Shown one piece after another: positions 1 through 64,000 of a stretch of DNA of 64,000 nt. The DNA is taken from the NCBI RefSeq assembly GCF_032884065.1, contig NC_088865.1, positions 43,223,152-43,287,151 on the forward strand, in the 5' to 3' direction. Source of the DNA: Artemia franciscana. Its lineage: Eukaryota > Arthropoda > Branchiopoda > Anostraca > Artemiidae. A program made the position numbers and the translations under genes. The notes below the pieces were generated by a model, which saw only the letters and a program-made list of their open reading frames with translations, ran no database searches and was not told the origin of the DNA. Each line of letters starts with the position of its first letter. The first letter of the stretch is position 1.

Positions 1-232
1 AATGCCCTTAGTCTTATTAATTGCATCAATCTTAGCAGCAGTATTATTAGTACTCACATGATGCCCTTTGGTTAGTTCAAAATCCACCACAACATACCCT
101 GGAAGTTCTGACTTAATAAGTTAAACCGTTCCTGAGGTATTACCGTTACACCTTTTTGACAGTCTAGATGCTCATAGTTCATTTTGACTTAATTCATCAT
201 GCACCAAAACGCTCTTTGAAAGCTTCACCTTC

Positions 233-312
<80 letters not shown>

Positions 313-880
313 CAGTAGTAGTAGTAATAGTAGTAGTCAGTAGTTGTAGATAGGAGCACTAGCAATACTAGCTGTAGGACTAGTAGCAGTATTAACACCA
401 ATAGCCCTAGCACAAGTAGCAGCATTAGTATTAACACGTTACCTTTTCATCAATTCAACATCTCCCTCATTAAATCCTTGGAGTTTCAACTTAATGCAAT
501 CAGATTTGATAACCCGTTTGTCCATATCGTGTTTTAATTTAGTTATACTTGCACCTCAAAACTTGCAAAAATTTTCATCTTAATACTCATAGTGATAGTG
601 TTGGTTGCAATAGAAGTAGCACGGACAAAAAAAAAAATTGTCCGAATGCGGACAAAAACAACCCTTTAGATTATAAAGGTTCCCTGAAAAAAAAGGGCAT
701 TGAAAGAATAAATCCCAGAAAGTATTATGTAACACCAACGTGTGCGTCCTCCTCAATTAAGTTGGGATCCTCCATGGGCCCCTGAAATCTAGAATGTCAT
801 GCGAGATCCCGTCATCCTTAACATAGGCAAACATTCTCCTATAACATAACATGCGAAAAAATCTTCAAACATCTTGAAAA
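1..880. other. Low-complexity and unassigned sequence at the left edge
   Basis: No gene recognised. It is dominated by the trinucleotide tract at 233-345 with degenerate AGT/AGC-rich flanks. The short open frames across the tract are repeat artefacts (poly-Val, poly-Tyr). Confidence 0.6.
233..345. repeat. (TAG)n / (AGT)n microsatellite
   Basis: About 110 bases of near-perfect AGT triplets with a few interruptions. The same triplet forms the 3' tail of both RTE LINEs at 53.2 and 61.7 kb, but no LINE sequence is visible next to this tract. Confidence 0.95.
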
Positions 881-890
881 ACGTCTTGTC

Positions 891-1228
891 GGTAAAATTG
901 GTTGCTAGGGGACCCCCCCGTCTGAATTGACTGTTAGGGCCCCCCTTTGGAATTGGATACTAGGGGTCCCGTCGGAATTGGTTGCTATGGGGTTTGATGA
1001 AATTGGGTACAAGGGGCCCCAGCGGAATTGGATGCTAGGGTCCTCGTTGGAATTGAATGCTAGGGCCTCCCGTTAAAATTGGTTGCTAGAGGTTCCATTG
1101 GAATTGACTTCTAGGGCCCCTCTCCTTTAAAATTGGTTGCTAGGGGCTCTCATGGAATTGACTGCTAGCCCCCCTCGTGGAATTAGATGCTAGGTTCCCG
1201 TTGGAATTGGATGCTAGGGTATAGTAAT
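891..1228. repeat. ~30-bp minisatellite
   Basis: About eleven imperfect copies of a unit like AATTGGATGCTAGGGGCCCC, each with a variable C-rich stretch. Copies are diverged and vary in length. Confidence 0.9.
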
Positions 1229-1239
1229 CTCCTCGGAGG

Positions 1240-3540
1240 CATTGAATATTATTTCCGTGCGTACTGAATCAGCGCCATCTTCAGTGTCGTAAAGTTCAGT
1301 GAAGAGAAGTGTGTTCAGTGCCCAGTCAGTGAGTATGTCCCACGGTACAGCTCAGGAATAGGCTTTCCCAGAAATGATGTGTAGAACTGCATTTAACACT
1401 TGCATTATTTCAAACGGGTGTTGAGATCCAGAACCTTCCCTAATCTGTCCAACAGTCCCAAGTAACTCTTGAGTGTGCTGAAGCCACCCAGCCGTAAGAG
1501 GATCTATTTCTTCAAGGACATGTATCTGTCTCGGGAGCAATAGTGGTAAGAGCTTTCCAGTAAAGTGGCTGATCAATGATCAGTACTGAATTCACACTCC
1601 ATTTGGGGCACTGTTCTCAAACGACTCTGAATATGGAGTAGATACAAATGGGATCACTTTGTCTCATATCTATCATGGGCATGAAGAGAATGGAGGCTTT
1701 CCCTGAGTAAGAGCCTCAACATACATCAACATATCAACATACGGATAATTTATAGATCTCTTCCAGCTAGGTAAGGGTGGAAAAAAAAGTATGGATGTCT
1801 TTCGTAGCAATTTGTGACACTTTGAGGGATCCAGAATCGAAGCACATGGTAGCGTATTGTACAGAAGGTTAGGTTATCCTAGTGTCTGTCTGAGATACTT
1901 ATTGAGAATTCGGTTTGGTCCAGTTATCAGCCTTGACATAACAAAATTTCTCCTCTCAAGTACTGTTGAAGACCTCAACAGTGGCGTCACAGAAACAATT
2001 ATGCCCATGCGTGAAAAGTGTTGTTACCATCAAGGGTTCGGACGTCATCGTCGACGTTATCAGATATGTGCTGCATACAAAAATTCCTTCCAGGCCTTCT
2101 ATGTTTGTGCTGTTAGAAACCACGGCGGTACGCTTGAAGAGCTTCGTCTTGTAATATGATGAGCTGAAACCCATAGCACTGAGCATGTCAATTAGAAAGT
2201 GGCTGATAAAAAGATGATCCAGCTGGACAGCTAATACAGTCTGAAGAGGTGATCTGACTGCCTTTGACCGACAGACTTGTAACATGCACTGAACTATTTA
2301 CACAGCCTTCCTGTCTGTTTGTCCCCAACGCAGAGAGAGTTGAGAAAAAGCCGCAAAGATGACAGTAGGTATTCGAGGTTGTCTGTTATCTGCCCAAAGT
2401 TTTTAGAATTGGGATATACATCCGTTTGTTGTTTAATACCTTTGGCATCACTTTTGATTCTAGCTACTGCAGCTCGTACGATAGCTTTCTTCTCTTGTTT
2501 CACGTCAACAATTTTCGGCTTTAGGTAATACACGCTGGGAATGGCATGAGCCGGGACTCTTAGCATAATAACGTCCTGTCAGCCGTCTATCAGTGCAAAT
2601 ACTGCACTTTCACCCATTTTCTTTTTCATGCATCTTCCACTTCATCCAGAATCCTCTGAATCGTCCACGAGCTCATTCTTCATACTAACAAGATCATTCA
2701 GTGTAAGTTACTCATCATCGTTAGCCTGAAAAAAACTGGACAACTTTCTCGTACTCCTCGTTCTGATTCAAGTTTTTTTTGTTTTCAGACTGTGAAAGAA
2801 TTCCGCTTTACCTGTTGGGGATATAACGTTGCGTTATAAACTTTGAGTTGCAGGATTTGTGGTAAACTACATCAGTAGCGATTAGATCGACAGTGGCAGC
2901 AAGAATTCTAGCCATCACTGCTCCTGACCAGTCGTCATTTCTCTTTGCGCAAAACCTTCAGAGTATATTTTCAAACTCTTTTGTTCTAACCTTGAAACTG
3001 TATTCTTTCTTCTTCGGTATGTCAAAGGTAAATGGTTTAGAGCAAAAGAGACAATCGGATTTAAAGTTGAAGTTGCCTAATAAACGGGAATATTCTCGCC
3101 TCTGACCTTGATTCACCTGTGTCAACGACGACAAGTACTCTGATTTTTCTAACATTTTTCATTCCACAGACCTCTATTATTGTGTTTTCAAATTCACTCG
3201 TTCTAATCATGAAACTGTATTCTTTCTTCTTTGTTCCGTCAAAGGTAACTGGCTTAGAGGCAAAAGAGACAATTTGAATTAAAGTTTCCTGATAAAGGGG
3301 AAGATTCTCGCCTCTGACTTTGTTTCAACTGCGACAACTATGACTGGTACCCTTCGACAGATTTCTTGTTTGTGAAGCTAGACCTGCATGACCTGGGACA
3401 AGATACCCAATGACTGCCTTGACACCTTCACGCTTCCTTGATCGAAATACTTTATCCACCAAGTCTGCAACTTTCGATCCCAAAACGACTTTTCCCGACT
3501 TTTTCACTATTTCTTCTTTGGAAATGATACAATCCATATC
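1240..3540 (-). pseudogene. Decayed member of a multicopy invertebrate gene family of unknown function
   Basis: Reading the minus strand from 3540 to 1240 gives protein-like blocks in the order expected of one gene, broken by frameshifts and stops. First is MDCIISKEEIVKKSGKVVLG with PGHAGLASQTRNLSK. Then a CLFC cysteine pair with a VRTKEFEN segment, RNDDW...VMARI, and DVVYHKSCNSKF. Then VYPNSKNFGQITDNLEYLLS, LFISHFLIDMLSAMGFSSSY, SDNVDDDVRTLDGNNTFH and MGIIVSVTPL. Then VLEEIDPLTAGWLQHTQELL and ISGKAYS, a stop, and ILTDWALNTLLFTELYDTED. From memory, blocks such as CLFC, RNDDW, VYH-C and DNVD-RTLDG recur in uncharacterised, probably transposon-linked invertebrate proteins. The function is unknown to me. 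At least two frame changes (near 2085 and 2050), a TGA after KAYS and a ~210-bp internal duplication make it dead. Confidence 0.6.
2955..3362 (-). repeat. ~210-219 bp tandem duplication inside the pseudogene
   Basis: Two diverged direct copies (about 2960-3145 and 3180-3360) share GTTCTAAC/TCATGAAACTGTATTC, CAAAAGAGACAAT and ATTCTCGCCTCTGAC. They duplicate the CLFC...VRTKEFEN coding block. Confidence 0.8.
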
Positions 3541-4470
3541 GACCGTTTGATTTTAAATTCAAATAAAGGAGATTTTCATAATCACTGTGACCTAGTACCC
3601 AATTTTAGGCATCAATTTTGTTGTTGTACGCCTTTATATGGGAACACGAATTTCATCTCCTAAATATCAACCTCAACCTTAAAAAAAAAACATACTTGCT
3701 GGGTCGGGTAGTGAAAGTATCATACCTATTGTAAGTTGTTCTGGGTCAAACCATTCTCTTCCTGGACTTTATAATACTCAAGGTTTTTTTTAACACAAAG
3801 AGGATACATCTGAACACAATGCTATGCGTGCATAAAATTTTAGAGTACTAGGTTAAAATTTTCAAAGCATGTTGAGGGGTATGTAGCAATGGTGCTACTA
3901 CCGCTATTAGCACTAATATTACTAAGGATATTGGTAATCTTATGGAACTTCTAGGGACTGTTGAAGGGGATGTTGGGCTAAATCAAAACACATTATGTGC
4001 ATGCTCGTTATCCGAAGGACGTAGGGTATGCCCTATACCATAGAATACGGTATATATTTAAAATTTTCACAGAAAGTTTATGTTGCATTAAAGCTAAATC
4101 AAAAGGCACTACGTGTATGCTGGTTGTCAATCTGACATCTAAGCAATATCTCAAGAACAACTTGGCTGAAATTTTCAGGGCTTCTACTTGTACAATTGAA
4201 CAAAATCAAGAGTCTAAGTGCATCCAAGTTGTCAAAATAGCAGAGATACAATGTTTTGGGAATGGTATTAAGTCAAATTTTCCATGAAAATTTGAGGAGG
4301 TGTAAAACTAAATTAAAAAAATACTATGCGCGTCAAGATCTTTAAAAGGGCGTATGCTTTTAAAAATTGTTAGAAAATTTCCCGACATATAAGTAGCGAG
4401 CCAGACTACGAATTCTTATAAAAAAAAGGTTTAAAATATTTTTTTCTTTTTTCAATGAAAAAACCATGTC
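3541..4470. other. Unassigned intergenic DNA
   Basis: I see no gene. The 96-codon plus-strand open frame at 3997-4287 resembles nothing known to me. Phrases such as CTAAATCAAAA(G/C)(A/G)CA recur within it, which suggests an old repeat. Confidence 0.4.
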
Positions 4471-6694
4471 AATAACTAGAGCTAAGAGCTCATATGGCAC
4501 TTGTGACGAAGTTGGAAGAGCTAAGAGCCAAGAGCTCATAAGGCATGAGCTCAAGCAAAATTCTAAGAATCAATAGATTGATTTAAAAGGAAAATCAGAG
4601 GCTTAATGCCGGTCGGGATTTAAAATCTCGACTTTGCTCTGAGAAATGAGGTCCATCTAAATATCAAAATTCATTTAGATATGATCCGAGCCCTGACACA
4701 AGAGGTCCTTCTAAATATCAAAATTCATTAAGATCCGATCACCCACTCGTTAGTTAAAAATACCTCTTTTCTTCTAATTTTGTCTCTCACTTTCAGCCCT
4801 CCACATAGTCGAATCGGGGAAAACGACTTTATCAAGTCAATTTGTGCAGGTCCCTGACACGCCTACCAATTTTCATCGTTCTAGCACGTCCAGAAGCACC
4901 GAACTCGCCAAAGTACTGGACCCCCCTAACTCCCCCAAAGATAGCGGATCCAGTCCTGGTACGTCAATCCCGTATCTATTTGCTACTCACCAAGTTTCAT
5001 AGTTTCATTCCGATCTCTGAGATATGAGTTCCTTCTAAATATCAAATTTCATTAAGATCTTGTCACCCGTTCGTAAGTTAAAAATAACTCATTTTTTCTA
5101 ATTTTTCCGAATTAACTCCCCCAAAGAGAGTGGATTCAGTCCGATTATGTCAATCACGCATCTAAGACTCATACTTATTCTTCCCATCAAGTTTCATCCC
5201 GATCTCTCCACTCTAGGCGTTTTCCAAGATTTCCCGTTGCCCCCCGTCCAACTCCCACCAATACCACCGGATACTGTCATGATTTAAAATAAGAGCTCTG
5301 AGACACGAGGTCCTTCTAAATATAGAATTTCATTAAGATCTGATCAACCATTCGTAAGTTAAAAATACCCCATTTTTTTCGTTTTTTCTTCTCCCTCCAG
5401 CCCCTCGATGGTCAAACCGGGGAAACGACTGTTATCAAGTTAATTTGTGCAGATCCTTGACACGCCTACCAATTTTCATCGTACTAGCACGTCTTCTGAG
5501 ACATAAAGATCTTTCTATATATCAAGTTTCATTAACATGCTATCGCCCATTCGGAAGATAAAGATATCTCAATTTTCTCGTTTTCCAAGATTTCCGGTTT
5601 CCCCCTCCAAATCCCTCCAATGTCACCGAATCTGGTTGGGATTTAAAATAAGATCTCTGAAGTACAAGATCCTTTTAAATATCAAAATGTCATTAAGATC
5701 TGATCACCCGTTCGTAAGTTACAAATAGGCCTACCTCAATTTTTTCAGAATTAACCACCACCATCTCCCGCAACTCCCCCAAAGAGAGCCAACCCGGTCG
5801 GGTTATGTCAATCACGTATCTAGGACTTTTGCTTATTCTTCCCACCAAGTATCATCACGATCTCTCTACTCTAAGCGTTTTCCAAGATTTCCGCTTTCGT
5901 CCTCCAGCTCCCCCCAATGTCACCGGATCCAGTCAGGATTTAAAATAAGCTCTGAGACACAAAGTCCTTTTAAATATCAAATTTCATTACGATCCAAACA
6001 CCCGTTCGTAAGTTAAAAATACCTCATTTTTTCTAATTTTTTTCTGAATTAGCCCCCCCCCCCCAACTCCCCCAAAGAGAGCGGATCCGGTCCGGTTGTG
6101 TCAATGATGTATCTAGGACACGTATCTTGAGAATGATGTGTCTGTAGGATGATGTATCTTGTGCTTATTCTTCCCAACAAGTTTCATCCCGATCTTTCTA
6201 CACTAAGCCTTTTCCAAGATTTCCAGTTCCCCTCCCCCCCAATGATACTAGATCTTGTCGGGATTTAAAATAAGATATTTGAGTTGCGAGGTCCTTCTAA
6301 ATATCAAATTTTATTAAGATCCGATCACTCCTTCGTAAGTTAAAAATACCTCTTTTTTCCAATTTTTCAGAATTAACCCTCCACCCCTCCCCCAACTCTC
6401 CCAAAGAGAATGGATCTGTTCCGGTTATGTCAATCACGTATCAAGGACTTGTGCTTATTTTTTCCGCCAAGTTTCATCCGATCCCTCCACTCTAAGCGTT
6501 TTCCAAGATTTCAGGTTTCCCCCTCTAACTCCTCTCAATGTCACTGGATCTGATCGGGATTTAAAATAAGAGCTCTGAGACACGAGATCTTTCTAAATAT
6601 CAAATTTCATTGAGATCCGATCAGCCGTTCGTAAATTAAAATACCTAATTTTTTTCTGATTGGTAAATACCAAATGCCATAAAAAACTAGCAAA
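4471..6694 (+). repeat. Repeat family R-B, copy 1 (internally tandem, ends in a hairpin)
   Basis: Opens with AGAGCTAAGAGCTCATATGG, as do the copies at 24.07 and 41.83 kb. The body is a chain of ~300-bp units around GAGACACGAGGTCCTTCTAA, CATTAAGATCCGATCACCC, CCCAAAGAGAGCGGATCC and CATTTTCCAAGATTTCC-type phrases. It ends in a decayed form of the terminal palindrome CACTTGGTAAATACCAAGTG followed by CCATA. No transposase, reverse transcriptase or terminal inverted repeat is seen. A short frame (SLTRLPIFIVLARPEAPNSP) recurs in all three copies, probably by descent rather than function. Confidence 0.85.
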
Positions 6695-6829
6695 AATCAG
6701 TTTAAACACTTTTGCACGTAAAAAGTTTTTCTAAGGAAAGAAAAGAGCTGCACTAAGCCAAAATTGGGCAGATATATAGTCAAATAATTTTCCAAGCGTA
6801 TTTCCATTAAAATACGTTCTAAAATTACC

Positions 6830-7055
6830 AAGCTACGCAGTGCCATCAGCCATCCTCTGCTTTCGCATATCCTTCCTGTTTACCTTCCAGATTTCTTCAA
6901 GTACCAATATAAATCTGGGTCTACTCTGGCTGGGCTTGCAGTCATGCCATTAACCCCCGTTGTAAAACAAATAACCAGCGACACTAGTAGTCGATACTCG
7001 AACCCCTGTACTCATGGAAAAAAAAATTCAATTCTAGTATGCTAAGCTAACCTTA
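6830..7055 (-). repeat. Possible tRNA-derived SINE
   Basis: On the minus strand, GGTTAGCTTAGCATACTAG (A-box-like, about 7053-7035) is followed by GGGGTTCGAGTATC (B-box-like, about 6990-7003). Spacing resembles a pol III promoter with an A-run inserted. The body continues to about 6830. Only one copy is seen, so the assignment is tentative. Confidence 0.4.
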
Positions 7056-7253
7056 GTGATCCTTCCTTACAAAATTGACGACGTCTTGGTTGATCATTTC
7101 TAACAAAATTGGATTGACAAAATGGATAAGGAATGGAAAAAGCAGAAGATAAAAATGGATCTAAACCTATGTCTTCCAAGGAATCTTCAAAAAATCGAAA
7201 AGTATAAAATTTCAAACCGTCAGTTGGGGTACACGGGAATTTCAGTGGAAGGC

Positions 7254-7655
7254 TCAAAAATGTTCTCAAAAGGACAGGAAGGCCCATATAGTTTATAATT
7301 TTACTCGCAGTTGAGATCTCATTGTTGCTAAATGTATATTTATTACACTTTTCAGGAACAAGGGTTCTTCGTGGAAGCTGGAGCATTTCAAAAATGTTCT
7401 CAAAAGGACAGGAAGGCCCAGATAGTTTATAATTTTACTCGCAGTTGAGATATCATTGTTGATAAATTTATATTTATTACACTTTTCAGGAACAAGGGTT
7501 CTTCGTGGAAGCTGGAGCATTTCAAAAATGTTCTCAAAGGACAGGAAGGCCCATATAGTTTATAATTTTACTCGCAGTTGAGATATCATTGTTGATAAAT
7601 TTATATTTATTACACTTTTCAGGAACAAGGGTTCTTCGTGGAAGCTGGAGCATTT
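7254..7655 (+). repeat. Three tandem 133-134 bp units, each with a 3' splice site and the first bases of the FkbM exon
   Basis: Units start at 7254, 7388 and 7522. Each contains the intron end (TATTTATTACACTTTTCAG), acceptors at 7355, 7489 and 7622, and the first ~32 exon bases (EQGFFVEAGA). The first two copies then jump back into TCAAAAATGTTCTC. Only the third continues into the true exon. The copies differ at only a few bases, so the duplication is young. Confidence 0.93.
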
Positions 7656-8150
7656 GATGGTGAATTTTCCTCAAACACCCTATATATGGAGCGAGCTTTA
7701 AACTGGACTGGGATACTCATAGAGCCAGATCCTTTCAATTTCTCATTGCTAAAGCAGAAACAAAGAAAGTCATGGTTACTGCCTGCATGCCTCAGTCCTT
7801 TCAAGTATCCTGTAAAATCGAAATTCATTAAAGATTTGTTGAACAGCAGACTTGGTGAACTTGAGGATTCGATCACTGTTCAATGTTTTCCTCTGACTTC
7901 AATACTCCTTGCGTTAAATGCGACTCAAGTAGATTTTTTAAGTTTGGATGTAGAAGGGGCAGAGATGGGAATACTAAGCAACCTCAACTGGAATCTGCTA
8001 AAAATTAAATCAATGACGGTTGAACATCGATATATAAAAGAGGGAACTCAAGCACTTAAAGATTTCATGCAAACTAAAGGATTCATGATGATGAAAAGAT
8101 TGCGTGGCAGATTCGTTGATGATTATATTTTCATCAACTATTTGTATTAA
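7623..8150 (+). CDS. FkbM-type methyltransferase domain / Star-like protein, terminal exon (partial gene)
   Basis: An open frame starts directly after the 3' splice site TTTTCAG|GAA (7620-7622) and runs 175 codons to TAA at 8148-8150. It begins EQGFFVEAGAFDGEFSSNTL and continues YMERALNWTG-ILIEPDP, LPACLSPF, FPLTSILLALNATQVDFLSL and DVEGAEMGIL, ending in DDYIFINYLY. These are the hallmarks of the arthropod FkbM (Methyltransf_21) domain in Star-like proteins: the GFF-EAGA-DGE loop, LIE-DP, and D-SLDVEG-E. Fly Star is a membrane protein that helps export EGF-receptor ligands; whether this copy does so is unknown. The N-terminal exons, with the expected membrane segment, were not found. The exon looks intact, with no stop or frameshift. 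It follows a triplicated splice-site array. Confidence 0.82.
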   Translation, partial: EQGFFVEAGAFDGEFSSNTLYMERALNWTGILIEPDPFNFSLLKQKQRKSWLLPACLSPFKYPVKSKFIKDLLNSRLGELEDSITVQCFPLTSILLALNATQVDFLSLDVEGAEMGILSNLNWNLLKIKSMTVEHRYIKEGTQALKDFMQTKGFMMMKRLRGRFVDDYIFINYLY

Positions 8151-10084
8151 GTATGTTTATACTTAATGAATCCTTTAATTAAATTTATGACTATCTTTCG
8201 CTTAACAATTGTTTTAATTATCTTTATACTTGATAAAATGGTTTATTGAGATCTCATTCTTTCTATCGCTACAGAAGCCACTTTTAAAATAATTTATTGT
8301 AAAGCAAGGGCTATTGTCAGAATACTAACCGTTCTTCGTTTAAAACCTTGCTTAATATCAATTCTCCTCATCTTATTTCGCGTGCTTATTCACTTTTGCA
8401 CTTGCATGGTCATCTTCCCGCTCCCCTTTGTAATAATTTATATTTTATTTCCGACCAATAAACTTACAATTTCCGCAGTTCCAACTAGTAGCGTCAGTTG
8501 GGCGGGGGCTGTGTTCTCACTCATTAATTTTGAAAAGTACCTTTTTGGGGACATTTCCACCTAAAAATGCCTTTTTCTAGTACTTTCAGTCAGAAATTGA
8601 AAATACGACAAATTCGACTCCCCCCAAGGTATTGAAAAATATATTTGCCCCCTCCTTCAATTCTGTGAAATGACACCATTGCTTCCAATAATTTACAGAG
8701 CCCTCGCGGTCCATCAGTGCGATCTGACTTCAACTCTTTGATAGCTTGTAACATGGTCTGGAACACACTCCCAGAGTCTGCATGATGCTGCCATTCCTTT
8801 GGCATCTTCAAAAATAATGTGGGAGTACTTCCAGTTAATAATTGAATTTTTTTTTTGGCTTCCCTTAGAGTTGATTATAAGCGGTTATTATTTGATATTT
8901 TAATGCTTAAAATTTTTTCCGGATTTTTATATTAGGAATACATGCCAGATTTATTGATCATCTATTTGGTATTTTTATTGTTAATACAATGTTTTTTGTT
9001 GTTAAATGCAATACAATTTTTATATCAAGATTGCATGACAGCCTCATTGATTATATCTTTGCTATTTTAATTACCAGTAAGTATTTTTTATTGTTAATTC
9101 TTTTTTTTTAACAATTTATGTTCAAAAATGGAATTGTATATATACTTTTATTAAGTATATTTAGTAATACTTTTATTAAGTCGTTAAAATTCTTCGATCC
9201 ATCTAGTATTTATTGTTATTTTTCTTTGACAAAGGTATAAAAAAATAATTCTCAGTATTAACGAAATATTTACGAGGGAATTAGGACGAGATTAGGATAT
9301 GATAGTTAGATTGCGACATATTTTATTCTGCTTGCAACGCCCTCTAAATTGTCTTGTATTCTTTTTCTCTTTCTTTAAGAAATAATATTTTACTATCAGA
9401 TAAGGAAACAAAAATACCAGTCGTTTACAAGAATTACAAGCGGGAGTGAACATACCTTTAGGATACAAGAAATAGATTTAAAGGGGAGGGGGTAATTTTA
9501 GCAAGCACCTAGAAATTATTTTTAAATGAGTACCTTTAATGTGATATTTAAAAAAAAACCTTGCGCCTTTTATGTCACAGATGGGGTTCGTATATTAATA
9601 ACTTCGTAGCTTCGCTCAATATTTTAGTTTTCCTTGCAGGTTTTGTCATTTCCCCCAACAGGGAATATAATAAAGCATAATTTGAGCATATGCTGATTGA
9701 CCAAATTAATTTTAGGTCCCCTTTTTTAAAGTCTGGGCCACGAATGCTGAAGGACAAGTCTAAACTGATGAGAAAATGCAATTTTTGGACAGACGAATAA
9801 TTCCGTCTTTTGTATATCTGATTGGTTCTTTTGTGAGAAGTGTTCAGCCAGTTTAACGAACGAAGTTTTTAAGTCACAAAACTTTTCACAATTAATTTTT
9901 CTGTTTCTTTGTAGTTTGTCTTTCTGATAACTTGTCTTTCTTCAAACTCCTTAAAAGGATTGAGACCTCCTTTTTCCGATCGTATAGAAAAGAAAAATAG
10001 GAAGATAAATGCCAAGACTATAAGCCTATCAGACATACCTATCCATATTCCTATGAATCCCATGTTCATGAATCCTTCAATCTT
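8151..10084. other. 3' flank of the FkbM exon; no gene recognised
   Basis: AT-rich. Minus-strand open frames at 8590-8811 and 9869-10069 are open but unrecognised. The second begins with a hydrophobic run (LIVLAFIFLFFF). Neither has independent support. Confidence 0.4.
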
Positions 10085-10509
10085 GCTTTAAGAACGTTAG
10101 TTTTAGCGCCGGTTGACTGTCTCAAAGACAAAGGGCCTATTATCAATTTTCCAAGCATCACAGGGAATTTCCGAAGCAATTTTGATAAAAATTGATAGGG
10201 GATCTTAGAGGCGTCAAACAGTTCGAAAACCTAACGAGAAGCTAGTTTTAAACAAAGGAAATGTATAGTCTCTTGCTAATTGTTAAGCAAAACACTGTCT
10301 AATCAATGCACATACAGCTTGAATATTGTACATCCTGTATCCTAAGATTTCGATCAAGGCAGTTAGCACTGCAGGAAACTTCTGAAGCTGTAGCATTATC
10401 CAGAGACTTCTTTTGAGCTGCTTTTTAATGTTTTCCAAGCAGATATATTAAAATTTTTCCTTTTTAGGGACTGTCCTTTCCTGAATTTTAAAAAGAAAAT
10501 CCTGCTCCG

Positions 10510-10553
<44 letters not shown>

Positions 10554-10620
10554 TTTCTAATGATGTAAGAACTTTAAAAAGAAAATTCTGCTCCGTTTGA
10601 TAATAAAAAGAAATGTTATG
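10085..10620 (+). repeat. Repeat R-E, copy 1 (inverted partner at 15.59 kb), with poly-A
   Basis: Shares GACTGTCTCAAAGACAAAGG and TTTAGGGACTGTCC(T)TTCCTGAATTT with the reverse complement of 15590-15950, in the same order. A 36-base poly-A run lies at 10512-10547. Confidence 0.7.
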
Positions 10621-11247
10621 TTTTCAGATTATTTAAGTTTCATTAGATCTAAAGAACTCTATCTTTGGCACAAAACGGGATAAGTTAAACTTTTTTTTTT
10701 AATCTCCAGGAAAGTAGGTGTCGGTTTTTAGTTTTGTGTCGCTTATTCGCATCTCTTGTTAGAGCTATACAAGGTATGCCAAGACCTCCCAGTCACTTCT
10801 GAATAGTTTGGCCACACAAACTTAAAAAGCTTGTAATAGACGAGATATGGTGATCCTTTAAAGTATCGAAAGACCCAAAAAATCTAAAGTAATTTCAAAA
10901 TTAAAACTTAACCCAGCCCAATTAGAAGACATCACGGCTGGAAGGAAAAAAAATATTTTAAGCAAAAGGAACATAGTAACCAGACCGTATACGCTGCAAG
11001 TAGACAGTGAATGAGGGCAAAGCTGACCATGAAGGGGTTCTCGGAACCTCAGCTTGCGCGTAGAAAAATTTCAACTCTTCAGGAGGAAAACGATAATTTT
11101 AAGATTTTCTATTGGTTGTGAATATTAATAATGTACGGGGAAAAATGGAAACTATTCCATAAATATGTCATTTAAAAGCTGGTGGAAGAAAAGTAGACAG
11201 ATTTTAAGGAATTGCTCAAGCTTTATGTACAAATATTTCTTAGACCA
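10621..11247. other. Unassigned DNA
   Basis: No gene or repeat boundary recognised. Confidence 0.4.
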
Positions 11248-12180
11248 AGCAGTTCGTGGGCGCAAACTGTAAGTAAGGAGTGACTTGTGATAATAGTAAC
11301 CAAACTCTAAAAGAAAAAGAAATATAACAATAAATGTATTAAAAGAATTTGCATTTTAATTGTTACAAATAAATAAAATTCGTAGATTATAAAATCTCTT
11401 CAAATGCTATGAGGCTGGGAAATCTTTCCAAATTTTAGAAAAGAAGGATAACCCCTAAGAAAAGATGATTATGTTAAGAATTACACCATCAATTTTGCAT
11501 TTCAGAGAACCTCATACGGATATTTTGCACCATTACCTACAAAAATTGCGGAATTTTATATCAACATTCTTTTTAAGATGATTGATCGAGAAGCTTGTTT
11601 ATTTGTTTATAGTACTGGACTTTATTGTATAAACACCGTACAAAATATATAAACTTTTAACAAAGGAAGACAGAGAAGCAGACACTCGAAGAACCTCTTT
11701 TCTTAAAAAAGAAGAAGAAAAGAACAAAAACTTCCCAAAAAGAGAAAAAACAGGAAGAAAGCAAGTAACTAAAGATAAGGACGGAAATCACCGAATAATT
11801 TACAGCTTTTTAGGATAGCCCGTCGCTGTTAGATAATAGGGCTAACTCGTTTAACCTATTTTAAGCGTGAGCAACGACGGTGATTCATTTATTAGTTCAG
11901 ATAATTGGTACTTATCACACCAAGAACGAGTTGATACGTAATGCTTAATCTCGATTTCTTATACTTTATTAACCAAAAAATTCAATTCTTCACAGCTATT
12001 GATGAATGACATGGTTGATTCGAACCAGTGGTCCTCGGATATGCGAGGAGGGCTCATTGGAATAAAAATCGCTGTCGTCTTCGAGTAGCGAGAACAATCG
12101 CACCAGAGGTGTTTTTTGCTATTTTGTGGTGCAAAAAAAAATTGGGGCCAAATGCAATTGAGCAAAAATTACGCGATGGG
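11248..12180 (+). repeat. Repeat family R-A, old degenerate copy
   Basis: Begins GCAGTTCGTGGGCGCAAACT then GTAAGTAAGGAGTGACTTG, the R-A start. Later blocks (ACACCATCAATTTTGCATTTC, GGAGGGCTCATTGGAATAAA, CAAAAAAAAATTGGGGCC) fall in R-A order. It is strongly diverged and interrupted. Confidence 0.7.
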
Positions 12181-14244
12181 CACTCGATTTTGAATTATTG
12201 AAAAGCTTAATAATTAGAATCCCGGCTTTAGAGGCCAAAATGCTGATACAGTCAATATGAAATGAACGGCCAATTTACAGATATTCTAAAGCTTCATAAA
12301 AGTAAATGAATTCATTTGATGAGTTCATAGATATTATTTACAGCGGTACATAGGTTCATATGACCAATTCGGGAAGAGATTCAATGGATACTTCTGTGAG
12401 TGAGGGGGGGGGGGAGGGTTGAAGCCCGCAAAAAGGATTTTTAGGCATAAAACTTCGAACTTTCACTGGGCATTCACATAAATCTAGACGAGGGGGTAGA
12501 ATTATTTCCTCCTAATCTCTCTTCGTTTTAAGGGTTATTTTCGCATTAAGCCTATAATTTGGTTGTTACGTGGATATTAACTGTAAGATAAAAGATTCCA
12601 TTCATATGGTTCAGATATGCAAGAAGAGGAAGAGATCCCATAAAAAAATCTGGTGCAAGGACAACACAGAACTTACTAAAATAAGATTTGCTGATCAAAA
12701 CCTAATAGCATACGAAGATTTTCATAATTTTAGAAAAGAGGCTAAACAGCCCAAAATGGCAAAATCGGCAGCAATCTTGGTGAAATTTGTACAATGAAAC
12801 TCAAATCCTATGAGAACTCTAAAGCTAGTATCTACAAAAAAACAGCCATTTTAGCCTGTGCAAGTAATGTCATTCAGAATTTTATGGGAACACCTCAGTC
12901 TTTATTAATAGGTCATTTGAGATTACAATCGTTGGCTGATAGATAATCAAGCTTCTTAAGTGAAGTCATATAATATAGATTCAGTGTATTGCTTTTCGAC
13001 CCCATTGTATGAACGAGTTGGTGGTTGGAATGAGCGCAGAAAAAACTCACTCTATTGGAAACTGAAAGCAGGTCCGGATCCAGGGTGAAAAGCTAAAATT
13101 GTAATATTTACCATATTGATGGTGCAGCAGGGGGCGGCAAAGTCGGCATTTGCCCTCCCCTGAAAAAACCTAACTCCGGCACTGACTATAAGTTCTAGTA
13201 CGATTTTGAGAGTTGAAAGGGATTGGGGGTAGACGCTTTTATACGCTCATGTACGTTTTTGCTATCACGCCCTAATCAGGTTTTATAATTTAAAAACGAG
13301 CAGCTTCTGTGATGTCGTGAGTCAGCTCGAAACTTTCATGGATCGCTTTCTGGGTTAAAAGAATCGAAGCATTTTGTTGCGATCGGTTTGGGAGCCAGAA
13401 AAGTTTTTACCCTCTCATCAAGAAACATGAGAAGGTCTGACAAGTATACCTCGAGGGTCAAAATCCCACCAGGAGCAATGGCCTTAAGTTATAGAAATTA
13501 CCCATTAACAGAGATTTTAGTAAAAGGCGACCGTATTTAGTCTTGGTTATCCAATCAGCTAGTTGTTATGGATCGTTTGTAGGACAAGAATCCTAGTTCC
13601 CTGAGGGTATACTCTGGAAACAACGCCCGTACCTGAATAAATCAAAGTACGCTATGTGCACCCGAGTTTTCAAATCCTCTTCAGAATCACGGGGATGGTT
13701 TGGGGGATCGAGCAGTGTTTGGGGAGAGAGTGGCCTTCAGATGTTGACTTGGGCAAGAGAGGAGGTAAATCAAATTCAGGTTATCGAACTAGCATATTTG
13801 CAATATCTCGGGAACATATTGAGGGATGGTTAAAACTTCAGAGAGTGATGGGGAGAGGTTGAGGCATAGCGAATAATGAAACAGTTTGTTTCTTTTTTTT
13901 AATTTTTGCTCAGCACTTCCTCCAGAAAAATTTACATAAAAAACAGCAGATAAATTAATAGCAACAAATACGATTACCAATCAATTATATTTTTTTGCGA
14001 TCCAATAGTCAATAAGTTTATTTAAAAACGATCAAACTAATTATTTTCAATGATGAGCATATTCCCGATGCCTTTCAATAGTTCAGATCCATGACTTAGG
14101 AAAACTTTTATGCAAGGAAAACATTCTTTTACTCCCAGAAAATATTTATATATCGAAATTCTAGGAAATATTTCCTGCATCTTTAACCTGACTGCCGGCA
14201 TAGATATAGGCAGCGATCTAATTAAACTACCTTTGTGTTTGAGA
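12181..14244. other. Unassigned DNA with a short dispersed repeat (R-C)
   Basis: At about 13070-13190, GGCGGCAAAGTCGGCATTTG and CCCTGAAAAAACCTAACTCC match 29900-30070 in hnRNP intron 5. The 75-codon frame at 12570-12797 is unrecognised. Nothing else is seen. Confidence 0.5.
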
Positions 14245-15366
14245 AGTCGTTCTTAAAGAATTTGGACAGAGTCCAAACTGTAGCGTAACGGGCGAGGTGT
14301 TGAGGGGGCAATCTCCTTCATGCACGCAACAATTTCTGTTCGTTTAAAGTTTTTATGTAGCTCGTTACTTTCAATTTTAAAAAACTTGTTTTTTTATTTG
14401 ATTTCTGATTGTTTTTAAGTGATGCCAGGAAATCTGGTCCCACCTCCACGGAGAAATGCCCCTTCCCATGGAAATATCCTCTAGATACTTTAATCCCGGT
14501 GAAAATTTACTCCGGACAATTACCCTTAACAACTCCACACACAAAAATTGAGACGCAAAGAGAAAGCAAGACATTTAAAAATAATCTTGTATAAAAATTC
14601 AGGCAAATTCGCCCACTGTATAGTTTCCCCTGACAATTTCACCCCCTACAAAAATCCTCAGCAGAAAATTCGCCCGTCACCCGAAAATGTATACATACTT
14701 TACAATAACAAATACTATGAGTAAAAAATGGTATAAATTTTCTGACTTAAATATCTTTCCCCCGAGACTGTGGGGGATCATTTTGGATCCAAAGGCATAG
14801 TTATTGAGTCTTTCAACTACGATGAGCAAAATGGTTCTCAAAATTTTGGTCGGACAACTTTTTGAAAAAAAGGGCGTGGGAGGGGGCTAGGTTGCCCTCC
14901 AATCTTTTTTGTCACTTAAAAAGGGCACTAGAACTTTTAATTTCCGTTCGAATGAGACCTCTCACGATATTCTAGGACAACTGGATCGATACGATCACCC
15001 CTGAGAAAAATAAACAAATAAACACGCATCCGTGATCTTACTTCTGGCAAAAAATACAAAATTCGGCATTTTCCCACAGAAACTTGAACCCACTACAGTA
15101 GGGTTTTCTGATCTAATGGTATGATTTTCACTGATTGTAACACTTTTAGAGGATGTCTCCCCGTTTCTCGGAAATCAGGCAACTTTATTAGGCTCGAAGT
15201 CTTTAATCGGTAGGAATAAACTTAATGAAACTTATATACTTAAATCAACATAACAAGCTGATTCTTTTAATATATCTATTGGTATCAAAATTCCGTTTTT
15301 TAGTTTCGGTTATTATTGAGCCGAGTCACCCCTTACATACAATTCGTAACCACGAACTGTTTGATC
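14245..15366 (-). repeat. Repeat family R-A, reverse copy
   Basis: The reverse complement reproduces R-A from its start (CAGTTCGTGGTTACGAATTG, ending near 15365) through AATTTTGATACCAATAGATA, GGTGATCGTATCGATCCAG and GGGCAACCTAGCCCCCTCC to the end near 14245. It is diverged from the 48.86-kb copy but complete in outline. Confidence 0.85.
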
Positions 15367-15589
15367 ACCCTACCTCGTCTATTGATTTTGTTTTAGTTCG
15401 TCACGCCAAACTACTTAAAATTGATCAGGTGGTCTCACCATAACTTATAGAGGTTGGATATGAGATTTGAATAAACAACAGAAAATTAATATTCTGCACC
15501 TACTATCTCAAAAATATTAGAATAACCATTTAACTTCTCCAGTTTCGAGCCAGAAATATTCAGTAGTAATGGAGTTTAAATCATTAGTG

Positions 15590-15950
15590 TGAATTTTCTT
15601 TTTTCGATTAAACGGAGAGAATGTTCTTTTTAAATTTCAGGATAGGACAGTCCCTAAAATGATCTAGCACACCTGCTAGGAAAAGTCTAAAATCACCTCA
15701 AAGGCAATATCTTTTTTTCAATTTTGAAGCTTTGGGAGTTCCCTGTGGTTCTACCACTTTGATTAAAAACTTAAAACATAAAATTACATCGTCTTTTCAT
15801 TCAAATTTCATAGTCAAACCGCAGATTCTCAATAACTATCGATAGTGGCTAGCCCCCCCCCCCCCCCTCCAACGGGACAATTTACGCAAGTCCTTTGTCT
15901 TTGAGACGGTCTGCAGACTCACAGGATCGCAAAATGATTTTAAGATATTG
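15590..15950 (-). repeat. Repeat R-E, copy 2
   Basis: The reverse complement matches 10085-10620 in several colinear blocks, including TTTTAGGGACTGTCCTATCC and GACCGTCTCAAAGACAAAGG. A poly-C run lies at about 15854-15868. Confidence 0.7.
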
Positions 15951-17978
15951 AATCCCCCAAACTTCTTGGTCACATAAATATTTACCGTGTTTCAAAATTA
16001 CCTTATACGTTGACTTTAACCGGAAAATCATTAATGGTAATTTTTATGAAAATTTTCTAGTCAGATTAGTAACAATTCTTTTTTTTTACAAAACGCAAGT
16101 TTGACTGCCTGGAGAAAACCCAACTGAGAGCAGACACATAACTTCAACCCATCGTTTGGTTAGGGTGAAGAAATTCCTTTATACCTAATATTGAGAAGGG
16201 GCTAAATACATTTTAGTGTTTAGGTTATTCAAACTGACCTTTAGAAATAAGCATTCAATATATAATAGCCCCCTTTTTGCTATTTTTGGTTATTACTCAT
16301 CATTTTGATAAAACATTCTTATAAAGCTACAACACATAATTAAATAAGGTGTTAACAATATGTAAAGCTGAGAAGTCAGTTTGATTTCATATACTCCTGA
16401 ACGCTAGACTAAAAAACGAATTAAATTTAGAAGTTTCGACCACTTTTATAGCGACAAATCCTGCCTGTCAACATGGCACAATCCAGCACTGGTTAGAAAA
16501 CTAGGTTCCAGAAAACTCTGATCTGAAGTTCATAGATAGGTGAAAAGAATTAAGGGCATGTGAATTTATATAAAAAAGAACTTGAGTCATACAAAAGGGT
16601 CTTTTGAGTCATACGAATCTCTTCGCTCTTAACGCCTTCCCATTCCTCCGAACTTCTTCTCACTTCTGAATCTGGAAATACAATAAAAAGCGATAAGTTA
16701 TATGATTAGTCAATGATAATATATTAAAATGGTAGAACTTTCTAGTCTTTTTTATACCTGATCCTGCAAATTAAACACGATCTTATATTACCTCCACAAT
16801 ACATGTCAAATAAATATAAGTAATAATATTTTCTTTTTTACGCATTCATTATTTACGGTGGTACAAGTTTCTCTTTCACTTGCCACGTTCTTACCGGAAT
16901 AGAAAATCAATAGCTCGGTTTGGAGTTAATGATATTATGCGCACTCTGTACTATCATCAACAAGAAATTGCTACTGAGGCTTTCGTAACGCTAAGCCCGC
17001 ATAACTGTTTAAATATTTCCGGTTGCTTTATGCTGTTTGATATTTGGCAAACCCCCAATTTCGTAAGAAAAAAGGCAAGTCTTCAAGCAGATTCTTTACA
17101 GACGTGGAAATGACTAAGAGAGTGGGGTCCCTTAGACCTTAGATCACTCTTTTTTAGTAAAAAAAATAAATAAAAAATAGTATGACACTGCAGAAATTTT
17201 GTTTTGTTTTTAGAATATAACTTTTGACAATACAACAACAGTACAAACATAACACAAACTCTTTGATAATACAAACAATGAATCACGCTATTTTATTGTT
17301 TCCGCAGGATTTAATTTATTTGTTTACTTTTCCTTAAGCAAATTTTTTTCTTTAAGCAAATTTACAGACTTTCAAGTACATTACCAAAATAATAATGATA
17401 AATATGTTGTAGATGAATCAGCTCGGTATCATAACTGATTTTAAAAAAAACTTCATTTAATAGTTGGAATAGAAACAAAAACAAATCCTCGTGACAAGTA
17501 TCAGGATGAACTGAAACATTCACAATAGTTATCATTAAATGTTCTCGACTAAGACATACGTGCAAACGACCCCCCCCCCCTCACCTCAGAAGTCCAATGT
17601 ATCTGCACCTATTAATCAGGGCATCAGCTAAAGCTTGATTAATTGCTGTACTGGTCCTTGAAAACACTGGAAAGCTAGTTGAAGCTGAATAAGTTAAGCT
17701 AGATTCAACAACTCCATTAGTCTCGATTAAATCTGCCTAGTTATGTCACATAAAACCCCCTTTAATTCGATTCCTTATCAATCTGTGCGCGTAGAATAGT
17801 CTAATATCTATTTTCCATTCCATTAGTGAAATTTTTACCCAACTATAGTCACATTCCCAAAATGTAATTTCAACCTATTATAGAAAAAAACTCACTAAAT
17901 GTGGTTTTGCCTGCTCATGAATAATTTACGAAGTCTAGTAACGAAACAAAAATTCTTTAAGAAAAATCAGAAAAACCC
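15951..17978. other. Downstream flank of hnRNP exon 9
   Basis: This should hold the 3' UTR or further exons of the hnRNP gene. I could not identify a convincing terminal exon or poly-A signal. The only protein-like stretch is the LINE relic near 16.9 kb. A poly-C run is at 17570-17580. Confidence 0.45.
16876..17000 (+). mobile_element. Short LINE relic
   Basis: LPRSYRNRKSIARFGVNDI resembles LPRWHQNRKIIARFRLIDM in the LINE fragment at 23.2-24.0 kb, on the opposite strand. Only about 40 codons remain, so it may be a chance likeness. Confidence 0.4.
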
Positions 17979-18059
17979 TTACCTTCCTCCACCAGCACCA
18001 GCAGACCCTGGCCCTTCCATGAAGAGTTCAATGTACCGATTTTGCATATTTGCCTTATC
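17979..18059 (-). CDS. hnRNP H/F-like exon 9 (end of qRRM3, C-terminus)
   Basis: Begins after the acceptor TTTCTAG (ends 18060) and encodes DKANMQNRYIELFMEGPGSA then GAGGGR. Read straight on, it stops at TAA (17981-17979). The same bases form a strong donor, AG|GTAAGG, with the exon ending at 17983. So the exon may be terminal, or it may splice on to a further exon that I could not find with confidence. Confidence 0.8.
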   Translation of the reverse strand, partial: DKANMQNRYIELFMEGPGSAGAGGGR

Positions 18060-21000
18060 CTAGAAATGAAAGATAGAAAATAGTGATGCAAACAAATAGA
18101 CTACTTGATTTCATGTCAAAACATTTGGACACATAATTTTTGTGCTGTTTAATTATGGGATGAAAAACAATATAAAAACAAGAATATCAACTGTAACATA
18201 TCATTTTTTCAAGGGTATTACACTAATTTTAGTATCAACTCAAATCTTGTGTGAAAGCTCCTGTCTTCCCTAGTCTGATTCACTCGGAATTATTTTAAAT
18301 AGTCGCTTTGTCCACTCATTTACTGATTACCGGTTATTCTCGAATAAGAGTCCTTGGGGCAGTACTTTGGATGTCGACCTCGTAGCAGCCGGCCCTCAAC
18401 TTTGGTGATATAGAGGCCCCAAACATCAAAGCAGGCTTTTTCAACCCTTTAATAAAATAGCAGTGACACATATTCCTGGTCATGGGCTGATCAGCCCGGC
18501 ACAGAGCTTAAAAACAGTAGAAAATATAATAAATTACCACCTCAATCAGGCCCTTAAAAATCGTTTTATCCTCGTTAGAACGAAGGCAAGATTTCAAAAT
18601 TGCATTGACGTTTCAAAAATATCTAGTGACAGATGCTTGAAAAACACGTTTTTGTTTTGCTGATAGACGGAAAGGCAGTGAGTTCTCAAAAATTATTTAT
18701 CTTCTTCGGGGAGGAAAAGGGGTTCAAAATAGTAGTCAAGGGTATTTTTAAACTAAGAGTTTAAACCAACAGGGAGCAATAAATATATTCTAATTGTGTT
18801 GTGAATGAGTGTCAATTTGTACCTCCGTTTCCAGCGGAGGATCCAACTTGATAACCACAAGGACGCTGCCTTGCGACAGCAAAAGTACGAAAGACAAGGG
18901 CAGAACACTAGTCAGAAGAGGGTGAAAGGAATACTAACCAGATCCATCGCTCGTATGGCTTCATCGTATGTTGCAAACTCGACGTAAGCTTCGCCAGATG
19001 GTTTGCCCTGGTCGTTATAGCTGATGTTGATGTAAACAGGACGGAGTGGGCGGAAAAACTGCAAGTATAACATTAATATTCATTGACAAAATAATAATAA
19101 AAGATATGAATACACGTAACTGATTCAAGGGTTAGACTCGCTACAGGATTCTTCCAGTCATGTACAAGTACTGATAAATGAATAAAAATGCGATAACCTG
19201 AATACAAACCCAATCCCATACATCTCAGCCATTAAGTTAGCTGTTTTTCATTTGGTTTGGCCAAAAAATCTAAGCTCTTATGACAAACTCTGTTATTTTG
19301 TCGTAGTAATTAAACTTGTTAAGCTTGCAAACATGAAGCAAAAGAATCTATAGAGATGGTCTCATCATTAGGTTACGCCTATGAGTATTATGCACAATTT
19401 TTTTTTTAACAAAAGTATAACAGCTGACACAACTGCTGTTTTCTCTCGTTTGTTTGTCAATAATAAATAAGCCCTTTACCTCTTACAATACAATGAATTA
19501 TTCTCACATCACAAAACTCAGAATTCAAATTCCCTTTACTCTACCCATAAAAATCCTTTCCGGAAAGTTTAGACTTGACTTCCTAAGCCTGGGAGAAAGA
19601 ACAGTAGAATTACTAAACACTTTTCGTTACCATTTCAGCTAAACCTAATTCAGGATGAAATACTCAGCCTAAAACAAACAGCAGGCAGTTTGCTACTCCC
19701 ACAACACATCATATATCCCCTGGTCTCACACATCAGTTCAATTGTTGGTCTCCCTCTCGTATTATACAAGCCTGACTAGGAAAAACTATTTTCAATAAAT
19801 AATATCAAGTGATTTAAAATATTATCCGAAACCTCCTTTCCTCTGAAAAAATGAAGCCAGCTTTGCTACTCATAGAGACTATTTGTCTCGGTTTGACTCT
19901 CTCAAGTCTTTCATCAGTTCCACAAAGTTGACCAAATCCTTCCACCAAGTTGGCCAAATTCCGTAGATTAGAGGGAAAATGACGAAAGACCCCATCTGCC
20001 TGAAGGCATCTCCTTTTCTTTTCTTCTGCAAAAACCATTAAATATTTTCATCTATTCCCGTCGGAAGTTAATACTATAATTTTCAAAGTGATTACGAATC
20101 CTCTATAAATTAAGTAAAAAAGGGTAGCTCTGAAAGCACCAACAATATTTTTAAAAATTAAACAAAAATCAAATTACCGCAGCTATGTCGGCTTCCGAAG
20201 CCTTGTATGGGAGTCCTCTCATCTGTATTCTGAAGCTTCCGCCTCCTACTGGTCCCATTCGTCCGGGTGGTCCTAGTGGACTACCGAAACCACCATAACT
20301 ACTGAACGGGGCACCAAATCCTAAAGAAAAGATTAAAAATCCTATAAAATTCACAAAAATAGGGAATTCAGGAAAATATGTTCACTATCCGGGTATTTGT
20401 GAATATAGATCTCAAATTCGCATGGCAAAAGTATAACTTGGCAAGTCTTTCATGGGAAAGTTTTTTTTCCAAGATTCAAATATGAAGAAAATGTGCTAAG
20501 GCGTTACAGTAATTGAGGGCCCCTACTCTTTACATCAATGTTTAGCTTGTTATCACTGTGGTTTCCATGATGAAAGTGCTTTTAGCTGTAGCTTTGAATC
20601 GTTGGATTTTTTGTAAAACCTTTAAATATTTTGAAACACACTCAATGAATGAAAACACAAACAATTAACTGACAATATTCGTTGCATTTTTGAATGCCTC
20701 CACAGAAGTAAAAGCAAACTTTAAGGATAAAAAAAGGTGGACTGAAAAGAACGGACAACCCCATCATATTTGGAGATGATTTGAGTTAGCAGCCCCTCTC
20801 ATGAGCTAATCATGGCAAATCCTAACTATGTCTCCCCAAGATATTAGAGTGAACAATTGAATTGAAAATAAAGATATGAAACTGCACAGTAAAACTGAAG
20901 TACCAGTGATAGTGAAAAAGAAATCAGTCAACTGAAAACTTATACAGCAAAATACATCCCTGATTACTAACATGGAGTGAAGGTCCCACCGGTGGGGTGT

Positions 21001-21900
21001 GGCAATATTTTCACGTGTCGTGGGCAGGACGTGCTCCCCTCGGCTGAATAATCTTCAAACCTTTAATATGAAAGAAAAACATTTTTGCGTGAACGATGCC
21101 ATATTCATATGCATTTAAAGAGCCAATAAATACATAGTAGCATCGCAATAAGGTCATATATTGTATAAAAGATGTTGCATTTATACAATAGTTTTCATTA
21201 GTATAAAATCAAACAGTTCGTGGTAACGAGCTGTAGTAAGGAGCGACCCGGCTCAATAGTAACTGAAACAAAAAAAAAATGGAATTTTGATACCCATAGC
21301 TACATCAAAAGAATAATAGGGGGAAACACCCCCTAAAAGTCATACAATCTAAACGAAAATCACACCATCAGATTCAGCGTATCAGAGAACCATATTGTAG
21401 AAGTTTCAAGCTCTTATCTACAAAAATATAGAATTTTCGCATTTTTTGCAAGAAGACAGATCGCGGATGCGTTTTTATTTGTTTTTTGTTGTTGCTGGTT
21501 TTTTCCAGGGGTGATCGTATCGACTGAGTGGTCCTAGAATGTCGCGAGAGGGCTCAATCTAACGGAAATTAACAAGCTCTAGTTCCCTTTTTAAGTAACC
21601 AAAAAATTGGGGGGCACCTAGGCCCCCTCCCATGCCCATTTTGTCCCAAAGGTCACCGGATCAAAATTCTGAGACAGCCATTTTATTCACCATAGTCGAA
21701 AAACCTAATAACTAAGTCTTTGGGGATGACGTACTCCCCCCGCAGTCCCCGTGGGAGGGGCTGCAAGTTACAAACTTTGACCTGTGTTTACATATTGTAA
21801 TGGTTACTGGCAGTGCTGCAACAAGTACTCCAAATTCTTACTTAAGTATCAAATATCAAGTACTTGCCAAAATTGTACTTAAGCAATACTTGAAGTATTT

Positions 21901-21968
<68 letters not shown>

Positions 21969-24900
21969 CTGATATAAAGCCTGCGCTATCTTTTTTAAAG
22001 GCCATTCTGAAGGTTTCTTAGCCCCTTTCCTTGCCTATAAAATGTCCCCTGTCATTCCACTCTTGGAAATCTTAATCAAGAACCAGAATTTCCGTTTTAT
22101 CGTTTTTAACCGTTTCCCTTGTTCGGCTGGTACACACCCAATGAAGTCCAAGAAAATAATCTGAACCAATTTTCAACACAACGGCTTGAAAGCAAAAGAC
22201 TTTCAAAACCATTAAGTGAAGTCAAAAAACTCCTGATTGGATCAGACAGATCACATGACAGGATTGACACAGTGCACGTAGGGTTGAACTTCTAGTGATT
22301 AGTATTCAGTCAAATCTGGCACGTTTGAAAAGATACACGGTTATTCTGAAACATGCGGGAATGACAAAAAAAAAATATATTGAAAATATTTTCCCTTGTT
22401 TGGCTGGTAGACACCCAACAAAGTCCAAAAAATAATCTGAATCAATTTTCAACACAACGGCTTGAAAGAAAAAGACTATCAAAACAATTAAGTGCAGTCA
22501 AAAAACTTCTGATTGTATCAGACAGATCACATGACAGGATTAATACAGTGCACATAGAGTTGAACTTCTGGCGATTAGTGTTCAGTCAAATCTGGCACGT
22601 TTGAAAAAATACAGGGTTATTCTGAAACATGTCGGAATGGTGGAAAAAATATTGAAAATAGAAAAATAAACTTTTGATTGGCTTTAAAATAGATAAAACA
22701 TAAAAAAGTAGTTCATTCTCTGATTCAATAAGTAAAAACCTTAGCAACAAAAAAACTCAAATTTAAAAGTAAGGAGCCAAGTGAGTCAGTTGCAGACTTT
22801 TTTAATAAGAGAAATTAAAGCTCAATAATCAAAAGCCGAAAATCAATTGATGGCAAGTCTCGCCCTCGGCACCTTTACAAGGAAACTGCCTCAAGTTTTC
22901 AAGTTAAATTTCAGACACGCTATGAAAATGCATGGCATCTATGTCCTTTGGCTGGTTTTCACTCAAGCAAACCGCATGGTGTGTAGTCGATTCAGATGAT
23001 GGGTAAAACTCCCTACAAACATATATTATAAAATCACGGGCCTGCAGCAAGCCCGCTGATTCAGACGCATTCCATACGGCTGGTCAAACTGCAGAATGAA
23101 TGAATGAATCAATGAATGAACTTGACTATCCGTAAAAGTATAAAAAAAACGAAGTACGGAGTTTTATAAATAAACAAAAACGATGAACAGCAAGAAAAAA
23201 AAAATCAAACTAACAAAAGACAACATGGATTAATTAACCAGTATCAATATAAAAAGGCTGCAGAGGGTCGTAAACGTGAATAAAGTCTTTTTACATAAAT
23301 CATCACTGGAAGACCGAATCCAAGAAGGCATGTCTATCAAACGGAATCGAGCAATTATTTTTCTGTTTTGGTGCCATCTAGGAAGCCAGAGGAGGCTTTT
23401 GCAATATCTGAAATAAGCCGCACGTAGAGTATGGGGATTTTTCTTACGAAACAGATGAGCCATGCCTGATAAAAACAAAAGCACAGGGGCGCAATAAGCG
23501 TTATAAATCATGCACAAACCGTTGCGGTTGTAACGGTTTTTGTCTGGGGATACGTATGCGACGCGTAGATTTTTTATGGCTTGATTTACTAGGGATGAAA
23601 AGGTAGGATTTTTATGGCTTGATTTACTAGGGATGAAAAGGTAGTGGAAAGTGCTGGACCGAAACACAGACCAAGCCAACTAACTAAAGAAGAACATGGC
23701 AGAATTGCAGTCCCAGCAACGAATGGAGCGATCACATAAAGGCTATTAAAACAAATAAACTCGCATTTAGACGCATTAACTGACAGTCCAATCTTTGATA
23801 GCCCATTGGTTAATATGGTAAATTTGGAAAGCAATCCACGGTGAGTTCGGGCAACAAGAAGAACGTCGTGTGCATATGCAACAGAAGACAAACCAATATT
23901 ACCGTAAGAAACAGAACTTTTAAGGGGACGCAGGCACGATGCAAGCACACATTTAAATATACTAGAAGACAATACGGCAGAAGTTGCAACCTATCTATTT
24001 CTAGCAGCAGTTTTCACACCATGAAGTGGCAAAAACCATGAGACTAAGTCAAAAATCTTCTGAGAAAAAAGGAATAAAACAAGAGCTAAGAGCTCATATG
24101 GCACTTTTGACGAGGTCGTAAGAGCCAAGAGCTCATATGGCATGAGCTCTAGCAAAATTATAAGAATCGATAGATTCTTTTAAAAGAAAAATCAGAGGCT
24201 TAATGTTGGTCGGCATTTAAAATAAGAGCTCAGAGACACAAGGCCCTTTTAAATATCAAAATTCATTAAGATCCGATCACCCACTCACAAGTTAAAATAC
24301 CTCATTTTTCTAATTTTTCCTCTCCATTCACCCCCCCCCCAGATGATTGAATCGGGGAAATCAACTTTATCAAGTCAATTTGTGCAGGTCCCTGACACGC
24401 CTACCAATTTTCATTGTCCTGGCACGTCCAGAAGTACTGAACTCGCCAAAGCACTGGACCACCCTAACTACCCCAAAGAGAGTGGATCCAGTCCGCTTTC
24501 GTCAATCACCTATCTACGACATTTGCTTATTCTACCCACCAAGTTTCATCCCGATCTCTCCATTCTAAACATTTTCCAAGATTTCCGGTTTCTCCCTCCA
24601 ACCCTCACCTAATGTCACCAGAACTGATCGGGGTTTAAAATAAGAGATCTCAGACATGAGTTCCTTCTTAACATCAAATTCAAAATACCTCACGAACGGT
24701 CATCCGCTCTTAAGTTAAAAATATCTCAATTTTTGTGATTTTTCCGAATTAACACCCAACTCCCCCCCCCCCAGATGGTAGAATCGGGGAAAACTATTTC
24801 AAACTTAATCTGGTCTGGTCTCTGATACGCCTGCCAAATTTCATCGTCCTAGCTTATCTGGAAGTGCCTAAACTAGCAAGACCAGGACTGAAAGACCGAC

Positions 24901-27900
24901 AGACCTACAGAGTTTGCGATCACTGTATGTCACTTGGTAAATACCAAGTGCCATACAAAGTAATTTTTCTCTGGGAATGGAATATTTGGTTGAAGGTTGG
25001 CTTCAGTATGACATATTTTGGAAAAGGGTTATTTCCAGGCTTTGGGCAAGCCATGGGTGGAACTAGTTATAGGCCCTACTAAACTGAAGGAAAACTCGAC
25101 TTTCTTAAAACTTGAAACCCCCTCCTCCTCGCCCTATTTTAGATAGGGCTTGTGGTATCAAAGCTCGATGAGCCCTGATCCTAGTCATCTTTGGTCTAGC
25201 TCTCATTTGGATCCGTTGCTCCATTCGCAAGTTATACTAAATTAAACAAACAACTTCACCGAGATCCATCAATCTCTCGCAAGCTACACTATCCCAGAAC
25301 TCAATGCATACCATACTCTTAGGCATCTTTATTCAATTTTCATCGAAATTCAACTCCATATGCAAGTTACAGTGAATTAAATAAAAAGATCGAATTTTTT
25401 TTAACACTTAAAGCCACATCGCCCTAATTAAGCTCAATTTTAAATCCAAATAGTTCAATTTCAATACAAATCTGACTGGCGGTTCTCCCGCTATACTCGA
25501 TTGCACAGACGGGCGGACAGACAGAAAGATCGCAAAAACCCATCTTGATGGATATTTTCCACTATCCAAATAGGTGATGATACCTGGATGATGATATGTC
25601 ACTGTTTTCTTTTTTTGGATCCAATTAGCCAACATGGCTACCTAAGACGTTGAAAAATCCGTCCGTCCGTCTGTGTAATGACGTATAGGGGGAGAAACGC
25701 TGGTTGGATTTGGGTGAAAATTTTGATGGCCTGATTTGGTGCCAAGGATCATGAGAGACATTTAGTTGAAAGATGAAGACCCTAGCTCAAATAAAACAGG
25801 GGGGAGAGGGCTTTACCTGCTAAAAACAGTTTATCGTTTAATTCAGAGTAACTTGCAACTGGAGTAATGGGTCTGAATGAAAATTAAACCACAGAGGCTT
25901 AAGACCATGACACATATCAAGTTTTGAGATAAAGACCCTAGCTCAAATTTAACAAGGGGGAGCGGGTTTAATTTCTGAAAAATTTAAGTTTTCTGTATAA
26001 TTTAGTATAACTTTCAAATGGAGTAACGGATCCGAATGAAAACTAGACCAAAGATGCCTAAGATCAGGGCTCATATCACGTTCTGGTATCACAAACCCAA
26101 TCTCAAATAGGGCGAGGGGGTGAGAGTTTCAAGTATTAAGAAAGTTGAGTTTTCCTTTAATTTAGTATGGTCTATAACTTATGAATGGAGTGACAAATCT
26201 GAAGTCAGATTCGTCTGAATACCTGAATTTGCTGGAACGAATTTGACAAAATACCACTGCATTGGATCCAGCTAGAATTGCCTAGACTTGTTTATTGCAG
26301 ACAACATTTAGAGGGGCAAAGATTCATAGCTTCAGTAGTTTTACCAATAATATGGTCCTGAAGATGGTGAAATGGTAGAAATCTGGTTCAGTTGACGAGA
26401 TGACAAAACTTAAACACTAATGTCAGAAATTTAAGCCCAAATGGACTAGGGTATGCAACATTTAGCGCCAACAAGGGATTTTAGCTCACTGTAGACCAGT
26501 GAACTGTGAAATAATTTCAATTTTCTTTGTTATATAACTTTTAAACAAAAATTAAACCAAGTGTTAATCATACTATTATTTTTTTTTGTCAAAAACAAAT
26601 ACCTTATTTCATATTCAAAAATAGAGCATGGAGCTATATCTGAGTTTACTCTAAATCTCAAGGATGATGTTTTATTGTACATTGCCAAAGCACAGACACA
26701 CAAAAGCTATATCTGAGTTTGCTCTAAATCTAAAGGTGATGTTTTCTTGTACATTGCCAAAGCACACACACACAAAATGTTCGTGTCAAAGGTAAAGTAT
26801 TTCGTAATCTTACTTAAGTATCAAGTAATAAGTACACCCTAGAGTTTTTACTTAAGTACAAGTAATGGAAAATTTTTCTTAAGTAGTACTTCAAGTAAGT
26901 GACAGCACTGGTTACTGGAAAGTGTACAGACGTTTTCAGGGGATTTTTTAGTTTAGGGGGAGAGTTTAGGGGGGGGGGGGTTACGTGGGAGAATATTTCC
27001 ATGAAGGAACTTCTCATGGGGGAAGAAAATTTCAATGAAGGGGGCGCAGGATTTTCTAGCATTTTTTGAAAAAACAATGAACAAATAAATATGAAAAGTT
27101 TTTTCTACTGAAAGTAAGGAGCAGCATTGAAACTTAAAACAAACAAAACTTATTACGCATATGAGGGGTTTACCTCCTCGTAATACCTCACTCTTTACGC
27201 TAAAGTATTTTTACTAATCTCAACTATTTATTCTACGGCCTTTGTGATTCAGAGGTCATTCTTAAGAAATTGGGACAAAATTTTAGCTGTAGTGTAAAGA
27301 GCGACGTATCGACGAGGAGTGAACCCCCCATATACGCAATAAAAACATACGAATATAGAAGTTCATTATGTAAGTTAATTCGTAACATACGTATATTTTT
27401 TACCAATGAAAATGTTCGTAAAAAATTAAAATTTCTAATTGCCTTTTTAAGTAATCAAGAAATTAGAGGGAAACTAGGCCTCCTCCCTCGCTCCTTTTTT
27501 CTCAAAATCTTCCGATTAATTGCAATTAATTAATATGCAATTTCGTTTTGATTATTTATGTGCGGAGAGCCAAGATCAAAACATGCATTAATGCACAATT
27601 ACCGAGCTTCATACACCAAGAGGCTCCATAAGTCGTCCCCCGAATCGATATGTGCGATTCCTGGGAGTTCTTTTGGATTAAAATTTATCATTTAAGTGGC
27701 ATGTTCAAATAATAAGTGAAAATTTCCCGTGGACGTGGGATCATCCGAAAATTAAAGTGTCTATTTCCTTTCCCTATCCTCCGTCTTTTATACTTCTCTC
27801 TGATTTACCCTTATATATGTTACTGTTTGTCTGTGTGGATGTCCACATTTCCCTCGGTACTTGCTCCTATTCACTATCTTTATGAGAAAGCGGCAAGAAT

Positions 27901-30900
27901 TCTCCAGTCAGCTACACACACTCCTCTTGACCTCCTCAAAATTTAAGATATCCTCGTTGGCATATCAATACTTCCAGGGAGATCTCCCATGTTGCTTTTC
28001 GGGACTGCTTAAACTAGTAGGGGAAGTAAATTTGTATATGGTTCGTAACCGGGAGGATGTGATGATTCCAGCTAGTCCCTCGGTTCGTTCAGACTTCGGC
28101 CTGGCTGTGACTGTGGGGCGTGCTTGGAACTTGGTTCCCATTGAGATCCGGCAGTCACGAACACTTGGCTTCTTTAAGAGACAGATGAAAAGTTTCTTAT
28201 GAAAGGCTTCTTATTAAATGTTTCTTATGGTTTATTTATAATTATTTTTTCTTTTTTGGGTTGTTCTTTGTTGGTGTTGTATCCTCGATGACACGAGAAT
28301 TTTAATTTGTATTTTATTCTCGGGTGATGTGAGGGTCGCTGTTTCGTGGGGACTGCCGGTGAGTTGATTTCTTTTCCTTATATATTTATATTTAGATGTT
28401 AGTATGTTTATGACAAGTTTTATGATTCTTTATTTATTGTATGCCGTTTCCCAAATACCGGGCCATTGAGCCCTTTGGGATATTGTTTTTGTTATAGTTA
28501 TTTTATGAAAATAAATAGAATTTGAACTTCAAAAATGTCCAGAAATTAAAAAAAAGTTTTTTAAATGAAAGTAAGGAGCAACATTAAAACTTAAAACGAA
28601 CAGAAATTACTCCTTATATGAAATGGACTTTTCCTCCTCAACGCCCCGCTCTTTACGCTAAAGTTTCTTACTGTTTTAAAAAGTAGAATTAAGAGAAAGA
28701 ATCAAAGCCTAAAAGCTTTGTTATTTTTAATACCAGCAAAATCAAAAATCCTAGAAAATCCTGGTTTTCTGGTAAAAATATACCTAAAATAGATCCAGGG
28801 GCAAAATGCGTATGTATTTTGATGTCATTGGTACTTCAAAAGAAATATAAAACTCTTAAGTAGAGTCAAGTGTATGAAAACAAAACTTTATCCTTTTCCT
28901 GTTTTGGGTTAATGTCTTTTTTCAGGAGTCTAGGAGAAATGACGAAAAAAATCAAGCTTTCTTTTTAATATTAATATAACTTACCACCATAGTTGCTGGG
29001 TGCGCTTCCACCGAAGCCTCCATAACCAACATCATCGAAGTCACTATAGCCTAAAGAGAAAAAAGGAAATTATAAGTTGGATACATAATTCTCTTTTTTA
29101 CATTATTTGAGCAATGAATGGTTGAATCAGGAACCTTGAAAAACAAAGCTTGAATTAGGATCACATCAGGAAGAATGAATAAAAATCAATCTTTTTTAAG
29201 CTTCAACACAAATGAACGGCGAGGCAATGAAAGTGATATTAATCAAGACGATACTTGTAATTTAATTTTTTTCAAATCCTTACAAACGACTAAGGGCAAC
29301 AGCTTTTTTTTCTGTTTTATAACGGTGATTTTACTGAGTAGAGCCCTTGAACAACTTTTCATTTCGGTTAGCAGACAATTAACAACTTGAGCTAAACTCC
29401 AAGGAGTCGAATTATGTTTCGTCCCCTGGCAATCCTGATCTGAAAAACATGATAAGATATTAAACAATATATGCATTATTTAATTTTTGAGGATAGTGTA
29501 AATACATACGCTTTTCCAAAATCCCAAGCTCAGGACCGAAACTTCAAGATCCGGGGGAAAATCATAATGAGTGATAGCCTTGATAAGAACTTGGTACTAA
29601 TTTAGGAATGCGTCAAAAAGCATTAAATTTCAACTCTGTCTTAGTAGACCTACTGGTGCTTTTAAAGTATAAAATGGTAAATCACTCCACTTTGATATCA
29701 AACTATCGAAGTGCAAACCTTACAATTTGGTCAGTTGGTATAAACAAAACTAATTTTTTTAATTAGAAACCGAACTTTACGGTCCACCCTCCCCAAATCT
29801 TGGTCATTGCGATTTATCTAACTTTTTTATGTTTACCATAGAACTCAACGTGACATGGCAACCTTTTTTTCCAAGGTGTAAACAAAACCCTCTGTATGTC
29901 CAGGGTCGGATCTAGGAGAGGCTAGGGGGGAAGGAGGCGTACCACGCGGCCAAAAAAAGCGAAATTGTAATATTTTTCAGCAAAACTTGCAACATTAACA
30001 ATATTGATGTGTGGCAGGGGCGGCAAAGTCTACATTTGCCCCCTCCCCTGAGAAAAAACCTAACTCTAGCTCTGTATATGGCTCTCTTTGACCCATTTCA
30101 AAACTTACCTGAGGAGAATCCTCCGCTTCTCATGCCCATGCCACCGCCAATACGGTCATAAGGGGTTGGTCTACCCCTTCCCATTCGCATTCCCATCAAT
30201 CGTGGAGCTATTGCGCTGTTCATTTCATCAATTGAACAACGGAAAATTTCAATGTATCTAACAAGAACAACAGAATATGAATATAATTACAAGTAATCAC
30301 AAATAAATATTTCAAGAAACAACTATTCCTATTTCAAAATTGGTATTATTAAGCTTCATATAAGAAATAGAAAATTTGCTCTTTTATCCTGAAATAAAAT
30401 CTAATGGAACTGAGGGTTTTAAGACCAATCCAATAACAGCCTAATATTGAACTTCAAATAATTTCCGTATAATTGTTGTACACATAGATAAAAAAGGACA
30501 TGAATCAATTAGCTAAGAGTATAGAACCAATGGAAGAAAAGAGTTTCATCATTAATTTTATTCGTTAAACTAATCAAAATATTTACGTTTGATTTTAACT
30601 TTTTGGCTATGTACTTTGGACATATTGGGCGAACAAATGGACATCTTGGTCCATTCATTTTTTTCAATAACCGTGGTATCATTTTCGCCAAAAGATTTAA
30701 GCCTTTAATACTTTGCTGTCAAACTAGTCTCCTATGTCAAAGTACATGTGACTAAAGAAAGGATATATGATGGCAAATTAAACCCTAAAAATAGCTATTC
30801 TTCCAAAAATTGTTTTACTTTTTTAAAAAGCCTATTTTATTTTTACTAATAACTCAGTCTACTCATTAAGTACCCAAAAAAAGGAATTTTAAATACTGTA

Positions 30901-33900
30901 CCTTAATCAATTATTTTTTTTGCTATTCTTAATGAAAGATTAAAAACTATTCATTTTGTAAGGCAAAATCATTAGAGCCCAGCTCACCCTAAACAGCCTA
31001 CAAATGTTTTCTTTTAGTGTCCGTTCTAGAGTTTACAAAATGCTTCGAACTTTCGATTTATTTATACTCACATCTAATATATATACTCACGGTTTCGATA
31101 GCCTAGATTCAATAATAATTTTTTTACAAGCAAGGAAATCCTACTTGTAACGCACACAATTTCTAATGGGAATAGGACCCAAATTTGAAATAACAGCCAA
31201 GAAAGCACAATAAATGAAAAAGCACTTTTGAATTTTTTTTTAGATTGTTCTAGACAAGGTCCCAAAAATTGCTTTACCGTTTCGTAATGAAAAGAAGGTC
31301 CAGGATTCAATCATTCAAAATCTAAGGTACTTAATCACAAAAAAACATATGGGACAGCATTAGCATAATAGGCACTGGTCAATTGCTATACCCTCTATCA
31401 AGATGGGCACAACTATCGCAGTGATATTGTACACCCGTTTATAATTGATTCACGAGCAAGGTTAGTCCCAAGTCTAATTTGAGCCTGCCATTAATTCAAA
31501 ACATTGATATCTGATGCCCAAATGTGTCTGAAAGGAGCCTTTGATCTGAGAACCTAATTGTAAGCTACCCTAAGAGCTTACATGAAATACCTAACAGAAC
31601 CTTCAAGCCCGGTCTTATTTGGTGGAATAAGGGTTACTAGGGTTTTTCATCATAAGAGTTGTATACATGAATTGCAAACAGTAACATTACTCTTTCCTTG
31701 TTTTCATTTCGCTTCTTACTTTTATATTTAATACAGTTACAACGACCATGCCTTTTTCTCCTGAATAACCAATAATCATTCCAAACTTGTATCAGGGTAT
31801 TGCCTTACTAAAGTGAATGAAGAAAAATAGAACAGCGTATATTGTTGGTGCTATTCATCTTATTCACCCAAAAATAAAGGAGTCTTACTACCGTTATTCA
31901 CAAATTAAGACCAAACTATTTCACTAATTAAGATTGGGCTTTACTGAATGATTTGCATCCTATTTGTGTTTCTGTCTGGTCAATTGTCACTTTTGTTTAC
32001 AAATAGTACTTTACCTATTTATTTTTAACTTATAATTTAATTCTGCTCCTAGTTTTATAACTTATTTACAATATTGAACTCATTGTAGAACATTACCGAC
32101 AATTTTTTGCCAGATTTTTCAATAAGAATTTTTTACCATGCATTGAATACATCATGGTAAGTAAATAAATAACACGATTAATTGTATCAATAGCAAAAAA
32201 TGACTTAATTACAATTAAAATCACAAGCTCTTATAAGGGTGATGTTATAGAAAAATTATGTATTTAAAGAAATTAACAACCAAATCTGAATGTTTAATTA
32301 TAATTGCTACTCTAAATTTCCCAGGAATATTGGCAAAAAATTTGAATATTGTTGTTGTTTTTTCTTCCAGATTTCAAAGTTTGAAGGAAAATAATCGTAG
32401 TGTAGCTTCACTGCTTAAAGATTTTTTTTTAAATCATTATTTTATTATTTTAGCATTGTAATTCTTTATTAATTATTTTAATCAATATATATTTAATATA
32501 ATTAAATAATTATTTAGATATAGAATTTAATTAATCATTTTAATTATAGCTATTTTATTATTATTATTTTAATTGTTCTGTAAAATATTACAAAATTTTA
32601 TTCAATTATTTTATTATAGAATTTGTTTTAATGAAATGTTATAATATATTTACTGCTTAATAAAATCATTTAACTTCTTGTCAGATGTTATGTTACAGAT
32701 ATAAAACATAGAGAGAAAATAAAAACCAGTTTGCATATGTTGTATCATAATTTCTATCCTAAATTCCTCGGCACTTTTCGCAAAACCCTGAATATTTCTG
32801 ATTTGCTTTTCCCCAAAATTTTCAGAAGTTTAAAGTAAATAATTAAGCTGAACGAAGTATGTTCTATGCAGCAAAGCATAGGAAAACTGGTCTGAAGATA
32901 CTAAGTTCCTCTTCGAGTCATGCGTAAAAGAACAAGTTTTGTTAGAAGGCATGATATATGTGTATTTTTAAATAAGTCGCGTTACGTATACTGGTCAAGT
33001 CGTAATTATCCTATAATCAGTGAAATAAGTAAAAAAAAAAAAATTATCTGCCAAATTTCAGAATATTTCAAAAGAAACATGGACCTTCAATTACAATTCT
33101 AATTTTAGTTAACGGAAATTATTTTTCTAGTTCTTCTGGGTAACGCTGCACTCTCGGTGGCGCTCGAGGACTTTATTTCATATTAAACTCGTTTCTAATG
33201 GGTCATCACATCGGTTTTTATGAGTAGCAACTTTGGATCTTTTAATTTCCATAAATGCCCTTCCCCTCTTAAGGTCTTCTTAACATTTTCTCCCTTTTTC
33301 AAAAATTTTCCCAGACTTGTAACCTATTATGAACAACTATAAACTCAAAGAACTTTACAGCCTATATTTGAAACCACTAAAAAGCAGATTCTTTTGGTGT
33401 AGGAAATTTATCATTTTTTAAACAAGTTCATTTAGATGAGATAAGAATTAATAAAATATTTCCAAAAATTGGCATCACAAGCCCCCAAGAGCCGAACTCA
33501 AATTTCGGAATCAACAAGTAAAAGTAGTTGTTTAACAGCTTGTTGAAAAATGAATTGATACAAAGGATTATCACATAATCATCCACACGAGTATTGTATG
33601 GATAATTATCCATACAAAACTACATGTACAATTATTAATACTACGACATAGTTTCTTAGCAAGTGTTCTTACTATAACCTTATGGGTAAGCCAATACACT
33701 TTTATGCACTTTTATCACAGTAAAGCAGCTTTTGGAACCCTCTGTATAATACTAAAATACATAAAAGAAGCGGATGTCTAATAAACGGAACCAATAAAAC
33801 CACAGGGGACCAAACCACTGATCCACCATCCCCACCTGTGCCCAATCTTCTCCTTGTGTTTTTCCAACGCTTTATCCACTGCCTCTGGTGTTGTAAACTG

Positions 33901-36900
33901 TACGTATGCTTCCCCACTTGCCCTCCCTTGAGCGTCGAGAGGCAAATTGATACCGTTCGGTACTATCGGCAACCCTGCCCAAAGAATAATTATCCCTTTA
34001 GAAAGCAAATGGACAAACATTAAACGGCAACAATTATAAACACTTAAATATAAACATATTCTTTATCAAACTTAAAAAATTGAAATATAATCTCAAACAA
34101 AAGCACTTAAAAATTTCTATAGTTATAGACTTTTGCAAATAAAATATTATATGAATTATATATTAAGAAATATAAAGGTTTGCATATATATACATTTTTA
34201 CTATTTTTTAACTATCAGCCAAATGAAATAGAACAACACACAATAAACCAGAATATTTGAACTCGTATATATTTTAGTTTATCTTTAAACGAAGCATTAC
34301 AATTAAGAATGAACTGAGAAATTCCTCCTCAAAAAGAATAACAAGTCCGAGTCAATTTCCTTGTATGAGTTTGCCCAGTTTATTTGGTTAATCATTTATA
34401 CATATTAGGTTGATGACACACACAGAATATCTGAAGGAGAGATATTTAAGAGAAGGGTAATTTTTTCATATCTTCTAAAGCTAAACCAATCAAAAGTTAT
34501 GTTGAATTATTTGGTGCATTCTGTTTAGCAATTATCATTGTAAGACACAACGTACAAGTATTGTGTCAAAGACCTTTAGGCTGAACCATCTAAATAGAAA
34601 GAAAGCAGTCAAAACAAAAGTTCACTTAGATTTTAATGACTTGCCTGACACCAGTGCAACACACAAAATATCTTCTATCGATGTCTTTAAATTTATTTAT
34701 TGGGTTGAGTAGAACCTCAATACTCATAGAGTGCCTAATCTTCGACAAAAACATTTTTGGTTTGAGAAAATGTTTCCTGAAGACAAGACTGTTAAGACAG
34801 CTAATTTTGAACATGATATAGTTTGAATAAGACTAGGTTAGTTTGGATTGGCTGATTAGCTGATGGAAAACGTTTTTTTTAAAAATTTCAAGGTGTGATA
34901 AAAGTTACCCTTGTGATAGCCTAGTGACAATGTAGCAGACACGATCGCAGCTGTAAGTGATATACTCGCCACAGAAATTTTGTCATAGTTGAACGCCGCC
35001 AATCCTACGTATGTTCAAAAATAGAATACTGGCCAATAGTGGTTCGCTGATAAAGCAATATACCTTTTATAGATATTGGCTCGTGTTGATTGTTGCTACC
35101 TCTATGCGATGTGTAAATGATTCGATACAATGTTAATTGTCTAAATTTGCTCTCCCTCCCTCGGAGGGTCGCACCTTACCCTTTAAGAATATCGGGTCTA
35201 GCCTATTTAAATACAATTATTTTCCTTCACAGCACGTGTCTGTGATTGTGATGCTTTGTTTAAACTTAAGGATCATTGTGCCAAAACTCGGCAATATTTT
35301 CCAAAAGTAGACTCGAGCTAAAAATGGCTTAGACTATTAAACTAATAAAATACTTAAATAAGAAATTTTATACAAATCCAGTGGTGTAGGGAACTTAATT
35401 TTTAAGTTAGCACAATAGTTTTATTGAGACTTGACCATTGAGATGATTAGTTGTCCAACTATATGGTATCTCGCCCTACGTATAATTTAATATACACAGA
35501 CATTATGATATATACTTCGCTTAATCTAATGCATTAATACAGACAAATTGAACCAAACATATAAAAAAACTTAGCAAATATGTTAACATGCCATGGGCTC
35601 TGGAAGCTTACATTATTCGGTAAATACCCACATCACGTTTGATTTCCGCTTTCTATTAATTATTTATATTGACACTTACGGCGATTTTGCATAACAGGAG
35701 CAGCCTAAGGGAATAACTCTTTCATATACACTTATTATAATAGAAAAGCAGGTGGGACATCAACAGATTTGAAGATGGCCGGTGGTTATCCCCCGGAAAA
35801 TACCACCCCCAAGCGTCTGGTTGGTCTCCAATCCCTTTGGACCTTAAAAAAGGGCTAGAACTCTCAATTTCTGTTCTAATGAGAACAACCCGAAGTTTCT
35901 GCGACCATCAGGTAGTAGTACGGATGAGGAAGGAGCAAAACGGCCTAGAGGGGTGGACGAGGAAGGGGCTGTAAACACGTATAACCAAATGGGATGTGGC
36001 AATTTAGCAACACTTGCATGATATTAGTACCGTCTTGCTTTGCTCAATATGAAACTGAAGGAGTTTTAACAGTATTTCCAAAATATAAATGCCAGATTTC
36101 CTGGCAATTGGTATTTAGGATATGCTAGGATAAGCCTCTAAAGTACTTTGAATGCATTGTCAATGACTTATTTTTTTAGATCACTTTCTGTCAATTTTTT
36201 TCAGCAATATCATGTTTACCCTTTTCATAGGGACCCACTTTAAAGTGGACGTAAGTTTTGCAATTTCTTTTCCTGTTTAAAGGTAAAAGATCTTAAACAT
36301 AAATAATAAAATTGATGGAGAACCTTACAATACCGTCATTATGAAGGACAATTAGCCTATAGAGAATAATAGCTTAAATATGAAGTATTACAAAATCTTT
36401 CCCGTACAGTCGTCATGTTTCTTTTTATCATATTAGCGCAGAAGTCGACCATTTTTTTTTAGTTCTAAGCGCCAGTGTTTCAAAATAATGACGATTTTAG
36501 GGTATCACATGTAGCCCTATGTGTGGAGAGATGGATGAGCCTGCACAATTTTTTAGGGGAATGTAAGAAGTTGTGCTTGGAAATATTTGGTAGGGAGGTT
36601 GGGAGGAAAAATTGTATGTTGAAAATTTTGAGAAGTGGGTGTTACTCAAAAATAAATAACATTGGAAAGTTCGTCCGCGTAGGTATGAGGTATCGTGATG
36701 ATTTTCTTGAATAATTATTTTGTGTCTGTTCAGTCTCTGTTTTTTTGCCTTTATTTTTTCGCTAGTTTTGTGTATGTCACCATTGCCCAATTCGGCTTTC
36801 GTGTGAACAAATCTATCCATCAGTCTATCTATCATGCTTGTCAGTATCACAACGTTGAGCACAAAGGACAATAACTCAGTAGAGCCATTGATGGCATACA

Positions 36901-39900
36901 AGGCGTTGAATCTTTCACTTGTTGTCTTTTTTAAATGTATAGGTAGCAGGCCTGTCACCCGGCCTTAGGGTAGCAGGAATCGAGCCCCTAACTCCATATT
37001 GGCAAAGAGAGCATCAAGCCACCGTGATACAGGGTGTTGCCACGTTGAACCGTTAAAACAAATAAGCAACACTAGTTAGCTGAACTTAACAACGCTTTTC
37101 ATCTTTAAAAATTCTATCAATTACTATCTGTTGATTCCCAGAGGCAACTAATCCTTCAAAGGAAGGCTACACCTCAAGCAGTATGCTACCATCGGTTTTT
37201 GGCTTATATATTTCTTTATTTTTTCTTTTTAATTTGGTACCCAATACCACCAGAAACTGCATATAGAGGTCTTTTTAATTAAAACTGAATTTCCAACTAC
37301 ATTTATGTATGGTTGTTGAAGTTTTCAATTAACCAATTCCAATCGGACTTCAATGTCACTGTCCTTAGTGCTTCAATATGCCACATTCAGTTTTTCAAAC
37401 CATACTGACGAAAACTAACTCAACCTAGCAGCATCGAGGTTGATCGTGCAGCTCTAATTGGACCAGCAAAATGCTACTGTATGTTAGAGGGTATACATTG
37501 TGAGGCATATTATATATTGAAAGATGGATTTAAAAAAAATTCAGTTACCATGGTTATTCAAAAGACATCATATGACGCATTTTGCCATACAAAAATTAGC
37601 TTGTAAAAATGAAAAAAATTGCAACAAGCCGGTTGACATCTCATATAATAACTGACACTGATTTTGTATTCTGTTAATCTCTTTTCAGTTTGTACACAAC
37701 CTTCGAATTTGAGTTTTAAGGTTATGCCCTTCCTCCCTCCCCATGTCCCGAAATAAAAAATATTCTGGGAACTTGTTGTTTTTTTAAGAATAACAGGGAA
37801 ATACTCTAAGTAGAATATATTCCAAATTAAGACACATTCAAAAAAAAATTTCAATCAGGCAAAGTGTATCCTCAACGTCTTTAAGATGGTCAAACTAAAA
37901 GAAACTCAGTCTATTTATCATCACTATACAGCAATGGAAAAGTTTTTATGAAAACACACAAATCAAATATGTTATTGACTGCCAAACCAATAATAAGGAC
38001 GAAGCTTTTAAAGGTTATTTTGGAGATTTTTATAGGTGGTTAGTAAATTATTCTTTACTTTACTTATTTCTTACTACTCTCAATTTTATGGTAAGGCAAA
38101 CTCATAAACTATGGGTCCAGACTCAAGCCTAAAATACCCACCACTTTCTCACCTCCCCCACCCCAAAAAAAGAAAAATCAACCAAAAAAAAAAAGGTTTT
38201 CGAATTTACAACAGAAGCCAATTAAAGTTAGTCGACTCCAACCTTCTAATATACCTGACTCAATAAAATTGCATCTTGAATTAAATAATAAGACTCAGTA
38301 ATAATAAATTGCATCTTGAATTGAATCATAAGCCTCAGTAATAATAAATTGCATCTTGAATTGAATCATAAGCCTCAGTAATAGTAACCGAAGACAGGAG
38401 TAGATAATAAGACAGTAACAATAAACAGCATTAACTGTTAAGAGCAAAACAAAAAGGAAGAGAGCTTGGTCTTGGGTAAGCTTCTAAAAAGTAAGGAACA
38501 ACAGCTTATGCAGTTAGAATTACCATTCCTCCAATATTTATAAAATGAAGTCAAAAGATTTTGCTTAGCTTCTTCTCACTCAACCCCTTCGCTTCATTGT
38601 CTACTCAGATATAAAATAATATTTTATATAATCACACAACTCTAGAACTAGAGAAGCAAAAGGACAAAAAATATCCATCCTTTTGAACTCTAGGAATTGT
38701 TATAAGTGTTCTAAGAACGTTGTGCTTTCAAGTAAAACTAAAGAACTACTTGGGACATTTAAAAAAGACAAGTTTTTCCACTGTAGCCTATCACACGGAT
38801 TTTTTATTTGTTTCCAGAAACGGATTAACAGCAAGTATTTAAAGAGAAAATAAGGTGTTACTGAAGTATTCAGGCAGTTAAAATTCAATTCAAGACTTAC
38901 CATTTAGAAATTCAATAACATCTTCTTTGGTTGCACCAAATGGTAGTCCTCGGAGCCTGACACAGAACTCGTCAAAGCTGGTTTTGTTGCTTTTATTTAG
39001 CACCCATTGCATCTCGGACTTCGATGACTTGAAAACTGTAATAAAGTTGCTTTAAAACAGACATACATCACTTTTGAAACAGAACAAGGTGCTACCACTT
39101 GAAAATGGAAAGGGGACAGTTAGAAACCTCAGACTCAATTTTTTTTTCTCTTGATGGTGGCTGAAATTTTCAGGTCAGAACCCATCAGGTAGAATTTTAT
39201 TAGTACCAATTGCAACCATTAGCACCATTTTATTTAGCACCCATTGCATCTCAGACTTGGATGACTTGAAAACTGTAATAAAGTTGCTTTAAAACAGACA
39301 TACATCACTTTTGAAACAGAACAAGGTGCTACCACTTGAAAATGGAAAGGGGACAGTTAGAAACCTCAGACTCAATTTTTTTTCTCTTGATGGTGGCTGA
39401 AATTTTCAGGTCAGAACCCATCAGGTAGAATTTTATTAGTACCAATTGCAACCATTAGCACCATTTTATTTAGCACCCATTGCATCTCAGACTTGGATGA
39501 CTTGAAAACTGTAATAAAGTTGCTTTAAAACAGACATACATCACTTTTGAAACAGAACAAGGTGCTACCACTTGAAAATGGAAAGGGGACAGTTAGAAAC
39601 CTCAGACTCAGTTTTTTTTTCTCTTGATGGTGGCTGAAATTTTCAGGTCAGAACCCATCATGTAGAATTTTATTAGCACCCATTGCACCCATTAGCACCA
39701 TTTTATTTAGCACCCATTGCATCTCGGACTTGGATGACTTGAAAACTGTAATAAAGTTGCTTTAAAACAGACATACATCACTTTTGAAACAGAACAAGGT
39801 GCTACCACTTGAAAATGCAAAGGGGACAGTTAGAAACCTCAAAGACTCAATTTTTTCTCTCCTGATGGTGGCTGAAATTTTCAGGTCAGAACCCATCAGG

Positions 39901-42900
39901 TAAAATTTTAATTAATTATGCGATACTAAATATTAATTAAGTTAACAAATTTAATGGGCAATAAAATTAATCTTATAACTAATTTTAATTTAAGTAAGTA
40001 AAATTTATATTATACTTAAGTTTCAATTAATTAATTATACTGGCTTAAGTTTTCAAATAGAATTTCAACTAACTACATTAAGCTAAGTTTTAATTGATCT
40101 AATTATTCAATTTCTGTTTAATTACCTAAATTTATATCACACTAGAATTCAAATTCATTCATTAAATTGGCATAAAATTTTACACTCGGGGTTGTAAAAC
40201 CAATCAAGCTTTGAAAAGGCAAGAGAATAATAGAAAAACCAATCAGGCCAATCTTAACTGTTTCTTCTTTTTGCTGAAATTAAATAAACAATTAAGTTCT
40301 ACTGAAAGTAAGAAGCAATATTAAAACTTAAAATGAGCAGAAATAATTCTTTATGAGGGGGACTGCTCCCTCCTCTAAGCCCCCCCCTCTCTATGCTATT
40401 TTTTAGTACTTTTAAACCAATTATATTCAAAAGCTATTTTTAAACCGGTTCTGATTCTAAGTAAATGGCCTTTGGGTTTCAAGAACTGAGACAAAATGTT
40501 GAATTTAAGTGTAAAGAGCAGGGTATAGAGAAGGGGATAGCCATCCTCCTTATCCATGGGAAATTCATCCCAAAAAAAAACTCCTTCATAGTAGTTCCCT
40601 CAAAGTTCATCCATCAAAGTAAAATCCTTCCTCCGGGAAATTACCCCATGATAATTCCATCCTTGCTGAGAACACCCCTAAGGAGATTTCATACAGACCA
40701 TTCCACCTAAAAAAAAACTCCTTAGCATACTTTCATTTAAAAACTTGTTTTTATTCAATTTCTGATCGTTTTTAGGAAAATTTCGTTTTTGAGCAGAAAA
40801 TTTCTCTAAAACAAAAAAAAATGTCTGTACACTTTTCAATAGCAAATACTATATGTAAACAACAGACAAATTTCATAAATTTTAACCCATCATCCAGGGT
40901 ATATAGGAAGGCATGTCATTCAGAACGATACTGCTAATGGGTCTCTCAACTATACAAAACAAAATGGTTATTTTAAAATACTGACTGAACAACTTTGGAG
41001 AAAAAAAAGAGCATGAGAGGGGGGCTAGCTGCCCTCCAATTTTTCGGTCACTTAAAAAGACCATTAGAACTTCTAATTTCTGTTCGAATGGGCCCTTCCC
41101 CAATCTTATAGAACCACTGATTTGATACAATTACACCTGGGAAGAACAAAAATAAAATCCTTAACATTTGAGGAATGTTTTCTCTTTTCGAAAATCGGGC
41201 AATCTTTCTTAAACCTGTAGCTTTTGACGGGTAGCATTGAAATTAATTAATCTTATGTAGTTGGAATCCGCATAAAAAACCAATTATGTTGATATATCTA
41301 TTGTTGTCAAAATTCTGTCTTTTAGAGTCCCTGTTTCTTTTTAGTTTTTTTTTTTACCAAAAACTGTTTGACATCATGGTGAATACCCTTGATGTATAAG
41401 AAAAACAATCTTATAAGTTTTATCTCATATTTATAATTTAACTCAAGTTATTACCAATCATCATAAAAAGGCATGGCTATTGGCTCCTTTCTGGGGTACA
41501 ATTAACTGCTATGTTGTTACTGAATTAAATATCAAAAGGAACAAACAAACCCATGCGCTACTGTTCATATTCAAGTTTTAAAAATTGGTGGGTCAAGAAG
41601 GCCTACCAGGTCTAGAAGAGTTTGGGCACTGGACCACAAAGTACCGCCATCAAAATACTAAGAGGGCATTAAACCCAAATGGTTAAGTTTCTCTTTCAAA
41701 TCATCCCAGCAGTCAGATCCAGAAAGTCATTTACCCAAAAAACACATGAATAGAAGTTCAATCAGCTTTTTAGATTCCAAATTTATAAATACAAACTAGA
41801 AACTATACCTCTCTTGCAGATAACCACAGCTAAGAGCTCATATGGAACTTTTGATGAGGCCAGAAGAGCCACGAGCCTGGTTCTCATATGGTATGAGCTC
41901 TAGCAAAATCATAAGAATCAATAGATTCATTTAAAAGGAAAATCAGGGACTTAATGCTGGTCAGGATTTAAAATAATAGCTCTGAGTCACGAAATCCTCC
42001 TAAATATCAAAATTCATTAAGATCTGACCACCCACTTGTAAGTTATAAATACCTCATTTTTTCTCTCCCTTCAGTCCCCCAGATGATCGAATCGGGGAAA
42101 ACGACTTTATCAAGTCAATTTGTGCAGCTCCCTGACACGCCTACCAATTTTCATTGTCCTAGCACGTCCAGAAGCACCAAACTCACCAAAGCACAGAACC
42201 CCACCTCCTAACTCCCCCAAAGAGACCAAATCCAATCCGGTTACGTCAATAACGTATCTACAACATTTGCTTATTCTACTTAAGTTTCAACCCAATCTCT
42301 CTACTCTAAGCATTTTCCAAGATTTCCAGTTTCCCCCTCCAACTCCCCCCACTGTCAACAGATCTGGTCGGGATTTGAAATAAGAGCTCTGGGACATGAG
42401 TTCCTTCTAAATATCTAATTTCATTAAGATCTGGTTACCCATTCTAAGTTAAAATTACCTCAATTTTTCTGTTTTTTTTTTTCAAGTTAACACTTCCCAG
42501 CTACCCCAAAGAGAATGGATCCGTTCCAATTATGTCAATCATGTATCCATAGCTTGTGCTTATTCTTCCCATAAAGTTTCATCCCTATCTCTCCACTCTA
42601 AGCATTTTCCAAGATTTGTTTCCCCCCTCCAGCTCCCTATGTCCCCGAATCCGATTCGGATTGAAAATGGAGCATCTGAGACATAAGATCCTTCCATATA
42701 TCAAGTTTCATTAAGATTAAATCACCCATTCATAAGACAAAGATACCTCAATGTTCACATTTTTGAAGAATTCCAGTTTCCCCCTCCAACTCCCCCCAAT
42801 GTCACCAGACCTGGTCAGGATTTAAAAATAGGACTCTAAAGCACAGGATCTTTTTAAATATTGAATTTCATTCAGATCTGATCACCCATTCATAAGTTAC

Positions 42901-45900
42901 AAATACCTTGTTTTTTCTAAGTTTTCTGAATTACCCCCCCCCCCTAATTCACCCAAAGAGAGTGGATCCGGTAATGTCAGTCATGTATCTTGGACTTGTA
43001 CTTATTCTTCCCACCCATTCTCATCCTGATCTCTCTGCTTTAAGCATTTTCCAAGATTTCTGCCCCCCCCCCCAATGACACTGGATCTGGTCAGTATTTA
43101 AAATAAGAGATCCGAGTTACGAAGTCCTTCTAAATATTAAATTTCATTAAGATCTGATCACTCTCCTGTAAATTAAAAATACCTCATTTTTTGAGAATTA
43201 AACCCCCCCCAACTCCCCCAAAGAGAGCAGATCCATTCCAGTCATGTCAATCATGTATCTAGGACTTGTGCTTGTTTTTCCCACGAAGTTTCATCCTGAT
43301 CTCTCCATTCTAAGCATTTTCCAAGATTTTAGGTTTCCCCACCCCACTCCCCCCAGTGGATCTGGTCAGGATTTAAAATAAGAGCTCTGAGACACGATAT
43401 CCTTCTAAATATCAAATTTCATTAAGATCCAATCAGTTAAAAATACCTCATATTTTCTTATTTAAACATCCCCCCACTCCCCCCCCAGATAGTCGAATTG
43501 GGGAAACAACAATTTCTAATTTAATATGGTCTGGTTCCTGATATGCTTGCCAAATTTCATTGTCCTAGCTTACCTGGAAGTGCCTAAAATAGCAAAACTG
43601 GGAAAAACAGACCAACCAAATTTGCAATCTCTATATGTCACTTGGTAGATACTAAGTGCCATAAAAATGGTAACTAGCATAAAAACGTCTATTATACATG
43701 AGATTGCAATGAACTAGTTCACTCCTAAGGTCACCAAAAAGGCCAATGACTGGTCAATAATGAGACTAACTAATCCTCAGACCTGGAATTTTCCCCACTC
43801 TGATGGATGATACCAATACCACCAACATCCTTTTCCTCATGAGCTAACATTCAAAGTGAATTATAACTATTACTATTTTGTAATCCAGTCTAAATGTAGA
43901 TTATAACCCAAAATGATGGTAAGTGTTGCTACTATTTTGCAAAACCCCACTAAGGATAACATGGGACACAATTTAGAAAGTCCAAGGCTGTTGCCATGGC
44001 TCTCACTGTAACTAATTAAATGAACAGGTTGAAGGGATGTACTATAATCAAAACCCTTTAGATTTTATTAAGACATTATCTTTCTCAGGAAACCAGACTC
44101 ATTTTCATCTTAAATATGCTCCCAATGAGAACAAAGTCATATTGCCATAGGAACCGGAACAAACTTTCTTAAAATTGCAAACTGGTATATCAAAAAGACA
44201 TTCATTAACTATGAAAGAGTAGAAAGGATCCCAACAGCAGTACAAGGGCCAATACCTTACCTGGTCTTCTAGAACAACAATGATAATCTTTTAAGAATTA
44301 CCACCAAGCTAAGGCTTTGTTTAAATTTATTGAAAAAAAAACTCATTCAAGGTTATTACACACCAAATAATACTTAGTATAAGTATACCTGTAAAAGTAT
44401 GCCACTTGGTAAATACCAAGTGCCATAATAATTGGAATATTGGTATCATTTGCTTTGTAAATTTAAATGGAAACAGCCAAAAAGTTTTTTTTTCATGAAA
44501 TACTACACTTCATATTTACCCCCACATTTCCTTTGTTTGAGTTCTCCACCCATACCACAAGATAGTTGCCAGCTCAATAGAGCCTAATCTAAAATACAAC
44601 CTAAATTTAAACTATAATGGGGAAGGTTATAACCTGAAAAACCCCATGTTTCCCCCCTTTTTTCATGATGAGTTTAAGCCTTCTATCCCATTAGCAAATA
44701 TGATCTCATTGGAAGAGTAACTTTTCCTGTATAAGCATGCTTAGTATAGGTATAAGTATAATACACAGTATACAAATAATACCATGCTTGTCATAAAAAA
44801 AGGACAAGCACATCATGCTTATCATTTTATCAGACAATATCAGAAAAGAAACAGCTTTCAATTGAATGTTCTTTTAATGTTTCTGCAAAAAAAGACAATA
44901 CCTTCAATGTATCTATTGCCCATATGCTCCTTGTTTTTCTTCAGAGCATGATCTAGGTCTTCTTGGGTTTCCAACTCAACATATGCTTCACCAGTTGCCC
45001 TTCCTTCTCTTGTTGTTGTTAAATGAACACCTTCTTCAGCTCCTCCAGCTATGTTCATGTCACCTAGAAAAGAGGTCATTGAAGGATTTATCATGTAGTT
45101 GGATTACCCAGGTGAGCTAAAAATTATTACAATAAAGGTCTTATTCCATTATACTCAGCAGTATTTGAATCATAGTTATAAGAGCTTTTAGTTATATTTA
45201 GTGTAATCTATCAGAGAAGAAGGGTTTAATCTGTTGCTTGACTTGCCATTGTAAACAACATCTTGAAAAATGTAGTTCAATCCCACTTTCAAGGGACATA
45301 CTAAAGGAAAGATTAGATGGCTAGACCATATTTTATAAATGAAGGATGACATATCACCTGAAAATGAATCTCAGATTCAGGTTGAAATTATGATTGTAGA
45401 GGAAGTTTATTTCTTGGCTATCTTAATATTCTGTTAACATAAATATTTACCAGGAATTTCTTCTTATATAATTAGCCTACTGAATTGTCAATTAGCATAA
45501 GAAAAGGGACCAAGTGATGTATTCACCTTAGCTAAATTATGATGAAAACAGTAAATTCGCCTAAAATTCAGAAGGTAAGTCTATTTCTTAAACATCTGAA
45601 TTAAGAAATAACCAACAACTCTTCTGAAGGACTTGATAATTTAATTATGTGAGAAAGATAATATCACTCAATTTCCTAAATTGATGCCCTTTAGAAATAC
45701 ATTTGATACTTTCATTGCACTCCCTTCCCTCTAATAATTATATCCTAATAGTATTACATAAAAACAAATCTATACAAACTATACTAATGAAGTTCAGCAA
45801 AATTCTAATTCAGCTATTTTTCACTATTTCAGAAAGGGGCCACATTAGGAGAATGGAACTTTCAGGGATGGGTCTACAGGCTAAAATTATGTTCCAGGAA

Positions 45901-47523
45901 GGTAGGGTTCCCAAAAAGACCTATTTTTGGGAAAGACTGCTATTCTTTAACATTCCAGAAAAATAAAGATGCTGGACCATCCCTATTTTACTGAAGCATG
46001 ATGCAAAGTAAGGTTAATAACAAGGGCCCTGTCTTCTTGGTGAAATTTCACCAATGATTTGACAACATAAATAAAAATATGGTCTCTCTTTTGACAAGCA
46101 ATATAAAAGAAAAATTATATTCAAAATTTGTTACTTATGGGAAAAATATCAAGCAACAAAAGTTATATTTTTGGAAATAGAAGAAAATTATCTTTCTGTT
46201 AATATGTAAATAAAAGTGAAACACTGAAAGGATATATACATCAAAATAGGATAATTGGTATTTCCAAAGAGATGTCCTTGTAGGAAAGTTAATAAACTAA
46301 TACTTTTAAGTGTTTGATCTTAAATAATTTTAAGGTAAAATTCTAGTTGAGTGACTTCTAGCTATCTCAGATAGGGGTTAGGTTAAGAAAATGAAACTTT
46401 CAGGGATGGGTCTATAGGCTAAAGTATATCCTGGGAAGGTATTTTAACATACCCACTTCCACTACTTCTCCCTCTAGAGAACCCTGAAATTCATCTACAT
46501 AACAGGTCTACAGGCCTACCTATTGAAATTTTGGCAAAACAACATTTTATCTTAATTTTCAGTTACCAGTTGTTTTTTCTCTGCCTTTACTTCTTTGCAT
46601 GTCTTTAGAACCTTATAAATTGGGATTGAGCAAAGTTGTGAAGCTTAAAATAATTTTGTTGTACTTCATTTGAGCATAAGATTTAGGCTATATTGCAAGA
46701 TTTCATTTTTGTAGGCTAACACATATTTTTGAAGGTTATAAAAGGTCAGGGTCCTCTAGAGGGATAACAAGTGGAGATGGGTACTTTAAAATACCTTCCC
46801 ATGATATACTTTAGCCTGTAGACCCATCCCTGAAAGTTTCATTTCCCTAACCTAAACCCTTTCCAAGATTGAAAGAAGTCAATTAACTAGAATTTTACCT
46901 TATAAAGTTTTAAATATGTGCTAATAGCCTACATATCCTAAATTTTGAAACAAATGACAAGGCTCAAAATTTTACATAAATAGGCCAACACAAATAGCCC
47001 TAAGAATTGCATTAAGGTAAAATGTAGTTTTGTTGAAAATTTCAATAGGTAAAACTGGGCAAATTTCTAAGGCTTAGAATTCAGAAATGGTTTAACATAG
47101 AAGCTTGGGATAACTTCCCAGAGTATGTTTTGGGACTTGGATTCATTACTGAAAGTTTTATTTTTCTAACCTCAACCCTTTCCAAGATAATGAAAAGAAG
47201 CTAACTTAAACTATAATTTTAATAGGCTAAAAACATTCTTGCTTAAGACAAGCAACTCAGAAATTGAGCCTAAGATTTTTCCAAGACGAAAATTTTTGTC
47301 ATCAGTCTATAGTAAAAGGCCATAGTGCTATCTTTTATCAAGCTCCACTGCTCATTATATAGATAAGTTCTGGACTAGGCTACAGCATAATCAGCCTAGC
47401 CTGGATAAGTTAGGTTTCAAAGACCTTACCAAGAAAATTGGCTATTTCATCTTTTGTAGCAGACCATGGTAGTCCTCTCAACCGACAAACGTAGCCATCA
47501 TCATTTCCATTTTCGGAACCCAT
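17979..47523 (-). CDS. hnRNP H/F-like RNA-binding protein, nine joined exons
   Basis: This is a nuclear G-tract RNA-binding protein of the hnRNP H/F family (fly Glorund type), whose known role is control of splicing and polyadenylation. I joined nine coding exons by their GT/AG junctions: 47523-47430, 45063-44902, 39035-38901, 33974-33836, 30257-30109, 29050-28985, 20320-20178, 19058-18939 and 18059-17979. The frame is continuous and gives about 362 residues. Three quasi-RRMs are visible at about residues 12-86, 110-183 and 278-351. Each opens with an RGLP(W/F/Y) loop (RGLPWSA, RGLPFGA, RGLPYKA), contains a GEAYV strand, and closes with a (N/H)RYIE strand, which are the family's G-tract-contact motifs. 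A Gly/Met/Arg-rich linker lies at about 184-277. The start is the first Met in frame, in a good AAAATGG context. The protein is shorter than human F/H (415-449 residues). The last exon may be followed by another, because its end is a perfect splice donor. Family assignment is secure; orthology is inferred. Confidence 0.92.
18060..18938 (-). other. hnRNP intron 8
   Basis: GT-AG intron of about 0.9 kb. No repeat or gene recognised in it. Confidence 0.75.
18939..19058 (-). CDS. hnRNP H/F-like exon 8 (core of qRRM3)
   Basis: 120 bases (40 codons) between the acceptor ATACTTGCAG (ends 19059) and the donor GTTAGT. It encodes FFRPLRPVYINISYNDQGKP then SGEAYVEFATYDEAIRAMDL, matching the human FFSPLNPVRVHIEIGPDGR segment. 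It is phase 0 at both ends. Confidence 0.93.
19059..20177 (-). other. hnRNP intron 7
   Basis: GT-AG intron of about 1.1 kb. A minus-strand open frame at 19814-20038 follows a splice-acceptor-like TTTTTGCAG (near 20020). It is not needed for the joined frame, and I do not recognise it. Confidence 0.7.
20178..20320 (-). CDS. hnRNP H/F-like exon 7 (linker and start of qRRM3)
   Basis: 143 bases between the acceptor TTTTCTTTAG (ends 20321) and the donor GTAATT. It encodes a Gly/Pro/Phe-rich linker, then FRIQMRGLPYKASEADIAA, the start of the third quasi-RRM. It ends in phase 0. Confidence 0.92.
21905..21965. repeat. (TA)n microsatellite
   Basis: About 60 bases of pure TA near the left end of the hAT element. 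Confidence 0.97.
22116..22655. repeat. 277-bp tandem duplication in the hAT element
   Basis: Copies at 22116 and 22393 share CCCTTGTT(C/T)GGCTGGTA, AATTTTCAACACAACGGCTT and CAGACAGATCACATGACAGG. Both encode a phrase SDRSHDRI in one frame, and the second copy keeps a 74-codon frame. I recognise no protein. Confidence 0.9.
22656..23229. other. hAT interior, probable 3' flank/UTR of the minus-strand LINE
   Basis: Contains an AATGAATGAATGAATC-type tetranucleotide run at 23096-23125. This would be the 3' tail of the minus-strand LINE fragment that ends near 23230. Confidence 0.45.
23230..24045 (-). mobile_element. Non-LTR retrotransposon fragment (dead reverse transcriptase C-terminal half)
   Basis: Two overlapping minus-strand frames encode SSSIFKCVLASCLRPLKSSV, then NIGLSSVAYAHDVLLVARTH and INASKCEFICFN-like SVNASKCEFICFN, followed by the LINE 3' domain (RNGLCMIYNAYCAPVLLFLS, LPRWHQNRKIIARF). 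The catalytic YADD is YAHD here, so the enzyme is dead. A 43-bp tandem duplication (about 23595-23645) shifts the frame between the halves. The clade was not determined. Confidence 0.8.
24073..24963 (+). repeat. Repeat family R-B, copy 2 (inside the hAT element)
   Basis: A shorter copy with fewer internal units. It has an intact start and ends in the perfect palindrome CACTTGGTAAATACCAAGTG (24938-24957) plus CCATA. It lies wholly inside the 21811-26910 transposon. Confidence 0.88.
24970..26590. repeat. Inverted-repeat block in the hAT element
   Basis: 25078-25238 (GGAAAACTCGACTTTCTTAA ... CATTCGCAAGTTATAC) matches the reverse complement of 26007-26160 over about 155 bases. Weaker copies of the same ~230-bp unit (CCATATGCAAGTTACAGTG, CAACTGGAGTAATGGGTC) lie between them. 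Confidence 0.75.
26610..26780. repeat. ~75-bp tandem duplication near the hAT right end
   Basis: AGCTATATCTGAGTTT(A/G)CTC through TTGTACATTGCCAAAGCACA occurs twice in direct order, followed by a short CACA run. Confidence 0.85.
27592..28530 (+). mobile_element. 5'-truncated LINE, last ~200 codons and 3' end
   Basis: Inserted into R-A, which resumes at TTCAAAAATGTCC. It encodes FLGVLLD-x-NLSFKWHVQIIS, then (frame change) KISRGRGIIRKLKCLFPFPI, YPYICYCLSVWMSTFPSVLA, EKAARILQSATHTPLDLLK, (frame change near 27940) ISSLAYQYFQGDLPCCFSGL and VGRAWNLVPIEIRQSRTLGF-FKRQMKSFL. This is the C-terminal region of a Jockey/CR1-group reverse transcriptase. An untranslated region ends AAAATAAATAGAATTTGAAC. At least two frameshifts and a stop make it dead. 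Confidence 0.85.
28985..29050 (-). CDS. hnRNP H/F-like exon 6 (Gly/Tyr/Ser-rich micro-domain)
   Basis: 66 bases (22 codons) between the acceptor TCTCTTTAG (ends 29051) and the donor GTAAGT. It encodes GYSDFDDVGYGGFGGSAPSN followed by YG. It is phase 1 at both ends and a multiple of three, so it could be skipped without changing frame. That skipping is an inference, not something seen. Confidence 0.85.
29051..30108 (-). other. hnRNP intron 5
   Basis: GT-AG intron of about 1.1 kb. It contains a second copy of short repeat R-C at about 29900-30070 (shared with 13.07-13.19 kb). Otherwise nothing seen. Confidence 0.75.
30109..30257 (-). CDS. hnRNP H/F-like exon 5 (end of qRRM2, Gly/Met/Arg linker)
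   Basis: 149 bases between the acceptor TTCTTGTTAG (ends 30258) and the donor GTAAGT. It completes R-YIEIFRCS and runs into APRLMGMRMGRGRPTPYDR and a GGGMGMRSGG stretch, matching the RPGPYDR linker of the family. Confidence 0.9.
30258..33835 (-). other. hnRNP intron 4
   Basis: GT-AG intron of about 3.6 kb. Very AT-rich, especially at 32460-32700 (TTAATTATTTTA-like). No mobile element recognised, unlike the neighbouring introns. Confidence 0.75.
33836..33974 (-). CDS. hnRNP H/F-like exon 4 (second half of qRRM2)
   Basis: 139 bases between the acceptor TTTGGGCAG (ends 33975) and a donor GTGGGG. It encodes GLPIVPNGINLPLDAQGRAS then GEAYVQF and KHKEKIGHR, very close to the human [20 protein letters not shown] segment. 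It ends in phase 2. Confidence 0.93.
35795..35900 (-). repeat. R-A fragment
   Basis: CTCCAATCCCTTTGGACCTT then AAAAAAGGGCTAGAACTCTC and TTCTGTTCTAATGAGAAC follow the reverse strand of R-A (CTCCAAT...GTCACTTAAAAAGGGC). Only this block survives clearly. Confidence 0.6.
36870..37035 (-). repeat. tRNA-derived SINE family, copy 1
   Basis: On the minus strand, A box GGTGGCTTGATGCTC (37023-37009) and B box GGCTCGATTCC (36986-36976) are 23 bases apart. The tail shares GGCCTGCTACC, AAAAGAC and GCCATCAATGGC-type blocks with the copy at 56.33 kb. Confidence 0.75.
38255..38395. repeat. 40-bp minisatellite, three copies
   Basis: GCATCTTGAATT recurs at 38271, 38311 and 38351 within near-identical 40-bp units containing CTCAGTAATAATAAATT. 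Confidence 0.92.
38901..39035 (-). CDS. hnRNP H/F-like exon 3 (linker and first half of qRRM2)
   Basis: 135 bases between the acceptor TTTATTACAG (ends 39036) and the donor GTAAGT. It completes VFKSSKSEMQWVLNK, then FCVRLRGLPFGATKEDVIEF. The first 45 bases and the acceptor are the unit that is repeated three more times upstream, in intron 2. Confidence 0.92.
38991..39905 (-). repeat. Four tandem 236-237 bp units carrying the exon 3 acceptor of the hnRNP gene
   Basis: Units begin at 38991, 39228, 39464 and 39701 (TTTTATTTAGCACCCATTGC). Each has the acceptor TTATTACAG followed by the first 45 exon bases (VFKSSKSEMQWVLNK on the gene strand). The exon copies would start at 39035 (true exon), 39272, 39508 and 39745. 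The three extra copies run on into intron sequence and reach an in-frame TGA after ...ILPDGF. Confidence 0.95.
40290..41400 (-). repeat. R-A copy with a foldback end
   Basis: 40290-40420 reads R-A's end on the plus strand (CTACTGAAAGTAAGAAGC, CTTAAAATGAGCAGAAATAA). From about 40740 on, R-A reads on the minus strand (AAACTTGTTTTTATTCAATT, GGGGGGCTAGCTGCCCTCC, CACTTAAAAAGACCATTAG). So the two parts face each other, as in the 50.29-50.59 kb foldback. Confidence 0.72.
41829..43664 (+). repeat. Repeat family R-B, copy 3 (hnRNP intron 2)
   Basis: Starts CTAAGAGCTCATATGGAACT, carries about six internal units and ends in CACTTGGTAGATACTAAGTG then CCATA. It is in the opposite orientation to the gene it sits in. 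Confidence 0.88.
44397..44432. repeat. Solo R-B terminal palindrome
   Basis: TATGCCACTTGGTA / TACCAAGTGCCATA, the R-B end hairpin, stands alone here with no R-B body on either side. Confidence 0.7.
44902..45063 (-). CDS. hnRNP H/F-like exon 2 (second half of qRRM1)
   Basis: 162 bases between the acceptor TTTTCTAG (ends 45064) and a donor GTATTG. It encodes GDMNIAGGAEEGVHL, then TREGRATGEAYVELE and HMGNRYIE, lining up with the human TREGRPSGEAFVELE and MGHRYVE strands. It leaves phase 1. Confidence 0.92.
45064..47429 (-). other. hnRNP intron 1
   Basis: GT-AG intron of about 2.4 kb. It contains dispersed copies of one ~100-bp repeat. The best pair is the inverted repeat 46374-46488 / 46744-46862. 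Confidence 0.78.
46374..46862. repeat. Inverted repeat in hnRNP intron 1
   Basis: 46374-46488 and the reverse complement of 46744-46862 match over about 115 bases (GAAACTTTCAGGGATGGGTC, GGCTAAAGTATATC, GGGAAGGTATTTTAA). Further relics lie at about 45828-45920 (direct) and 47105-47200 (inverted). Confidence 0.85.
47430..47523 (-). CDS. hnRNP H/F-like exon 1 (start codon, first half of qRRM1)
   Basis: 94 coding bases: ATG GGT TCC through CTT G, followed by the donor GTAAG at 47429-47425. It encodes MGSENGNDDGYVCRLRGLPW and the helix after it, ending ATKDEIANFL. It ends in phase 1. Confidence 0.9.
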
Positions 47524-47570
47524 TTTGTAATGATTTTTAGTAAGTTCACGACCAGCAGTCTAAGCGAAGC

Positions 47571-47632
47571 TATAAAATGGCGGAGAAATCGGTGATGAGA
47601 ATGAAGTAAGAAAAAGAGCAGTGTTTCCGCCC
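47571..47632 (-). promoter_or_regulatory. Likely core promoter of the hnRNP gene
   Basis: 48-110 bases upstream of the start codon lie a YY1-type AAAATGGCGG motif (47574-47583, CCGCCATTTT on the gene strand) and a GC box CCGCCC (47627-47632). YY1 motifs often sit at the start sites of housekeeping genes. There is no TATA box at a suitable place on the gene strand, although TATAAA at 47571 reads the other way. The transcription start itself is not visible. Confidence 0.4.
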
Positions 47633-47920
47633 ATTGTCCGCCGAAATGGGGTAATATTCTTTAACAAATCGATAGATGGCAACCGAATATAGTATATTAT
47701 GAACCAAATTACAAATCATACAGGTCTCGGTCACATAGAAAAGGCACGTGACACAGACATCCAAGTGAGCAATTTGTTTCTGGTAGCCAGTAATTTTGTT
47801 GCTTGTGATCATCTTGCTCCGTTTTATTCCAATAAAATTATTTGAGAAATATGCTGTTAAAACCGAAATACTGTTAATAATTGATTTTTACCAAAGAAAT
47901 TCACGATAATTTAAGATGGC
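47633..47920. other. Upstream flank of the hnRNP promoter
   Basis: No gene recognised between the promoter motifs and the start of the ~1-kb repeat unit U. Confidence 0.5.
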
Positions 47921-48800
47921 TTACTTTGTCTTGAATAAAAAACTTGCAATTGTCTGTGGACATAGTTTAGAATCCTACCATTCACTTTTTTCTTTATTAA
48001 CTGCAACCATAGGGCTAACCAGTGACGTACTTAATGTGATCAGCTAATCCAGAACAAGTTTTACAAGGCAAACGTTTTTTATTATAGAATGGCTATTTAG
48101 AGGTTACAGAACCGCTATAAAAATTTCTATATTATAAAAGAGGAGAACAATTAATTGAATGAGAGAAAACAAATCTTGAAATTAATTTGTGTAATTGTTC
48201 TTAATACGGATGCACATCGTAGTTTCGTAACGTAAGCTACTTAGTGGAAGAATATAAAATGTTATGTGGTTTGTCAGCAAAAATAATTCACTAACAAGAA
48301 TAGATTTTACATATTTACGGTCCTACAATAGGCCAATGTGAACGAGACGAAAACGACAGAGAGCCCATGATAAGTTTTGTTGCAGCTTGTGTTGCGAGGC
48401 ATAGTTTAAAGGTTTCGGTAAAAATGAATAGGACAAATACCAGGATTGCTGGATTGTTTCATTCTCTTATAATCGGTTGGGATCTTCCAATAAAAAGGGT
48501 AGAACATTCTAAATGTCGCAAATGGTTTAGAATGAACAATTTTAAGCTTTACAAGAAATATTTATAATACAATCCTATTATTAGTACTGAAAACTAATTC
48601 ATAGCAGTTTGTAAATCTAGTAGCTTAAAATTTTGACGGATGACACGCGTACACTGTTCGCTATTAATTACTCTCCCATAATAGGCTTTTTGAATAGTCA
48701 ACCAGGGATCCTAGTGGGGATGGGGTGGGGTTGGAGATTTTTGTCACCTTGGATTTGTATTCCCATCCGACTACTAGCTTTTGGATAGATATATATTTTT
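47921..48800. repeat. Unit U, copy A (left part)
   Basis: TTACTTTGTCTTGAATAAAA, GTCTGTGGACATAGTTTAGA, GTGATCAGCTAATCC and CGCAAATGGTTTAGAATGA occur here and in the same order in 53320-54000. Copy A is then interrupted by an R-A element (48860-50590) and resumes at about 50590. Confidence 0.88.
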
Positions 48801-48859
48801 TTTCATTTTCATTTAAAAAAAATTATATTCCTCCTAATTGTTAAATATATAGTTTTTTC

Positions 48860-50590
48860 AAACAGTTCGTGGTAACGAACTGTAGTAAGGAGCGACCCGG
48901 CTCAATAGTAACCAAAACTCTAAAAAATGGAATTTTGATACCAATAGCTACATCAAAAGAATCGCATTTTAATGCTGGTTTTAAATATATAAGTTTCATC
49001 AAGTTTAGTCTTACCCATCAAAAGTTACGAGCCTGAGAAAATTTGCTTTATTTTAGAAAATAGGGGGAAACGCCCCCTAAAAGTCATAGAATCTTAACGA
49101 AAATCACACCATCAGATTCAGCGTATCAGATAACCCTACTGTAGAAGTTTCGAGCTCCTATCTACAAAAATGTGGAATTTTGCATTTTTTGCCAGAAGGC
49201 AGATCACGGATGCGTGTTCATTTGTTTTTTTGTTTTTTTGTTTTTTTGTTTTTTGTTTTTTTTTCCCCAGGGGTGATCGTATCGACCCAGTTGTCCTAGA
49301 ATGTTGCAAGAGGGCTCATTCTAACGGAAATGAAAAGTTCTAGTGCCCTTTTTAAGTGACCAAAAAAATTGGAGGGCACCTAGGCCCCCTCCCACGCTAA
49401 TTATTTTCCCAAAGTCAACGGATCAAAATTCTGAGATAGCCATTTTATTCAACGTAGTCGAAAAACCTTATAACTATGTCTTTGGGGACGACTTACTCCC
49501 CCACAGTCCCAGTGGGAGGGGCAACAAGTTACAAACTTTGACCTGTGCTTACATATAGTAATGGTTATTGGGAAGTATACAGGCGTTTTCAGGAGGATTT
49601 TTTTGGTTTGGGGGAGGGGTTGAGAAGAGGGGGATATGCTGGGGGAACTTTCCTTCGAGAATTTGTAATGGGAGAAGAAAATTTCCATGAAGGGAGAGCA
49701 GAATTTACTAGCATTATTAAAAAAAAAAACAATTAAAAAATAAAAGTGAAAAAGCTTTTTCAGCTGGAAGTAAGGAACAGCAATAAAACTGAAAACAAAC
49801 AGAAATTATTACCCATATGAGGGGCTCACCTCCTTCTAATACCTCGCTCTTTATGCTAAAGTATTTTCGGTAATTTCAACTACTTATTCTACGGCTTTTG
49901 TGATTCAGGGGGTCATTCTTAATGAATTGGGATAAAATTTAAGCTTTAGTGTAAAGAGCGAGGTACTGACGATGGGGCGAATCCCCTCATGTATGTAATA
50001 AAAACATGAGAATACAAAAGTTCTTTACGTAAGCTAATTTATAAATTACGTAAATCTTTTACCAATAAAAAGATTCGTAAAAAATTAAAAGTTCTAGTTG
50101 CCTTTTTAATTAACCAAAAAATCGTGGGGCAACTAGGCTTCGTCCCCCGCTCTTTTTTTCTCAAAATCATTCGATCAAAATTATGAGAAAGCTATTGAGC
50201 CAAAAAAAAAATATACAAATTTCGTTTTGATCATTCCTCTGCGGAGAGCCAAAATCAAAACATGCATTGATTCAAAAACGTTCAGAAATTAAATAAAAAA
50301 AACAAGTTTTTTCAACTGAAAGTAGGGAGTGACATCAAAACTTAAAACGCACAGAAATTACTTCGTATATGAAAGAGGCTGCTTCCTCATCAACGCCCCG
50401 CTCTTTACGCTAAAGTTTTTTACTGTTTTAGAAAGAAGAATTGAGAGAAAGAGTCAAACTTTAGCGTAAAGAGCGGGGCGTTGATGAGGAAGCAGCCTCT
50501 TTCATATACGAAGTAATTTCTGTGCGTTTTAAGTTTTGATGTCACTCCTTACTTTCAGTTGAAAAAACTTGTTTTTTTTTATTTAATCAC
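48860..50590 (+). repeat. Repeat family R-A, longest copy
   Basis: Starts with a perfect hairpin, CAGTTCGT-GGTA-ACGAACTG (48863-48882). It continues AGGAGCGACCCGGCTC, GGAATTTTGATACCAATAGC, GGGGGAAACGCCCCCT, GGGGTGATCGTATCGACC and GGAGGGCACCTAGGCCCCCT. It ends in two successive foldbacks, one around 49860-49960 (CTCTTTATGCTAAAG / CTTTAGTGTAAAGAG) and one at 50290-50586. No coding capacity is recognised. It interrupts unit U copy A. Confidence 0.85.
50290..50586. repeat. Near-perfect foldback, ~130-bp arms
   Basis: Arms 50290-50419 and 50456-50586 with a ~36-base spacer. I found one clear substitution (AGTAGGGAG against AGTAAGGAG) plus small differences in the terminal A/T runs. Confidence 0.95.
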
Positions 50591-50765
50591 TTCCAAAGAT
50601 TGAATAGAAATAAATTATCCACTCCTATATTTTCGTGAATTAGAGCCTCTTTGGTCCATCCAATACATTTCTGTGAGCGTGAGGCTAAGTGTTTTCACAA
50701 CAACATCTAGATTCCTCTTTAATCCTAAAAACAGCACCAGAGGGAGACCTATCACAAGCTATCAA
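50590..50765. repeat. Unit U, copy A (right part)
   Basis: TATCCACTCCTA, GAGCCTCTTTGGTCCATCCA, GAGCGTGAGGCTAAGTGTTT and ACCAGAGGGAGACCTATCAC match 54110-54250. It ends where the RTE LINE begins. Confidence 0.85.
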
Positions 50766-53229
50766 AAGATAGAAATAGGGATAGATGGTATCCTAGCCTA
50801 GGTAAATTTGGTGTAGGAAAAGAAAACAGTAATGGCTATAGGCTTTTGCAATTTTGTAGGTATAACAACCTAGTTATAACCAATACGGTGTTTGGTCACA
50901 AAATGGCCCATAAGTTGACATGGTATTCACGTGATGGTAAGACAGCAAACCTTATTGTAAACAGAAGACTAGCAGGATCAATACAAGAAACTAGGGTGTA
51001 TAGGAGTGCTGTTATTGATGTTAAAAGTAAAGATCACCATCTAGTAGTGTCTAAGGTTAATTTAAAGCCGAAATTTCGGAAGGGTAACTCCCTCCCGGAA
51101 AGTTATAATGTTGGTAGACTTCAGGATGAAAATTTTAGAAAAAATTCCAGGAACAGTTGAGTACTAAACTTGAGGGTTTAAAATTTGACAATGTGGAAGA
51201 TGGATGGAATAATTTCAGAAAAACAATTTGTGAAGTTGCTGATGGTGTCCTAGGGAAGAGTGCTAAGACTGCAACTAGGAATATTAGTGAAAAAGCTTTA
51301 GGTTTAATAGAGAGTAGAAGGGGTTTGTATAAGTATTATCTGAGTGATAGGTCGTATGAAAACAAAAGGAATGTAAAGAAAGTGGAGAAGGCATTAAAAT
51401 ATGAACTAAGGAGATGTGAAGTGGAGGCCATGGATAAAATTGCTGAGGATCTGGAAGATGCGGCTAGACGGCATAATAGTAAAATATTATGCTGGCATGT
51501 TAATAAATTGAAAGGGAGTAGCCAATCCGGACTAGTCCCAGTTAAAGATAGAAATGGGGCCACACTTAGTGATAAGGAAAAAGTTAAAGAAAGATGGGTG
51601 GAACATTTTGAGAATGTGCTAAACCGAGATACAGTTGCAGGAAAAGATATAGATGAAAATGAAAAAGTTTGTGATACCTTGGATGTGAAGGAAGATTTGT
51701 TTAGTGAGGAAGAATTAGCGACAGTACTAAATGGATTAAAAAATAATAAGGCCCCAGGTGCTGATAATATGATTAATGAGTTTCTTAAATATGGTGGCTC
51801 TGAGGTTAGGAAGAAGCTACTGAAGATTATGAACATGATTTTTGAAAAAGGGTCAGTACCCAATGATGTTAGGAAAACCTTAATCAAACCACTGTATAAG
51901 AAAGGTGACAGAAGTGAGTGTCGTAATTATCGAGGCATTAGTCTGGTCTCTGTAGGTAGCAAATTACTGAGTAATATGATACTTTTTAGACTGAGACATG
52001 CTGTAGACAAAGTTTTAAGGGAAGAACAATGCGGTTATAGAAAAGGTAGAGGATGTGTCGACCATGTTTTCACTCTTAGGTTAATAATTGAGAAGTCCCT
52101 TCGTTGTCAAACACCTTTGGTCCTTAGTTTTATCGATTATGAGCAAGCTTTCCATTCTGTTGATAGAACAGCGTAAACAAAGGTCTTATCGTTATATGGT
52201 ATACCAGAAAAATACATTAAAGTGATTTCCGCTATGTACGAGAATAATACTGCTTCGGTTAAGGTAGGAAATGAGGTTAGCAACTGGTTTTGTATTAAAT
52301 CAGGAGTTAAGCAGGGTTGTGTTCTATCCCCCTTTATATGGATCATTTTGATGGACTTCGTCTTAAGGAGCACAGGAAAGGCAATTGGAGACCATGGAAT
52401 CAAATGGGGAGGAAGAACGCTCCTGGACTTAGATTATGCTGATGATTTAAGCATATTAGATGAAAGTGTGAGCAAAATGAATGAATTTTTAGAGGTTTTA
52501 CGAGTTCGGGGTGCTAAAATAGGCTTGAAAATTAATGTTAAGAAGACTAAGTCACTAAGGCTAGGAATAAGTGAAGATGAACAGGTGACATTAGGTAACG
52601 AAAAGATTGATCAGGTTGGGAGCTTCAGTTACCTTGGTAGTATTATTAGCAAAGATGGTGGGAGCAGTGAAGATGTTAAAAGTAGAATAGCTAAAGCTCA
52701 GGGTGTTTTTTCACAGTTAAAAAAAGTTTGGAAGAATAGAAAGATAAGTCTACAAACCAAGATTAGAATATTGGAAGCTACAGTGATGACAGTGGTCAAA
52801 TATGGCTCTGAAGCGTGGGCACTCCGAAAAGCAGATGAAAATTTACTAGATGTTTTCCAGAGAAATTGCCTACGGATTATTCTGGGTACCCGGCTGACTG
52901 ACCGTATTTCAAACGGTAGGTTGTACGAAAAGTGTGGTTCAATCCCGCTTTCTGGGGCTATAATGACAGAAAGGTTGAGATGGCTAGGCCACGTTCTACG
53001 GATGAAGGATGACAGATTACCGAAGATTGTCCTTTTTGGCCAACCGTCTGGGGCTACACGGAAAGCAGGTCGTCCTTGTCTGGGTTGGGAGGATGTCATA
53101 AATAAAGATTTAAAGGAAATGGGAACTTCCTGGGAGGGTGTAAAGAGGGAGGCTTTAAATAGATTAGGTTGGAGGAGGAGTGTGCGTAGCTGTGTTGGCC
53201 TCAGGCGGCTTGGTGCTGCAGTGAGTTAT

Positions 53230-53261
<32 letters not shown>
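50766..53261 (+). mobile_element. RTE-clade LINE, 5'-truncated, nearly intact, with (TAG)n tail
   Basis: The C-terminal part of the endonuclease (NGYRLLQFCRYNNLVITNT, then LTWYSRDGKTAN, KDHHLVVSK) is followed by a reverse transcriptase and a C-terminal domain ending AGRPCLGWEDVINKDLKEMG and GLRRLGAAVSY. The domain order and the very short microsatellite 3' end fit the RTE clade. The 5' end is lost inside the endonuclease. A (TAG)n run at 53230-53261 closes the element. I saw no clear target-site duplication. Confidence 0.9.
50846..53232 (+). pseudogene. RTE polyprotein with one frameshift and one in-frame stop
   Basis: The endonuclease end (50846-51160) and the reverse transcriptase (from 51157) are in different frames, because one extra A in an A-run near 51140 turns EN-FRKxFQEQL into a premature end. 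From 51157 to 53232 the frame is open except for TAA at 52174-52176. Reverse transcriptase motifs are intact: LKNNKAPGADNM, LYKKGDRSECRNYRGISLVS, QCGYRKGRGCVDH, FIDYEQAF (first catalytic Asp at about 52135), SGVKQGCVLSP and DYADDLSIL (52432-52458). The Asp of AFD is His (AFHSVD). The missing IDY in the endonuclease (DGKTAN-LIVNRR) is a small deletion. The damage is light, so the copy is young but dead. Confidence 0.88.
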
Positions 53262-53319
53262 TAACAGGAGTATTAATGCATAGAGGATTACTAAAACGTT
53301 TCCAATTATATTTATTTAG

Positions 53320-54260
53320 TTACTTTGTCTTGAATAAAAAACTTGCTATTGTCTGTGGACATAGTTTAGAATCATACCATTCACTTTTTCTTTATTAACT
53401 GCAACCATAGGGCTAACCGGTGACGTACTTAATGTGATCAGCTAATCCAAATGGATATGTCTAACAGCCGTTGACTCTACAGAAATGCTTGTAACGTAAG
53501 CTACTAGGTGGAAGAATATAAAATGATCTGTGGCTTGTCAGCAAAAAATAATCCACTAATAAGAATTGATTTTACATATTTGCGGTCCTTTAGTAAGCCA
53601 ATGTGAAAGGGACAAAAAATGACTAAGATTCCGACATAAGTTCTGCTACAGCTTGTATTGTGAGGCATAGTTTAAGGATTTTGGTAAAAATGAATGGAAC
53701 AAATGTCATGACTGTTAGGATTGCTGCATCGTTCCAATCTCTTATGCACGTTTGGGATATCTTCCGTTGCAATGGGTGGAAGATCAGAACGTCGCAAATG
53801 GTTTAGAATGAGCGATAAAAATGTTTTAGTACTAAAGCTAATTCATAGCAGTTTTAAAATCTAATAACTTAAAATTCTAATGTGTGAAACGCATATGCTG
53901 TTCATAAAAAGCCTTTTGCTTAGTCAACCAGTGATGTCAGTGAGGGGGGGGGGTGTAGGAAGCATTTGTCACCTTAGATTTTTATCCCCATCAGACTAAA
54001 AGGTCTTGAACAGATACAAGCTTCGCATTTTCACTGAAATAAAACAAAAAATTGGTCTTTCCCTGATTATTAAACATAGTTTTTATCCTATTACGAAGAT
54101 TGAAAAAAAATATCCACTCCTACGTTTTCGCTATTTAGAGCCTCTGTGGTCCATTCAACACATTTCAGAGAGCGTGAGGCTAAGTGTTTTCATAACGATG
54201 TCTAAATATCCTAAAAATGGCACCAGAGGGAGGCCTATCACAAACGATCAAAAGGCGCAG
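53320..54260. repeat. Unit U, copy B
   Basis: Uninterrupted copy, colinear with copy A: TTACTTTGTCTTGAATAAAA through ACCAGAGGGAGGCCTATCAC. A frame PKNGTRGRPITNDQK near its end is matched by PKNSTRGRPITSYQK in copy A. Confidence 0.88.
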
Positions 54261-54474
54261 CCGAAACCAAATTTACTCAACGAGCACATGAGCTAAGGCA
54301 ACAGTTTTTAAACGAGCGCGTTAGGTAATATTGAAAAATTCAATTAATGTGGCTTGCCTGAACGAAGATAGAAGCTAAGGACAAATGGCAAGACACTTTT
54401 ATTAAAAATAACTGCATAATAAGAGCCTCAGTCCATAGAGGGACACAGAAATGTTTCCAATTATATTTGTTTAT

Positions 54475-54835
54475 CTGCTTTGTCTTGAATAGATAAGTTG
54501 CAATTGTCAGTGGACATACTTTGGATTCATACCGTTCACTTTTTTTTTTATTCATAGCAACAATAGGGCCAATCAATGACGCACTTAATGTGATCAGGTA
54601 ATCCAAATTAGATTTAGATTCACTTTTATTGTTGATATATGCTATCGATTGTTTTATCGACGTCATATGATATCCAATGGGATGTGATATTAGAAAAGTA
54701 CATCTATCCAAAATATATGTTACAGTTAATGTCGTCAGCTTTGTCTTTGTAAGTTTCTTAGAATTGAAATGTCTAACAGCCGTTGATTCTACAGAAATGC
54801 TTGGTAGATGCAGTCAGACAGGCGATGGTGCAGCG
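54475..54835. repeat. Unit U, copy C (partial)
   Basis: CTTTGTCTTGAAT, CAGTGGACATACTTTGGATTC, CTTAATGTGATCAGGTAATC and TCTAACAGCCGTTGATTCTA follow copy B's order. The 5' flank TTTCCAATTATATTTGTTTA also matches the flank of copy B (53300-53319). Confidence 0.8.
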
Positions 54836-55579
54836 GTGAAAAGAAAGTTAAATATTTAATTAAAATAAAAGTGACACACTTACTAGCGGAAACATTATGG
54901 TTAGGTGTAACACAGATGGGGTCAACAAATATCTCATAAAAATAGCCAGAACACTGGACGGACATCCTTCTGTTTTATGTTCTTTGTAGGCTAACAGGTA
55001 TCCACCAAGATACCTCTTAAGACGAGAATATTAACTTTTATTAGGAGACGACCTTTCAGAAAAGTAATATCTTGGGATAACAGATCACAAACAGGAATAG
55101 TTTATTCTTTGCATCACAAACGTTTAAATTCAAAGCTTGCAAAAGTAAGGTGAGCGATTTTGAGTTATTAGACATACATTTTTTATAGCACTTCACATTT
55201 AAAGTTGTAGGACATATTTTATTATCTGCAATTTGCACATTTTGTAAACTATTACATAGGTTGTTGTTAGTTTTTTTCATGGGGGACTGAATATCACTAA
55301 CACTTCAATAATTTCTGTTTAATTTCTTAATTGGGATATTATTTTGTAACTGCAAACTTTAGAAATGTTTTTAAAGCTTTTCAACGTTTCTTTTTAAAAA
55401 CTAAAAAGTCAGAATATAATTTATATTTAAGAAAAAATTTGAATATTTAGTCAAAATGATCAAGCAGCCATAGTTTTGTGCCGGAATTCTTTCACATTAC
55501 TCTTACTAAAAAATTTGGGGGAGTGTGATTTTCATTTAATTTTATAAGTAATACTCATCATCTTTTCCATTATTTTATT
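54836..55579. other. Unassigned DNA
   Basis: AT-rich; no gene or repeat recognised. Confidence 0.4.
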
Positions 55580-56240
55580 CATTACCCATCACAAAAAAGC
55601 TGGACAGGTCCTCGAAAAGACGGAAGAAAAATCAAGAAAAACAAAAAGAAGCAACAGAAGGAAAAATATGTTTCAACAGCTACAAACACACCACAAACAG
55701 AAATGACTAAAGATGGGAAGACTCCTGGAACTTGAGCAGAAAAAATCACGAAAACCCTTCTTATCAACTCTAGCTGGGCTTATGGACCGATGCTTTCTCT
55801 GCAAAATAGAGTTACTTGTCTTTGTTGGCAATTCCAACAAATACTTTCCAAATTTAAAATAAAGGCTGTGAATTTGATTTCTCTTATCACACTTATAAGA
55901 GACTACCGAACACGAAAAGATCATGTTGGTGAGGAACTATTAGGCTGTTAGATAACCAAGAAAGGTGTACTCTACTCAGATACGAAACCTTTGAAGCCAC
56001 AGATGTATACGCAGACCGAATCTTACAAGCACAATTTTCAACTGTCAATTTTGTAGTTTCTTTCAGATCAGCTCCAAGAGGCATACCAAGGTAAGTAAGG
56101 CTGCTAGCAAAAGAAACTTCAAACCAATACAGACTTGTTGAATTTTCTATTACCTTTATAGTTAAATGATAGAACAACTGCATTATCGGTGTTAAAACCA
56201 AAACCAATATGCTCAGTAACACAAATATTGAACACAACTT
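55580..56240 (-). mobile_element. Non-LTR retrotransposon fragment (3' domain), decayed
   Basis: The minus strand gives ASSLTYLGMPLGADLKETTK, then LTVENCACKIRSAY and SRVHLSWLSNSLIVPH, and in another frame IHSLYFKFGKYLLELPTKTS. This is the order seen in the region downstream of the reverse transcriptase of many LINEs (YLG-P-G ... PH ... RSLYF-F-K-LL). It is related in type to the 23.2-24.0 kb fragment. Frames are broken. Confidence 0.65.
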
Positions 56241-56319
56241 GGAGAAGTCAAAGCTCCTTGGCGTACCGACCTTTCAAGATCGGAAAAAGTAGACTGTCCA
56301 TCTTTAATTATACCCTGTC

Positions 56320-56560
56320 TTAGCAAAGTGGATTGATGCACTGCTCGGCAATACGGACCCGGGCTCGATCTCTGCTGCAGCAAGGTTGGGCGACTAGCCT
56401 GCTACTTGTGCCTGTAGAAAAGACCCAACAGCTCAAACGTCGATTTGACACCTTATGTGCCAGCAATGGCCCTTGAAAATCTTTATTCTTTTTCTTTTTA
56501 TCTTTGGTTTTAGCTTTCATCTTTCGGTACATATATAGCCCTGGTGCATACCATAACGAG
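56320..56560 (+). repeat. tRNA-derived SINE family, copy 2
   Basis: A box GTGGATTGATGCA (56328-56340), B box GGGCTCGATCTC (56361-56372), then GGGCGACTAGCCTGCTACTT, GTAGAAAAGACCCAACAGC and GCCAGCAATGGC. It is colinear with the reverse strand of 36870-37035. Confidence 0.78.
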
Positions 56561-56948
56561 GATAGGCTGGCATACAAGATTGGAGCTTTTCAGGTGCTCT
56601 GAGACGATTTGGGGTCTGCGCTACGTCTAAAGTTCTTTTCTCCGTCACTAGTCCTGACAAGGAATCCTTATTTCAGTGGCCTCTCAGTGGCATTAGGAGG
56701 GACCTCTCACTATTTTTTCTAGCCAAAACTGCATATATTAACAGCACTGTAGGATGACCCTGAAGAGTGATACTCCTCGAGCAAATTGTAGCCTAATAAA
56801 TAACATTGATTTGTACTGGTTTTTCGTTAATGTGTAACTGTTCTGGGTGTGGTATATTTTGGTAGGGTTTTCTGGCCGATAAGCCTAATTCTAGCTAATT
56901 TATCCATTATGGGTTGCCTACCCACTGTAGAATAATATTTTAAATCAT

Positions 56949-56949
<1 letters not shown>
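56561..56949. other. Unassigned DNA
   Basis: No gene recognised between the SINE and the (AT)n tract. Confidence 0.4.

Positions 56950-57033
<84 letters not shown>
56950..57033. repeat. (AT)n tract, left flank of the Helitron
   Basis: About 84 bases of AT ending exactly where the Helitron's TC begins. Confidence 0.97.
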
Positions 57034-57036
<3 letters not shown>

Positions 57037-57157
57037 ATATATATATAAATAAGTTGTCTGTCTGTGGATCTGTGGATCAGGTGACGTCATGTTTCTGTGT
57101 CGGCTAACGTCATGAAATTAGTTGTCAGGTGACGTCATGTTTCTGTGTCGGCTGACG

Positions 57158-57494
57158 TCATGAAATTAGTTGTCGTCATTTTTGCTTTGACGGTGACGTC
57201 ATTCAAGTTATATAAGACATATGTTCACGTAGAAATCTATTAATGTTTAAGTTTACAATGGCTGATGAAGATGCTCAAAGAGTCTATGCCAAAAAACTTG
57301 CTGCTGATAGTTCCTCGGCACGCTTTCTTTTCTGACTTTCTCTATCAGCAGCAAGTTTTTTGGCATAGACTCTTTGAGCATCTTCATCAGTCATTGTAAA
57401 CTTAAACATTAATAGATTTCTACGTGAACATATGTCTTATATAACTTGAATGACGTCACTGTCAAAGCAAAAATGACGGCAACTAATTTCATGA
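57158..57494. repeat. Inverted duplication at the Helitron 5' end
   Basis: Arms 57158-57309 and 57342-57494 match over about 151 bases with a few differences, around a 32-base spacer. Each arm includes the ATG-containing segment GTTTACAATG(G/A)CTGATGAAG. Confidence 0.93.
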
Positions 57495-57640
57495 CTTAAT
57501 TTCAGAACTTAATTTCTGTGTTGACTGACGTCATGAAATTAGTTGTCGTCATTTTTGTTATGCCGATGCTTAGTATATTGTAAAACACATTAATTTGGTT
57601 AATAATATACCATTTAAAACACCAAAATGAACATCCTGGA

Positions 57641-57705
57641 GTAGTCACTCGGTGAGAGAGGGTGTCAGAACGGAGAATGAAGGTCCCAGGTTCAAATCCT
57701 GGTTA
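57641..57705 (+). repeat. tRNA-like module (pol III A and B boxes)
   Basis: A-box-like TAGTCACTCGG (57642-57652) and B box GGTTCAAATCC (57689-57699). The latter lies in a perfect T arm, CCAGG-TTCAAAT-CCTGG (57686-57702). A long A-rich tail follows, as in a SINE. No complete acceptor stem is visible, so it is not called as a working tRNA gene. Confidence 0.65.
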
Positions 57706-57708
57706 GGC

Positions 57709-58205
57709 TAAAAAAGGTAAAAATCTAAAAACTAAAAAAAAAACTGAAAAAACTAAAAAAGGCAAAAACTACAAAAAAAACTAAAAACTAATAAAAAAAA
57801 AATTAAGAATAAAAATAAAAAAAATAAAAAAGATAAAAACTAAAAAAAAGTAAAAAGAAAAAACGAAAAAAAACTAAAAAAGCTAAAAAAAAGGTAAAAA
57901 CCAATAAAAAACTGAAAAGAAAAAAAGGAATAAAACTAAAAAAATTTTCATCTAAAAAACTAAAAAAAAACTAAAAAAGGTAAAAACTAAAAGAACTAAA
58001 AAGAAAAAAAAACTAAAAAAAGGAAAAAAACTGAAAAATAAAGGAGAAAAAGAAAACTAAAAAAATATAAATAAAAATAAAAAAACTAAAAAGATAAAAA
58101 CTTCAAAAAAAACTAAAAAGAAAAAAGAAAAAAAACTAAAAAACCTAAAAAAAGGTCAAAACCAATAAAAAAAAAAAAACTAAAAGGAAAAAAAGGGAAA
58201 AAATT
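57709..58205. repeat. A-rich (AAAAACTA)n tract
   Basis: About 500 bases of AAAAACTAAAAA-type sequence directly after the tRNA-like module; no coding potential. Confidence 0.95.
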
Positions 58206-58234
58206 AAAAATTTATTTCATCATATACCAATTCA

Positions 58235-58512
58235 AAAACGAATATATACCGGGATGACGACCGGGACACAGGGAATATAAATGACACAACTACAACGGGG
58301 ACGCCGGGGGGCACAGGGGGATATAAATGACGACCGGGACACCGGGACACAAGGAATATAAATGACGCCCGGGACACTCAAAGAGAAATCAGAGACTGGA
58401 ACACCGGGACACAAATGACGACCGGGACACAGGGAATATAAATGACGACCGGGACACAGGGACATAACTACAAAGGGGACGCCGGGGTGCACAGGGGGAT
58501 ATATAAATGACG
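58235..58512. repeat. G-rich minisatellite in the Helitron
   Basis: Repeats of ATATAAATGACGACCGGGAC and ACAGGGA with GGGGACGCCGGGG inserts. The reverse strand is open only because of the repeat. Confidence 0.9.
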
Positions 58513-58529
58513 ATGGCGACTCAGGGAAT

Positions 58530-58727
58530 GGTCGATTAGCAATCACCATCAACAAAGGTCAAGGGCAATCATTAGAATCATGAGGTATAGATCTGAATAC
58601 GGATTGTTTTCCCATTGACCATTATATGTTGCATGTTCAAGAGTCGGTAAACCTGACAATCTATTTATATGCACAGACAATGGGACAGCAAAGAATGTTG
58701 TATATTCGCAAGTTTTACGTAGTTAAA

Positions 58728-58730
<3 letters not shown>
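58530..58730 (+). pseudogene. C-terminal end of a Helitron helicase, broken
   Basis: RLAITINKGQGQSLES, a stop, then GIDLNTDCFPIDHYML and out-of-frame traces of VGKPDNLFI and DNGTAKNVVYS. This corresponds to the last PIF1-like helicase motif (TINK-QGQ-LE...FSHGQLYV-SRV) that ends Helitron proteins. It has an in-frame TGA and frameshifts. Confidence 0.78.
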
Positions 58731-58731
<1 letters not shown>

Positions 58732-58796
<65 letters not shown>

Positions 58797-58797
58797 A
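58732..58797. repeat. (AT)n tract inside the Helitron
   Basis: About 60 bases of AT between the helicase relic and the 3' end. Confidence 0.97.
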
Positions 58798-58888
58798 TCT
58801 ATATTCACAGGTGGGACATATGGACACAACTACAATGGCGCGTAACTAATATGGCGCGTAACGACTTACGCGCGCGGGGGGGCTTGGG

Positions 58889-58953
58889 GGGGGCGCGAAG
58901 CGCCCCCACCAACTAGGTGTTGGGGTGGCGCGAAGCGCCACCCCAACAGCTAG
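58889..58953 (+). other. Two successive Helitron-type 3' ends
   Basis: Hairpin 1: GGGGGCGC-GAA-GCGCCCCC (58889-58907), then ACCAA and CTAG (58913-58916). Hairpin 2: TTGGGGTGGCGC-GAA-GCGCCACCCCAA (58920-58946), then CAG and CTAG (58950-58953). The second is followed by T and the AT tract, so it is the end that was used. Confidence 0.85.

Positions 58954-59012
<59 letters not shown>
58954..59012. repeat. (TA)n tract, right flank of the Helitron
   Basis: TATATACATATATAT-type run directly after CTAG, the continuation of the tract on the left side. Confidence 0.96.
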
Positions 59013-59015
<3 letters not shown>

Positions 59016-59394
59016 TCGGAGGTAAAAGGTTTGCGATTGTCTGTGCAGAGTTTCGACTCTTCTTAATAGAAAAGCATTACCAAATGCTGAAAATTATATT
59101 GTGACAAAGATAAGTCCAGGATTGCACAAAGTCTCCATTAAACTGGAGGTCACAGGGAATTGTCGCTGTCCAATTCTAAGCCAGCTTAAGTGCTTCTGTG
59201 TAGATTTGAGAAGATGTGTTGGTCCCCGTCGTGCATTAATTCTGAGATCATTGTTTTTCCTCTGGCAAAAATAATTTCAATTATTTAAAGAATATGGAAG
59301 TTACAGCGTCGAGTGTTATGACGTTAAAAAACAGTTATCGTATCTACATTTTGACTGACAAACTCAGACGCATAAAATTGGACTTAATAGAGGT
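59013..59394. other. Unassigned DNA
   Basis: No gene recognised; it lies directly upstream of the second RTE copy and could include its decayed 5' part. Confidence 0.35.
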
Positions 59395-61810
59395 TTAATA
59401 GAGGTTTCAGAAACTCATATCCCAGGAGTAGAAAGTGTGAAAATGAGTGGTGTAGAATTTCTTTACCTAGGCAGGAAGCTTGGAACCATAAGGAATAGAG
59501 CTCAATATGATTAAGGTAGCGACTAAGTCATGTTTAAGTTCGGGAGGTATTCCAAACTTAAACATTATATTTTATTATATTATATATTAACATTATATTA
59601 AAACTTAAACTCATATTTTTGACAAAAAAAAGCAGAATATCAGTCACAGTTGTATTTTAAACTGTAGAACCGACTGATGGAGATACTTGTGACTCAGATG
59701 AGTTTTATTAAGGCTACAGAAACAAAAAGACACGGTTCCATGTAGAAATATGGTATTTTTATTAAGAGACTTTAACGCTCAGGTTGGTAGAAATAGGGAT
59801 AGATGTCATCCGAGCCTAGGTAAATTTGGTGCGGTAAAATATTTACCGACATAGTGCAATTTTTTAGGCATAACATTGTAGTTATTAGCATGACAGTATT
59901 TGGCTATAAAATGGCCCCTAACTTAACATGGTATTCATATGATAGTAAGAAAGCTGACCAAACTGATTATGTAATTGTAAACCGGAGAATGGAAGGATCA
60001 ATAAAATATACTAGGGTATGTGGGAGTGCTGTTATTGATGGTAAGTATAAAGAACACAATCTAGTTGTGTCTAGGGTTAATTTAAAGCTGAAATTTTGGA
60101 AGGGTAACTATCTTCCAGGAAGTTTTGACATTGATAGACTCCAAGATGAGAATTTGGAGGAACAGTTAGTTGCTAAACTGGAGAGTTTAAAATTTGATAA
60201 TGTAGAAAGAATAGTTTTACGAAAATAATATGTGAAGTCGCTGAAGGTGTCTTAATAAAGAAAGTTAGGCACGCACTAGCAAAAATAGTTATAAATGCCT
60301 TATGTTTAATAGAGAAGAAGAGGGTGTTGTAAGAAAATTCTTTGAGTGATAGATCATATGAAAATAAGAATAATGTAAAGAAAGTAGAGAAAGCATTAAG
60401 ACATGAGCTAAGGATGCGTAGGTGTGAAGTTGAGGCCATGAATAAAATTGCCCAAGATCTGGAAGATTCAGCCAGACGGCATAATAGTAAAATATTGTAC
60501 TGGCACGATAATAAATTGAGAAGGAACACTCAATCTGGACCTGTCCATGTTAAATATAGGAACGGCGTCATTATTAGTAACAAACAAAAAGTTAAAGAGA
60601 GACTTGGTAAAGCTTTTTGAGAATGTGCAAAACTGTAATAGAGTTACAGGAAAAGATATGGAGAAGAACAAAAAGTTTGTGACACTTTGAATGGGAAAAG
60701 AAAAATAATTTCTATGGAAGAATTAGTACCAGTACTAGAAAAAATTAAAAATGAGGCACTAGGTGCTGATAATGTGGTAAATATGGTTTTTTGAAGTATG
60801 GTTGCTGTAAGGTTAGAGATATGTCACTGAAGACTATAAACATGATTTTTGGAAAGAACGGGAAGAACCTAGTGATTTTAGGAAATCTTCAGTAAAACTC
60901 TTCCTTAAGAAAGGTGATAATAGTGAGTGTAGTATTGTAGATGTATTGGCCTGGTTTCCGTAGGTAGAAACTTATTTTGAAAAATAATGCCTTTTAGGCT
61001 TAGAGATACTGTAGATAAAGTTTGGAGAGACGAACACTCCAAAACACGAACATTACGTTAATGATCTAAGTATCTTAGGTAAAAGTGTTAGCAAAATTAA
61101 AGGACTTTTAGAATTTTTGCGAATTCAGAAGGCTAGGAATAAGTGAAGATGAAAAGGTGATATTGGGTATCAAGAAAATAGATCAAGTGGACAGTTTTCA
61201 CTTATCTAGGTAATATTATTGGGAAAGACGCTGGGTGCCGTGAACATGATAAAAGTAGAAAAGCCAAGGCCCATTATATTTCTTCACGGTTTAGAAAAGT
61301 TTGGAAGAATGGAAGGATGAGTTTACAAACTAAGATTAGAATATTGGAGGCTAGAATGATGACAGTGGTCTATCATGGTTCTGAAGCATGGGCGCTCTGA
61401 AAGATAGAGGAAGATTTGCTAGATGTTTTCCAGAGATATAACCTGCGGATTGCCTAAGGTACCTGACTGGCTGACCGTATCTCAAACAGTAGGCTTCATG
61501 AAAATTGCGGTTTAATCTCACTCTCTAGGGCAAACACTACAGTCTAGGGCCAAACCAAACTAAGTTGTCCCTGGTTGGGGTGGGAGGATGTCGTAAGAAC
61601 GGATTCAAATGAAACGGGAAATTCCTGGGAGGGTGTTTAGAGGAAAGCTTTAAACAGACTGGAATTTGGTTAAAGGCGACTTGGTGCTGCAATGAGTTGT
61701 TAGCAGTAGTATACATATGTTAGTAGTAGTAGTATTTGTCTAGGTTAGTAGTAGTTGTTAGTAGAATTTGTCTAGATTAGTAGTATTTGTCTAGGTTAGT
61801 AGTAGTTGTC
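59395..61810 (+). mobile_element. RTE-clade LINE, second copy, heavily decayed
   Basis: Same family as 50766-53261. It reaches further into the endonuclease: VSETHIPGVESVKMSGVEFL at 59402, and DFNAQVGRNRDR at about 59770. It continues LTWYSYDSKKADQTDYVIVN, SDRSYENKNNVKKVEKALRH and RRHNSKILYWHDNKLRRNTQ. The reverse transcriptase core around the YADD motif is deleted near 61030-61070. Frameshifts and stops are frequent. It ends AATGAGTTGTTAG, then a degenerate TAG-rich tail to about 61810. Confidence 0.85.
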
Positions 61811-63160
61811 AGTAGCATGTCCTAGACAAATATTTACCGCAGCATAAACACCTTTCATAGGAGCCTCAAGCAAAACTATTTTTGTTAACTCTTGGTTTTC
61901 TAGGTTATCTTTAAGGAACAAGGTTTTTATAAAGTGATTAAGTGAAGTTTTGTTGGATTTCCTAGTACTGACAGTAAAATACAATTTTAGTCCTGTACTT
62001 TGTGCACATGCTTAAAAACTTTTTTGGAGTACTTAGCTCAGCCTTGGGATACATGTTTAATTTACTTTTTGTGTGACTAAGGGGCGTGAATTTCAGTTAG
62101 AATGGCTGGAGAACTATTCTTAAATATATGATTAGTTCTAATTTGGATTTACTTCTAATTGAGCGTCTGAAGACAGCAAAAAAAATTCGATCAGTTTTAA
62201 CGAAATGGTACATTGGATAAGCGAGAAGGGGGGAGGGATAAATTATTCTATATGAATTTAAGCTGCATTGACAAATCATTGTTACGAAAGAACCAAAATT
62301 TTCCTTCTCTTTACCCGGATTGGGCCCAGACGTTCGTCCATTCTAAGGCAAGGTATTTATTTTTCAGCCAAGTTTCTATTGAATTTTCTGGTTACAGGTC
62401 ATTGTCATAGTTTTGAGATTATTTTTAGAGTGAATTCATGGTTATAGTGTAAAAAAGCTTAGGTTTATTCGCTGCATGTCTTTGAAAAATCCCAAAATAG
62501 AGGGGGAGGTCAGAATGGAGGCCATGTAACAATGTAGTTAGTAAGAGGGTCGGTTTAAACTTCTCCGTTTTATTCAGTGTAATCGTAAACCTGGTAGTAA
62601 ATCCATTTCAACGTCTTGACTGTAAATGGGGTTCCTTTGGTACTGGTCAGTTTTGAACTATAAGTGAGAGTACTAATACCAGTAGCAACATTAATAACTA
62701 TTGCACATTACTAAACAATCAGATTAAACAGTTAGTAACGTTGATTATATTACAGTTACTACAATGGCCGTTTGTTATCAGCATCTTAAGTAGAAAAAAA
62801 TGAACTTCTGGCCGCTCAGTTTACCATATTTGATTTATCTGAGAGTAAAGATTTGTAAACTGAATTAAAAGTAGATAAGAAACAGGTTTACAATTGTATT
62901 CAAAGAAGAGCAGATAATATGCAAGAAGTGGTTAGTAATACTTTAATGACATACGGATAAAAAAATCAATCAATAGAAAATACGGTTTCTTACTATGCTT
63001 TGGAAAATTACGAAGGTAAGACAAGCACAGACGTCTAGGGTCAACTGCACTCCATTTTCTGCACTGCATATTATGCAGTGTACTGCACTTGCAGCTGGAC
63101 GTTTCCAACTGCATTTAACATTTTTTAAAATTTATTATGTTTCTTTGCGATTTGCTTTTT
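61811..63160. other. Unassigned DNA
   Basis: No gene or repeat family recognised on either strand. Confidence 0.4.
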
Positions 63161-63161
63161 C

Positions 63162-63162
<1 letters not shown>

Positions 63163-63237
<75 letters not shown>
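63163..63237. repeat. (TA)n microsatellite
   Basis: About 75 bases of pure TA. Confidence 0.97.
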
Positions 63238-63241
<4 letters not shown>

Positions 63242-63940
63242 ATTCACACCTCAAACCCTGGTAGCATCATGGAGTCAGTAGCATCATATTTGGATGCTGT
63301 TTAACTGAAAAATGGTGATATTACTTTATTTTACTATAGTGTGAGATAATTCCTGTAAAGCAGCACATTTGCAAAAACAGCATTTCCAAAAACACTCCCA
63401 ACCTTATTTTTGAAATGTCAGGTTAATGAACTAATGCTTTCCACAATTTTTTTTTTTTTTGGGGGGGGGGTAAGTTACAAAAAGTATCAACTACTTTAGC
63501 CACCGTGGCTCGGCGCACCCATTCAGACCCATGTCCAAATTAAAAATTTTGCAATGCATGACTCATTGACTGCAATATATTAGTGATTATCAAGGTTTAT
63601 GTGTTCACATATTTGTTCGCATATTTTTCTGTTACCTTTATATGAGTCACACCAAATTTTGGAGGAAGAAGTTCTAGCAGGATAGTCCCCCCAGGACACG
63701 GCCCTATGCTTGATTTTCCCTTTATTAAAAAGGATCGTGAGACGTTCAGCAACCACAAAAAAAATATGCCGATCAGGAATATCAATGGAAAGTAAAGTTG
63801 ACAATTAGAGAGTACTTGGTTTTTTGCGTACCTTCTTTTTGCAAGACAGATTTATTAACCTTTAAAATAGGCAAAATTTCAGTTGAAAAAATAGTATTTC
63901 GCACAGTATATAATTTGTTTGTTTGTTTTTGATTAAGGTT
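63238..63940. other. Unassigned DNA
   Basis: Contains a T14-G10 homopolymer junction at about 63449-63472. The two overlapping minus-strand frames at 63580-63804 are unrecognised. Confidence 0.4.
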
Positions 63941-64000
63941 GTTCGTATACAAGGGGCTCATTAGATTGCAAATTGCATGTTCTAGTGTCCTTTTTACTAT
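63941..64000 (+). repeat. R-A fragment cut by the window edge
   Basis: AAGGGGCTCATTAGATTGCA and GTTCTAGTGTCCTTTTTACT follow R-A (AGAGGGCTCATTCTAACGG, GTTCTAGTGCCCTTTTTAAG). Confidence 0.6.

What the first reader, a model, noticed from the sequence alone, without database searches (positions are those of the whole stretch)
38991..39905. Four-fold array of 3' splice sites in front of hnRNP exon 3
A 236-237 bp unit spanning the intron 2 / exon 3 boundary is repeated four times. Each copy keeps the acceptor TTATTACAG and the first 45 coding bases in frame. Use of any of the three upstream acceptors without a later donor would add about 16 decoy codons and then reach a TGA, giving a protein with only qRRM1. 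The protein itself regulates splicing, so the array could act as a splice sink or autoregulatory poison exon. Equally, it may be neutral. The array is seen; the role is inference.
Basis: partly seen in the sequence, partly recalled or inferred. Interest (0 to 1): 0.72.

Follow-up and report, generated by a model that had tools for sequence, protein, structure and literature searches.

The report
Fourfold splice-acceptor repeat in brine shrimp
In what appears to be a brine shrimp gene for a splicing protein, the start of one exon and the splice signal before it occur four times in a row, most likely a harmless by-product of a genome full of local repeats rather than a regulatory switch.

Summary
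The array is real. Four units (238, 237, 236 bp, and a last one running into exon 3) lie on the minus strand at 38991-39910. Each holds the acceptor TTATTACAG and the first 45 nt of exon 3 of an hnRNP H/F gene. Copies differ by 2-6 substitutions and 0-2 indels. The search found one match in the held 1.27 Gb genome, which two scaffold lengths identify as Artemia franciscana.

Use of an upstream acceptor would lengthen exon 3 to 372, 608 or 845 nt, with a TGA 274-747 nt before its donor; decay of that mRNA is expected rather than a qRRM1-only protein. A discrete poison exon is not well supported but not excluded: the best GT in the array scores 0.81 (exon 3 donor 5.64, but exon 2 donor only 0.41).

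The same window holds a second acceptor-spanning array (7254-7655, three copies) at an FkbM-type methyltransferase exon. Tandem arrays cover about 4% of 130 kb sampled, but touched 0 of 30 RRM exons.

Best reading: near-neutral tandem duplication across an acceptor, one boundary kept intact, mis-splicing hidden by NMD. It resembles a published potato duplication, without its GTAAG donor. A splice sink is possible. RNA data would decide and were not available.

The parts
38991..39910 (-). Array of four acceptor-spanning units (238, 237, 236 bp, and a last one that runs into exon 3)
   Evidence: TRF; alignments; one match in own genome
39746..39754 (-). Decoy acceptor 1 (exon-like sequence starts at 39745)
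39509..39517 (-). Decoy acceptor 2 (exon-like sequence starts at 39508)
39273..39281 (-). Decoy acceptor 3 (exon-like sequence starts at 39272)
38901..39035 (-). Exon 3 of the hnRNP H/F gene (135 nt), with its native acceptor TTATTACAG and donor ATG|GTAAGT
   Evidence: protein match
44902..45063 (-). Exon 2; its donor AAG|GTATTG is weak by the matrix used (0.41)
39036..44901 (-). Intron 2 (5866 nt), which contains the three decoy copies
7254..7655 (+). Second acceptor-spanning array: three copies (134, 134, 133 bp) at an FkbM-type methyltransferase exon; exon-first bases 7356, 7490, 7623
   Evidence: paralogue with an AG at the corresponding codon, read by eye
7623..8147 (+). Exon of FkbM-type methyltransferase (Pfam PF05050, E 5.1e-14) that follows the last acceptor of the second array

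Best explanation
A tandem duplication copied a segment that crosses the intron 2 / exon 3 boundary, with a patch of templated filler at the joint, and the array later grew to four copies. The last copy keeps the whole exon, so the gene is intact. Most likely working state: the last acceptor is used, because only it has a strong donor at normal exon distance (exon definition across a 135 nt exon). Leaky use of the three upstream acceptors makes stop-bearing mRNAs that NMD removes. The array is then nearly neutral and persists by drift. Shown: copies, divergence, frames, stops, no strong donor in the array, high tandem-array load of the genome, a second such array. Inferred: acceptor choice, NMD, neutrality.
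For: The joint filler copies the adjacent exon piece: 32 of 38 bases lie in blocks of 7 or more shared with it; 0 of 5000 single-base shuffles reach this. Tandem arrays of period 50-500 cover 4.3% of 13 sampled 10 kb pieces and 4.6% of the window. A second acceptor array, in another gene, sits in the window. No GT in the array scores above 0.81; the exon 3 donor scores 5.64. Each decoy has a TGA 274-747 nt before the exon 3 junction. Variable sites show no firm constraint on the acceptor core: 9 events in 201 columns, longest invariant run 85, P 0.06; 2 of 9 events in -40..+45, P 0.19. Second array: P 0.43 for the longest run.
Against: The stretch -71 to +13 is identical in all four copies, borderline as a sign of constraint (P 0.06). 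Both exon differences are synonymous. The exon 2 donor (0.41) scores below the best GT in the array (0.81), so donor strength by this recalled matrix does not rule out decoy exons. Tandem copies touched 0 of 30 RRM exons and are scarcer within 500 bp of them (1.8%) than in the outer 1000 bp of each flank (6.0%), so arrays on exon boundaries are not simply common. Two of six acceptors in one window exceed the base rate (P 0.004-0.028), though one was the given finding; for at least one of the other five P is 0.08-0.21. No RNA data were seen.
Confidence: 0.68

Rival explanations
1. Splice sink: the three upstream acceptors compete with the native one and divert part of the pre-mRNA into stop-bearing transcripts (extended exon 3, or decoy exons of 205-206 nt ending at a weak GT), setting or autoregulating hnRNP H/F levels.
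For: All four acceptors are identical from -71 to +13, so a local acceptor model scores them alike. The intron 2 donor is weak (0.41) and exon 3's pyrimidine tract is modest (11 of 19; five other acceptors 9-15). Each unit has GAT|GTATGT (0.81), which would end a stop-bearing decoy exon of 205-206 nt; the next acceptor is only 31 nt away, so it would have to join a later one. Decoy stops lie 274-747 nt before the exon 3 junction. In C. elegans the hnRNP F/H gene hrpf-1 has a regulated exon whose isoform ratio changes in NMD mutants (PMC2265522, passages).
Against: No strong donor in the array. G-runs not enriched over the rest of intron 2. The FkbM-type gene, not a splicing-factor gene by its Pfam match, has the same architecture. 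A human survey of autoregulatory splicing does not name HNRNPH or HNRNPF in its main text (PMC6547761, term search of that text).
Confidence: 0.16
2. Intron gain in progress, as in potato RdRp: upstream copies act as extra small exons joined through new donors taken from the duplicated exon or filler.
For: Same duplicated architecture as PMC4974935 (abstract and Results section). The first decoy has an open, in-frame GT at exon length 57.
Against: Open-frame GTs between a decoy acceptor and its stop score -2.04 or lower with the matrix used (ranked list), whereas the potato case used GTAAG.
Confidence: 0.05
3. Assembly artefact: the true copy number is lower and the extra units come from mis-joined long reads.
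For: No reads were inspected; published contig N50 is 383 kb (PMC11492255, passages).
Against: Copies differ by 2-6 substitutions of about 198 positions plus 0-2 indels; the first joint differs from the other two; no N in the window; reported QV 47.62.
Confidence: 0.08

Closest known systems
Tandem duplication across the intron 1 / exon 2 boundary of the potato RdRp gene (PMC4974935; abstract and Results section read)
   Same: The duplicated unit holds the 3' end of an intron, with acceptor and pyrimidine tract, plus the 5' part of the next exon; copies differ by substitutions.
   Different: Potato has two copies and a new intron supported by RNA reads, with a GTAAG donor. Here there are four copies, no strong donor, and no RNA evidence.
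Alternative splicing and NMD of the hnRNP F/H homologue hrpf-1 in C. elegans (PMC2265522; passages read)
   Same: An hnRNP F/H gene of an invertebrate with alternative splicing whose isoform ratio changes in NMD mutants.
   Different: That is a cassette exon; here there are duplicated acceptors and no measured regulation.
NMD-shielded new introns in Drosophila (PMC2809761; abstract read)
   Same: Insertions with stops and weak splice sites are proposed to be hidden from selection by NMD, the reason suggested here for tolerance of the array.
   Different: No new intron is shown here.

Membership tests
Tandem duplication crossing an intron-exon boundary (potato RdRp kind) | Unit contains intron 3' end, acceptor and exon 5' part, in direct tandem | tested here: met
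Tandem duplication crossing an intron-exon boundary (potato RdRp kind) | Duplication is genuine (copies diverged, reads span it) | tested here: inconclusive
   2-6 substitutions of about 198 positions and 0-2 indels between copies; no reads seen
Tandem duplication crossing an intron-exon boundary (potato RdRp kind) | New donor recruited in the upstream copy, giving a new intron | tested here: inconclusive
   open-frame GTs score -2.04 or lower and the best GT 0.81, against 5.64 for the exon 3 donor but 0.41 for the exon 2 donor; matrix recalled
Autoregulatory poison exon | A discrete exon with its own acceptor and donor | tested here: inconclusive
   acceptors present; only weak GTs (best 0.81, reached by 231 of 3268 GTs)
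Autoregulatory poison exon | Inclusion puts a stop more than 50 nt before an exon junction | tested here: met
   274, 510 and 747 nt for extended exons
Autoregulatory poison exon | Binding sites of the own protein (G-runs) enriched | tested here: not met
   10.9 per kb against 12.2 in the rest of intron 2; introns 1 and 3-5 have 6.1-8.0
Autoregulatory poison exon | Isoform ratio follows protein level and NMD | not testable with these tools
   no RNA data available
hnRNP H/F | Quasi-RRM homology to solved hnRNP H/F domains | tested here: met
   exons 3, 4 and part of 5: 6dhs E 5.5e-49. Exon 1 and exon 6 pieces gave no Pfam hit alone; they are assigned by frame and by eye

The most novel reading that the evidence does not exclude
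Artemia franciscana carries many tandem arrays that cross splice acceptors (two in one 64 kb window, in unrelated genes). Such arrays form more often there than chance allows and are kept or used as graded splice sinks, so each is a natural acceptor-competition experiment with matched splice sites.
Probability: 0.15. Interest if true: 0.62.

Novelty: new member of a known kind. Interest (0 to 1): 0.32.

Why it matters
Four locally identical acceptors behind one donor in a native gene let one ask, with RNA data, whether position or the paired downstream donor decides acceptor choice. It also shows how a repeat-rich genome may tolerate duplication across splice sites. If a genome-wide survey found acceptor arrays beyond expectation, it would point to a duplication bias or to a simple route for tuning gene output.

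Tried and rejected
Poison exon with its own donor: held unlikely but not rejected, since the best GT in the array (0.81) beats the real exon 2 donor (0.41) by the matrix used; on rechecking this I moved the sink from 0.14 to 0.16 and the best reading from 0.70 to 0.68. Enriched G-runs: not seen against the rest of intron 2, though the array is above introns 1 and 3-5. Constraint on the acceptor core: an automatic alignment gave P 0.0024 with 15 events, but it had split one 2-nt indel; with 9 events P is 0.055 and, on a full hand alignment, 0.06; not claimed. Dispersed repeat: one match in the genome. Viral contigs, exact acceptor stretch: 0 matches. Rate at exon boundaries: only 30 of 149 listed RRM matches were fetched and tested, several of them near-duplicate pairs. 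Not run because the machine was busy: genome searches with the second array's DNA and with the hnRNP protein. Papers: searches looked for acceptor duplications and gave the potato case as the closest seen; and 57 hnRNP H/F regulation; 34 and 42 Artemia. A review (PMC7547044, passages) describes autoregulation by poison exon or intron retention for other hnRNPs; in the passages shown none is described for hnRNP H/F. Nothing outside that library was searched.

Full report
Observation. On the minus strand, 38991-39910 holds four direct copies of a 236-238 bp unit. Each carries TTATTACAG followed by the first 45 nt of exon 3. Between copies there are 2-6 substitutions of about 198 shared positions and 0-2 indels (hand alignment; the automatic one gave 2-12 because it misplaced an indel). 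The gene is hnRNP H/F: exons 3, 4 and part of 5 match solved hnRNP H (6dhs, E 5.5e-49), and six exons join into one open frame. Exons 1 and 6 gave no Pfam hit alone and are assigned by frame and by eye. Introns 1-5 are 2.4-9.8 kb.

Origin of the sequence. The window lies at C3:43223152-43287151 of a genome of 1,270,528,402 bases in 6468 contigs. Contig C2 is 67,337,973 bases and C17 is 45,252,357. These equal the longest scaffold and the scaffold N50 in Table 1 of the Artemia franciscana assembly paper PMC11492255 (passages seen). Not all agrees: the paper gives 1,270,721,445 bases in 6486 scaffolds, and C1 (71,465,782) is longer than its longest. The species is taken as A. franciscana, probably a revised release.

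What decoy use would do. Splicing exon 2 to an upstream acceptor gives 15 native codons, 17 foreign ones and TGA. The exon would be 372, 608 or 845 nt instead of 135, with the stop 274, 510 or 747 nt before the exon 3 junction. By the usual 50-55 nt rule (established knowledge) this predicts NMD.

Splice signals. The copies are identical from -71 to +13 of the acceptor, so local acceptor models cannot tell them apart. What differs is the donor. With a generic metazoan matrix (frequencies recalled), the exon 3 donor scores 5.64 and the best GT in the array 0.81, placed 31 nt before the next acceptor; 231 of 3268 GTs on that strand of the window reach 0.81. A caution: the six donors read in this gene range from 0.41 (exon 2) to 8.69, so the matrix does not exclude the array's GT. 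Under exon definition in a 5.9 kb intron the last acceptor should win (inference). G-runs, the hnRNP H/F target, are 10.9 per kb in the array, 12.2 in the rest of intron 2, and 6.1-8.0 in introns 1 and 3-5.

How it arose. The joint between copies carries about 38 nt of filler, 32 of which lie in blocks of 7 or more nt shared with the adjacent exon piece (0 of 5000 shuffles reach this). This suggests templated, microhomology-driven joining (inference). The first joint differs from the second and third, which are alike over the stretch printed, so the array probably grew in at least two steps.

Selection. Nine variable events in 201 columns leave an invariant run of 85 around the acceptor: P 0.06; 2 of 9 events lie in -40..+45 (P 0.19) and in -60..+45 (P 0.07). 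Both exon changes are synonymous. For the second array P is 0.43. Constraint on the decoys is neither shown nor excluded.

A second array. 7254-7655 (+) holds three units (134, 134, 133 bp), each with CACTTTTCAG and the first 33 nt of an FkbM-type methyltransferase exon (PF05050 E 5.1e-14). Both upstream copies run into stops. A paralogue on C15, one of 27 PF05050 matches, has an AG at the corresponding codon and, by eye, no second copy in the 251 bases read, which supports the acceptor. Its joints show no filler.

Base rate. Tandem arrays (period 50-500, 80% or more alike) cover 4.3% of 13 pieces of 10 kb taken at round-number positions on C1-C3, 2.9% of 70 kb near the window and 4.6% of the window. 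Of 30 RRM matches fetched (of 149 listed, not all independent), none had a tandem copy overlapping the match by 10 nt or more. Coverage was 0% in the matches, 1.8% within 500 bp and 6.0% in the outer 1000 bp of each flank. Two of six acceptors read in the window lie in arrays: P 0.004-0.028, or 0.08-0.21 for at least one besides the given one. This is suggestive, not firm.

Comparison. The potato RdRp case has the same duplicated architecture and gained an intron through a GTAAG donor (PMC4974935). Here no such donor was found. The C. elegans hnRNP F/H gene hrpf-1 shows that this family can be subject to alternative splicing affected by NMD (PMC2265522), which keeps the sink reading alive.

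Verdict. A real, genuine-looking array, most likely a near-neutral tandem duplication tolerated because one boundary stays intact and errors are degraded. A sink of unknown strength is possible. RNA junction counts would decide.

Noticed in passing
window 7254-7655 (+): Second acceptor-spanning tandem array, three copies of 133-134 bp, at an FkbM-type methyltransferase exon; a paralogue at C15 has an AG at the same codon and no second copy in the 251 bases read.
   Followed up: yes
window 51157-53232 (+): Two long open frames that look like a LINE-type reverse transcriptase (recalled resemblance, no search done).
   Followed up: no
window 58341-58464; also L007, L009, L010, L014: A tandem motif like ACCGGGACACAGGGAATATAAATGACG recurs, by eye, in several sampled places of the genome.
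   Followed up: no
window 38266-38387: A 40 bp unit repeated three times in intron 3 of the same gene, about 500 nt after exon 3.
   Followed up: no
window 44902 (-): The exon 2 donor AAG|GTATTG is weak (0.41 by the matrix used), and intron 2 has more G-runs (11.9 per kb) than the other four introns measured (6.1-8.0 per kb).
   Followed up: partly
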